Positions 1-64,000 of a stretch of 64,000 nucleotides of DNA are shown here, piece by piece. Under the pieces are notes generated by a model. That model was not told the origin of the DNA and did not search any database. It saw nothing but the letters and a program-made list of their open reading frames with translations. The stretch comes from Sipunculus nudus (lineage: Eukaryota > Annelida > Sipuncula > Golfingiida > Sipunculidae), in contig CM049310.1 of assembly GCA_026874595.1 (NCBI GenBank), positions 31,685,558 to 31,749,557 of the forward strand, in the 5' to 3' direction. A program made the position numbers and the translations under genes. Numbering within the stretch: the first letter of the stretch is position 1; the number at the start of each line of letters is the position of its first letter.

Positions 1-1431
1 TTCATTGAACCGCCATACATGAAAACTGGTCCTCTTAAGTTCCATTTGGCATTAATTTATACAGTTTAATACATATCAGTATATAGATAATTTTACCGAA
101 ACTAAGCAAGAAAAATATCCTGAATATTTACTGGGCCAAATTTTAGACACGAATGCCTCTCTCAATTCTTGATTTTATTATAAGATCGTGTTAGTCAGGT
201 GGGTTACAGTCAAATATATGTCACATCATTACAAACTTATCAAAGCCTGTTTGTGTCATAGTATACAGTAAAGGGGATGGGTTGTGAGGGAATGCCACAC
301 GAAATAAGCACTAGTTTTGTTTTAGGGACTGGCAGCAACTAAACTTTTGCGCATACCAATACTATACGGACAACATATAATAAACAGGTGTGGGCACAAT
401 CGATCAAGTTCCGCTCAGTTTGAATGGAATATTGTAAACAATTTTTATCCCATAGGAATGCCAAACAACAACGTCCAATCCGGCATGTTTGAATTTTAAC
501 TTACGCGTACTTGACCCATGAAGACCAATTGATCATCTGAATTCTCAATCAGTGCAAAGAAATATGAAACCAAAGCTTCTACTTGAAAATAATATACATA
601 TACATGTATAGACATATTTTTCATTTGTTCAATATTGCTTTATTAGTATTTGATCCTGTCAGAAATATATGAATGCAATACAACACAATCTTTTATCTCC
701 TATGTTCATACACGGTAGACGTTTTTGGAGTTAAATATATTAATTTGTCCAAGACACAAAACGGAATTACAGCAATACTTGTTGATGTGCTCTTCCAGCC
801 AAGAAGAATAATTTTAGCCGCGTATGTGGCTGTGGGGTCCTGAATAGACCATTCCTTAATGGACAAGTTGTAGCAGAGTTCTGCTCCATGTTACTTGAAT
901 GGTTTTACAATTAAATTCCATAAATTACTTGAAACAGTTGGTTTAAGACGTTTTAAGCACAGCTGTAGCAGCGAGTGCTGCTGCGAGACTATCGCTTTAT
1001 TACATGCCCATTCTGTCCTCTCATATGAAGTCAAACAAGAGGACAAAAATAATGCCGCTATGTTAAATATGTGATACTTCCTTGAGTGTTTTTGCCCATT
1101 TACTATTTACGTAATTTAGAGTTCCTGATATTTACTGGTCTACTCTCCCCCAAAACCATACACAAGAATTCTCAAACGAAAATACTAGTATCCCTTTACG
1201 ACCATCTTCAACTACCCGCTGTAGCATCCTGTCAAGGCCAGCTTGAGTTACTGATGACAAGGTACTGTCGTCCGCTACAGTGGAATTAACTAATGGTAAA
1301 TTGTCTACCATCAGCTCGCTTCCTTATCTACAAAATGGTGAATGTCATAATTATGTAGCTATATAAAACATTGATAAATATACCTCCTTGTTTGAAAACC
1401 TTATAGTATAATGGTACTAAACTAGATTCCT
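1..1431. other. AT-rich stretch without a supported gene
   Basis: I see no exon with plausible splice borders and no repeat array here. The short open frame near 1086-1289 has no recognisable domain. The last part may be decayed endonuclease-domain sequence of the LINE that follows, but I could not align it. The missing signal-peptide exon of the receptor gene could lie here or further upstream; nothing convincing was seen. Confidence 0.4.
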
Positions 1432-4281
1432 TCTGCAAATCGAACAACTTTACCATTCATGTCACTAACCCCACCCGCATCACTGAGAACAGTGCTACCA
1501 TTTTAGATCAAATTTTAACAACTGACCCAGGACTTTATCAACTGTATCCAGGTCCTTCCACCCTTAGGTAATAATGATCATTGCACCGTGTCTGCAGAAA
1601 TACATATAAATATACCTAAGATTACTGTGTATAAAAGACACATATGGTTATACTCACAGGCCGACTTTGATAAATACCGCCAAATGTTATCTCAAGCTGA
1701 CTGGAATAGCTGTTATGAAACAGACGGGGTCGATCAGACGTGCCTCCGATTTACCCATATGATACTCAATATAGCCAGACAGTGCATGCCAAATAAGGTA
1801 GTCACCGTGAGACCAAAAGATAAACCATGGTACAATAATAATCTCAGAGCTTTAAAACGTCGCAAAGACAGGTTCCATAATATCGCAAAGAAACGCAATC
1901 GCCCACAAGATTGGGCAAAATTTCGAGCAGCTCGGGACTTGTATATTCATAGCTGTAGCAAAGCTAAACTAGATTTTTCAACAGAATTAATGTCAACTAT
2001 AGACCACACTCGTGTTCAGCATCCTAACCACTTTTGGAAGACTATAAAACATATATTGAAAATGGACATGGGTGAATCCATTCCATCAATTGTAATAGAT
2101 GATGATATCATTTCCTCAAACACTGATAAAACCGAAGCTTTTAACAATTTCTTTCTCTCCCAGTCATTTGTAGATGATACCAACGCATCTCTCCCCTTTA
2201 TTCACCAACAATCATCGTCTTTGTCATTAGATAACCTTCAGGCCAGTGAAAAAGATGTTCTCGATGCTCTTTCTAAAATTAATATCACAAAGTCCAATGG
2301 ACCTGACGGTGTGAGTCCACGTCTCCTAAAAGAAGGAGCAACTGAGTTGACAAAACCCTTGTGTCACCTATTGAACACCTCTTTGAACGAAGGTTATGTC
2401 CAATTTTTGTGGAAACAAGCCCATGTTATCCCTATACATAAAAAGGGAGACAAACAGTTATTAAATAATTACAGACCAATTTCCTTTCTTAGTTGCATAG
2501 CTGAAGTTATTGAAAAGTCGTGTTTAAACATCTTTACAATTATCTCACTACATCAAAATTGTTTAGTAAATTTCAATCCGGGTTCCTTCCAGGTGACTCT
2601 ACAGTCAACCAGCTTCTTAATATGTATCACATATTCTCCGAAGCCTTAGACAGAAAGAAGTCGGTCAAAATAGTATTTTTGGACATAAGCAAAGCTTTTG
2701 ACAAGGTCTGGCATAGAGGTATTTTATATAAATTACAAAATACATGAATCCAAGGATCATTGCTCCAATGGTTCAGGTCCTATTTAACTAACAGAATGCA
2801 GAAAGTTTTGATACAAGGGGAATCATCATCTTGGGGTGTACTTAGAGCTGGGGTGCCGCAAGGGACCGTTCTTGGGCCCCTACTATTCCTTATTTTTATC
2901 AACGACATTACAACTAGAATAAACACAAATATCAGGCTTTTTGCCGATGACACAACCCTCTTTTGATAGCTGACACTCCAGAAGAAGCTACATATTTACT
3001 TAATAAAGATCTTGAGGTTCTCATGGAATGGGCTAACACTTGGCTGGTAAAATTCAACGTACAAAAAACTCTAGCTATGTCTTTGTCGCGTTCATATTGC
3101 CCCAGCATGTTATCTCCCAACATTGTTATGTCTGACAGAGTCATCCAGATTTCACCGCAACACAAACATTTGGGGGTTTCAATTTCTTGTGACCTTAATT
3201 GGTCTAATCATGTTGACGATGTTTGTAAAAAGGCTCTTGTCAAAATAAATTTGATGAAAGCTGTTAAGTACAGACTAAATCGTAAATCCTTGGAGATCAT
3301 GTATTTCACCTTTGTTCGTCCAGTTTTAGAATACGGCGACATAATTTGGGATAATTGTAATTCTGCTGATTCCAGTAAGATAGAGTCTGTCCAAGCAGAA
3401 GCAGCCCGGATCGTAACTGGAGCTATCAAGACATGCTCATATGAAGCACTTCTTTCAGAATTGAATTGGGAAAGGTTGTCCTCACGCCGCAAACGCCGTA
3501 AACTAGAAACGTTTTATAAAATAGTAAATGGTATAGCCCCGCAACATTTGTTAAGTTTACTACCGACTACCGTTCGTGAACGATCTGGAAGATATCCACT
3601 ACGGAATCAAGCTGATATTGATTTATTTCGTTGTCGAACTGAACTGTTTTATAACTCATTCTTCCCCTCTACAGTACGTCTATGGAATGAATTAGATGAT
3701 GACGTGAAACAAGTGTCATCATTTGATGAATTCAGAAACAAATTAACTACCCGGACCATTAGTGGTAAAACTTGCAATCCGTTGTTTTATTTAGGCGATC
3801 GTACAAGTAATATAGTGCATGCCAGGTTGCGTTTGGGCTGCAGTTGTTTGAAGTATGACTTATTTAAAATTGGTTTGGTCACAGATGCCAAATGTTCGTA
3901 TGGCCACTCATGCGAGGACCTTAATCATAATTTTTTGGCATGTCCGTTGTATACTTTACAAAGACATATTCTCTTCTTTTCACTTCAGCCAATTCTTCAA
4001 CCAAGTGATATCAATGTTCATATCTTGTTATATGGATCAGACAAGTCTTCTCATGCTGACAATGTTTACCTTTATACTTGTGTTCAGAGATATATAAATG
4101 ACACCTCACGATTTCCGCAATATTCATATAGACTGAATGCAGTATGAGCTATGTATTAGTTATTGAGTTCGTATTGTATCATGGCTGTTTTGTCTTGCAT
4201 ATATAATCGCACATGTTGTAAGATCTAGCGAGAGGCATTGATATAGCACTTTTGCTGTTTGCCAAAAAATATTAAACGATT
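1432..4281 (+). mobile_element. CR1/Jockey-like LINE: endonuclease end, reverse transcriptase, C-terminal Cys/His region
   Basis: This is a non-LTR retrotransposon with recent-looking but broken coding capacity. The C-terminal end of the endonuclease domain is readable at about 1432-1600, ending in the GNNDHCTV motif that matches the family's SDH motif. It is crossed by a one-base frameshift near 1565. The reverse transcriptase follows: NGPDGVSP (about 2300), VIPIHKKGD and NNYRPIS (about 2425-2485), FLDISKAFDKVWH (about 2676), GVPQGTVLGPLLF (about 2850), and the catalytic FADD at 2940-2951. Frameshifts near 2520-2650 and after FADD, plus a stop between the fingers and palm segments, break the frame into four pieces. 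The last piece (2963-4147) carries the thumb region and ends with a CSYGHSCEDLNHNFLAC Cys/His pattern typical of the C-terminus of such elements. The 3' UTR runs to about 4281 and ends in an AT-rich tail. The 5' end is truncated. Clade assignment is by motif memory only. Confidence 0.9.
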
Positions 4282-4383
4282 GTGACACTGATCCATTTAA
4301 AAGGAACGAACAACGACTGTTTTAAACCATTCATTGAATAAGAACCATAGTTTATTTCTAACACCTAGGTAAGCTAATTTTTT

Positions 4384-4539
4384 TGTTGCGAAGACACATT
4401 GCTCAGGGGAAAATATTAGGCCGATCTGGGATTCAGACCAATGTTGGAGGCGCAAAAGACCGGTGTACCAACCGTTTCGCTAGCAAAGCAAGCTTCACTA
4501 TCGAGACAGTTCGGTCCGCTTTTATGTCACCCCGTAACA
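4384..4539 (+). mobile_element. MITE-like element, copy 1
   Basis: This is a 156-bp non-coding element. It begins TGTTGCGAAGACA and ends ATGTCACCCCGTAACA, so its ends form a short terminal inverted repeat (TGTTRCG/CGTAACA). Related copies lie at 30064-30190 (inverted) and 34766-34873. All three share the internal landmarks CAGGGGAAAATATT, AAAGCAAGCTTCA and GACAGTTC. It sits exactly against the truncated edge of the minus-strand LINE at 4540, so it probably inserted into or next to it. No transposase is encoded. It could instead be a SINE or Helitron end. Confidence 0.6.
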
Positions 4540-5500
4540 GTATAAAGCGCCATCCGACCAGATATTGTCAAATGCTCTCTCACAGTCCAGAAAGCAAGAA
4601 TAAACTTTACTTCCCCTTTCTAAATTGTGAAAGATTTCCTTCTGCATAGCAAAAGAGAGCAATATATTATTAGGCCATTTCCGGCCGGCAAACTGTTGTT
4701 CATGAGGTAGGTCTTTTTTTTCCAAATACGATGCCATTCTGTTCCATTTGATTTTTTTTTTCAGAACTTTGTTTATTGCTGGCATGAGTATTTATATTGT
4801 TCTTAACTTTTTCTTCACCTTTATGCATTAGTATAAATAAGCCTAATTTAATTGATTTTGGTATAGTTATATGTGTCAGACTTCCAGTAAACAACGTAAT
4901 TAATTTTTCAGAAAATTCATGTGGGACATATTCGAAGTGTTCGTAACATATCGAATCTATTCCTGGAGCCTTTTCATTCGGTACTGAATTACAAACATCA
5001 CGACCTCTTGTGTAGTTATAAGTGCTTTTAAAACGCCTTTTGAATCATGATCTCAAGACATGATATCAGTCATTTTTCTAACGGATGTTTTCACGTAATC
5101 CTCAAAGTCGTGATCAAAATCTTCTTCCCTTTGCTCAATCAGTTTTTTTTTCAAGTAATATTTCCAGATATGAAGCAAATCGTTAAGGTTATTAAACGTG
5201 TTCCCTTCATGCATGATAGTATGAACCGTTTCAACATTATTCCTTTTACTTCAAATCATTTTCCAGAAACGATATATAATCTTGTATGTCTATAAACCGT
5301 TTCTGTTCAAATAATTTTACGTTTTCCTTAAAAATGTATGTCCAAGCAGTAACGGACGTATGTCCCAGAAAAAATTCAAAATGACTGTGAGGCAGTAATC
5401 TTGATATCCTGGGCACAACGGGTATTATTTGAGGATCTGCTTGGTCCAATAATTTCAGGTTTTTCCCTGAACTTCAAGCGCTTTACTGTTTCATGATCGC
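4540..5500 (-). mobile_element. LINE remnant, reverse transcriptase N-terminal half (RTE-like), minus strand
   Basis: Read on the minus strand from about 5500 down to 4540, in several frames, the sequence gives a continuous LINE polyprotein. First comes a pre-RT linker with LLHIWKYYLKKKLIEQ and DFDHDFEDYVK (about 5230-5060). Then comes the first RT motif NEKAPGIDSICYEHFEYV (about 4980-4925). After it are IPKSIKLGLFILMHKGEEK (about 4870-4800) and CFLDCERAFDNIWSDG (about 4600-4550), the palm motif with the first catalytic Asp. The element then stops abruptly at the MITE-like repeat, so the YxDD box and C-terminus are missing. Frameshifts and an internal T-run show it is dead. It lies just upstream of receptor exon 1, in opposite orientation. 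Confidence 0.8.
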
Positions 5501-5612
5501 TTTGTACCTTATTAAAGACATACAATAAAGAAGGGCAGTTTTTTTCCAAACTGAATTAGCGAGACAGTTGTTAATTTATTTTGATTCCTGTGTGTCACGT
5601 GATCACCAACAG

Positions 5613-5799
5613 GTCCCATGCGTCAGAGGAGAAGCGTCTTATACACGACCTTATGACGGTCTACCAGAGGATGGGACGAGAGGGCCGGCCCGTTAAAAAT
5701 TCATCTGTACCAGTCGTCGTGGAATTCGGACTTGGTCTGATCAAAATGGAACTTCGAGAGAAAGAAAACGTGTTGGTCGTCAGTACATGGACCAGAATG
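5613..5799 (+). CDS. nAChR-like subunit, exon 1 of visible gene (N-terminal helix and first beta strands)
   Basis: The exon runs from an acceptor (CACCAACAG) to a donor (ATG|GTAAGT). It enters with one base left over from the preceding codon, and the residues then begin SHASEEKRLIHDLMTVYQR, the amphipathic N-terminal helix of Cys-loop receptors. Next comes RPVKNSSVPVVVEFGLGLIK, matching the family's 'RPV..SS..V.V..GL.L' strand. The exon ends in VVSTWTRM, the loop D region with its conserved Trp. It covers residues 1-62 of the visible protein. NSS is a possible N-glycosylation site. The incoming phase requires an upstream exon carrying the start codon and signal peptide, which I could not find in 1-5612. 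The polypyrimidine tract is only moderate, so the exact 5' edge is slightly less certain than the others. Confidence 0.88.
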
Positions 5800-6049
5800 G
5801 TAAGTAATCTTATCACTTTTAAACTTCTAGACAGAAGTGGGAATTCAAATACGTCTACACAGTGGACTTACATCGATCAAACGTACATCATATACTTGTA
5901 CGGGATATGTTGCATAAATTTTCTAGTTGTAAATATACTATCCTAAAATGTTAGAAGTTTATAATATTACAAAACGTCTTAAAAATTCTAAATTGAATGA
6001 TTCAACATTGGGGTATGAATGCATTGTTTTCATGCAAGTACATTGCACT

Positions 6050-7920
6050 GAAGAGGTTTTAAAGCCATGGAGAGTCGACAAGTGAAAGTGTGGATTATGT
6101 AAACAATATACAACAGCTTATTGATGACACAGAAAAAGATCCGGCATTGTCATATAAAAACGAACAGGAAAAATTGGAATATATAAAAATTAAAATGAAA
6201 GAATATGCCATATTCAGTATTTAACAGAAAAAGAAAAACATAAAATGAAATGAAAAATCTGAAAAAGCGAGTCACTGAAATTGAAAATTGTTTTAACGCA
6301 AGTGATGTATTATGAACTGAAGAATACAAATTTGCAAAAATGTGAACTTGAATAATATATAACTATAATAAGATAACGGTAGGGTTTTTATTACATCTCG
6401 GAGCGAAATGTAACATTTTTTTTTTAATTTAGAGAATAGAGCTTTAGAATGGAAAAAATTGATACTTTTTTTAAAATTTGAAGACAAGAAATAAAAATAA
6501 AAGCTTTAAACGGAAAAGAAACCGTACAACCAAAATTTTAAAACAAAATATGAACAAAAAGCATGAGTATCAGAAAATGAATGTGAATTTTTTTTGCAAA
6601 CTATTACTTTAGATAGTATATCTGGGAAAGAGAAAACAAAATTTTATCAAACTAATATCATTACAAGTAATAAAACGCCTTGAAAGTTTTGCCGAAATTA
6701 AAGACTTTCGCAACGGTTGCCAGCCGAGTTTTATGTAAAAATCGGATATCTTTTATCAAACTGAATTAATGATTATTATAAGAAAGGTCTCAGTCCCATA
6801 CATAAATAACTGGAAGAATAATCATTGCTGCATACGTGACGACCAAGAAGCCTTATTTATACAAGTGTAAAAATAATTGGTAAAATTAGTGAAATTGTAG
6901 CAAGCAAACCTAAGAAAATACTGTGAGAAAACGAGTACGAATCTTGTACATGAACTAAGGAACGAAGCAAAGTATTCATTTTGCAGTGGACTATGAAACT
7001 GTCTTTGATTCATTTTAACACTGTTTCATTAACAGCGTATTCTTATATCTCATTATAACATTTCTATTGCTAGATGTAAAATAAGATAAAGCACACATTA
7101 GCAATGTTGTACCTTTCTTTTACAATTAGTGCCTGACAGAGATGTAAGATTTGTATAAGGGGGAACCGAGCGATGAATTTAGCATTCGACGGCAGCCATT
7201 ATGGAATCAAAAATATATTACAATACATGGAAAATCAATGCATTTGAGTGATTTTGCAGATAGAAGACTCAGTTTTTTATTCCCGATTAAATTGATATTA
7301 AAGGAGAGTTTAAAGCATTTAATCTTCATAAAATTCTAAATTCTACGGTGTTCTGCTGGCTAATACTTATATATGCAATAAGAAAAGAATGAATTAAAAG
7401 TTTAAAGATGAATCTGAAAAGTAGACTACCACAAGAAATCATTACCTACCATTGACAGATGGAATTGTTAATTTTGAAAACATCATCAGTGACGACATAT
7501 ATAGCAGATTAATATTAGGTATACAGGGAATTTTCAACGCAAGATATGTTATAGAGAAAATGGTTTATAGGCTAAGAGAATGGAAATGTGTATACAAATC
7601 AATGTATACAAGATTAGACATCTGGTTGAGAAAGTTTCAGTCCATGATTTTAAATAATTACATTTAGTTACTATTTTTTTTGCAAGGAAAGAGCAAAACT
7701 TTCTATGACAATAACATATAATTGATAAAACTACTCCTTGGACCAGTATGCGCTTTTTAAAAAAATACGTTTGGTTTTATTTCTGTCGGTACTTTACAAT
7801 CACAAAATAAATGTTCCATATGTTTCTCCAGTAATAACGATTAAGGTTGATGCAACTCTGACACTCTACATGCATTGTTTAGACAGTATGAGCGGATGGA
7901 GACTGTTATTGCAAGGAAAG
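6050..7920 (+). mobile_element. Degenerate L1-like LINE with most of the RT core deleted
   Basis: Pieces of an L1/Tx1-like ORF2 appear in order on the + strand across several frames. About 6070-6215 gives YVNNIQQLIDDTEKD and LEYIKIKMKEYAIFS, an EN-RT linker pattern. About 6255-6290 gives LKKRVTEIENC. Near 6480 is a decayed 'KYFLNLEKRNK' block (FFKNLKTRNKNKSF). At 7185-7300 is PLWNQKYITIHGKSMHLSDF, resembling the C-terminal 'LWNN..I.I.GK....' block of such elements. The RT catalytic core between about 6650 and 7100 is not recognisable. Stops and frameshifts are frequent and the region is very A-rich. The tail to about 7920 is assigned with low certainty. It lies in intron 1 of the receptor gene. 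Confidence 0.55.
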
Positions 7921-7924
7921 TAAA

Positions 7925-10620
7925 CCTATATTGAGCCCGAGCAATTAATACTGAAAGCCATCCCAAATTAGAACTCGTCTTAAAATCCCACAAGAGGCCG
8001 TGTGCCTGCTGTATTTGTGTTGTCCTTTACTTGGGTAAAGATGTTTGGCATTGCTGAGCCTCTTGCCTTGGTGAGCGGTCCTCCACAGTAAGCTCTATAT
8101 TAAGGAACCCTTTAGAGCAACTTATCAAGTTAAGTTCACCGAGCTTCAACGGATATGAAACGTACAGTTCACGATAATGATAAAACTAAAAATGGCTATT
8201 GCGGAGTGTACCCCTGGGATTCTACAGACAGTTCATAGATAACAATAAAAAGCCGTCATCTACTACATTGTGGTCTCTCTGCATTTCCTCGTCCATCTCT
8301 TTACCGTTTAATCGAATGCCCGGCTCTAGGAAACCCTCCATTTGGTAATAATCGGTCACAAACTGCGCCATAACAAAGTACTATTACAGCCATAAAGATA
8401 CGGTAGAGAAAACACCGGAACATAAGATTGAAGTATTTGTGCTTCTTTCTCCTGGCAGCTTCAAATATAAAATCCGCAGTGCAATAAAGAAAGACTTTTA
8501 AATGTTGAACGTGTTATATATACTTATTTTGTTATCTCATTGTACATATCATTCCAATGTCTTAAACAAATAATTGCGTCTTTAAATACGTTTTCCTGGC
8601 TAATTAGAGCAATGTTAGGCCCCATGGCAGATCTCCCCTCCGTGTAAAGTTATGCAGTTTCTTACTGGCCACACATGGACTGATGGTAGGACATGCCTAG
8701 GTAGTCCAGACCGAAAATTATTCAAACATTATGTTGGCGGTTCACATTAGCAGTATTTCACTGTAAAATCATTCTACAAATATAAGTTTTGTTAAAATTA
8801 TGATTTTGGAATGTCGAAAATTATTTAAAAGGAACCGTTTTGCATCATAAAGCCATTTTTTACACATCTTTAATCCGAGGGGGGTACGGATGTGACAATG
8901 TCTTGTTTTGCCATGAAATAGCAAGTGTGATGAAGCCTGGAAGTCAAGAAACAGGTACAGCAGGAAACAATATCTTAACGTCCTATACATAGCATTTAAC
9001 TAGCAAATATATGATGAACCATTATTTGATAATAATGATTGCTCCGATCATGAATATTTTAGTGCATTTCTTGTTCTTCTTCACGGAGGTTACAATACAT
9101 CGATCTATGACCAGTCAAGAATAGAGGCCTAGCTGTCAATGCACTTTGATATATTACAACATATAATGATTACCCAAGGGGTCACCGGGTCTTGTACTCA
9201 ATCTAGATCCTATTATCTGTACATAAGTATTTTTGACATCTGAATTTCTAAGAAAAACCAAACAATCACCTGTGACGTTAATAGAGGATTGTAAAATTAT
9301 TACCTGAGTGTAAATGATTTAGGATCCTTCAACCATCCCGAAAAACGACTCTGTTATGAAATATTATCTATACCAAGATATGGGTCCATTATATGAATTT
9401 TTAATGAATCTAACTAGCAAATGAGAAAAAATTGGCAAAATGTTATCCCTAAGGCCTTTAATTTGATGGAAGCATAATGCCATCAGTCGTCTTATGTAGG
9501 TATATATATATCACATAAATCACTATGTTGAAAGGGAAAGCGTTTTTACCTTTATCTGTCCTATTTACCGTATGCCAAAGGATGTGAATTTAATTTTTGT
9601 TGGGAAGTATCTTTCCGATTTTAATGATAAATGATTTCAACATGTCCACAAACAGGGAGAAACAGTGATAGTTTCCTTGTTTTTTTTAATTAAAATAATA
9701 CACTTTTAGGAGAATTTTCTTACTACAAGTATATTTATTGGTAGCAAAAACTCTCGATTAAATACAATTGTTATTAAATATATTATTGCCTAACATTTTC
9801 AATAAAGTGGAACTTGTTTGAAAGACCACCTATCTACTGAAACCACCTGTCTATTAAGATAACCTTTGAGTCGACTGAAAACATTCCACTGGTAATAACT
9901 GATCTGTATAATAGGACCGTCGGTGAATTAAGACCCAATTTCGGCCAGTCCATAGGTGGTTTTATTACACAGGACTCACTGTATACTTAAGATAGAAGTA
10001 AAAATAAAAAGAATTTTCCGATGGCCTGCAGACCTTAAACAAATAAGGCAAGGGTATACCAAAATATGAGTTTTTTGTTAATATGTATGCAGAATATAAA
10101 AAAGAATTATATGAACGAGTAAGTAAAAAGAAGTTTTAAATGCAATCAAGATACGTGGGATTATTTTTCCATGATTCATCGGGTCCTCTGAAGGTCTACA
10201 GAATATAATATTATTTTCTGATACTCCGATTTTATGGGATAAGTTTTCTGTTATTGTTTTCGCCATTATTTTTTTACAGGAAAATAATTCATCTTGATAA
10301 AGCAATATAAGCCGGCCTCTTTACTCATTGCTATTCCCCGTAAATTAAATCCAGCTAGGAACAAACACCCTCTGGGGACAAGCCGATTTAACAACATGAC
10401 ATATACGTGGCTATAAGTCAATTATATCCGATGTACATGGCCCTAATAAATCAAATCCCCGGGGAATATACATCATTATAAACCAATCATGTCACATCCG
10501 TTTAGATATGAAGGGCCTAGGGGCGCGGATATAAACAAAAACAAAGACATATTGACCTGGGTTTCTCAAAGTTATCATAGATTATCCTATTCTGAATGCC
10601 TAGATCCTCTTTATTTATAT
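7925..10620. other. Intron 1 middle, no gene seen
   Basis: No exon-like frame with splice borders is visible. At about 9810-9970 there is a stretch with several 'ACCACCTRTCTAYT'-type motifs (GACCACCTATCTACTG, ACCACCTGTCTATTAAG). It resembles interspersed elements seen in molluscan genomes, but a repeat library would be needed to confirm it. The rest is AT-rich single-copy-looking DNA. Confidence 0.35.
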
Positions 10621-10621
10621 A

Positions 10622-11535
10622 TTGAGCGTTAGTTACTGAGAGTTACATGGGAGGTCCACGTGGAGCGTTAGATACTGAGAGTTACAAGGGAGGTCCACGT
10701 GGAGCGTTAGTTAATGAGAGTTACATGGGAGGTCCACGTGGAGCGTTAGATACTGAGAGTTACATGGGAGGTCCACGTGGAGCGTTAGTTACTGAGAGTT
10801 ACATGGGAGGTCCACGTGGAGCGTTAGATACTGAGAGTTACATGGGAGGTCCACGTGGAGCGTTAGTTACTGAGAGTTACATGGGAGGTCCACGTCGAGC
10901 GTTAGTAATTGAAAGTTACATGGGAGGTCCACGTGGAGCGTTAATCAATGAGAGTTCGTGGTAGGATTACGTGGAAGGTTAGTTACTGAGAGTTACAAGG
11001 GAGATCCACGTGGAGCGTTAGTTACTGAGAGTTACATGGGAGGTCCACGTGGAGCGTTAGATACTAAGAGTTGCATGGCAGGTCTATGTGTAACGTTAAT
11101 TACTAAAAGTTACACTGGAGGCAACGTGGAGCGTTAGTTACTGAGAGTCATATCGAAGGTCCATGTGGACCGTTAGTTACTGAGAGTCTCATGGTAGGTT
11201 CACACGGAGGTTTAATCACTGAGAGTTACATGGGAGTCCACGTGGAACGTTAGTAATTGAAATTACATGGGAGGTCCACCTGGAGCGTTAATCAATGAGA
11301 GTTCAGGGTAGGATTACGTGGAGAGTTAGTTACTGAGATTTACATGGGAGGTCCACGTGGAGTGTAAGTTACCTAGAGTTACAAGGGAGGTACACGTGGA
11401 GTGTTAGTTTCTGAGAGTTACATGGGAGGTCCACGTTGAGCCTTAGTTACTGAGAGTTACATGGGAGGTCCACGTGGAGCGTTGGTTACTGAGAGTTACA
11501 TGCGAGGTCCACGTGGAGCGTTGGTTATTGAGTTA
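10622..11535. repeat. 39-bp minisatellite
   Basis: About 23 units of 39 bp run head to tail, recognisable by GAGCGTTAGTTACTGAGAG followed by TTACATGGGAGGTCCACGTG. Units near 10640-10930 are almost identical; units beyond about 11080 are more divergent and some are truncated. Because 39 is a multiple of 3, the tidy part gives an artificial open frame on the + strand (13-residue repeats with GGPRGAL). I do not regard it as coding. It lies in intron 1, about 0.8 kb before exon 2. Confidence 0.95.
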
Positions 11536-11539
11536 TCTC

Positions 11540-12323
11540 TCTTATTACATACACAGGTAATAACGATGGTAAGTGTTATATGCTGTAAGACATTAAATTC
11601 TTAATGAATTTGGCAAAATCCCCTTCAATTAAAATAAATAAAAATTGTCAGGTAAAAGTAATATTAGATCCATTAATGATACATCATTTTATAACTGGTG
11701 TAGTAGTCTTTCTGGCACATTCATTTTCACATGATATTTTAACATTTTTGAAAACTGTCAATGTTTAAATGGTACATGACTGCAAGCAACCAGTCACTGC
11801 AAACCACCTTTTAGGGGGCTTATATCAAACTACGTGACAGTAACAGAACCTATATTAGAGCATATTTTAATGAAAATAATGAAAATAATTTCACTTGCAA
11901 AATATGTTTGTTTGTGAGGGGGGGGGGGTGTCCTCTGTCCCCCACCAAATAGTGAATATGATATTTTACCTGGTCACCGGCACGGCAGAAGGATTATAAT
12001 AGTGACAGAGAAGTACACATAAATTCAGACACGAAAGTTAACAACTGAAAATAATTGAACCATTGACAAGAGATATAAAATAATATACACGAGTGCAAAA
12101 CATTGCAATCGAAGCCCCCGTTGACAGGAAAAGCTTGTTATATAACATACATTACAAAATACACAACATGGACAAATTATTCTTAAGTAGTGTTTTACTA
12201 GATAAAAGTGAATTTCGAAGAAAACGCAAATCATCACAATCGATATTGATGAGGAACCATAATTATACGAGGAGCTGTAATAATACGAGGAGCAATAATG
12301 ATAGTATTTCTTTTATTTGACAG
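11540..12323. other. Intron 1 end, including exon 2 acceptor
   Basis: AT-rich intronic DNA with a run of nine or more G at about 11920. A short 'ATACGAGGAGC' duplication lies just before the T-rich tract (TTTCTTTTATTTGACAG) that forms the exon 2 acceptor. No other feature is supported. Confidence 0.4.
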
Positions 12324-12433
12324 AAATGGATGGACGAATACTTGACATGGAATCCATACGACTACGGGGGAGTTGGATCGATCCGAGTGGCCGCCGACCG
12401 GATATGGATCCCGGATATCATGTTATATAATAC
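12324..12433 (+). CDS. nAChR-like subunit, exon 2 (loop A exon, 110 bp)
   Basis: The borders are TTTGACAG|AAATGG and AATAC|GTGAGT. Entry is in phase 0, and it leaves two bases of a Thr codon. Residues [16 protein letters not shown] continue directly from the Trp strand of exon 1 with no alignment gap. They are followed by [20 protein letters not shown], the diagnostic 'IW.PDI.LYN' motif whose Tyr is the loop A aromatic residue of the agonist site. The length of exactly 110 bp matches a conserved exon of nicotinic receptor genes, which supports both borders. It covers residues 63-98 plus part of 99. Confidence 0.95.
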
Positions 12434-13163
12434 GTGAGTGCATGTCACAAAATGACATGGGATTGAAAATAAAATACAACATCCATACAACCATCCCACG
12501 CACACTCACACAGCTAAGTAATCTGTCTATACTTGTAACGATTGATTCTTTCAGTCTGTTGAACCTTTAGATATCACCCCTTAAAAATATAAGGATAACA
12601 TATCATTAGGAATTATTTCTTATCGTGATAACTGCACAATGGAGAAACTCAGTTACTGCATCGTCTAGCGGAATGAAATACGCTGTAGATGTGTCACATG
12701 ACCTAGCGTGACGTTTTCAGTGATAAATCCAATGTCTATACTGAGGGTGTCTACATGTATTAGGTTTACTTGGTGAATCCATGCAGTCGTACTAAACAAC
12801 CATTCATCCCCTCCAGTGGAGACAGCCAGACTGACATTGATATAGTTATTGTCCTATGCTAAAAGCATTTTATAAGGCCGTATAATATAGTAAGACACAT
12901 GTGATGGAAACGAAATATCTGTTCACCTCGTTCACTCAGGTTTGACTAAGTTTGTAACGTGTGATTTCATTTTGGGTTATGTAGATCATTGAGCGGGCGG
13001 AGGCATGTGGTCTCTGAAGACTCTCTAGTTTTTGTCTTGTACTTCCAAACGGACACATTTCCTATGACGTTGTATAGAGTTCCAAGTGGTGTCCCACGAA
13101 TGAGAAATGGTGTTGTGATTCTCGACCACATATTAAATGTTTGAGCGAGCTGGGGGGGGGGGG
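12434..13163. other. Intron 2 start, no gene seen
   Basis: Unremarkable intronic sequence. A G-run (about 10-13 G) lies at about 13151-13163, directly before the 303-bp tandem duplication. Confidence 0.35.
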
Positions 13164-13767
13164 CAATCTCTGTATTTTCTCAATCAGATGTAAACTTACT
13201 CGAATAGCGCGGCAAAGGAGTATAGCAGACGACATTAATCAGGCAACATGGAATGGTCTTCGCGCCAGGAGAACTAATCGATATATGTTGAATTACGTGC
13301 AGTTGTATGGACGAACTAACGCTGAGATGTGCCGTGCATATAATTGAATTGGTCAACTAGCTCGGCCTTCTGGCATGTCAGAGGCGTAGGCGCAAAAGCA
13401 AAAGCAGACAAAAAGGCCTAAGTCAATGGTGTAACTTGATATTCCTTAAATCGTAGCTTAATGTAGCAATCTCTGTATTTTCTCAATCATATGTAAACTT
13501 ACTCGAATAGCGCGGCAAGGAGTATAGCAGACGACATTAATCAGACAACATGGAATGGTCTTCGCGCCAGGAGAACTAATCGATATATGTTGAATTACCT
13601 GCTGTTGTATGGACGAACTAACGCTGAGATGTGCCGTGCATATAATTGAATTGGTCAACTAGCTCGGCCTTCTGGCATGTCAGATGCGTAGGCGCAAAAG
13701 CAAGGCAGACAAAAAGGCCCAAGTCAATGGTGTAAACTTGATATTCCTTAAATCGTAGCTTAATGTA
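13164..13767. repeat. 303-bp tandem duplication
   Basis: Two direct copies, 13164-13466 and 13467-13767, both begin CAATCTCTGTATTTTCTCAA and end in AATCGTAGCTTAATGTA. They differ by a handful of substitutions and single-base indels (for example GGCAAAGGAG versus GGCAAGGAG), so the duplication is recent. The unit is relatively GC-rich for this intron and has short open stretches in both directions, but nothing recognisable as protein. Confidence 0.93.
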
Positions 13768-13859
13768 TGTTTAAGGGTAACAGTTCTCTAATCATACAGC
13801 ATAAATGATCCTGATAATTAGATATGCTTAATTATATTAAGAATCATACGGTGGGACAT

Positions 13860-14075
13860 ACAGAGCATGTTGATAAGTTTCAGGGGATTTAACCCAGCAT
13901 GTTGATATGCTTCATGGAACATACAGAGCATATTGATGTTTCAGGGGACGTAACACAGCATGTATGCGACATTCAGAGCATGTTGATATGCTTCATGGGA
14001 CATACAGAGCATGTTGATATGCTTCATGGGACATACAGAGCATGCTGATATGCTTCAGGGGACGCAGCAGAGCAT
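13860..14075. repeat. Degenerate ~31-bp tandem repeat
   Basis: About six irregular units are built around GAGCATGTTGATATGCTTCA and GGGACATACA. The best three consecutive units lie at about 13978-14060. Earlier units are shortened or rearranged. Confidence 0.85.
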
Positions 14076-14354
14076 GTTTGTGGGACTATGTAAACATTCA
14101 CCGTAACGACATATGTACTTATTACCTCCGTGTTGTTTTTAGCGATTCGTTGCAAATCAGAACCGACCTTATCTCACTGCAAAAATGAAACATTCAGAAA
14201 CTGTTTTGAAAATTTTATTTTATTTGGCATGATTTGAAAATGACTTTTGGGATGAACTGAGATTTAGTTATATTATTTCTGACACTCTTTCAGTTACTGA
14301 ACATTTATTATTGACTTGAAAAATTTAAAGGACGTATTTGGGAGACGTACGTGA

Positions 14355-15215
14355 ACTGTTTGTTGTTAGAACTGACGCGTTAGCTTCCTTGAAGTCATAT
14401 CACTGTTTGATGTTATACCTGACGTTCCAACTTCCGTGAAGTCACTGTTTGATGTTATACCTGACGTTCCAGCTTCCGTTAAGTCACTATTTGATGTTAG
14501 ACCAGCCGTTCCAGCTGTCGTTAAGTCACTGTTTGATGTTAGACCAGACGTTTGAGCTCCCGTAAAGTCAATGTTTGATGTTAGACCAGACCTTCAAGCT
14601 GTCGTTAAGTCACTGTTTGATGTTAGACCTGACGTCCCAGCTTCCGTTAAATACTATTTGATGTTTCACCTGTGATTCCAGTTAAACCTGATGTCATCAT
14701 TTTCTGTAAAGTCACTGTTTGATGTTAGACCTGATGTTCGAACTTCCGTGAAGTCACTGTTTGATTTTAAACCTGACCTTCCAGCTGTCGTTAAGTCACT
14801 GCTTACTTTTAGGCCAGAAGTTCCAGTTTTCGTAAAGTCACTGTTTGATGTTAGACCTGACGTTCCAGCTGTCGTTTAGTTTTAGGCCATAAGTTCCAGC
14901 TTTCGTTTAGTCACTGTTTGATGTAAGACCTGACGTCCGAATTCCGTTAAATACTATTTGATGTTTCACCTGTGATTCTGCCTTCCGCAAAGTCACTTTT
15001 TTGATGTTTGACCTGATGTTCCAACTTCCGTGAAGTCACTGTTTGTTGTGATACCTGATGTTTCAGCTTCCGTTATGTCACTATTTGATGTTAGACCTGA
15101 TGTTCCAACTTCCGTGAAGTCACTGTTTGAATGATACCTGGCGTTTCAGCTTCCGTGATGTCACTGTTTGATGTTAGACCTAACGTTTCAGCTTGTGTTA
15201 AATCATATTCAACAT
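14355..15215. repeat. 42-bp minisatellite (first family)
   Basis: About 20 units of roughly 42 bp are recognised by GTCACTGTTTGATGTTAGAC followed by CTGACGTTCCAGCTTCCGTG. Units are diverged (about 10-20 percent by eye) and some are shortened, suggesting an older array than the 44-bp one. The length is a multiple of 3, which produces spurious open frames such as the repeated 'VKSLFDVRPDV'. Confidence 0.92.
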
Positions 15216-15982
15216 TTAGACAAGTTTGTGAAGCTTGTTTTCTCGGAACATGTTCTGTGCGAAAGATATTAACAAAAAAAAAAAAAAAAACATCTTACAG
15301 ATATCGATTATAACCGCTCATCTATTTTTATGCTTCAAAGGCTGCTTCTCTGCCCTAGTGAGGTTGTTGCCATGGCATTCAATCATTCCTGAACCGTTAT
15401 CAAGAAAATGTATTGATGGTCCCAAGGTACACGGCATATTCATCAGTTCTAGTCCCTGACGATGACCCTTGGAAAGCGGACAAAGAAACCCGTCTTTGTC
15501 TGCCTTATTTACCGCCCTAGCTGGAGCACGTGACCTGTCACGTGGTTTAAAGAAGGAAATAATATACGAGCTACATTATTCTAAGTGTCAAGCTCGACTT
15601 GCGCTCCTTTGATTCTATTTCACTGTTGATTTCTTTTCTCGTTATTTCATCAGGTGATAATACAAACATGATATATCAACTATAAAAAAATGGTATTCGT
15701 CTTGTATTTAACGAAATATGTACATTTAAGAGTGGAATATTTCAACATAATCTCATGACAAAGCGATTTCAATTTTGACAAACACGGTAACGGTCCTATC
15801 ATCTACCACAAGAAAGAAATATCGCTTCAGAACTACATTTAATTACATTTTAATTGCATGGACAGTTAGAGCAGAACATTGCGACATTACTTCGGTGAAA
15901 GAATTTCCTTTCTGTATTACATTGATGACACATTGATAATTGATAACACATTCTAAGCATGGGAGACCATCATTCTGCTTTT
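15216..15982. other. Intron 2 spacer with poly-A run
   Basis: Single-copy-looking DNA with an A-run of about 18 at 15273-15290. No coding signal, RNA gene or array is seen. Confidence 0.4.
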
Positions 15983-17440
15983 ATGACAGGTCAGCACGTC
16001 TAATGGTTATGACAGGTCAGCACGTATAGTGGTTAAGACAGGTCAGCACGTCTAATGGTTATGACAGGTCAGCACGTATAGTGGTTAAGACAGGTCAGCA
16101 CGTATAGTGGTTAAGACAGGTCAGCACGTATAGTGGTTATGACAGGTCAGCACGTATAGTGGTTATGACAGGTCAGCACGCAGAGCGGTTATTACAGGTC
16201 AGCACGTATAGTGGTTAAGACAGGTCAGCACGTATAGTGGTTATTAGAGGTCAGCACGTATAGTTGTTATGACAGGTCAGCACGTAAAGTGGTTATGACA
16301 GGTCACCACATCTAATGGTTATGACAGGTCAGCACGTATAGTGGTTATGACAGGTCAGCACGTACATTGGTTATGACACGTCAGCACGTATAGTGGTTAT
16401 GACAGGTCAGCACGTACAATGGTTATGACAGGTCAGCACGTATAGTGGTTATGACTGGTCAGCACGTATAGTGGTTTATGACAGGTCAGCACGTACAGTG
16501 GTTATGACAGGTCAGCACGTCCAATGGTTATGACAGGTCAGCACGTATAGTGGTTATGACAGGTAAGCACGTACAGTGGTTATGACAGGTCAGCACGTAC
16601 AGTGGTTATGACAGGTCAGCACGTACAGTGGTTATGACAGGTCAGCACGTATAGTGGTTATGACTGGTCAGCACGTATAGTGGTTATGACAGGTCAGTTC
16701 GTATAGTGGTTATGACAGGTCAGCACGTACAGTGGTTATGACAGGTCAGCACGTATAGTGGTTATGACAGGTCAGCACGTACAGTGGTTATGAAAGGTCA
16801 GTACGTATAGTGGTTATGACAGGTCAGCACGTATAGTGGTTATGACAGGTCAGCACGTATAGTCGTTATGATAGGTCGGCACGTATAGTGGTTATGACAG
16901 GTCAGCACGCAGAGCGGTTATTACAGGTCAGCACGTATAGTGGTTAAGACAGGTCAGCACGTAGAGTGTTTATTAGAGGTCAGCACGTATAGTGGTTATG
17001 ACTGGTCAGCACGTATAGTTGTTATGACTGGTCAGCACGTATAGTTGCTATGACAGGTAAGCACGTATAGTTGTTATGACAGGTAAGCACGTATAGTTGT
17101 TATGACTGGTCAGCACGTATAGTGGTTAAGACAGGTCAGCACGTAGAGTGGTTATTAGAGGTCAGCACGTATAGTTGTTATGACTGGTCAGCACGTATAG
17201 TGGCTATGACTGGTCAGCACGTATAGTTGCTATGACAGGTAAGCACGTATAGTTATTATGACAGGTAAGCACGTATAGTTGTTATGACAGGTAAGCACGT
17301 ATAGTTGTTATGACAGATCGACACGTAGAGCCGTTATGACATGTCAGCACGCATAGTAGTTATGACAGATCAGCATGTACAGTGGTTATGACAGGTCAGC
17401 ACGTAGTGAGATTATGACAGGTCAGCACGTATAATGGAAA
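15983..17440. repeat. 26-bp minisatellite
   Basis: About 55 units of 26 bp are recognised by GACAGGTCAGCACGTATAGT followed by GGTTAT. The most frequent variants are GTACAGTGG for GTATAGTGG and ACTGGTCAG for ACAGGTCAG. Larger blocks recur, such as the GCAGAGCGGTTATTACAGG unit at about 16180 and again at about 16908. This indicates internal segmental duplication within the array. It is non-coding and lies in intron 2. Confidence 0.96.
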
Positions 17441-17514
17441 GTAAATATTGACAGACCAGCCTTCAAAAAATGACGTTAAAAGCTAGGTTGACGAACGACA
17501 GATCCAAAACTGGG

Positions 17515-17640
17515 AGAGACGATATATCTCACACACAGACACACGACATATCCCACACGCGGACAGACGACATACCCAACTCACGGACACACGACATGCC
17601 CCACAGACGGACACACGACATATCCCACACACGGGCAGTT
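17515..17640. repeat. Short 24-bp tandem repeat
   Basis: Four to five units of 24 bp are built around ACACGACATATCCCACA and CGGACA. They are diverged; the array lies in intron 2. Confidence 0.8.
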
Positions 17641-17644
17641 AAGC

Positions 17645-20600
17645 TTAAGACATTAAACGTATGATAGTTTTACTTAGCAATTATTAGTACAAATAAATGT
17701 CGATACTTATATAATTTTGAAATGTTGAGAGACAGAAAAAATGTTCGTTCCATTGAATGCTTTAATACACCTGATGAGGCATTAAAAAAGATGCAGGCGA
17801 AATGAGGCAATCTTTTTTATTATGGATGCGTGGAGACGTGAAACGTGTTACAATAGTTATATATAATACAATAGCCGCAATTTTAATCTTCAAACACGCA
17901 GGACGCGAGATTCCCTTGTGTATAGGACGAGAGATTAAATAGGCAACACTATAAGCTGTAGCTGCTAACATCATTGTAAATATAAAGCTCTAGCTGCTTA
18001 CAACATTGTAAATATTAAACTGTAGTTGGATACATCATTGTAACCTATAGGTTTTAGCTACTTGTATCGTTGTTTATAGTTTCCGAGGCTTGTTGAAGAG
18101 TATCGTGAATAGTTAAAGGTGCTGGACTTGCCACTGTGTGATTGTATTTCGTTATTGTTTTGAAAATTTGATAATTTACTTTTTGTAATAAAAACGCGAA
18201 TCTTGCAATTTTCCCCTTCGGTCAATGTGGACATTCAACGGTGTTACCTTAAAGCGAACGCGGTAACATTTTGGCAGTATTATGTCTCGTCACAATTACA
18301 ATTTACATTAAAAAAATAATATCTGTGAGTCTCCAAAATCTCAGGATAACTTTTTCGTGTCTCCATTATCCTCTAACTCTTGATTACAACAATGCCTTCA
18401 TCCTTATTCATTAATTATCCTGATATACAGGCTATTGTCACTACTCAAATGACAAAGGCTCGAATGTCGAAACGACTGGCTCCGTAATATCAGAAAATCA
18501 TTAAAACCTCACATGAACAAAGGATTAAACTCATTATTTGTATATAAGAATGTTAATAATTATTCATTTTCAGGTTATACATTGATTGATTTGAGGTTGC
18601 GTTACATTATCATAACAATATCTTTTCTGACTATCTCACTTTACGCGATTAATTTTATTTTAACTGTATGTGGTTTATGTCCTATTCATTTAAAAAATAA
18701 AAGACAATTATGGATTTCTAATCTACAGTAAAATCAAAATCGCTGATACCTAGGGTAAAAGATAGTAATAATAAAGGAACATATGGCCTGTTTCACAAAA
18801 TAATACAACTGGTTATAGTTAGAACAAAACACATACTGGCAATAACATAAGGAAATTATGATATCATTAAGACCAACTGTCTGCATTTGTTGGTGTCCCC
18901 CATGACCAGATGGGACGCAGAAGACTAGTTTTAGACTTGGTATCATATAAATCGTCTGGGAAGTGCTCGTGGGACACAGGGTCGCATAACACCAGCTGTT
19001 ATAAATATTGGCTTTATTACCGGTCTTGTCGCTATGTCCATGTCATCATTTTCCGGGTCACCAAAATTTTGGCCATTTGGCTTATTGAAGAATAATAATA
19101 GTTTTATATTTACGTCGATAGTGAATTCGTTGATATTACGAAGTAAACTCTTACTGCCGCTTTATCTAACGTCAGCTCTTGGTCCTTGAAATGAAAAAAA
19201 AATCATGCACTGCTAACGCGCAAACGTAAGGAAACGTTTTTCAAAAATACTCCGATTTTACTTTCACCCCAACCCCTCCCCCCGAACACACACACACACA
19301 CACATTGCTGCGCCATCTGTCGGCCAAGCAGAGTCAGGGCTACGCAACTAAGAAGACATTAGATAGGATCAATGGAGACGTAACACTGTAACTGACATTA
19401 AGTTACGCTCTTTACACAGCGCTTTACCCATAGGCCAACTACCTTAATCGTAAGCGTTGTTTGATATGACCTTGTATCCTGAATCTCTACACTAGAGGGG
19501 AGCACTGTATTTTGGTCCAATCAGATGAGACCCTGTGCTGGAAGACAAAACGGTTTACCAGCCAAGCGAGGAATGCACGTTGTTCATTTCGTTTTGAGTT
19601 ACAGCTCATCGCCCCGGCGACCGTTTGAACAGGGTACAGGCTCAGACAGAATTGCCCCGCACTTGGTTTCTGGGCGGAGCCTAATGCCTGTCAAGTGTTT
19701 GTTGACTTGCATTTGGTTGGCTGCTTGTCACATCATCAGTTTTTCCAGCAGACAGGCCCATGTTCACCATCTGGTGTTTAATTGCATCATAAACGGTCAA
19801 AGCAGGCAGCGGGAAAATTAGTAGCTTCTTTAGAAGTGCAAGATTTCCGCTGCCTCGGGAGCTTACCCTTAAGTGTAAAAAAATTGAAGTTTTCCCGTAC
19901 ATTCAGAATTTGCAATAGCGGAAATTGGTCGGTTCAGATATTATTTTTTTTTAATGACGCTTTAGCAATCAAAACGATCCTTCGTGCCATATAGGTCTTC
20001 CTTTCGAGTCTAATTTCTGTTTGCAATTTTGGTAATGATCGCTTTATAATCTGGAGTTGCATCCTTTATATCTTTTGCTTTTCAAAATCCGAATGGGAAA
20101 ACCAAATGTGTTTGCTGTACACTTCAGCATTTGATGCTTTCGTTTGCTGTAGCGGACGTCTTCCTGCATTTTTTTCGGGAGCCCATTATTTCAAGGGAAT
20201 GCTTTATCGCAAGAAATAATCAATGGTGTTGATTCGTGACAGAAAACACGAGCAAAAAACAAACCAACCTAATTACCCGGATGTCATTAAGGAATAGCAC
20301 GGTAATTAGTAACCATAAATTCTTCTGAAAAACCTGAACGTGTCGTATTAATCAGTACATCCCAGTACATAAGCTATCAATTAGTTTGAAAAAGCCTCGC
20401 GTATCTCTAATAATAAGGGGAACTGTGATTTTATCCCCTACTACCAAGGCTGATCTATTACTGGATGATGGATAATTTCAACGGCGGTTCTTTTCAGTAA
20501 AGCTATATTTTTTTTACTGGGAATTTATTCATTAAGAACACTTAAAAGCACACTCATAACAAAAATTATCATGTAAACACATTGTAAATAATAATAAGAA

Positions 20601-21120
20601 AAAATAATAATAAGCATAAAAGAGTGATGTATGAACAGCCATTCTGGATATAAAACAAGAATTGATATGCCCATAGTATACTGCTTTTTATCACAGATCC
20701 GAGACAAGATGATCTTGGTCCTTTCGTGCCAACAGCCTCCATTTTCTCCTAATAAATTCCCCATAAATTCTTCATAAATTCTCAAAATAAAAAAAAATCG
20801 GTTTGGATTTCTTTTATCTGCAAAGTGGGAGGGGATTCAGAAGTGTAGAGTAGGGCACAATTAAACTCACGAATATTGAAATACCCTTTTCCCAAGTTAT
20901 AGTGCACACATCCACACACATACACACATGAAGAGGGTTGGTGTGGGTGATAATTACTTTGATCAACCCTCCCCCTCAATCTCCGCTTGCTAAAAGCGGG
21001 AGCGGTGGAGGGGGGGGGATACATACCCCTATCCCCCTGTATATTCGCCCCTGCTCTTTCTGGATTCCATTTCTTTCTTTACGTTTGCAGTCTTAGCGTC
21101 TCTATTCTTTTTGGCCTTGA
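17645..21120. other. Intron 2 spacer, no gene seen
   Basis: There is no exon-like sequence with splice sites. A short CA microsatellite lies at about 19287-19303. The block at about 19500-19900 is richer in GC than its surroundings and has a 98-codon open frame (19525-19821) without any domain. It could be a conserved regulatory block, but nothing in the sequence proves it. A G-run lies at about 21010-21018. Confidence 0.35.
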
Positions 21121-21134
21121 TCGTTCTTTTCTCT

Positions 21135-21560
21135 TTTTCATTTCTTGTATTCTCTTCCTCCATGCGTGTCAGGTACACGTCTTTTCTTGTATTCTCTTCC
21201 TCCATGCGTGTCAGGTACACGTCTTTTCTTGTATTCTCTTCCTCCATGCGTGTCAGGTACACGTCTTTTCTTGTATTCTCTTCCTCCATGCGTGTCAGGT
21301 ACACGTCTTTTCTTGTATTCTCTTCCTCCATGCGTGTCCGGTACACGTCTTTTCTTGTATTCTCTTCCTCCATGCGTGTCAGGTACACGTCTTTTCTTGT
21401 ATTCTCTTCCTCCATGCGTGTCAGGTACACGTCTTTCCTTGTATTCTCTTCCTCCATGCGTGTCAGGTACACGTCTTTTCTTGTATTCTCTTCCTCCATG
21501 CGTGTCAGGTACACGTCTTTTCTTGTATTATCTTCCTCCATGCGTGTCATGTACACGTCT
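21135..21560. repeat. 42-bp minisatellite (second family), near-identical units
   Basis: Ten units of 42 bp are recognised by CTTTTCTTGTATTCTCTTCC followed by TCCATGCGTGTCAGGTACAC. They are almost identical, with only isolated changes (for example a C for T at 21436 and an A for C at 21529). This implies very recent expansion or strong homogenisation. Because the period is a multiple of three and has few stops, several frames on both strands are open across the array. The minus-strand frame (21556-21029) reads 14-residue charged repeats (MEEENTRKDVYLTR) and continues about 35 residues beyond the array. I regard coding as unproven. Confidence 0.95.
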
Positions 21561-21869
21561 TGCCTGCATCAAGGCGGGCGTGATTGGCATCTAGTCTGTC
21601 CTGATCCGGTCACTTGATGGCATAGTTTGTTTATCTGAATACATTGATGTCATCATCAGACGGTAGGCTTCGCTCACTTGTGTTCTTAGTAAGACTGCTC
21701 TCAGCTTCAGCGTTTCCGCGGACCAGACCAGGCAAGGTTTGCCAGGATATTATAGCGCCAGGATTCCTTTTATACAAAAGAAATGATTGACATTATGGGT
21801 CAACTCATTTTTAGACTGTGGATATACCCTTCTTGTTCCTTGATGTACCAATCATTGGCTGATCATACA

Positions 21870-24800
21870 TTCATCACTCTGCCCACATCGCACTCTCTGA
21901 TGATGATATGTGGTATTTAAATCTGCCAATGTTGTCCTGTCTGATGATGATCTATGGTAGATCAATCTGCCCACATCGCACTGTCTGATGATGATATGTG
22001 ATATTTAAATCTGCCCACATCGCACTGTCTGATGATGATATGTGGTATTTAAATCTGCCCACATCGCACTGTCTGATGATGATATGTGATATTTAAATCT
22101 GCCCACATCGCACTGTCTGATGATGATATGTGGTATTTAAATCTGCACACATCGCACTGTCTGATGATGATATGTGGTATTTAAATCTGCCCACATCGCA
22201 CTGTCTGATGATGATATGTGGTATTTAAATCTGCCCACATCGCACTGTCTGATGATGATATGTGATATTTAAATCTGCCCACATCGCACTGTCTGATGAT
22301 GATATGTGGTATTTAAATCTGCCCACATCGCACTGTCTGATGATGATATGTGGTATTTAAATCTGCCCACATCGCACTGTCTGATGATGATATGTGGTAT
22401 TTAAATCTGCCCACAATGCACTATCTGATGATGATATGTGGTATTTAAATCTGCCCACATCGCACTGTCTGATGATGATATGTGGTATTTAAATCTGCCC
22501 ACAATGCACTATCTGATGATGATATGTGGTATTTAAATCTGCCCACATCGCACTGTCTGATGATGATATGTGGTATTTAAATCTGACTACATCGCACTGT
22601 CTGATGATGATATGTGATATTTTAATCTCCCCACATCGCACTGTCTGATGATGATATGTGGTATTTAAGTCTGCCCACATCGCACTGTCTGATGATGATA
22701 TGTGATATTTAAATCTGCCCACATCGCACTGTCTGATGATGATATGTGGTATTTAAATCTGCCCACATCGCACTGTCTGATGATGATATGTGATATTTAA
22801 ATCTGCCCACATCGCACTGTCTGATGATGATATGTGGTATTTAAATCTGCCCATGTCGCACTGTCTGATGATGATATGTGGTATTTAAATCTGCCCACAT
22901 CGCACTGTCTGATGATGATATGTGATGTTTAAATCTGCCCACATCGCACTGTCTGATGATGATATGTGGTATTTAAATCTGCCCACAATGCACTATCTGA
23001 TGATGATATGTGATATTTAAATCTGCCCACATCGCACTGCCTGATGATGATATGTGGTATTTAAATCTGCCTATGTCGTCCTGTCTGATGATGATATGTG
23101 GTATTTAAATCTGCCCACATCGCACTGTCTGATGATGATATGTGGTATTTAAATCTGCCCATGTCGTCCTGTCTGATGATGATCTATGGTAGTTCAATCT
23201 GCCCACATCGCACTTTCTGATGATGATATGTGGTATTTAAATCTGCCCACATCGCACTGTCTGATGATGATATGTGGTATTTAAATCTGCCCACATCGCA
23301 CTGTCTGATGATGATATGTGGTATTTAAATCTGCCTACATCGCACTGTCTGATGATGATATGTGGTATTTAAATCTGCCCGCATCGCACTGTCTGATGAT
23401 GATATGTGGTATTTAAATCTGCCAATGTCGTCCTGTCTGATGATGATCTATGGTAGTTCAATCTGCCCACATCGCACTGTCTGATGATGATATGTTGTAT
23501 TTAAATCTGCCCACATCGCACTGTCTGATGATGATATGTGATATTTAAATCTGCCCACATCGCACTGTCTGATGATGATATGTGGTATTTAAATCTGCCA
23601 ATGTCGTCCTGTCTGATGATGATCTATGGTAGTTCAATCTGCCCACATCGCACTGTCTGATGATGATATGTGGTATTTAAATCTGCCCACATCGCACTGT
23701 CTGATGATGATATGTGATATTTAAATCTGACCACATCGCACTTTCTGATGATGATATGTGGTATTTAAATCTGCCCACATCGCGCTGTCTGATGATGATA
23801 TGTGATATTTAAATCTGCCCACATCGCACTGTCCGATGATGATATGTGGTATTTAAATCTGCCCACATCGCACTGTCTGATGATGATATGTGATATTTAA
23901 ATCTGCCAACATCGCACTGTCTGATGATGATATGTGGTATTTAAATCTGCCCACATCGCACTGTCTGATGATGATATGTGGTATTTAAATCTGCCTACAT
24001 CGCACTGTCTGATGATGATATGTGGTATTTAAATCTGCCCACATCGCACTGTCTGATGATGATATGTGATATTTAAATCTGCCCACATCGCACTGTCTGA
24101 TGATGATATGTGGTATTTAAATCTGCCCATGTCGCACTGTCTGATGATGATATGTGGTATTTAATCTGCCCACATCGCACTGTCTGATGATGATATGTGG
24201 TATTTAAATCTGCCCATGTCGTCCGGTCTGATGATGATATGTGGTATTTAAATCTGCCCACATCGCACTGTCTGATGATGATATGTGGTATTTAAATCTG
24301 CCTATGTCGTCCTGTCTGATGATGATATGTGGTATTTAAATCTGCCAACATCGCACTGTCTGATGATGATATGTGGTATTTAAATCTGCCCACATCGCAC
24401 TGTCTGATGATGATATGTGGTATTTAAATCTGCCTACATCGCACTTTCTGATGATGATATGTGGTATTTAAATCTGCCCACATCGCACTGTCTGATGATG
24501 ATATGTGATATTTAAATCTGCCCACATCGCACTGTCTGATGATGATATGTGGTGTTTAAATCTGCCCACATCGCACTGTCTGATGATGATATGTGATGTT
24601 TAAATCTGCCCACATCGCACTATCTGATGATGATATGTGGTATTTAAATCTGCCCACATCGCACTGTCTGATGATGATATGTGATATTTAAATCTGCCCA
24701 CATCGCACTGTCTGATGATGATATGTGGTATTTAAATCTGCCCACATCGCACTGTCTGATGATGATATGTGGTATTTAAATCTGCCCACAATGCACTATC

Positions 24801-26715
24801 TGATGATGATATGTGATATTTAAATCTGCCCACATCGCACTGTCTGATGATGATATGTGGTATTTAAATCTGCCCATGTCGTCCTGTCTGATGATGATAT
24901 GTGGTATTTAAATCTGCCCACATCGCACTGTCTGATGATGATATGTGGTATTTAAATCTGCCTATGTCGTCCTGTCTGATGATGATATGTGGTATTTAAA
25001 TCTCCCCATGTCGCACTGTCTGATGATGATATGTGGTATTCAAATCTGCCCACATCGCACTGTCTGATGATGATATGTGGTATTTAAATCTGCCCACATC
25101 GCACTGTCTGATGATGATATGTGGTATTTAAATCTGCCCATGTCGTCCTGTCTGATGATGATCTATGGTAGTTCAATCTGCCCACATCGCACTTTCTGAT
25201 GATGATATGTGGTATTTAAATCTGCCCACATCGCACTGTCTGATGATGATATGTGGTATTTAAATCTGCCCACATCGCACTGTCTGATGATGATATGTGG
25301 TATTTAAATCTGCCTACATCGCACTGTCTGATGATGATATGTGGTATTTAAATCTGCCCGCATCGCACTGTCTGATGATGATATGTGGTATTTAAATCTG
25401 CCAATGTCGTCCTGTCTGATGATGATCTATGGTAGTTCAATCTGCCCACATCGCACTGTCTGATGATGATATGTTGTATTTAAATCTGCCCACATCGCAC
25501 TGTCTGATGATGATATGTGATATTTAAATCTGCCCACATCGCACTGTCTGATGATGATATGTGGTATTTAAATCTGCCAATGTCGTCCTGTCTGATGATG
25601 ATCTATGGTAGTTCAATCTGCCCACATCGCACTGTCTGATGATGATATGTGGTATTTAAATCTGCCCACATCGCACTGTCTGATGATGATATGTGATATT
25701 TAAATCTGACCACATCGCACTTTCTGATGATGATATGTGGTATTTAAATCTGCCCACATCGCACTGTCTGATGATGATATGTGATATTTAAATCTGCCCA
25801 CATCGCACTGTCTGATGATGATATGTGGTATTTAAATCTGCCCACATCGCACTGTCTGATGATGATATGTGATATTTAAATCTGCCAACATCGCACTGTC
25901 TGATGATGATATGGGGTATTTAAATCTGCCCACATCGCACTGTCTGATGATGATATGTGGTATTTAAATCTGCCTACATCGCACTGTCTGATGATGATAT
26001 GTGGTATTTAAATCTGCCCACATCGCACTGTCTGATGATGATATGTGGTATTTAAATCTGCCCACATCGCACTTTCTGATGATGATATGTGGTATTTAAA
26101 TCTGCCCACATCACACTGTCTGATGATGATATGTGGTATTTAAATCTGCCCACATCGCACTGTCTGATGATGATATGTGGTATTTAAATCTGCCCACATC
26201 GCACTGTCTGATGATGATATGTGATATTTAAATCTGCCCACATCGCACTTTCTGATGATGATATGTGGTATTTAAATCTGCCCACATCGCACTGTCTGAT
26301 GATGATATGTGGTATTTAAATCTGCCCACATCGCACTGTCTGATGATGATATGTGGTATTTAAATCTGCCCACATCGCACTTTCTGATGATGATATGTGG
26401 TATTAAAATCTGCCTACATCGCCCTGTCTGATGATGATATGTGGTATTTAAATCTGCCCACATCGCACTGTCTGATGATGATATGTGGTATTTAAATCTG
26501 CCCACATCGCACTTTCTGATGATGATATGTGGTATTTAAATCTGCCCACATCGCACTGTCTGATGATGATATGTGGTATTTAAATCTGCCCATGTCGTCC
26601 TGTCTGATGATGATATGTGGTATTTAAATCTGCCCACATCGCACTGTCTGATGATGATATGTGGAATTTAAATCTGCCCACATCGCACTGTCTGATGATG
26701 ATCTATGGTAGTTCA
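21870..26715. repeat. Large 44-bp satellite-like array with higher-order structure
   Basis: About 110 units of 44 bp fill 4.8 kb of intron 2. Landmarks are CTGATGATGATATGTGGTAT, TTAAATCTGCCCACATCGCA and CTGT. Recurrent variants (TGATATT for GGTATT, CCATGTCGTCC for CCACATCGCA, ATCTATGGTAGTTCAA for ATATGTGGTATTTAAA, ACAATGCACTAT) mark higher-order blocks. One block of about 1 kb (about 23040-24050) recurs at an offset of 1979 bp (about 25020-26030). That offset equals 45 units minus one base, and a one-base deletion at about 24163 explains the missing base. Short open frames on the minus strand are by-products. Confidence 0.97.
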
Positions 26716-28120
26716 ATTATGTGTTTTCCTCTTTTTCATGTTTGGATAACATGGTGTTCCAATTTGTCCATAAAAAGTACTTAAAATAACATAAATACAT
26801 TGTCAGTGTAATTCGCGACATTTTGAAAAGACAAAGTAGAACAAGAAAGTGGACGTTTGCAGAAATAAAAGAATTTAGGGTTCTGGTATTGAAATTATGT
26901 AAACAGCGTCCCTCACATTAAATAAAAATGAATCATCATAAGATAAACATCATAAGAAAGCTGAATATTTCATACATGCGGAGTTGTTTTGATAAATAAG
27001 TCAGTGTTTGTCTCAGCAGTTCATCTTACTCAACTTGGTAAATACGAGTGCTGTCTAGACAGGAGTACCTGTTTTGAATGAAGTAAGATTATAGACCATT
27101 GTTCTCTGTAGCTCTACTCTTCTACAACACATTGGCGGCTTTTATTTCAGGACGTGAAACAACACAAACTCTTCTGAATTGACAGTAATTATACAGTCAA
27201 ATGTAAATGCATTTACATACTGTATGCTAGTGCAACCTTAGTGAAGAGCGCAGCTAATATCACAGAATAATAATTATTTGGTGCATTGTGATAACACCCC
27301 CGTTAATGGGGTTGAGATTTACAGATTGCTTGTCATCTTAATTTGCCACATGGCGGTTGACGTGATAATTACCAGGCTAGATGTAAAAGCTTTTTATGTG
27401 GCAATTAGGAGAAATGCTTGTTTAAACTTTATTTGAAATTAATTAAACATCAATAGGCTCTCTCTCTGAATGTAATTTGATTTTGGCGAGATAACCAATA
27501 GGATATCAAACTTGGATAGATATTAATTTTTGCCAGCTAATTAAATGGCAGCTGAAATACAGCGGTTGAGTGTTTGTCGTTCATCCTTTCGTCAGTTCGG
27601 CTCCTCCCTCAAAAGGACACTTTTTCCTTCAGTAGGAGGAAGGAACGAGCGCTGCAGGCATCTTGTAGTAAACTACTAGATCTAAAAAATGCGATCGATT
27701 CAGCAGAAGTTCATGTCACACTGGTTAATTGATGGTTATAACAAGTTATAAAGCAGTTACAAAGCCCAATGGAAACGTACCCACATGACATAACGAATTC
27801 AGTATCAAAGTCGGATTGTCACGATTTGTTGATTAATTTCCCGAACACGATGATGACGTGCGTAAATTGCATTTGGATCCCTATTTTCGCGATTATTCTT
27901 TCATATGGTCACTTGAACTTAAGAAAATTATGATTTTCCATAAAGTGTTCCTTCGTAAACAATGGATTATATACTATATTTAATGGGAAAATTTTATTTA
28001 TTTTATTTATTTTGCATTTTTACAGCGCCACATTCAACATCCTGATATTGGTCTTAAAATTATAAATTATTAGTAAAAGCATACATATTAAATTCAATTA
28101 CCTGGCAACAAATAAAACAA
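26716..28120. other. Intron 2 spacer; possible conserved non-coding block
   Basis: No exon is visible. The stretch at about 27250-27560 contains many homeodomain-type cores (TAATTA, ATTAATT, GCTAATTAAATGG) and a CACATGG/CAGCTG E-box-like pair. This composition is often seen in developmental enhancers, but it is suggestive only. The rest is AT-rich. Confidence 0.3.
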
Positions 28121-28470
28121 TTTAAAAATATTTAATGCTGTATGCACGAGTGAAAAGGGCTTTGCTTATTTGACCATTTTAAAAGGAACCAAGGATCCCA
28201 TTGTCGTGATTGAAGGTGGCAAGTTGTTCAAAATCCAGGGGCTGCACGCATAAAACGCCGATCTCCATGTGTAACCGTTTGAGTTAAAGGCAGCTTCAAT
28301 CGATTGATACCGGATAACCGTAGAGACCGACCGCGTGTGGATAGGGCTGCAAAAAGTCTTTAATGTACGCAGGTGATAGTCATTTGAAGGATTTATGGAC
28401 CAGTAGTAACAATTTGTACTGCTACCTATTCCATATTAGTAGCCACTGAAAGGCTTGAAGATATGTTCAC

Positions 28471-28516
28471 GCATATATATATATATATATATATATTTAT
28501 GTGTGTGTGTGTGTAT
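28471..28516. repeat. (TA)n/(TG)n microsatellite
   Basis: An AT-dinucleotide tract of about 26 bp is followed by ATTTATG and a GT-dinucleotide tract. It interrupts the minus-strand LINE coding remnant. Confidence 0.95.
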
Positions 28517-28851
28517 CAATATAGATATGTATCAGTTTGGCGCATAATTTTGGATTTACTGAAGTCTTGACAATTCTGACTCAGCTATACCATACAGGAG
28601 ATAATTAAAGAGGTCTTGACATGATTAGTCGAGTACTAGTGACTTACCTGTGTGACTTGATCAGTATGATCGTACCAGACTAATATTAAGTAAGTGCATA
28701 TAACTAGAACGGGCACCTGACGCAAAATGACCATGCATAGTGAGGGCACACTCAAATGTCACACCGATGTTACGCACCACCTGCTTTGGATATATAACAC
28801 TAGACCCAACTCACATATTGAAGACTTGTATGACATCAGGGGCGGATACAG

Positions 28852-29112
28852 GAATTTAGAATAAGGGGGTGGGGGGGGGGGTGGGGTGGGGGTGGGCTCT
28901 TCTTGCGAGGCCGCGTGGGTGATGCCCAGGAGTAGACATTTTTAGAAAATTTAGTTTGTAATCGTGCAATCTGGGGTCGTTTATATGCATTATAAGCAAA
29001 ACAAACATTGTAACTTTTCTATATACTTGGTGTACTATGAGTTTTTTCCCCAGATTTATTTTTGTTAGGTAGAAAGGGGGGGGGGGGGGGCGAAAACCGC
29101 CTCTGGAATTAG
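28852..29112. mobile_element. G-rich interspersed element nested in LINE remnant
   Basis: The block begins CAGGGGCGGATACAGGAATT and contains a long G-rich tract at about 28865-28896. A second G-run of about 14 lies at 29078-29091, followed by CGAAAACCGCCTCTGGAATT. The opening 'GGGGCGGAT.CAGGAATTT' resembles a common molluscan short element. The two ends are imperfectly complementary (GGCGGATACAGG versus CCGCCTCTGG), compatible with a decayed inverted-repeat transposon. Identification is by memory of similar sequences only. Confidence 0.4.
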
Positions 29113-29480
29113 GCTATGTTTCGCTATTCAGTATATGTCTGTAGGAAATCAGTTTGATATGTAGCTAAGGTGTGCCAGTGGGCGGTAGTTTTTTTTAGCT
29201 CAAGCCTTGCTAGTCCTTTCTAGGTCTTCAATGGTGGACGAATGAGTGAAACCTTGTTTTTTGCTTAGATTCTGAACTTTCTGACTGTAATGTTATATGT
29301 TTTATGAAAAAGATGAAGTAGTCTGGAATCGTTAGCTTTGCCCATACAGATCTGGTGAAGTCACTTGCAAGCTGACAAGAATGAGTAACCTGAGGTAAAG
29401 CAGAAGGTTTTGCATCACCCAACAAACAACGCTCTGTTTTGAAAATCAAACTATCTTTTTCTACCGTTTCTGATCAGGCG

Positions 29481-30063
29481 GTTAACACGGGCAAATCGGT
29501 CCCTGTAGCCAGTAATAGTACTGCGGTGCGACTTGTTCAGGATTAGGGTAAGGGTAAAACCACGTTGAACCTCGTCTGATGGCCGATACTTTTTTCTTAA
29601 AGGAGCCTAATCTCATAAAAAGCATGTTGAATTAACACAAAAAAAAAGAAATTGAAATATATTGGTACGTGCCAAAATATTATCCTGAAACCGTAGGCTT
29701 ACTCATGTACATGAGTGTTAAAAAAGTGGATCGGGCGCGATCACAGGCGTCAATATAAATACAGTGGGTGGTTCTGTATGTATGGACCGGCCAGCATCAC
29801 CTGTCAATCAGGAGATGCCCTTACTGACTTGGCCAATAAAAATGTAATACATGTTCACGCTGGCTAAGCATCACGACTTGTGGATTCTCTGGGATCGGAG
29901 ACACGGGCTCTTACTGTGCATGTTGTGTCAACTTAGACCCCTGGACCTATCGTACAGATCTGTTGCGACAGGTTCTACAGGAAATTTACATTCGGCCCAT
30001 GGACCGTAATGTCCATCCAGAAGAAAAATATCAAAGGACATGAAGGTCCATATATATTTATCG
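29481..30063. other. Intron 2 spacer
   Basis: There is nothing recognisable beyond the start of the neighbouring minus-strand LINE linker and ordinary intronic DNA. Confidence 0.3.
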
Positions 30064-30190
30064 TGTTACGGGGTGACATAAAAGTGGACCGAACTGTCCC
30101 GCTAGTGAAGCTTGCTTTTCTAGCGAAGCGGTTGGTACGCCGGACTTGTGCGACCCAGGATTTTCCCCTGATTTATTTGTCTTCGTAACA
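30064..30190 (-). mobile_element. MITE-like element, copy 2 (inverted)
   Basis: This is the reverse complement of the element at 4384-4539. It starts TGTTACGGGGTGACATAAAA and ends CTTCGTAACA, giving a perfect 7-bp terminal inverted repeat TGTTACG/CGTAACA. It is about 30 bp shorter than copy 1, mainly in the middle. It is non-coding. Confidence 0.65.
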
Positions 30191-31214
30191 AATGACAGGC
30201 TGAATGAAAATTTATAATATTGTTCCTCTAGGGGTGCATGTTTTTTAAGGGATCTTGCAACAGTATGTTGACAGATTGCAAAAGTCAGCTGGGTTTCACA
30301 TAATGATATATTTTGGCATGTGCAGGAAGAAGACTTTAAAAGTCTTGGAGGGCTATTATTCCACGTGTTCGGCTTAGGGTTAGAACACTGAGCTTTCTTC
30401 TTACGGTTCTGTGTTTGTCAAGATTCACTTGGCGTAACATTTCGAATTATCATCTGGTTAGCACACATACCAGCATCAGGGACCTGTACCTTTGACGCTA
30501 GAATCGTCTCCAGGAAATAGTGTAGGGGCATATGTAGCAAATTCGTCCTGAGTATATTTTGTTTGTAAAAATGTGACACCCCATGCATTTTTGTTCTTCG
30601 CTTTCTATGAAGCATTAAAAACATGGTGCCAATTTTTTTATTCAGTTTTGACATGTCTTTCAGCTTGTATTATAATGCTATTTAAAACATTAAATAAATA
30701 AACTGCGATCGAAACATAAACAAGGTAAGCAGCTAGGGACAAGAGGATAAGAAAGTTTTTTTTAATTGTATTTACATACTAAACACACAAAATAAGTTCT
30801 CTGAACAGTTTGGAATTGTCTAAACTCATTTTTTGTTTATATTAAATGTACCTATTCACATACCAAGTATATTTAATATACACAACATGGTGTTATATGC
30901 TTTATATACACGGCTTGATTTTTTCTCTCCTTAAAATATTATCGTACCTGCTAATATTTCATTGTAAACTGTTTGAATACTTCTGTACATAAGTGATGTC
31001 AGATTTGCCAGATCAATGGTACAAATATAAACATAGCGCGCACGCCAACTGGTGGCCATACCGGGCTACTTTACAAATTAAGATTTTTTCAATCATCAAC
31101 ACAGTGTTTCTTTTGTTTTTTCTGTCATATAATTTCTCCTAGTTTGGGAATTTTGCAAGCGCAAGATCAGAATTCTAGTTATGGTCTACAGTTTTGTTAT
31201 GGTAGACAGACACA
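30191..31214. other. Intron 2 spacer
   Basis: AT-rich, no exon or array. A 78-codon minus-strand frame at 30654-30418 has no recognisable domain and is not reported as coding. Confidence 0.35.
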
Positions 31215-31375
31215 CGTGGACTGTGTTTACTCACACACAGAACTATAACAATGAATGACACAGGTGAATTGGAGAGTGTACAGGGATGGTTTCGCCAGAA
31301 AAAAATGATGCATTCAGCCAAACTAAGGAACTAATAGCGTGAGATAATGCACATACTGTTATAAATGTGTATGTA
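31215..31375 (+). repeat. Interspersed repeat, copy 1 (pairs with 55901-56080)
   Basis: It shares the landmarks TGGACTGTGTTTACTCACAC and ACAGAAC.AT.ACAATG, followed at similar spacing by ATTCAGCCAAA and an 'AAATGCATAT'-like stretch, with the copy at 55901-56080. Both copies are in the same orientation and diverged. The nature of the element is unknown, and there is no coding capacity. Confidence 0.6.
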
Positions 31376-31524
31376 CCTTTACAGTTTTCATCAGGGGATG
31401 TGTTATTTTTTTTCTATAAGCCGTGGTAATCTCTAGTCATTTAAGTTATCCGGGAAGGTAGCTCCCACCCGTATAGTTTCCTAGACATTTATTTTTCTAT
31501 TCACTGAGGTAAAAATGAATGGCA

Positions 31525-31534
<10 letters not shown>

Positions 31535-31571
<37 letters not shown>

Positions 31572-31572
31572 C
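31535..31572. repeat. (CA)n(TA)n microsatellite
   Basis: A CA tract is followed directly by a TA tract, then CACACATATATGTGTAG. Confidence 0.95.
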
Positions 31573-31596
31573 ACACATATATGTGTAGAGAGAAAG

Positions 31597-31655
31597 AGTG
31601 ACGCCTTTCAGATAGTTACATGTTTATTAATATTAGTCTATCTAAAAGGCGTCAC
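31597..31655. other. Imperfect hairpin, 18-bp arms
   Basis: GTGACGCCTTTCAGATAG at 31598-31615 pairs with CTATCTAAAAGGCGTCAC at about 31638-31655, with one mismatch and a 22-base AT-rich loop. It sits between two microsatellites. It may be the remnant of a tiny inverted-repeat element. No RNA family is recognised. Confidence 0.6.
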
Positions 31656-31717
31656 GCTTACTCATAATCCACACTTCGACTACGAGTAATATGGCCATAC
31701 CACTAATCATAATATTA

Positions 31718-31718
31718 G

Positions 31719-31817
<99 letters not shown>

Positions 31818-31822
31818 GATGA
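31718..31822. repeat. (TA)n, (GA)n and (GAT)n compound microsatellite
   Basis: A long TA tract (about 31718-31774) is followed by a GA tract (about 31780-31812) and a short GAT run. The compound tract explains an apparent open frame on the minus strand. Confidence 0.96.
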
Positions 31823-31859
31823 TGACCTCGATTGCATTCATACACAATTGTATTTTCTT

Positions 31860-34474
31860 CCAAAATCATTTAAAATAAAATATTGTTTTACAAGACACGT
31901 TTTAGTATTTAATTTTACCATTTGCCAAATGAACATAAAAATAATTATTTAATTATTCCTACTTTTTAACAATTTATTATTAAGGTGAGATCATTAAGCA
32001 ATAAGTTGGACGAGCAGTAAGAAACACGAACTAAGTTCAGATTCTTTGAGACTTAGTTACTTGAAATTGACTTGAAAATGTGCCACATCAGACTTGATAA
32101 TGTACTTAAAGGAGTTTGCACGTGCTGTTAACCTTTATGTTGACTTCCTCTATACCGACCCCAATATTATAGCCCAAACAATTTGTTATTGTTTTTATGG
32201 TTTTTATTAAAATTACAATAACTTAATATGAAAAAATAATAAATGGAAAAACCTTTAATCACATTCAAGGCGGTTTTTCTTGTATAAGGCACATGTCATT
32301 TTGTTAACTTGTGCACTTAATAAAATTGTTCTTAATCACAATTTAAGGGAAACGAGCATTAGTTAAGCAGGCATACAATGCTTCAGTTTTTGTCTGGAGT
32401 TATTTGGTAATGATAAAAAGAACATGGGCTAAAATCAAAGATGTACTTTCCGCTGCTGCATCTAACATACCCTGCATTTAATGACATAACCAATTAGATT
32501 TTATAAATATCAGAATAGTTCTATTCTTTATTCTTTATTTCATAGTTTGCATTATATAGTTAGTACAAGCTGGGTACTCATTATCTACAGATTACTATTT
32601 TAATAAAAAAATGTTGTTCCAGTGATCTTGTTCGGAAGAATGAAGCCTATGTTTCTATTGTGCCATCGCAAGTCATTTAAGGATAATAAAAAAAGCGACA
32701 AGAATTCAATAATATCAAGCATTTAACTTTACCGTTGTTATATTTAAACTTTACCAATAGTTTTACCATAGTTTATGTTAAGATTCGTCCGTTTTTGTAA
32801 CTGTACTGGTATATCCTGAATACCTCGGTTTTATATTCCCATAAATGCATAAAAAAAATTGGCCAACCAAACAAAATCATCTTAAAGATAGACCTTCCGG
32901 GGGGTGGGGGGGGGGGGGGGGGGGTAGAGATGGGATAGAACAACATTTGTAAACACGAACGATAACATTATGACTCATGATGATACTTTTTTGTTATGAT
33001 TTCATGTTTAATTTCAAATTTGTTTCCTTCAGCAGGACTTTTCTCAAACTTTTACATTTTCTAAGGTCCCTTTGTTTTTTTTTCTTGAAACACTCCTAAT
33101 TGAATTCTTCGGCAAAACATGCATTTCATTCAATGTTAATTATATCCTTTACATGTCTCATTCTACTGTATGTCTGTAAATAGTTGTCTGCTGTAAACTG
33201 CCTAATGTGCCCAGCTTACAAAAGATTTGCAATGAATAGTAAAATAACTGATGAAAATAGCTACTCCAAAGAAGCTATGATGGCTCAAAAATGATATCAA
33301 ATTGCCCGCACAAAGCTGAGGTTAATAGATCAACGTTGTTATTATGATTATTATTTTTTTTGTTTCTTAATATGTATTTCATTTCACTGTGAATGGTGGA
33401 CTAGGTAGCATTTCCTAAAACTTTGGGTTGGGTTAGTGAGGATCTGTAACTAAATCAAGTCAAAGTTGTCCTTCTTGTCTGTTGTTTATTTTTCACAAAA
33501 TATATTAAAAAAAACAGTCATCCGGCTAAAACTTTTATGAATTAGTTCTTTGATCATGACCAAAACATAAAAAAAAACTTCTTAGAATTCCTTAGGAACC
33601 TTTAGATATACTCTGGTTAAACTAACCGTAAGAGGCGGGTTTCTATACTTTCACCATCAGCGAGCGTATAGTGATGTTGGTGATGTATAAATCGAACAAT
33701 AGGATAGCGCAATAGCAAAATCATATTAAATGGAAGAATAACAGGGCCATGTACTATCCCAGGATACCTTGGTGTCTATATACGATTTATTAAATGAATT
33801 TATCAATGGATTTTAGTTAACCAATATACCGGTGGCCATACAACAGCTAATTAATTTTTCCTGGTTAGACTGATGGATCTTGATGCGGATCCATGTGTTG
33901 GCGGAGGTATGCGCTCTACGAATGCTCTCTAACATTGGAATAAATGTCTTAACGCAGTCTTTGTGTATCTAGTCTAGTTTATTATGATGTAATATATCTT
34001 ACCAACCATTTTGAGGTGTTTTGTTGCTAAGTTTCCCTCTGTAATAAATATTTATATATATTGGCCCTCAATTTTACTCTTAAAAACAAATTTGACCTGA
34101 AATAATGACAAAACCTCTAATAAAAAAAAATGGCACCATATTTTTTTGTATAGGTTCAGGTCTAAGGATCACAAAAATGTAGGGTGTCCACTTTTTACAG
34201 GGAAAAATTACTCGGTGACATACGCCCCCACACTAAAACCACTCAATCAAAACATGCCCCATTTTTATGTTTAAGCTCCACCAAACATTGCTTGAAGGCA
34301 CGGTCTTTCGAGTTAGCTAAGATACTCTTGTTATATTGGTCGTTTGTATTGTTCAGATAAAAATATGTGTCACCTAATAAGATCACTTTATTCTGCTCAG
34401 GAACATATCTGTCTAGGAAGAGTGGCGACTAGTCAAGCACGTCTGGTTATCAGTCCTTTGGCCTCCGAGGACTA
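31860..34474. other. Intron 2 spacer, AT-rich, with a long G-run
   Basis: No gene or array is seen. A G-rich run (about 26 bases with one T) at about 32898-32924 could form a G-quadruplex or be an assembly-difficult homopolymer. The rest is AT-rich intron. Confidence 0.4.
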
Positions 34475-35250
34475 AAGTCAAGAGCAAAGGAAAGGCCCGT
34501 TCTGAAATGTCCTTCCGGAGGGTTGTAGAAAACGCATCCAGAACCAAGAAAAATGAGTCTGAGCTCTGAAATGCGAGTCCTGGACGTAGAGCCCACGTCT
34601 AGAGCCAAACAGAAGCAGCTCTGCTGTGTGTGTCCGGAGTATAGAGAACACCTCTAAAGGCAAAGAGAGGGCTGCTCTAAAGTCTGTGTCCGGCGTGTAG
34701 AGCAGACATCTAGAGCTAAGGAGAGGGCAGCTCTGCAATCTGTGTCCGGAGTGTTAAGAACCCGTTGTTACAAAGACAAAATGCGCAGGGGAAAATATTG
34801 GGTCGGCGTTCCAACCGCTTCGTTAGAAAAGCAAGCTTCATTAGCAAGACAGTTCCGTCCACTTTTATGTCACTCTGAGAAAACGCCTAGAGCCAAAGAG
34901 AGGGCCGCTCTGCAGTGTGTGTCCCGAGAAAGTGTGAACAACACGCCTTGAGCCAAAGAAACAGCCGCTCTGCAGTGTGTGTCCCGAGAAAGTGTGAAGA
35001 ACACGTCTAGAGCCAAAGAGAGGGCCGCTCTGCAGTGTGTCCCGAGAAAGTGACAAGAACACGTCTAGAGCTACAGAGAGGGCCGCTCTGCAGTGTGTAT
35101 CCCGAGAAAGTGTGAAGAACATGTCTAGAGCCAAAGAGAGGGCCGCTCTGCAGTGTGTGTCAGGTGTGTAAAGAACACGTTTAGGCCAAGGAGAGGGCCG
35201 CTCCGCAGTGTGCGTTCTGAGTGTAGAGAGCACGTCTAGAGAAAAAGTCT
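34475..35250. repeat. 60-bp minisatellite, interrupted by a MITE-like copy
   Basis: About ten to eleven units of roughly 60 bp have the landmarks ACGTCTAGAGCCAAAGAGAG, GGCCGCTCTGCAGTGTGTGT and CCCGAGAAAGTGTGAAGAAC. Units before 34760 carry TCCGGAGT instead of CCCGAGAA and are more diverged. A MITE-like element (34766-34873) splits the array between the two subtypes. The array ends about 270 bp before exon 3 and does not contain exon sequence. Confidence 0.93.
34766..34873 (+). mobile_element. MITE-like element, copy 3, inside minisatellite
   Basis: It begins TGTTACAAAGACAAAATG and shares CAGGGGAAAATATT, CAACCGCTTCGTTAGAAAAG, CAAGCTTCATTAGCAAGACA and ACTTTTATGTCAC with copies 1 and 2. The terminal CCCGTAACA is lost and replaced by array sequence. 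It is 108 bp long, shortened internally like copy 2. Its position shows the insertion happened after the minisatellite existed, or that the array later expanded on one side of it. Confidence 0.65.
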
Positions 35251-35521
35251 ACACGAAACTTTTTAAGTGAAGGGATTTTCCGGAGAGAGCTTGCAGTCAC
35301 CGGTGCGTTAACTTAAAAAAAAAACCTGATTTTACCCAATGTGCATTTCTCGCGGTATATGTTCTTTTACTATAAACACAACAATCTAATGCACAGAAAA
35401 CCTGAACAAGTGTACTGTTTACAAGTCATGCTTATCATAGCCATTTTTTCTTACGAGAGAGTGCCACAATCAGGTCATAACCCCATCTTTAAAAAGACAT
35501 ATATTATTTTCTTTCTTTCAG

Positions 35522-35724
35522 GGCGGAAGTAGATCCAGAGGAACGGAAGGTTAACGCGGTAATACAGCCCAACGGGATGGTCTCCTGGTACCCACATCGA
35601 GTGTATTCAAGTTCCTGCGCAGTCGATGTGCGCAACTTCCCTTTTGACAACCAGACGTGCCATCTTTGGTTCGGTTCATGGACGCACTCACTTATGGAAA
35701 TGGAAGTTAAACTGGCTTTTAAAG
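35522..35724 (+). CDS. nAChR-like subunit, exon 3 (Cys-loop exon)
   Basis: The borders are CTTTCTTTCAG|GGCGGA and AAAG|GTAGGT. The first base completes the Thr codon of exon 2 and the last base starts the next codon. It encodes visible residues 100-166. AEVDPEERKVNAVIQPNGMV is the loop E region, followed by SWYPHRVYSS. The Cys-loop runs from Cys130 to Cys144 with exactly 13 residues between, including the signature FPFDNQT. Then come LWFGSWTHS with the loop B Trp and MEMEVKLAFK. NQT inside the Cys-loop is a possible N-glycosylation site. The disulfide couples ligand binding to gating in this family. The exon is larger than the matching separate exons in vertebrate nicotinic genes, so it appears to be a fusion of two of them. 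Confidence 0.95.
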
Positions 35725-38286
35725 GTAGGTAGACATTTTAAATTCCTAAACGAAGCCGGCGATGCTTTTTTAACCACAGTTTTTTTATCGTGTCAGCGGG
35801 GTTATTTGTTCGGATAGACACCAAATATTTAGAGAAACTTGAATCTGTCGGTTTAGGAAATTAATAATAATTTAAGATCTAAATCCAGAACCACTTGTCG
35901 CTAACAGATTTCCTCCCTCGGTCCTTAATCATTACTTCCTAACCAATCAATTCATTTAGCCACGTGATCCTGCGGGTAGCTTGAGAGGCGGCGTCCTTTA
36001 AAGCAGGGCCAGCATCCGAGTCTTCGGGTACACGGAATGCGATCGTTCGAGAGTGTGAATGTATATTCGTCGGTCGTCCTCTAATTATGTATACACTGAA
36101 TAATACACATGTGCATGCATTACATTTGACGAAATAAAAACACCATTCACGTTTTAAGAAAACCCGATAAAAATATCTGCCTTTCCGTCATTTTAATGTT
36201 TTGCAAGGGTTTATGATGAATATTCAGACGGTCAAATACCGGAATATATTTTTCATCGAATGGTTTTGGTTATCTATAATTATCTCTTGTTCTCATAACC
36301 TTCAATATAGGTGGCTATATTTTCACCCGTGTTTGATTTTCAAAACATATCGATCAAATTGGACGAACATTTTTGGGACAAGTCTTTCAAGAAGAACAGA
36401 ATATCAACAGGGGATATTTCAGAAACATGGTGACTGTATGCGCACATTTTTAAGTTTTCCTGGAATTTTCTTTTAAAAAATTTGATCTTGTCAAAATTAA
36501 ATAAAAATAGAAATGAAAGTTGTAAATATTCAGTATCAGCTAAAAATATATTTCGAAGATTGAAGACAAGTTGAATAGAACGCAAAGATCTGGTGATTAT
36601 TCCTATACATGGATGTAACGGAGACTGCATTAATAATAATGTCTTTATCTCAGGATTGTTGTGACCCTAAGGAAGCTATCAATGAGAACCTCATTTTGTA
36701 GCAACAAGTCTTTGAAATTAGGAGAAAAGTAGGGGTTATTGACAATGATGGCACCAAACCATCCCTCAATTATCATGGACCTGGAATTATTAAGTTATGG
36801 ACTGTTGTTTAGGTATCAGAGCGAGTCTCTGAGGCTTAGCTGAACATTATACTATTTGTCGGAATAGCTCGGTTTGGGTTTGAAGCAATGGCCTGTTGTT
36901 TCAATGACAGCTGCATAAAACTGCATCTGGCCTGGCAAAAACTTAAAATAAATGATGGCGTATTCCATACATGGAAGAATTAATCAAAAAGAGCGGACCT
37001 AGGTTGAATCGAACAAAAAAAAATCGATCGACCACGAATCTCTTTTTTGGTGATTCAACATGTAGACCAGGTAATTTATATAACTAGATGAGGGACAAGA
37101 TTAAAAAGAGAAACATGGAATGATAAACATTCCTTTAATACAACTTTCAGATGGTCGATTATTGGAAAACCGCGATGAAAGCGGTCCAATCTCAAAAGTT
37201 ATAAAAAAGAGGTTTCATTCGCTGAAAAATAACTTGTCAAGCCTGCCACAACTCCTGTGCTTTCAATTTAGCTTTATGATGTACCTCTGTCTGGTTGACA
37301 AATCCTTGCATATTTCATAAACACCGGATAATAGGGTGCCAAGCACAGCCATAGAACCATTTTTCTTTGGTCTTTTGGGAGCTATTGTTTGAGATTTGCC
37401 CCCGTAACATGTCTGGTTGAGCGAGGCTGTTAAGTCAATCTGACTGATGAACATCAGACAGAAGGAACGCTCATGTTGGAATCATTATCAACTATATCTA
37501 CCTCGGCTTATCTCGCTATTTCACGCGTGAGCTGGTAGATTTACATAGGAGACGCCCAGTGTCACAAAGGGCCCATCAATAAACGCAAATGCGAATGCCT
37601 CTAACCCAGAGACCGGAAAGACAGATTGCTCTTCAGTAAAAAAAATGGACATTGAGAGCTAGGGGGATCTCAGTTCTCCTTTTCATCATCATAAGCCCGT
37701 TGTTCTTTTTCTTTTTTTTTAGCGTACTTGGCGTGTGTATGGCAACCTGTCCCTTAAAACTATTTATCTTTATTATCAAATTGTATATTATATTCAAATT
37801 TTTAATTTTCAGCCATGTCGCCAAATGATATTTCACATCAACATCTATATGCTAAGATTGTTTTCATTCATTACCACCAAAAGAAATCATCCTTTCTGTG
37901 CCATTTTTTCCAAGTGATATATTAAAAGGGGGTTAATGATCAGGCTTATAATTCTCACTTGTGGCACTTGATTGTCATCTGGTGGGATAATTTTGTCAAA
38001 ATCTTTCGTAATGCTCATTACTAGATATTACTGCATAAATCAAAATGCATATAGTTACATGTCCATACCTTATCGCTTAGATTTTTATCTCGGAGATATA
38101 AGGATTTCAATGATATTCTTCCAAGACGTAAACCAATCGATCAAGAATTGTCATATTTTTTGATTATTCCCAAGTTAAACAGGTTAGCAAAGTATTAGTC
38201 CCAGAAAACAGGTAGATGGGGCTAGTGAACACTCCATGATTGAGGGGGCAGGGGGTGACCTTCAGGAATACATGCTGGGCAAATAG

Positions 38287-38323
<37 letters not shown>

Positions 38324-39967
38324 ATATGGGATAGAAATACATTGAAATTATTCACCTTTCCAACATAAATGCAGAAGCAAAAATGTAAAACAGTACAGCC
38401 TCTAAAAGAAATCCATGAATTTGCGTACAAGGTATGGTATTACATTTCATGTTTTATGACAGCATGGAACCGGGCGTGACACTTGTACAATATACCAACA
38501 ACGCCTAATCTGTTCTTTACAGATGAATTAATATAACTATATAAAAAAGCTATAAAGCGCCGTTTCAAAGCCATATGGATCACTCATAGCGCTTTGTATT
38601 AGTTAGTTCATTATATTCATATATAGTTGACATGCACCTTTCATGACGCTTACCGTAAAAGATTTCATGATTTGGTTTTAATTAAGCAATCTTCAAACAG
38701 AGGTCATTAGGAACACAATTACTTTATATCCGGAATTCTAATCTCAATACCATAATTATTTATAACATTTTATTCCTCTTATTGCAGGCGACAGACAAAC
38801 TCAAATCGCGGATTGATTCATTCAGCAAAATGGCAATGTTTTGAGCTGTTCGCAGTTAAAGAAAATAAAATATCCTAAATCCAAAAGATGATAGATTTGA
38901 TTATTAATGCAATTATGTTTTAACTATGATTTTTTGTTAAGGAAAGTTACTGGCCTTTATCACTACGTACTCCGGTACAAATACTTAAAAATCAGTCAGA
39001 TGGTTTGTTTCGTCACAAGTATCCCTAAAAAATTATTTCAACAAGAACTTCTAATATCCATGCATTGATTTTACGTTTGATCGTTTATGATATTGATTAA
39101 TTAATTTAACCTTATGTGATCACAAATAAAAATTTATTGCGCAGGCCATGATTATATGCATATTGTGTTACCAAAAATGCAGAATTAATATGCAGAACAC
39201 TCTTAATCGAAATGTCAAGGATTTTTATGAATTATTTCCTGTTTAACTTTAAGGAAGGGTTACTGTCCTAAAGGGACATGGTCGTGATTTATTTGGGATT
39301 ACCCATTAGTTAATCCTCAATTAACGATAATGTAATCCCTAATCCATCAAACTTTACTCTAGTAATCCTAAAACTAGTAAATGGGTTTCCTGCCGCGCCA
39401 TGTCGACGCCATGTTTCTGTGGCGTCCATCAAAGCTGTCCTCTCAGCGTGTCCCCAGTAGTTGTACGCCCGTAATATGAACATGTGAAATATACAGGCAA
39501 ACTTAGGTAAATTGTTTCAGTCTGTTTCGAAAAGATATCATATTTAAATCATATTGTTCATTTTTATTGTATGACAATTGTTCTGTTTCCTCCTTATTTT
39601 ATTTACTATATAAATCTTATCTGAAATAATGTTTTTAATCTAGTTGCGCTTTCATTCATTACTTCATTAATAATAATGTAATCTTATTATTCAATATTGT
39701 GAAGATTTTTGCTTTTTTTTCAAATTTGTGTTTCTATAAATGTCAGGATTAACATTTAACAGTTGGATTTCTACACTCATTACGCAGTGTTTATATAAAC
39801 CTGCTGGCTATAGTATGGCAAAAATGTCTCGACCAATCACAGTGAGGTAACGTGGGTTTCAAACTTCAGATCTTACCCTTGATTGTAATAGCCTGAACGT
39901 ATTTTGCCATGTGCCAACCAACTAAGTTAAACCACAACGTAAAGAATGTACATGATATCAGGGTAGC
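35725..39967. other. Intron 3 first half, no gene seen
   Basis: AT-rich intron. A TA microsatellite lies at about 38288-38327. Around 39268-39430, CTAAAGGGACATGGTCGTGA followed by repeated 'TAATCC' motifs resembles the start of an interspersed element known from bivalves, but this needs a repeat library. No other exon is needed here, because exons 3 and 4 join in phase without an alignment gap. Confidence 0.4.
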
Positions 39968-42900
39968 ACACTGTATAATGTATGTATACTTGACAGGGTT
40001 TACCTGTATGATGTATGTATACTTGACAGCCGGGATTGACCAGAATAATGTATGTATATTTGACAGCGGTGATTGATTTGAATAATATATGTATACTAGA
40101 CAGCCGGGTTGACTTGAATGGTGAATGTATACCTGACAGCCTGGATTGACCTAAAGGATGTATGTATACCCGACATCCGGGATTTGCCTGAGTATGTATG
40201 TATACTTGACTGCCGGGATTGACCTGAATCATGTATGCATACTTGACAGGATTTACCTGTATGATGTTTGTATACTTGACAGCCGGGATTGACCTGAATA
40301 AGGTATGTATACTTGACAGCGGTGATTGATTTGAATAATGTATGTATACTAGACAGCCGGGATTGACTTGAATGATGTATGTATACTTGACAACCGGGAT
40401 TGACCTGAATAATGAATGTTTACTTGCTATCCAGGATTGACCTGATTTATGTATGTATACTTGACAGCCGGGATTGACCTGAATGATGTATGTATACTTG
40501 ACAACCGGGATTGACCTGAATAATGAATGTTTACTTGCTATCCAGGATTGACCTGATTTATGTATGTATACTTGACAGCCGGGATTGACCTGAATGATGT
40601 ATGTATACCTGACAGCCGAGATTAACCTGAATGATGTATGTATACTTGACAGCCGGGATTGATCTGAATGATGTATGTATACTTTCTAGCCAGGATTGAC
40701 CTGATTTATGTATGTATACTTGACAGCCGGGATTGACCTGAATGATGTATGTATACTTGCTAGCCAGGATTGACCTGATTTATGTATGTATACTTGACAG
40801 CCGTGATTGACCTGAATAATGTATGTATACTTGACAACCGGGATTGACTTGAATAATGAATGTATACTTGACAGCCGGGATTGACCTGAATGATGTATGT
40901 ATACCCGACAGCCTGGATTTGCCTGAATATGTATGTATACTTGACAGCCAGGATTGACCTGAATAAAGTATATATACTTGACAGCCGGGACTGACCTGAA
41001 TGATGTATGTATACTTGCTAGCCAGGATTGACCTGATTTATGTATGTATACTTGACAGCCGGGATTGACCTGAATGATGTATGTATACTTGACAACCGGG
41101 ATTGACCTGAATAATGAATGTTTACTTGCTATCCAGGATTGACCTGATTTATGTATGTATACTTGACAGCCGGGATTGACCTGAATGATGTATGTATACC
41201 TGACAGCCGAGATTAACCTGAATGATGTATGTATACTTGACAGCCGGGATTGATCTGAATGATGTATGTATACTTTCTAGCCAGGATTGACCTGATTTAT
41301 GTATGTATACTTGACAGCCGGGATTGACCTGAATGATGTATGTATACTTGCTAGCCAGGATTGACCTGATTTATGTATGTATACTTGACAGCCGTGATTG
41401 ACCTGAATAATGTATGTATACTTGACAACCGGGATTGACTTGAATAATGAATGTATACTTGACAGTCGGGATTGACCTGAATGATGTATGTTTACTTGAC
41501 AGCCAGGATTGACCTGAATAATGTATGTATACTTGACAGCCGGGATTTGCCTGAATATGTATGTATTCTTGCTAACAAGGATTGACCTGATTTATGTATG
41601 TATACTTGACAGCCGGGATTGACCTGAATGATGTATGTATACTTGCTAGCCGGGATTGACCTGAATGAGGTATGTATACTTGCTAGCCAGGATTGACCTG
41701 AATACTGTATGTATACTTGACAGCCAGGATTGACCTGAATAATGAATGTATACCTGACAGCCGGGATTGACTTGAATAATATATGTATACTCGACAGCCG
41801 GGATTGACCTGAATGATGTATGTATACTTGACAGCCGGGATTTGCCTGAATATGTATGTATACTTGACAGCCGTGATTGACCTGAATAATGTATGTATAC
41901 TTGACAACCGGGATTGACTTGAATAATGAATGTATACTTGACAGTCGGGATTGACCTGAATGATGTATGTTTACTTGACAGCCAGGATTGACCTGAATAA
42001 TGTATGTATACTTGACAGCCGGGATTTGCCTGAATATGTATGTATTCTTGCTAACAAGGATTGACCTGATTTATGTATGTATACTTGACAGCCGGGATTG
42101 ACCTGAATGATGTATGTATACTTGCTAGCCGGGATTGACCTGAATGAGGTATGTATACTTGCTAGCCAGGATTGACCTGAATACTGTATGTATACTTGAC
42201 AGCCAGGATTGACCTGAATAATGAATGTATACCTGACAGCCGGGATTGACTTGAATAATATATGTATACTCGACAGCCGGGATTGACCTGAATGATGTAT
42301 GTATACTTGACAGCCGGGATTTGCCTGAATATGTATGTATACTTGACAGCCAGGATTGACCTGAATAATGTATGTATACTTGACAGTCGGGATTTATGTA
42401 TGTATAGTTGCTAGCCAGAATTGACCTAATTTATGTATGTATACTTGAAAGCCGGGATTGACCTGATTGATGTATGTATACTTGACAGCCGGGATTGACC
42501 TGAATGATGTATGTATACTTGCTAGCCAGGAATGACCTGATTAATGTATGTATACTTGACAGCCGGGATTGACCTGAATAATGAATGTATACCTGACACC
42601 CGGGATTGACTTGAATAATGTATGTATACTCGACAGCCGGGATTGACCTGAATAATGTATGTATACTTGACAGCCGGGATTGACCTGAATGATGTATGTA
42701 TACTTGCTAGCCAGGATTGACCTGATTTATGTCTGTATACTTGCTAGCCAGTATTGACCTGATTTATGTATGTATACTTGACAGCCGGGATTGACCTGAA
42801 TGATGTATGTATACTTGCTAGCCGGGATTGACCTGATTTATGTATGTTTACTTGACAGCCGGGATCGACCTGATTTATGTATGTATACTTGACAGCCGGG

Positions 42901-45009
42901 ATTGACCTGAATAATGAATGTATACCTGACAGCCGGGATTGACCTGAATAATGAATGTATACCTGACAGCCGGGATTGACCTGAATAATGTATGTATACT
43001 TGACAGCCGGGATTGACTTGAATAGTGTATGTATACTTGCTAGCCAGGATTGACCTGAATAATGTTTGTAAACTTGACAGCCGGGATTGACCTGAATGAT
43101 GTATGTTTACTTGACAGCCAGGATTGACCTGAATAATGTATGTATACTTGACAGCCGGGATTTGCCTGAATATGTATGTATTCTTGCTAACAAGGATTGA
43201 CCTGATTTATGTATGTATACTTGACAGCCGGGATTGACCTGAATGATGTATGTATACTTGCTAGCCGGGATTGACCTGAATGAGGTATGTATACTTGCTA
43301 GCCAGGATTGACCTGAATACTGTATGTATACTTGACAGCCAGGATTGACCTGAATAATGAATGTATACCTGACAGCCGGGATTGACTTGAATAATATATG
43401 TATACTCGACAGCCGGGATTGACCTGAATGATGTATGTATACTTGACAGCCGGGATTTGCCTGAATATGTATGTATACTTGACAGCCAGGATTGACCTGA
43501 ATAATGTATGTATACTTGACAGTCGGGATTTATGTATGTATAGTTGCTAGCCAGAATTGACCTAATTTATGTATGTATACTTGAAAGCCGGGATTGACCT
43601 GATTGATGTATGTATACTTGACAGGCGGGATTGACCTGAATGATGTATGTATACTTGCTAGCCAGGATTGACCTGATTTATGTATGTATACTTGCTAGCC
43701 AGGATTGACCTGAATAATGAATGTATACTTGACAGCCGGGATTGACCTGAATGATGTATGTATACTTGACAGCCAGGATTGACCTGAATTATGTATGTAT
43801 ACTTGACAGCCGGGATTGACCTGAATGATGTATGTATACTTGACAGCCGGGATTGACCTGAATGATGTATGTATACTTGACAGCCGGGATTGACCTGAAT
43901 AATGAATGTATACCTGACAGCCGGGATTGACCTGAATAATGTATGTATACTTGACAGCCGGGATTGACTTGAATAGTGTATGTATACTTGCTAGCCAGGA
44001 TTGACCTGAATAATGTTTGTAAACTTGACAGCCGGGATTGACCTGAATGATGTATATATACTTTACAGCCAGGATTGACCTGAATGATGTATGTATACTT
44101 GACAGCCGGGATCGACCTGAATAATGTATGTTTACTTGACAGCCGGGATTGACCTGAATGATGTATGTATACTTGCTAGCCAGGAATGACCTGATTAATG
44201 TATGTATACTTGACAGCCGGGATTGACCTGAATAATGAATGTATACCTGACACCCGGGATTGACTTGAATAATGTATGTATACTCGACAGCCGGGATTGA
44301 CCTGAATAATGTATGTATACTTGACAGCCGGGATTGACCTGAATGATGTATGTATACTTGCTAGCCAGGATTGACCTGATTTATGTCTGTATACTTGCTA
44401 GCCAGTATTGACCTGATTTATGTATGTATACTTGACAGCCGGGATTGACCTGAATGATGTATGTATACTTGCTAGCCGGGATTGACCTGATTTATGTATG
44501 TTTACTTGACAGCCGGGATCGACCTGATTTATGTATGTATACTTGACAGCCGGGATTGACCTGAATAATGAATGTATACCTGACAGCCGGGATTGACCTG
44601 AATAATGAATGTATACCTGACAGCCGGGATTGACCTGAATAATGTATGTATACTTGACAGCCGGGATTGACTTGAATAGTGTATGTATACTTGCTAGCCA
44701 GGATTGACCTGAATAATGTTTGTAAACTTGACAGCCGGGATTGACCTGAATGATGTATGTATACTTTACAGCCAGGATTGACCTGAATGATGTGTGTATA
44801 CTTGACAGCCGGGGTCGACCTGAATAATGTTTGTATACTTGACAGCCGGGATTGACCTGAATGATGTTTGTATACTTGACAGCCGGGATTGTCCTGAATA
44901 ATGTATGTATACTTAACAGCGGGGATTGACCTGAATGATGTATGTATACTTGACAGCCGGGATTGACCTGAATGATGTATGTATACTTCGCAGCCGGGAT
45001 TGACCTGAG
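39968..45009. repeat. 37-bp minisatellite built on the exon 4 splice acceptor
   Basis: About 135 units of 37 bp fill the 3' half of intron 3. The unit landmarks are GATGTATGTATACTTGACAG and CCGGGATTGACCTGAAT. The last unit is the real intron-exon border: GATGTATGTATACTTCGCAG followed by CCGGGATTGACCTGAGC, where exon 4 starts at 44994. Each unit therefore carries an AG acceptor-like site and the first 15 or so exon bases. Subtypes include TTGCTAGCCAGG, TTGACAACCGGG and CGGGATTTGCC. Higher-order blocks recur at offsets of about 591, 479, 1137 and 1656 bp, pointing to repeated unequal exchange. Confidence 0.97.
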
Positions 45010-45245
45010 CACCTTTCAGCAGGTGTACAAGGACGCCAGCGAGTGGGAGATAGAGAACGTGTCTGCTGTACGGGAGCTGGTGCCCCCGGACGACCCGTCA
45101 TACGCCATACTGAGCTTCACGCTCTATCTGAAGAGGAAGCTCATGTTCTCTACATACATACTGACCATGCCGGCTGTCTTCCTCTCATTTCTTACCCTTC
45201 TGGTTTTCTGGCTGCCCCCGGAACACGCAGATAAAAGTGCACTGG
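44994..45245 (+). CDS. nAChR-like subunit, exon 4 (loop C side, pre-M1, TM1)
   Basis: The acceptor is CTTCGCAG|CCGGGATTGACC and the donor is CTGG|GTCAGT. Two bases complete an Ala codon begun in exon 3, and one base begins the next Gly codon. Residues GIDLSTFQQVYKDASEWEIE match the family's 'DLS.Y...GEWE' segment. Next is the loop C region VRELVPPDDPSYAILSFTLY, which lacks the vicinal Cys pair of alpha subunits. The pre-M1 motif LKRK is followed by TM1, FSTYILTMPAVFLSFLTLLV, with the conserved Pro, and then FWLPPEHADK leading into TM2. It covers residues 168-250. The first 16 bases of this exon are shared with the 37-bp array upstream. Using the nearest upstream repeat acceptor would shift the frame and meet a stop within about 16 codons, so this border is the only productive one in that neighbourhood. 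Confidence 0.94.
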
Positions 45246-45336
45246 GTCAGTAATATATAGCTTCCGAAACGGGACTGTACTGGATGATTATCCAATTAAT
45301 AAAATAAAAGTAAATAAATGTATATTAAGAAATGAG

Positions 45337-45338
<2 letters not shown>

Positions 45339-45389
<51 letters not shown>

Positions 45390-45417
45390 TAGATATATAA
45401 TATATATATATAGATAG

Positions 45418-45457
<40 letters not shown>
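45339..45457. repeat. (TA)n microsatellite with TAGA interruptions
   Basis: Three long TA tracts separated by GATAGATATA fill much of the short intron 4. Confidence 0.95.
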
Positions 45458-45459
<2 letters not shown>

Positions 45460-45699
45460 ATAAAGTGTTACCATGTTCAATTCTGAATATTTTTAGAATC
45501 ATTTTTTAGAATCAGGCATTTTTTAGAATCAGATTATAGACATGTTATATGTAATTATTTTTTCAACTTAAAGTGATGGAATTGTAGAAATATTTTTCAT
45601 AATGAATGAATATATGACGATTCAGTTGCGTATATTAATATGATAAAACCAGTAACAAGCAAGTAATTGTCAATATTCTTGTCATTTCTCCTACCACAG

Positions 45700-45786
45700 G
45701 TTTAACCATATTTGGTAGTCTGCTACTTTTGCTTCTGATTTTGGTGGAGGCAGCGCCCCCTACCGCCTCTGCTGTTCCTTTGCTTG
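45700..45786 (+). CDS. nAChR-like subunit, exon 5 (TM2, pore-lining helix)
   Basis: The borders are CTACCACAG|GTTTAACC and CTTG|GTGAGT. It enters and leaves in phase 1. It encodes LTIFGSLLLLLLILVEAAPP and then TASAVPLL, the pore-lining helix and the TM2-TM3 linker ('E..P.TS.AVPLLG'). Counting from the Lys of HADK as 0', the 9' gate position is Gly instead of the nearly invariant Leu, 2' is Ala, and 20' is the usual Glu. The -1' position is Asp rather than Glu. The helix is unusually Leu-rich (11'-16'). These are direct readings of the exons; their effect on gating is inference. Confidence 0.93.
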
Positions 45787-45892
45787 GTGAGTCGCACCTT
45801 TCAATATTCAGATTCATGATCATTTGGTAATTTGTTTGCTTAATGTATTAAGATTACGCAAAAAATATATATAAATACTTGGAAAAAGTTGA

Positions 45893-46022
45893 CTGTAGTC
45901 TACATATGGTCTAAAGTAATCTACCTGTGGTCTAATGTAATCTACATGTGGCCTACAGTAATCTACATGTGACCTACATTAATCTACATGTGGCCTACAG
46001 TAATCTACATGTGGCCTATAAT
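45893..46022. repeat. 21-bp tandem repeat
   Basis: Six units are built on AATCTACATGTGGCCTACAG with minor variants (CTACATATGGTCTAAAG). They lie in intron 5. Confidence 0.9.
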
Positions 46023-46360
46023 CATGGTCAATGTGGACGGAGAGGGAGCAAAAGCTAAGATATGTATGTATGTATGTATGTATCTGTGTATGTATTGGTA
46101 TATACCTTTCTTTTGTAAATTTGAGGATAAAAGAAAGCAAAATGGAAAGAGTTGTCTTTTTCAACCTTTTTTTGTAGTAAATCATAAAATAATGCAGAAT
46201 GTCATTTGAGAAATTATTTTTTGATTGAAGAAGTCTCTGCTGTAAACATATCCGTGTGTCAGTAACAGAGCTGCAACCTTTCCGCTACTTAAGTTGATTT
46301 TACGTTATCGAATAACTGACCTATACTATGAATGTACCTTCATCAAAATAAATGGAGCGC

Positions 46361-46407
46361 CGTTTTTCCGAAAGCGTCGGGGGACAAGCTTTTTGTTCGG
46401 AAAAACG
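46361..46407. other. Perfect 12-bp inverted repeat
   Basis: CGTTTTTCCGAA (46361-46372) pairs perfectly with TTCGGAAAAACG (46396-46407) over a 23-base loop. It is intronic, of unknown meaning, and may be chance or a short element end. Confidence 0.5.
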
Positions 46408-46800
46408 AACTTTCAAAAAAACGGTCAAGGGTCTAGCGGCAAGTTCGTACGTCAGATAATGATTAACTTAATGCCATTTTACCCGAAGGAACACGTTGTT
46501 TCTTTTTGATCTATGTAATTGACAACCGGGACATATAAAAATATTAGATTTATTGCAGAGCATGATTGGCAAAGGCCAGTCTTAATTGCTTTTAGGATAC
46601 GTGCGCGCCCTTTTTCCAAAAAATTCAGTGGATTGGAAAGGTCAAATGACATCGCGATTGGTGAAGCTCAGTTAGTTTCTTTTACAGCCTAAAGGCGGCA
46701 CCAGTGCAGCACACTTACAGCGAGTGAAAAGCAAGGGAATTAAAAGTTTTTTAACGAACTTGGAGGCTTGCTATCAAAACTGATCAATTATATTTTTACT

Positions 46801-47649
46801 GTGATCCTCCCTATTTGTTTCAGGTGTGTATAACTGTTTCACAAGTGCCAACGTGATCCTCCCTATTTGTTACAGAGGTGTATAACAGTTTCACCAGTGT
46901 CAACGTGATCCTCTCTATTTGTTACATGTGTGTATTACTGTTTCACCAGTGTCAACGTGATCCTCTTTATTTGATACAGGTTAGATATTGCTTCATCAGT
47001 GTCAACGTGATCCTCTCTGTTTGTTACAGGTGTGTATTACTGTTTCCCCAGCGTCATCGTCATCCCCTCTATTTGTTACAGATGTGAATTAATGTTTCAC
47101 CAGTGTCAACGTGTCCCTTCATTTGTTACAGGTGTGTATTACTGCGTCATCAATGTCATCGTCATCTTCTCTGTTTGTTACAGGTGTGTTTTACTGCTTC
47201 ACCAGTGTCATCGTCATCCTCTTTATTCGTAACAGATGTTCATAACTGTTTCACCAGTGTCAACGTAATCCTCTTCATTTGTTACAGGTGTGTATTACTG
47301 TTTCCCCAGCGTCATCGTCATCCCCTCTATTTGTTACAGATGTGAATTAATGTTTCACCAGTGTCAACGTGTCCCTTCATTTGTTACAGGTGTGTATTAC
47401 TGCGTCATCAATGTCATCGTCATCTTCTCTGTTTGTTACAGGTGTGTTTTACTGCTTCACCAGTGTCATCGTCATCCTCTTTATTCGTAACAGATGTTCA
47501 TAACTGTTTCACCAGTGTCAACGTAATCCTCTTCATTTGTTACAGGTGTGTATTACTGTTTCACCAGTGTCAACGTGATCCTCTCTTTTTGTTACATGTG
47601 TGTATTACTGTTTCATTAATGTCAATGTTATCCTAATTTTTTGTTACAG
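46801..47649. repeat. 52-bp minisatellite built on the exon 6 splice acceptor
   Basis: Sixteen units of about 52 bp precede exon 6, and the exon's own edge is the seventeenth. Each unit has a T-rich tract, TTGTTACAG, and the first 45 or so exon bases (GTGTGTATTACTGTTTCACC, AGTGTCAACGTGATCCTCTC). AG-bearing acceptor positions end at 46823, 46875, 46979, 47029, 47081, 47131, 47183, 47235, 47287, 47339, 47389, 47441, 47493 and 47545. Two units (46927, 47597) have CAT instead of CAG. A five-unit block is duplicated at an offset of 258 bp (47032-47232 equals 47290-47490). The repeats therefore contain partial copies of the TM3 coding sequence. Confidence 0.96.
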
Positions 47650-47768
47650 GTGTGTATTACTGCTTCACCAGTGTCATCGTTATCCTCTCTATTTTCCTCT
47701 CCTCCCTGGTCGTCAAGGTCGGGAGACGCGGAGAACGGAGGAAACGGATGCCAACCTTGCTAAGAAGG
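47650..47768 (+). CDS. nAChR-like subunit, exon 6 (TM3 and start of cytoplasmic loop)
   Basis: The acceptor is TTTTTTGTTACAG|GTGTG and the donor is AGAAGG|GTAAGA. The first two bases complete the Gly codon of exon 5, and it leaves in phase 0. It encodes VYYCFTSVIVILSIFLSSLV, which is TM3, then the basic start of the cytoplasmic loop, VKVGRRGERRKRMPTLLRR. The 'VYYC' opening and the 'RRGERR..MP' block match invertebrate nicotinic subunits. It covers residues 281-319. Its 5' edge is the terminal unit of the 52-bp array. Splicing to the intact decoy at 47545 would reach a stop codon at about 47617-47619, before the true exon. Confidence 0.94.
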
Positions 47769-48166
47769 GTAAGACTAACCTTCATATCTGAGGCAATACA
47801 GTGTAATATAGAAGCCGATTGACTGCTCGGACTATTGCACCGTTATGACTACTAGTTAAATAATAGATTAAGAGGAAAAGGTTGAAGCCATCGAGATTTT
47901 TTTTTAAATTGATAGTTTGTTCTTGAACCGCTGCTTATTAACTATATTATCGCTCTTTGCAATGTACCAGGTGCCGCGTCGTCTTGTAATGTTCTCGCAC
48001 AAAAGAATAACATATCATAGAAGTCGTTGTGGCTAATATGAGCTTCGCCGGCGATAAACCGCAGTCGAACAGATCTTTCGGCTATTTTAATATTTACAAA
48101 CTAAACTGCTGTGTTGATTTGTTTTATCTGAGGGTAAAATCCTACAGCCCAGCTCGATTGTCTAGT

Positions 48167-48262
48167 TGTAGGTTTTCCTGGGTCGGACCTCATGGTGATT
48201 TTCATCTAATGTCTAGTTGTAGGTTTTTGGGTCGGACCTCATGGCGATTTTCACCTAATGTC
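48167..48262. repeat. Two-copy ~50-bp tandem duplication
   Basis: TCTAGTTGTAGGTTTT and GGGTCGGACCTCATGG occur twice in tandem with few differences, in intron 6. Confidence 0.85.
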
Positions 48263-48807
48263 GTTTTAAACATTCCATTGTTCAGGAGAGTGTGACACCG
48301 TAATTTGTACACTGGCCATAATTAAAAAAAATGGCGACCGAAGGATATCTTGTGTGACCCTGTCGTCAGTCTTGCAATGGTCATTATATTAATTGTTGCA
48401 CCAATTGTCGTAATAAGTCCTGCCGAGCACATATCAGTTTTCATATGAAGAACACGGGCACACGAAATAAGTATATTCTTCCAGGCCAGTTAAGTGATGT
48501 CGTCTGTATCAATACATTATTTCCATTTTAGTTTTATCTGATATATATTTGACCTTATCAGAGAGTGATATTTGTTTGATCAAATCTACGATACACGTAC
48601 AGATGTTATTATGATTAAACCTTGACAAAAGTCAATAAAAATTGATACAGTGAGAATAATATCTCAGTATTTTTTTAAATAAATAATATGTTTAAGGTTA
48701 ATGATACATGCTATAATTAACATATTTATTCACGTCGAATTATTTATATGCCCAAGTAGAATTTTTTACCCTGATTTATTCGATACATTTCGTTGTTATA
48801 TTTGCAG

Positions 48808-49215
48808 ATTTTCATAAATGGCGTGGGAAGGATAGTATGTTTAAAAGAACTTCTGAAGTGCCGACGGAAAACCCCTCAAATACTGGGCATGCGCAGGACT
48901 GAGTGTCCGGAAAAACACCTACTGCCATCTGTAGGACCACGGTTGAACTGCCCAGAGGACGGTTCGACCGAGGGTATGTCACACGATAACTCATCAAATG
49001 GTGTGCTAGACCGGCGACTGAAAGCTATACAAGAAATGATGGAACGAACAGCCGCGGAAAAAATGGAGCGACGTGCAAAAGAAAATGCTGTAAGAGAGAT
49101 TGAAGCGGAATGGCGCACTCTGGCGCTCGTTCTAGACCGTATTTTCTTTCTTGTGTACTTAGTGGTCACGTGCAGCTCGCTGTTAGCCTTGTTCCCAAGA
49201 TTCAGTAGGATGTAA
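48808..49215 (+). CDS. nAChR-like subunit, exon 7 (cytoplasmic loop, MA helix, TM4, stop)
   Basis: The acceptor is TTATATTTGCAG|ATTTTC and entry is in phase 0. The TAA stop is at 49213-49215. It starts IFINGVGRIVCLKELLKCRR, the region after TM3. A variable Pro/Ser/Cys-rich cytoplasmic stretch follows, then the amphipathic MA helix (LDRRLKAIQEMMERTAAEKM and ENAVREIEAEWRTLALVLDR). TM4 is IFFLVYLVVTCSSLLALFPR. The 'EW..LA.VLDR.FF' junction of MA helix and TM4 is diagnostic for nicotinic subunits. It covers residues 320-454. The cytoplasmic loop is of ordinary length, so the C-terminus is complete. A polyadenylation hexamer lies about 210 bp downstream. Confidence 0.95.
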   Translation: MFINGVGRIVCLKELLKCRRKTPQILGMRRTECPEKHLLPSVGPRLNCPEDGSTEGMSHDNSSNGVLDRRLKAIQEMMERTAAEKMERRAKENAVREIEAEWRTLALVLDRIFFLVYLVVTCSSLLALFPRFSRM

Positions 49216-49424
49216 CCGAGGCTCTAACATCACGTGACAATCATAGGTGTATTCAGGAAGTATCAAACTCGCCATAGCCGCTCCCTCGAAGGAAACGAGT
49301 GGAACCACCTGTATTTATGCATTATATCGAAAGATATTAATTAGATGCTGTTCATGGTAAAGAGCAGATTTTGCATTCAGGAAGTAAAGCTCTGAATATT
49401 TCCTTCACAAGGTTAAATGTAGTA

Positions 49425-49430
49425 AATAAA
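49425..49430 (+). terminator. Candidate polyadenylation signal AATAAA
   Basis: The canonical AATAAA hexamer lies 210 bases after the receptor stop codon. A second one lies at 49673-49678. Either could end the transcript. Confidence 0.5.
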
Positions 49431-49439
49431 AATGTTAAA

Positions 49440-51050
49440 AGTCATTTTTTAAGTCCCCTTTTTTTAAATTTAAAAAGTGACTATTTACCATTACGGAGAT
49501 GCTATTAAGGGCGCTGGAGACGAATTTAAAGTGACACCATAAAAATTCAGCGTAACTGTGGGGAAAATGGAAAAGAGAAAACCTGCTGTGAAATTTACAT
49601 GTGTGACTGACCTGTGATCAAAAGTTCAGGTCACGGAATACTGCAGTGACGTAATGCTGTACATGCCATGTTAATAAAGCGAACATCTCCCTAATAGAGC
49701 TACAAAAATGGAGGTGAATATATCAAGTACGAAACAAATGGACGGCAGAAGGTGAGGAACTTCTTTCCTTTGATTATTTCTCCTGTAGGAATATGCTTGC
49801 GTGGTGCTCAAATATTAGCAATGCTATATACAAAGGTTTACTCTACATATAATCTTACCTATAAACTGTGTGTGGAATTTGTTCAGTGCCAATAGTTTGG
49901 ACTGAGTTTGCTTGGTTTGGCCACAAGAGGCCTAGAAAAACTTGCTGGACAATTTAGACAGGCTCCATTATTGGCTGACTAATCAGCTAATCCAATGGGT
50001 GAATCCAGAAACACCTATACTTAAGCGGGTGTTTCACGGAAATACTTGCCCGAAGCTGAAGTAAGAATACCCTTTGCCTTTGAATTTGATACAATGTTGC
50101 ATATTTTTGATCAGGCGTTGTGAACGAACGCATTTGCTTTGCTACCGGTTAATTAATACCCATGATGCATTTGAGTGCGTACCTCAGCTGTGTGGGCCAA
50201 AACTCACCGATAGTCAGTGAACTTGCAGCGGAGAGACAGAGCAAACGCTGCTGTAATTGACCGCCTGGATATAAGCGAACACACCTACAGGGCTACATTA
50301 TGTTATCAAACGTTTGCTCACCATATATATCTATACATTTATAAGCATATGTGAACAATATTTCAAGTCGTCACAAAAGGATGATGATAAACATACAGTT
50401 GGCCATGAATTTTTGGAAGAATGAAAATTAATGTTATGTTAATGCTATGTTATATTAATGAGCCCATTTCTGAAAGCGCAAGGAATAAATACCTTCATGA
50501 ATGTTATATGCATTCACCATACTATATGTGGAACAAACGTCTGGATATTCATTAAATTTTCTACATATGCAGCGTTTCCATAGTAGATATTTGCCAGGTG
50601 GAAAGATTTAACTGGCACTCTGTATGTATTTCTTGACACTTGTAACTCTAAACTAAAACTCGCCTTCTTCAGTATACAATAAAAGGTGGATTACCCGACG
50701 TGTAACATGTGAATGTTTATCAAAATCATATGATGGTTGTGTAAAAAGTTGTAGCCATGATAAAATATTTATCAAATGCGTACACTTATGGTGTAATGTA
50801 CACCTGACAAAGGAATAATAAAACAGAGATGTCAGGATGGGAATTAACTATGTAATTATCCGCAGATTCACGCTTTTCTATGTACGACAACCCCATGCCT
50901 TTCCTTTGTTCGTGTGTGTGTTTGTGTGTGTTTGTACACAACATAACTCAGTCAAACACGAACGGATTCTGATAAAAAAAATTTCAGTGCGTTGCGGGAA
51001 TTGGCCAAGGAAGAGTTGGTGTGGTTGCAGCATCTTCTCCGGACTCTGGA
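49440..51050. other. 3' flank, no further gene seen
   Basis: Intergenic-looking DNA. The open frame at about 50837-51349 includes low-complexity GT and poly-A runs and has no domain. Confidence 0.35.
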
Positions 51051-51052
51051 GC

Positions 51053-51113
51053 GTCATCAAGGAATATTCACAAATGTACAGTCACTTGTGCACGAGTGAA
51101 CCTGCGAAAATAT
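51053..51113. repeat. Local direct repeat, copy 1
   Basis: TCATCAAGGAATATTCACAA and ATGTACAGTCACT, followed by a GAACCTG.GA.AATATG block, recur at 51448-51511, about 395 bp downstream. The tail of copy 1 is directly followed by a poly-A run (51115-51141). Confidence 0.8.
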
Positions 51114-51114
51114 G

Positions 51115-51115
51115 C

Positions 51116-51141
<26 letters not shown>
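51115..51141. repeat. Poly-A run
   Basis: An uninterrupted A homopolymer of about 26-27 bases directly after the direct repeat copy. It could be a retroposon tail or a simple-sequence run. Confidence 0.9.
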
Positions 51142-51146
<5 letters not shown>

Positions 51147-51447
51147 AAACGCTAATACGGTCGTGCCTCGTGAGCCCCGCAGCCATGCCAACCTACCGAG
51201 AGCATTTAACATTTATCCTCTCTCGAGGAGCTCAAATTAAAAATAAAGCCGACCAATTTATAAAAAGACATTACAACCCCGGTGCCGTAAGGAGTGTTTG
51301 CGTTCACATATGTGTGTGTGTGTGTTTCTTCTCTACATTACTCTTGTAGTCAAGGACGGAATCTCATGCAATTTTCAGGCCATTCGCTCAATGAAGAATC
51401 GATTGGATTTTGGTGTGGATCCCTCACATGATGCGGATTCAGAAACA

Positions 51448-51511
51448 TCATCAAGGAATATTCACAAATGTACAGTCACTGAGGCACTAATAAACTTGAA
51501 CCTGAGAATAT
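51448..51511. repeat. Local direct repeat, copy 2
   Basis: The second copy of the segment at 51053-51113, with a few indels in its 3' half. It lacks the poly-A run. Confidence 0.8.
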
Positions 51512-51919
51512 GGACGGAAAAAAGAATACAAACACGCGTTGGGAACATCCCACAACCCGAACCCCCATAGCCCCTTTAAATATTAACTATAGGTGTCCGA
51601 ATGTGGAAACTGTGTTTTATTGATATCAACAGACAAAACTGTACGTAAAAAGTAGACAGTGTCTTAAAAACATAAAGCTATGAATATGTAGGATTCGAAA
51701 TATATTACATATAGTCGGCTCCTCTCGAAATCGACCTTTTACACCATTACACATGGTTTTAAAGGTTACTCTTATTATTCCTATGCCAGGTGGCCATGTA
51801 TTATGTTTTGGATGGTTTCTTGGTAGGTTTATCTGTTACCAAATTTATCAAACAATTTAAAAATGGCTTTTGATGAAACTGTGCCGAACGTTAGGGAGAC
51901 TCACAGGGGATAAAGTACA

Positions 51920-53255
51920 CTCGGACCGACCCATCAAGAGAGCTCAGCCAACCTTTTTCAGCCCGGCACACTCTGACTGGCACAACAATAAGGAGAGCAC
52001 AGCCATCCGTCTCCAGCCCGACGCACTCCGACCGACACACCAAGAGAGCACAGGCATTCGTCTCCAGCCCGACACACTCCGACCGACACACCAAGAGAGC
52101 ACAGCCATCCGACACCAGCCCGCCACACTCCGACCGACACACCATGAGAGCACAGCCATCCGTCTCCAGCCGGGCACACTCTGAACGACACACCATGAGA
52201 GCACAGCTATCCGACTCCAGCCCGCCACACTCCGACCGACCCACCATGAGAGCAAAGCCATCCGTCCCTAGCCTAGTACACTCTGAACGATACACCAAGA
52301 CAGCACAGCCGCCCGTCTCCAGCCCGGCACACTCCGACCGACACACCATGAGAGCACAGCCATCCGTCTCAAGCCTAGTACACTCTGAACGGTACACCAA
52401 GACAGCACAGCCGCCCATCTCCAGCCCGACACACTCCGACCGACACACCAAGAGAGCACAGGCATTCGTCTCCAGCACGACACACTCCGACCGACACACC
52501 AAGAGAGCACAGCCATCCGACACCAGCCCGCCACACTCCGACTGACACACCATGAGAGCACAGCCATCCGTCTCCAGCCGGGCACACTCTGAACGACACA
52601 CCATGAGAGCACAGCTATCCGACTCCAGCCCGCCACACTCCGACCGACCCACCATGAGAGCAAAGCCATCCGTCCCTAGCCTAGTACACTCTGAACGATA
52701 CACCAAGACAGCACAGCCGCCCGTCTCCAGCCCGGCACACTCCGACTGACACACCATGAGAGCACAGCCATCCGTCTCAAGCCTAGTACACTCTGAACGG
52801 TACACCAAGACAGCACAGCCGCTCATCTCCAGCCCGACACACTCCGACCGACACACCAAGAGAGCACAGGCATTCGTCTCCAGCACGACACACTCCGACC
52901 GACACACCAAGAGAGCACAGCCATCCGACTCCAGCCCACCACACTCCGACCGACACACCATAAGAGCACAGCCATCCGTCTCCAGCCCGGCACACTCTGA
53001 ACGACATACTATGAGAGCACAGCCATCCGACTCCAGCCCGCCACACTCCGACCGACACACCATGAGATCACAGCCATCCGTCTCCAGCCCGGCACACTTT
53101 GAACGACACACCAAGAGAGCACAGCCATCCGACTCCAGCCCGCCACACTCCGACCGACACACCATGAAAGCACAGCCATCCGTCCCTAGCCTAGTACACT
53201 CTGAACGATACACCAAGACAGCACAGCCGCCCGTCTCCAGCCCGGCACACTAAGC
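51920..53255. repeat. 51-bp GC-rich minisatellite with 408-bp higher-order repeat
   Basis: About 26 units of 51 bp have the landmarks AGAGCACAGCCATCCGTCTC, CAGCCCGGCACACTCCGACC and GACACACCATG. An eight-unit block recurs at exactly 408 bp (the same variants at 52201 and 52609). It is much more GC-rich than its surroundings. Since 51 is a multiple of 3, several frames stay open. The minus-strand frame is open over the entire array (about 53250 to 51891) and reads 17-residue units such as CALLVCRSECVGLETDG, with three Cys each. It lacks a convincing start, splice site or domain. I annotate it as repeat, not as a gene. Confidence 0.95.
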
Positions 53256-53489
53256 CTTTATACCATGACAGCCACACCTAGCCTGCACACCATGCCGCCC
53301 ATCCATCGACGCGATTTGAACGCGTTCTATAATATTTTCTATAGGGAAACCCACTTAATTATACCTAACTAATCTTATAAAGATATGACGAAACAATTAA
53401 GTTTTAATGACAAATGGAGAAAATTTCATTCAAGTGAAACGTTTTATACTTGGAAAAGGAATAACCAGGTCTAACGACGGTTAGACTGT

Positions 53490-54180
53490 ATATTCATAGA
53501 CGAAGACGACTTCAAAAGTCCGGGAGTGTAGAGGTATTTATCTTAAAACTAAGATCCATTTCTGGAAGGCAGTTGTTATCCCTATCCTGTTGTATGGCTG
53601 CGAGACGTGGATTGTCAATGCAAGACACGCCAAACAACTGAACCACTTTCACCTGACCTTCCTCCGTCGACTGATGAACATTAGATGGCAGGATAAAGTT
53701 CAAGATAATGAGGTCCTAACACGTGCCAACCTCCCATTAATATACATCATCTTGCATTGATCCGAGGTTCGCTGGACACACGTTTACCGCATTGCAGATA
53801 CAAGACTAAAAAAAAAAAAACTTTTGTATGGAGAACTTGTATCTGGTAAAAGATCGATCGGAGGTCAGCGGAGGCGCTACAAGAACAGTCGAAAAAAAAC
53901 TATCCATCAACACAGATACGTGGAAAAGTCTAGCCCCGGATGAAACAGCGTGGCGTGCAGCTACACAGAATGGTTCAGAAGAGCCTGCAATAGCACAACA
54001 GTTTATGTCCAGGAGGAAACGCGAGGTCTGCAAGGCGAGAATGGCAACTACCTCAACAGCAACCACAGATGACGTGTCCAACATGTTTGAGCTTCTTCCA
54101 CGCCAGGATCGGCCTGACATGTCATCTCCGCACACACAAACCTAGTTCAACTACAAAACCCTGATCGTCATGGGCATCTT
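53490..54180 (+). mobile_element. LINE remnant, C-terminal end of ORF2
   Basis: The + strand reading, with frameshifts, gives WKAVVIPILLYGCETWIVNA, RHAKQLNHFHLTFLRRLMNI and RWQDKVQDNEVLTRANLP. Then come LLYGELVSGKRSIGGQRRR and INTDTWKSLAPDETAWRAA. This is the post-RT region of a widespread LINE type ('LLYGCETW...HA..LN.FH...LR.L..I.WQDK..D.EVL'). The RT domain itself is absent, so it is 5' truncated. One stop (about 53758) and a poly-A insertion (about 53809-53820) break the frame. It starts just after the 51-bp array. Confidence 0.85.
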
Positions 54181-54182
54181 CG

Positions 54183-55395
54183 CAAAGCGAATATCATATT
54201 CGATAACGAAACATTACTATCAAATTCACCACATTGCGATGTATATTCTCGTACAAAATCCGAGTGTGATAACATTGAACACGCTCCTGATTATATGAAA
54301 ATAAATAATACAGATTTGAAAGGTGAGCAGTATATACACATAATAAAGGACTTTATATCCAGTACTGCTAAGGAATTAAAATGTATTGATGACAATCAGC
54401 TTATATGGGGAATCTGCAAACATAGAATAAAACAAGCTACTTTAAGATTAAATATTTTATATATTATAATAAAATGATTGAAACAGAAACAAGAAATTAA
54501 GCTTGAAGCTGCCATGATCAGACCCAGGATGCAGAGCATAGTGTTTGCGGAATCCGAACAAATATTTTCTTTCACTCGAGAATGTCAGCAGTGCAGGAAA
54601 AGGACATAACAAGATTACATATAGGAAATGGTCAGAGGTTTACAGATATTCGTGGCATTACACAAGAAGTCTACTCCTTTTACATCAACCCGTATAAAAT
54701 GTAGACGGTTTTAGTCATGTAGATTTTCGTAACTTTATTTTTAAGATATGTCAATGCCGCATTTATTAGAGGCAGGTTTAAAGTTGTTATTGTGGTTATT
54801 TTAGGTTTAAGAATGTACTGAAAAAGAAGACAGCTTGAAAATAAATATGAGTCCAGATATAGACGGGTTTGGAGAGACTTCTATAAAACCCACTAGATTT
54901 TTATTAAAGCATTGGTAGACAACACGCAATGGTAACAGGACAACGTCTGTGAGCCAAAGAAAGGGGTGTTATTGTATTACTGCCAATAAACAAAAACCAT
55001 ACAGCATTGCTTAATGATATTTCGCTCGGCGTCTCTCACGTGCTGTGATTGCAAAATAGGGACAGCCTCCCTAGCGAATAGATTAAAAAAGGTAATTGGT
55101 AAAAATGTACATCCGGACCACACAGCTTATAATGAGGGAAGGGGTATTTAAGGGGAATCTAAGACGTCGAAGGTGTGAATTATTACTTATTTTGAGCGAA
55201 ATGGTACATCAGAGGCAAAAATCCCATAATGTACTTAGAAAAAGTTCTTGAAGTCTTTAATTTTTGAGAGTTTTCTGAAATATGTAAGGATAGGGATATA
55301 TCGAGCCTTGATATTCTCTACACTCATGGTCAGATGTTGAAGTACGTAAACACGACTGACTTCAGTGCGGTAGAAGAAGCGTATTGCTGCTACCT
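54183..55395 (+). mobile_element. Degenerate L1-like LINE, linker and RT fingers
   Basis: In order, across several + frames, the remnant gives a pre-RT linker (YIHIIKDFISSTAKEL, IWGICKHRIKQATLRL at about 54330-54450). Then come KDITRLHIGNGQRFTDIRGI (about 54600-54660) and SFYINPYKM. A decayed first RT motif, NMSPDIDGFGET, lies at about 54845. Then come QRKGV.LLP (about 54955-54990), IKKVIGKNVHPDHTAYNEGR (about 55083-55145) and YLEKVLEVFNF (about 55230). These match the L1-like pattern 'QR.G.I.L.PK...RIKKVI..I.H.DQTAY..GR'. Stops and frameshifts are frequent. It is related in type to the remnant in intron 1 (6050-7920). It ends where the TACGTACG-type repeat begins. Confidence 0.7.
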
Positions 55396-55423
55396 GGTAA
55401 AAATAGAAATAAATTATTTTTCT

Positions 55424-55535
55424 CGTATACGTACGACATATTATCTCGTACGTACGACATATTATCTCGTGCGTACGACATACTACCTCGTACGTACGAC
55501 ATATTATCTCTTACGTACGACATACTATCTCGCTT
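55424..55535 (+). repeat. TACGTACG-type ~20-bp tandem repeat, forward copy
   Basis: Five to six units of about 20 bp are built on CGTACGACATATTATCTCGT. The CGTACG core is self-complementary. An inverted copy of the same array lies at 57081-57140. Confidence 0.92.
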
Positions 55536-55539
55536 GAAA

Positions 55540-55900
55540 AACTTTGAATGGGAAGTTGGGTTGTACGGCAAACAGGTGGCGTGATCGCTGTGTTTGTTTT
55601 TCGTCCTTGATCGCACCCGGGGCAACCCTTTTCCACATGTGTAACAGAGTAAGGACACGGTTTTAGAACAAAACATTGAAATATACTGTAATATTTTTCA
55701 GGAGACTACACTATATTTCATGTATTACTTAGTATACCTGGTATGTGAAATATAAATATGTCCACTCTTCTAGGATTTAAAACTCTCTACTGCAATCGTC
55801 TCTCTTCTCTGGATATTTATCCTTTCATGTTTCTTCTTTATTTATAATTGTCGCGTGTCCGCGACCAAGATCGTTCCTCTGGTCACGCGGTCTTGATACA
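55540..55900. other. Spacer
   Basis: No gene, array or RNA is seen. Confidence 0.3.
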
Positions 55901-56080
55901 CCTGGACTGTGTTTACTCACACACAGAACCATGACAATGTATAAAACCGGTGAACAAGAGATATTAAGCTTGTGTGCCAGCATGAATTTGCTGGACAACT
56001 TTCGTATTCAGCCAAAATGAGTAAATAACTTGAGGCAATACAAATATTATTGCAAATGCATATGAAACTTAAGTGTCACT
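55901..56080 (+). repeat. Interspersed repeat, copy 2 (pairs with 31215-31375)
   Basis: It shares TGGACTGTGTTTACTCACAC, ACAGAACCATGACAATG, a GGTGAA block and ATTCAGCCAAAATGAG with the copy in intron 2. It is non-coding; the class is unknown. Confidence 0.6.
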
Positions 56081-56851
56081 TATAGAGGTGTCTGTAATAC
56101 GGATGCTCATACGGAGAGGTTCATGACTCCTGTATTAATTATGAAACGAAGTGATTTATCCCATAAGTTGAACTTCGTGCCGTTTAAAGCAGGGCGAGTT
56201 TCACGTACATGTACCACATATAACATCTTGTTCTTATCCGCAAATCAAATTCAGCTTAACATATAAGGAAAAGAATTGTATTAGAATTTCATAATTTTCT
56301 TTCACAGTTTAATTGCACGTCCATGCGTGATTGTTTTTAAAGATTTTTTATTATTCACTTCAAAAACAAAATCATTCGTACCCAATCAAATGGGTTGTTG
56401 ACTGTTCAGCTACCCACTAATCATGGCTGTATATACATTACATTTTTAAACGATCCACTATACTGTGCCTTATGTCATGAATCTAGTTCTTAGACAGATC
56501 AGCTTAGAGTATAAGAAACCTGCACCACAAATATCTATTTTCAAACACCTACAATCAGGCTATTAATAAATTATATAAAAAAAATGGTATCTGTACCTCT
56601 TGTCCGAAACTTTTTCTCCAAAAAGTAGTTTTATTTTTTGCAAAGGCAATATTTTTTCTTAATATCATTTAGACAGTCTAAATTTTATAACATCATAGGC
56701 AGCCAACAGAATTTGATCACCCCCAAACTTAAAATGAAGTTCCGTATATGACTGGCAGACAACGATTTGATATATTTCGCTTGCTTGGAAATATTTCAGA
56801 AACCTAGACACAAAAAAAAACAATAATAAATAGAATAGCATATAAATATTT

Positions 56852-56980
56852 AGTATATATATATTTATATATATATATAATGATATATATATATATAAAT
56901 ATATATGTGTGTGTGTCTGTGTGTGTTCGTTTCAACGGTGTTTTAGTTGATTGCAAGGAGGTGAAGAACATACTTTATTT

Positions 56981-57019
<39 letters not shown>

Positions 57020-57022
57020 CGC
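56852..57022. repeat. TA, GT and CA microsatellites
   Basis: TA tracts at about 56852-56908 are followed by GT repeats. A CA tract (about 56983-57005) runs into another short TA tract. Confidence 0.93.
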
Positions 57023-57080
57023 TTATACATATATCAGTTGGCCTGATTTGTAGTCTGTGAATCAGATCCGTAAGATTTAC

Positions 57081-57140
57081 TATGTCGTACGTACGAGATA
57101 ATATGTCGTAAGTACGAGATAGAATGTCGTACGTACGAGT
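57081..57140 (-). repeat. TACGTACG-type tandem repeat, inverted copy
   Basis: Three units of ACGAGATAATATGTCGTACG type, the reverse complement of the array at 55424-55535, lie about 1.5 kb away in opposite orientation. Confidence 0.9.
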
Positions 57141-57144
57141 TACC

Positions 57145-59478
57145 CGTTGTTCACAGGTAACTGGATAATAGCATACCTGTGGATGACCTCCATGTGACAC
57201 CGATTGGCCCAGACCAGTATTCCGGGTGAAACTTTACCCGGTAGTGTAATCCATTAGGCTTTTAGAGATTGATCTTCTTTAGGTGATTCTTGTATTTGCC
57301 GTCACACCCAATTTTCCTTATTCTATGACCGTATAAAACAATACCGTAATAAGATAAAAAAAAAGTTGACAAAACAGTCTTTTGTGAAAGAGTTTTGTAA
57401 AGGGTGTTTTTGCAACTTGTGACCTTTCGACTTCCGCACATATACAACCAACTATCTAAGTTAACATGTTATTTTGACTGCCAGCACAGGCGCATGTACC
57501 ATGTTGACCAAGAGTTAGTAGATACACCAGCTCATACATCCATCACAGAGGTGTTATAAGAGATATCGTTATACGTCATCCTGGGCTTGCGTTTTGATTT
57601 TGTTGATTAGTAGAATGAAGTCATAAATCCTCTAGAAGGATATTCTGTAATGCAACTTCTGTCAACATAATCATGCCTGTAGCAGTTACAAGTAGAGGCC
57701 TTTGATTATGTTCTGTTTCTATTATTTCATCCTCTCCACTTATTCCGTTTAACTAGCGAAACCTAGAAGCACAACAGCTATGAAGAGTTCGGGTCGGGAA
57801 AAAATATACTTTCCAAAATTATAATTCTTTAACGAAGAACCTTTTATTGACAAGTTTGCCGTCAAAACAGAATATATAATGCCGCATCCAGAACTGGGCA
57901 GATGTCTGGCCAAACACGGAGGTGCAAACACTCATCAGTAAGGTTTCAAAAGCTGGATAACTATAGAGTTTATACACATCTTTATTGAAACAACCGTGTC
58001 AAATTATCCTGTAGATTAAAAATTTATGAGGGATCGTATGAATCCTGTATGCAAGAATTGTATTATGTATCGCTGTTGTTTAAGATATAAAAAAACTGAA
58101 CATCCGTCTCATTTCGTACACGCGGCTGCCATTACCTGTCACTGTGGTTATTATTTCAGCTAGATTGCTGTCAGTTTTGCATGACGGAACGTGTATTTTG
58201 TTTTTGTAGTAACTATCTTGGGGTGCAACTTAACAGGTGGATGGCAATCGAACTGAAACACAATAATCCTTCGCAACTATAGGAAATAATGGTCCATTGT
58301 CTATGACACAATATTGAAAAGGGATAAACTCCCCGGACAGTAACGTATCTACTGAAAAGCATTTTGCGCATTCGTTATGTAACGTTATTGCCACAAAACC
58401 ACTGCACTCTTTGCCCTGTGTGGACCAACAAGTGGTAGCGACAGTGTCCGTTAGACAGACTGGAAGTTTCCTGCTCGATAATGAGGAAGCTAATTTATCT
58501 GGCTACAGGTAAGAACTGTTTATGCTTTCTACTGACTTGACCACTAAAGTCTCTGCTGGCTCTCTATCTGTCTCGCTTCGAAGGTACACCTATAACTGCC
58601 TTAGAACAGAAATATAGGATGCGCCCTTCGTGGCCCGAGTACAGAATCCGGACTTTATTTCCAAGATGGGTCTTAACTGACTGGACCATCTCATATTAGT
58701 AGTATGCAACATAAGCCATGACATGCCTGATGATATGACATCGAAATGCCTCCTACTTCTCCATTACATAAATCCTAAACATCATAACGTCCGTCCGTAT
58801 ACACCCATAATCTCGTCCATGTAGGCCGGATTCTATACTCGCTCCGGTTCGTGTTCTTTGGATTTTCATTATATTTGCATTAAATGTTTGAGACATTTTG
58901 TAGTTCAGTCGCACCACCGCTCAGCAAATATTTGTGAGTTTATTTGCCAGTTTCCATTAACCAGACTCCCTCCAACTTAAAGTTCTCCCAGATATGAGCT
59001 AACTCTTTAAATTAATTTTAAGTTAGAATGGAAAAATCAGCAACTTAGGAGAACCTCATAGTTCGCTGCCTTAGATACCTGAGGTATCTAAAATCAAACC
59101 GGATTTTACCGAATTTCTTAGTCAGTGTTATCAGACCATGTTTAACCTTTTACAATTACATTTCGTATAACAGAACTCTTTAATTGCTTATACAGCCCTG
59201 ACCTGTTTTTTATATATAGGTCCATATATATATCATGTATAGCGAAATTCCGCAAGAGGTCTCACTACTTCTTTCAGATTCCTTTCACAGTTTTTGACTT
59301 TTTCAATATGATCAAACTGGATTTGAACAATAAACACAACGGACCCCATGAAATATCCCTGCTTTATTTTATATCTTGAATGATGCCAATGCTGAGATAG
59401 AAAAGCAGCATGTAACCTCGAACAGGATGATGATCAAATTTTCAAAACAAAATGTCACGGTACACCAAATCCACAGCT
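57145..59478. other. Spacer, no gene seen
   Basis: AT-rich DNA without recognisable coding sequence, RNA gene or array. Confidence 0.35.
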
Positions 59479-59982
59479 AGGTCAGCTCTAGAACAAAGGC
59501 GGTCCTAATAACCGGTGAATGATTCACCCAACGCACTGGTCAGGCCGTTAGTATGAGCAGTTGCACAAATTCCAGGCTCACTGATGTCCATTGGTAATTA
59601 AGTTTCATTAGGTCAGCTCTAGAACAAAGCGGTCCTTAAACCAGTGAATGATTCACCCAATACACTGGTCAGGCCGTTAGTTTGAGCAGTTGCACAAGTT
59701 TCAGGCTCAGTGATGTCATTGGTTATTAAGTTTCATTTGGTCTGCTCTAGAACAAAGCGGTCCTAATACCAGTGAAGGATTCACCTTGCACACTGTGTGC
59801 TGGTAAGGCCGTTAGTGTGAGCAGTTGCACAAGTTCCAGGCTCAGTGATGTCATTGGTTATTAAGTTTCATTTGGTCAGCTCTAGAACAAAGCGGTCCTA
59901 ATACCAGTGAAGGATTCACCTTACACACTGGTCAGGCCGTTAGTGTGAGCAGTTGCACAAGTTCCAGGCTCAGTGATGTTCC
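59479..59982. repeat. ~130-bp tandem repeat, four copies
   Basis: Four direct copies (starting at about 59479, 59610, 59739 and 59873) share GGTCAGCTCTAGAACAAAG, GGATTCACCTTACACACTGG and GTTGCACAAGTTCCAGGCTC. They differ by small indels; one has a duplicated CACACTGTGTGCTGG. The array ends where the 33-bp array starts. Confidence 0.94.
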
Positions 59983-61655
59983 ACTGGTCCCAAACAAAAT
60001 GTATGTCTTATATCCACTGATCCAAATCACAATGTATGTCTAATATCCACTAATTCCAAACACAATGTATGTCTAATATCAACTGATCCAAAACACAGTG
60101 TATGTCTTATATCCACTGATCTCAAACACAATGTGTGTCTAATATCCACTAATTCCAAACGCAATGTATGTCTTATATCCACTGATCCCAAACACAATGT
60201 ATGTCTAGTATCCACTGATATTAAACACAAACTATGTCAAATATGCACTGACCCAAACACAATGTATGTCTAATATCCACTGATTCCAATCACAATGTAT
60301 GTCTTATATCCACTGATCCCGAACACAATGTATGTCTAATATTCACTTATCCCATACGCAATGTATGTGTCATATCCTCTGATCCCAATCACAATATGTG
60401 TCTCATATCAACTGATCCCAAACACAGTGTATGTCTCATATCCACTAATTCCAAACACAATGTATGTCTAATATCCACTTATCCCTTACGCAATGTATGT
60501 GTCATATCCTCTGATCCCAATCACAATGTATGTCTTACATCAACTGATCCCGAACACAATGTATGTCTAATATTCACTTATCCCATACGCAATGTATGTG
60601 TCATATCCACTGATCCAAAACACAATATATGTCTAATATCCACTGATCCCAAACAAAATGTATAACTAATATCCACTGATCCCAAACACAATGTTTGTCT
60701 AATATCACATGATCCCAAACACAATGTATGTCTAATATCCACTGATCCCAAACACAATGTATGTCTTATATCCACTGATCCCGAACACAATGTATGTCTA
60801 ATATTCACTGATCCCAATCACAATGTATGTCTAATATCCACTGATCCCAAACACAATGTTGTCCAATATCCACTTATCGCAGACACAATGTATGTCTAAT
60901 ATCCCCTGATCCCAAACACAATGTATGTCTAATATCCACTGATCCAAATCACAATGTATGTCTAATATCCACTAATTCCGAACACAATGTATGTCTAATA
61001 TCAACTGATCCAAAACACTGTGTATTGTATGTCTTATATCCACTGATCTCAAACACAATGTTTATCTAATATCCACTAATTCCAAACGCAATGTATGTCT
61101 TATATCCACTGATCCCAAACAAAATATATATCTAATATCAACTGATCCCAAACACAATGTTTGTCTAATATCACATGATCCCAAACACAATGTATGTCTA
61201 ATATTCACTGATCCCAATCACAATGTATGTCTATTATCCACTGATCCCAAACACAATGTTGTCTAATATCCACTTATCGCAGACACAATGTATGTCTAAT
61301 ATCCCCTGATCCCAAACACAATGTATGTCTAATATCCACTGATCCCATACGCAATGTATGTGTCATAACCACTGATCCCAATCACAATGTATGTTTAATA
61401 TCCACTGATCCCAAACACAATATATGTCTAATATCCACTGATCCCAAACAAAATGTATATCTAATATCCACCGATCCCAAATACAATGTATATCTAATAT
61501 CCACCGATCCCAAATACAATGTATGTCTAATATCCACTGATCCCAAACACATTGTATGTCTAATATCCACTTATCCCAAACACAATGTTTGTCTTATATC
61601 CCCTGATCCCAAACACAATGTGTCTAATACCCATTGATCCCAAACACAAGGTATG
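59983..61655. repeat. 33-bp minisatellite
   Basis: About 50 units of 33 bp are built on AATATCCACTGATCCCAAAC and ACAATGTATGTCT. A block of about 12 units recurs at an offset of about 400 bp (CACTTATCGCAGACAC at about 60871 and 61271). The period is a multiple of 3, giving 11-residue spurious frames on both strands (VDIRHTLCLGS on the minus strand). I do not regard it as coding. Confidence 0.95.
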
Positions 61656-61853
61656 TCTGTGTCCATCATGCTCATTAATATGTCTGTCTCTTACAAGCTC
61701 ACTTATATCTCTATGTCTATCATGATGACTTGAATCTCAATGTCTATGTATCTGTGTTTTATCGATGACTTCAATCTGTTATCTGTGTCTATCATGCCGA
61801 CTTATATCTTTGTCTATCATGCAATCCTATATATGTGTGTGTGATCATGCTCA

Positions 61854-61914
<61 letters not shown>

Positions 61915-61977
61915 AGCTCATGGCGACTTATATCTCTGTCTATCATGCAATCCTATATATGTGTGTGATCATGCTGA

Positions 61978-62032
<55 letters not shown>

Positions 62033-63250
62033 AGCTCATGCTGACTTATATATGTGTCTTTTCTTTCAAACTCACTTATATGCCAACTTTAACTTAATGT
62101 CTATATATCTGTTTCTTATTAATGAATTTTATCTCTGTTATCTCTTATTTCTCCTGCTCACGTTTATCTATATATCTATCAAGCTCACTTCTATCTTTGT
62201 CATAATTACGTATATCTTTATGTCTGTCATGTTCACTTATATAGCTATGTTTATCATGCTGACTTGTACACCACTGTCTCCCATGCTGACTAATATATGT
62301 CTGTCAAGTATGCTAAATTTTATCTCTGTCTCTATCATGCTCACTTACATCTCTGTGTCTATCATGCTAACTAATATATCTATGTCTTTCATGCTCACTT
62401 AAATCTCTATGTCTATTATGCTGACTTATATCTGTGTCTTTCAAGGTCACTTATACGCCAACTGAAAACTCAATATCTGTATATCTATATATGTCTCATC
62501 AATGACTTATATCTGCGTTTATCATGCTGACCTATATCTGGTTCTGTCAAGTTCACTTCTGTGTCTGTGTCTATCATGCTTACTTATATTATTGTGTCTA
62601 TCATGCTCATTTATATTTCTGTGTTATCATGCCGACTTCTATCTCTGTGTCTATCATGCCGACTTCTATCTCTGTGTCTATCATGCCGACTTGTATCTCT
62701 GTGTTTATCATGCCGACTTGTATCTCTGTGTCTATCATGCCGACTTATATCTGTGTCTATCATTTTATTATATGTCTATGTTTACCGTGCCGACTTACAT
62801 CTCCATATCTATCATGCTCACCTATATCTGTATGTCCATACTGATAACTTATTTTGCTATGTCTATTATAATGACTTCTATCATGCTGACTTATATCTCC
62901 ATGTCTATCATGCCCACCTATATCTGTATGTCTATAACTTATTTTGCTATGTCTATCATACTAACTTATCTGTGTCTATCATGCCGACTTGTATCTCTGT
63001 GTCTATTATGCCGACGTATATTTGTCCCTATCATGCTCACTGATATGTTTTATGTATACTAGCTAACCTATATTTCTATGTCTATCTTGCTCACTTATAT
63101 CTTAATGTATATCATTTTTACCTATATTTCTATGTCTATCATGCTCACTTATATCTTAATGTCTATCATGCTCACTTATATCTCTGTATAATATGCTCAC
63201 ATATATCTCCGTGTTTATCATGCTTACGCGTATCTTACTCTACATACCTA
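61656..63250. repeat. ~27-bp minisatellite with embedded TA tracts
   Basis: Units are built on TGTCTATCATGCCGACTTAT and ATCTCTG. They are regular near 62620-62760 and more diverged elsewhere, with deletions. Two long TA tracts (61853-61913 and 61978-62030) lie inside a duplicated segment of about 120 bp. Open frames rich in Leu, Ile and Tyr result from the composition. Confidence 0.93.
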
Positions 63251-64000
63251 TATCTCTCTTTTTCTTGATGTTCGTAGGGGAACACATTGTTGAATGTATA
63301 GGGTGAAAAGTTAAACTATATTAAAAAATTACAGCAAAATTTGATATACCCACATCATTGATTTATGAATATGTATTCGTGATAAGTAATGTATTTACCA
63401 ATGGTGCATAAATATATACAGTGAGGAGAAATTCAAGCTACTGGTTATTCAAAATAAACTCGAGTGAGTAAAATCAACTTGAAATTCAGCAAAGTAATTC
63501 GAGTAGGTAACATCAATTATATCAGGGCATCGGTTTGCCTTACATTAATATTTACATGATTACAATTGGATGTTTACATTATTGCCTTAATTTCATAAAT
63601 GGAAGGGTAAACTTTGTTTTCATCAATAAAACTTAAAATAGTCGAACCCTTGTGTGTGCTCTATTCTAATTTTCATCTAAGTATTATATTATAACAAGAG
63701 ATAATTGAGAGGGCGTATATGCTAGGGGATGGGCTAATTGCGTTCACTTATGTTGGGTTTTAAAATTGACGCGGGCGGTGCATGAGAACCATACCTTTAT
63801 TTATTTTTTGGCCTTACGCCTATAAACATCGTCTTTCAGCTGTCCAGACTGATGAACGCAGACTTGCTTCTAGATTGCAGAAAATCGTCAGACCACACCA
63901 AACTGGCGCGCTGAAAAAGGCAATTTGAGCGATGATATTTCCAAACACTGTTATGTGTGCTTGCTGACTTCACAAGTCTTGACCGTCTTCTGGCCATTTC
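63251..64000. other. Window end, no gene seen
   Basis: AT-rich DNA; nothing is supported. Confidence 0.3.

Follow-up and report, generated by a model that had tools for sequence, protein, structure and literature searches.

Minisatellites spanning two splice acceptors of a nicotinic-type receptor gene in Sipunculus nudus

The analysed stretch of 64,000 nt (the window) contains a Sipunculus nudus gene for a nicotinic-type Cys-loop receptor subunit, which hosts two tandem arrays whose units cross an intron/exon boundary (Table 1). Both are very probably mirages, i.e. minisatellites derived from a splice junction in which the copy adjoining the exon has been kept as the working acceptor. Judged from the sequence, the arrays originated at the junction, array 1 grew by blocks, the exon-adjacent copy is the sole unit boundary compatible with the protein, and every decoy at a unit boundary is predicted to lead to a stop.

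Table 1. Positions of the receptor exons and the two arrays in the window
Feature	Position	Strand	Basis
Exon 3 (Cys-loop, AEVDPEERK...KLAFK), donor gtaggt, phase 1	35522..35724	+	open frame
Array 1, 37-bp tandem copies of the intron 3 acceptor and the first 15 nt of exon 4	39971..44993	+	Tandem Repeats Finder, cyclic alignment
Terminal unit of array 1 (last decoy copy of the exon start and true acceptor ATACTTCGCAG)	44957..44993	+	cyclic alignment
Exon 4, nicotinic-type Cys-loop receptor subunit, gtcagt directly after	44994..45245	+	open frame, Pfam, alignment
Exon 5 (TM2 to TM3 linker)	45700..45786	+	open frame
Array 2, 52-bp minisatellite, 17.3 copies, last copy is the real start of exon 6	46801..47694	+	Tandem Repeats Finder
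Exon 6 (TM3, GVYYCFTSVIVILSIFLSS...), acceptor TTTGTTACAG/GTGTGT	47650..47768	+	open frame, acceptor scoring
Exon 7 (intracellular loop, MA helix, TM4, stop)	48808..49215	+	open frame

The receptor gene and its two arrays

The open frame spanning exons 3–7 comprises 355 codons and its product matches the Pfam families Neur_chan_memb (3.6e-26) and Neur_chan_LBD (6.8e-21). The alignment with nicotinic subunits continues across the exon 3–4 junction: exon 4 opens with (A)GIDLS, whose IDLS pairs with VDMN in a nicotinic subunit. The frame, the Pfam matches and the alignment all support a start of exon 4 at 44994, in agreement with the initial annotation, which had taken the border at 44993/44994 for the final unit of the array. 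Splice sites were scored with matrices built from 42 sampled exons, whose edges had been chosen with those same scores. Of all 11 AGs from 44940 to 45060, the true AG of exon 4 has the highest score; a frame offset of 0 is shared by just one of the others, at 45054, which scores -10.0. A start at 45020 (after TTTCAG) was rejected, being out of frame and scoring lower (3.47 vs 4.71). Exons 1 and 2 were not found by a motif search upstream.

Tandem Repeats Finder places array 1 at 39971–45008, ending inside exon 4, with a period of 37, 137.1 copies and 86% matches. Cyclic alignment yields 137 units, the first of them partial, all located before the exon start; the full unit comprises 22 nt of intron and 15 nt of exon 4. 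The array makes up 54% of intron 3 (9,269 nt), the remainder being about 4.2 kb. The initial annotation recognized this 37-bp array correctly but attributed two motifs to every unit; exact copies of TATACTTGACAG are present in 58 of the 137 units, exact copies of CCGGGATTGACCTGA, the 15-nt exon part, in 51, and both together in 15. Its dozens of decoy acceptors amount to 118, as AG is found at the end of 119 units including the true site.

The terminal unit reads TTCGCAG/CCGGG and the consensus TTGACAG/CCGGG; TTCGCAG occurs once in array 1. The two differing bases had been described as lying directly before the AG. They are in fact located at -5 and -4, before CAG. Because another AG lies just 37 nt upstream, the branch point used by the true site should fall within the last decoy unit. 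The candidate is a TTGAC resembling a branch point, whose A is at 44966, 27 nt before the intron end. RNA folding across the exon 4 junction (44800–45100) is not special (z = -1.13), which speaks against RNA structure in this region as a means of hiding the decoys. Rfam gave no match at gathering thresholds.

The consensus unit of array 2 consists of the first 45 nt of exon 6 and the last 7 nt of intron 5. Its coding part encodes the TM3 segment GVYYCFTSVIVILSI. This second array in the same gene is absent from the initial annotation.

The earlier proposal that array 1 arose from the acceptor and exon start of its own gene is upheld, and the direction from exon to array is much clearer in array 2 and in a further array of the genome, L072 (see below). 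Just 15 nt of array 1 are exonic, so for this array the direction rests on these 15 nt and on the analogy with array 2. The same shortness would suit the reverse order, in which the minisatellite is older and gave rise to the exon start, as would the abundance of tandem repeats in this genome (13.24% by TRF; PMC10212961, Methods). Conserved coding sequence amounts to 45 nt per unit in array 2 and about 72 nt in L072, more than an unrelated repeat would provide, and the exon part of array 1 encodes GIDLS with its IDLS aligned to the nicotinic VDMN across the junction. An origin of the exon start from the array is hence highly improbable.

Most likely, the mirages arose from a small tandem duplication across the splice acceptor and the first exon codons. 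Unequal exchange or slippage would have expanded it into the intron, while selection would have retained the exon-adjoining copy as the working acceptor, leaving the upstream copies as decoys. Blocks of 16, 14, 13 and 12 units recur in array 1 in identical form. Units 0–11 at one end and 130–136 at the other are unique, as are 12 internal ones. Later growth by duplication of blocks of 12–16 units would leave unique units at the edges in this manner.

Splice-site strength and consequences of decoy use

The true acceptor of array 1 is weak. Its score of 4.71 is below the minimum of the 42 sampled acceptors (5.8); it exceeds 112 of the 118 decoys (decoy mean 1.48), whereas 6 decoys and 24 of the 376 AGs of intron 3 score 4.71 or higher. 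Local strength therefore fails to explain its choice. The donor of exon 4 is weak as well (1.77, sampled minimum 3.5). In array 2 the true acceptor (12.94) is the best of the 85 AGs in intron 5. The decoys of this array (n = 14) have a mean of 9.0 and a maximum of 12.3, and 6 of them lie above the sampled median of 10.6.

Used alone, each of the 132 decoys at a unit boundary (118/118 in array 1, 14/14 in array 2) results in a premature stop. The nearest decoy, 37 nt upstream of the true site, shifts the frame with a stop after 15 codons, in line with the earlier estimate of a stop within about 16. By sequence and homology, the terminal copies at 44994 and 47650 are the sole unit-boundary AGs (of 119 and 15, respectively) that keep the later exons open. 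These stops, the strong decoys of array 2 and the weak acceptor and donor of exon 4 would all be compatible with a splicing rheostat, where decoys are used appreciably, out-of-frame transcripts enter nonsense-mediated decay and array length tunes receptor expression. However, frame shifts and a stop-rich unit alone predict premature stops, and amphioxus mirages reportedly leave regular splicing undisturbed (PMC3087553, in the part available). A rheostat is accordingly quite unlikely. The slowed or unproductive splicing envisaged in the initial annotation is likewise a hypothetical effect of array 1.

The decoys of array 2 read CAG/GTGTGT, an acceptor fused to a donor. Of the 16 units checked, 11 begin with GT; the donor score of 8 of these is 9.2, compared with a median of 8.3 for 42 real S. 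nudus donors. Together with decoy acceptor scores of up to 12.3, this would permit recursive (ratchet) splicing, in which each splice into a decoy would restore a donor, allowing the following splice to undo the error. Exon 6 itself begins with the same GTGTGT, so the donor property is inherited from the exon and no selection is needed. Moreover, the score of 9.2 was obtained with the intronic CAG as context, whereas after splicing the end of exon 5 (TTG) would precede. The scheme is inapplicable to array 1, whose decoys start with CCGGG. A ratchet is thus very unlikely.

For mirages of the kind proposed here, the spliceosome may choose the exon-adjacent copy through exon definition, because this copy alone precedes a long exon with its own donor. 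After 92 of the 118 array-1 decoys GTATGT follows 11–20 nt later. GTATGT is the donor of 5 of the 42 sampled exons, and the resulting pseudo-microexon is probably too short for definition.

Exon-edge arrays elsewhere in the genome

Forty-six other stretches of S. nudus DNA were examined, with 50 exons in total. Among the 138 kinase matches listed, 58 were eligible by eye (short open frame, no internal stop), and 43 of these, from 40 stretches, were sampled. Exon boundaries were set by family match and splice signals. Six receptor exons ending at the same family position were fetched as possible paralogues of the window receptor (more such exons exist). They belong to a different branch, which we take to be anion-channel-like from the TM2 motif, assessed by eye.

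Three more exon-edge arrays were found. L072 is located on the acceptor side, like both arrays of the window, and L037 and L066 on the donor side. L037 has nine identical donors, the first being the true one. The array of L066 sits in a neighbouring exon that was spotted through its array, and the strict blind count is two mirages (L037, L072) in 49 exons. A conserved receptor exon contributes about 72 nt to each copy of L072. An arginine present in 5 of 5 other fetched paralogues persists in the true copy, whereas the two decoys have G and C at that position. Two candidates were dropped: the array of L032 begins a few bases past the donor and lacks exon sequence, and L044 holds a two-copy 120-bp repeat without an exon part. 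Exon 18-mers, taken at 6-nt steps and allowed up to 2 mismatches, recur within 700 bp in just 3 of the 48 exons and solely at their edges, namely at the starts of exons 4 and 6 and at the end of the L037 exon.

Splice junctions could be preferred birth sites of minisatellites, for example by a mechanism linked to replication or R-loops. Exon edges lie inside two minisatellites of the receptor gene and inside 3 of the 13 arrays located near sampled exons. When these 13 arrays are placed at random, 1.83 straddling cases are expected (P = 0.26), which accounts for the array frequency and leaves targeted birth unsupported. Exon limits in this test were the family-match limits except for the second exon of L066 and the exon of L072, which were set after seeing the arrays; this favours the observed count, which is still non-significant. 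A targeted mechanism is therefore unlikely.

A joint reading of all arrays can be offered tentatively. Mirages at exon edges may be very numerous in S. nudus and, as far as the searched literature goes, would be the first from outside the chordates. They may act as natural competition arrays, with 118 near-identical decoy acceptors before one true site in array 1 and nine identical donors in L037, in which the spliceosome selects by position beside the exon over local strength. Some of them, such as array 2 with its CAG/GTGTGT, are perhaps self-erasing ladders of recursive splicing.

Comparison with known systems

Mirages are described in amphioxus as minisatellites across an intron/exon boundary, in Adh3, the globins BflGb6 and BflGb9, troponin C and PGBD5 (available parts of PMC3087553 and PMC3902484). 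According to these sources there are acceptor and donor types, the authentic copy is found in the transcript and the array edges escape homogenisation. BflGb6 haplotypes have 6 and 3 repeat units and Adh3 units measure 10–72 bp (PMC3087553, same part). Length instability, even somatic, is described for mirages of this type, with regular splicing undisturbed in RT-PCR. Likewise, the S. nudus units span a real boundary whose authentic copy, by sequence and homology, adjoins the exon; acceptor and donor edges are both affected in the genome; and in array 1 edge units are unique and inner blocks identical. In contrast to amphioxus, S. nudus belongs to another phylum (Sipuncula, a protostome), array 1 has 137 copies instead of the few of BflGb6, and a single gene carries two arrays, as read in one haploid assembly. 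The arrays are thus judged an extreme addition to a published kind, with amphioxus as the precedent (PMC3087553, as far as available).

A lancelet curiosity is thereby extended to a distant animal lineage. The nine donors of L037 and the 118 decoys of array 1 are extreme natural test cases for how the spliceosome picks among near-identical sites. Since many array-1 decoys are a few bases off the true site, the effects of position and exon context can be told apart from that of local strength with no design needed. For gene prediction in minisatellite-rich genomes, exon edges can be misplaced.

In human IFI6 (6-16/G1P3) multiple splice donors come from a minisatellite, and real transcripts use two of its downstream units (Turri 1995, as cited elsewhere). 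The splice site is carried by the units there too, but as donors, whereas arrays 1 and 2 are predicted to carry acceptors. Human internal tandem repeats at exon-intron boundaries have on average 30-bp units present 4 times (PMC2812944, available part). They are also exon-edge repeats that alter gene structure, but are described there as recent variation between duplicated human genes. In the Rogers model of intron gain by tandem genomic duplication, as partially consulted, the duplicated sequence similarly bears splice signals, whereas the introns that hold the arrays here were enlarged.

The receptor gene and its two acceptor arrays

Within the 1.43-Gb assembly the window covers C5:31685558–31749557. 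Five of its exons join to a 355-codon open frame in which all borders are GT-AG. Pfam assigns Neur_chan_memb (3.6e-26) and Neur_chan_LBD (6.8e-21) to the joined frame. Among solved structures the best relative, at 1.4e-44, is a nicotinic alpha-6 subunit, which aligns across the exon 3–4 junction. Further exons of the receptor gene were looked for upstream of the first listed exon and none were found.

Exons of the receptor gene, its second array and mirages in other sampled stretches
Feature	Position	Strand or location	Description
Exon	35522-35724	+	part of joined open frame
Exon 4	44994-45245	+	part of joined open frame
Exon	45700-45786	+	part of joined open frame
Exon 6	47650-47768	+	part of joined open frame
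Exon	48808-49215	+	part of joined open frame
Array 2	46801-47694	intron 5	52 bp, 17.3 copies (TRF); absent from the initial annotation
L037	G000:C4:93861013-93862646		donor-side mirage of kinase exon
L066	1325-1444		small donor mirage, 49 bp x 2.4 copies
L072	G000:C10:13300430-13300900		acceptor mirage, Cys-loop receptor

The 37-bp minisatellite annotated initially at 39968–45009 (array 1, in intron 3) is recovered by TRF at 39971–45008 with 137.1 copies. Cyclic alignment yields 137 units preceding exon 4, 64 of them distinct; 119 end in AG, the true site counted in. The two motifs that had been ascribed to every unit occur together in 15 of the 137, and the 15-nt exon part is exact in 51. As annotated, the terminal unit differs from the consensus at two bases, but these are located at -5 and -4. 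The resulting TTCGCAG occurs once in the whole array.

Runs of 16, 14, 13 and 12 successive units recur with zero differences, which points to growth of array 1 by recent block duplication. Units with a single occurrence are found at the two ends (0–11 and 130–136), along with 12 internal ones. Since the end units occur once, the array itself suggests that the coding copy escapes homogenisation with the rest.

The consensus unit of array 2 combines the opening 45 nt of exon 6 with the final 7 nt of intron 5. Its exon part codes for the third transmembrane segment and its final copy is the real start of exon 6 (47650). Conserved coding sequence makes up 45 of the 52 unit bases, so it is far more probable that array 2 arose from the exon than the other way round. 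The derivation of array from exon start, proposed initially for array 1, is well supported, and the observation is confirmed and enlarged.

Literature searches for mirages (minisatellites spanning a splice junction) and boundary minisatellites, only in part directed at annelids and sipunculans by name, returned reports for amphioxus and human, and none for an annelid or sipunculan in the literature covered. In human IFI6 a minisatellite reportedly supplies splice donors. The structure found here is shared by amphioxus genes, namely Adh3, globin, troponin C and PGBD5. The available text on them names it a mirage, lets the edge units escape homogenisation, and states that Adh3 data and globin RT-PCR show regular splicing (PMC3087553, PMC3902484). 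Earthworm metallothionein has intronic minisatellites that the available text does not place on a splice junction (PMC12783039). The present case is an extreme example of an already known structure and, as far as the searches show, the phylum is new for mirages. It is valuable mainly as a natural test of how splice sites are chosen.

Further mirages and chance placement

Genome-wide searches gave at least 138 matches for protein-kinase exons and at least 151 for Cys-loop membrane-region exons. The kinase sample comprises 40 stretches holding 43 exons, out of 58 judged eligible, and the Cys-loop sample six stretches. The 43 kinase exons and the five exons of the window were scanned with exon 18-mers taken every 6 nt for recurrence within 700 bp. 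Recurrence was observed only at the edges of three exons, namely the starts of exons 4 and 6 and the end of the L037 exon.

In stretch L037 the exon end ...SEPYSTK/gtagat is repeated into the downstream intron (65-bp unit, 11 copies). Nine AAG/GTAGAT donors, the true one among them, are identical across nine bases. In L066 the repeated kinase exon end is YLAPE/gtaagg. Stretch L072, presumably from an anion-channel-like Cys-loop receptor gene, contains ~72 nt of exon in at least three copies spaced 120–123 bp apart, two of them with the acceptor in view; the array runs into the end of the sampled stretch. In the true copy the sequence is SLRRHMGYFLINVY, in the corresponding part of two other sampled stretches (L074 and L076) LRRHMGYFLINVY. 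The second arginine of the true copy is kept in all five other paralogues; at the arginine-bearing segment the decoys (upstream copies of the site) read SLRGH and SLRCH.

The 46 stretches with 50 exons contain 13 arrays, three of which lie across an exon edge. This count is biased upwards, as in two of these cases the exon limits were fixed after the arrays had been seen. Random placement gives a mean of 1.83. There is no significant excess in this sample (P = 0.26), and thus no attraction of minisatellites by splice junctions is claimed. Minisatellites make up ~8% of a random 200-kb genome sample, and the available text of PMC10212961 gives 13.24% tandem repeats by TRF for the S. nudus genome. 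A repeat-rich genome alone can be sufficient to produce exon-edge cases. The minisatellite share of the window is 33%, far above that of the random sample.

Splice-site choice within the arrays

In all five cases the copy adjoining the remaining exon (last acceptor or first donor) continues into conserved protein. Unit-boundary decoys used alone lead to a premature stop throughout (118/118 in array 1, 14/14 in array 2). The scoring matrices were built from 42 S. nudus exons, and that same score had served to choose the edges of these exons. By this measure the true acceptor of array 2 (12.94) is the top of 85 AGs in intron 5. The decoys reach a mean of 9.0 and a maximum of 12.3, with 6/14 above the sampled median of 10.6. 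The true acceptor of array 1 is weak (4.71), yet exceeds 112 of the 118 decoys. Acceptor and donor of exon 4 (donor 1.77) are both below the minima of the 42 sampled exons (5.8 and 3.5), so the exon may be alternatively included.

Donor-like GTATGT motifs (103 in array 1) lie 11–20 nt downstream of 92 of the 118 decoy AGs, and GTATGT is the actual donor of 5/42 sampled exons. The decoys would probably be passed over because they open pseudo-exons of ~20 nt, while the true site leads into 252 nt of exon that end at a donor, albeit a weak one. According to the available text of PMC1431707, the first AG past the branch point is used. Given this scanning rule, the branch point of the array-1 true site should be located inside the last decoy unit or close beside it. 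That unit contains TTGAC, the A of which is 27 nt from the intron end.

The units of array 2 read CAG/GTGTGT, an acceptor fused to a donor; the donor score is 9.2 in 8/16 units (median of real donors 8.3). Since these units score as donors, recursive splicing through array 2 is possible. Any regulatory role of the arrays is hypothetical.

Other repeats in the window

A 4.8-kb array at 21878–26717, built from 110 copies of a 44-bp unit with 92% matches, lies upstream of the identified exons. The array at 21141–21561 (42-bp unit, 10 copies, 98% matches) has open frames on both strands and looks young. At 51917–53251, no stop interrupts an array of 51 bp (17 codons) when it is read on the minus strand, where the stop-to-stop frame has 452 codons; the plus strand, too, is open over long stretches. 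The 21-bp unit TACGTACGACATATTATCTCG is present at 55428–55532 and 57081–57139, in opposite orientations ~1.5 kb apart. Long open frames at 1519–2646 and 2951–4144 resemble, as judged by eye, pieces of non-LTR retrotransposons.
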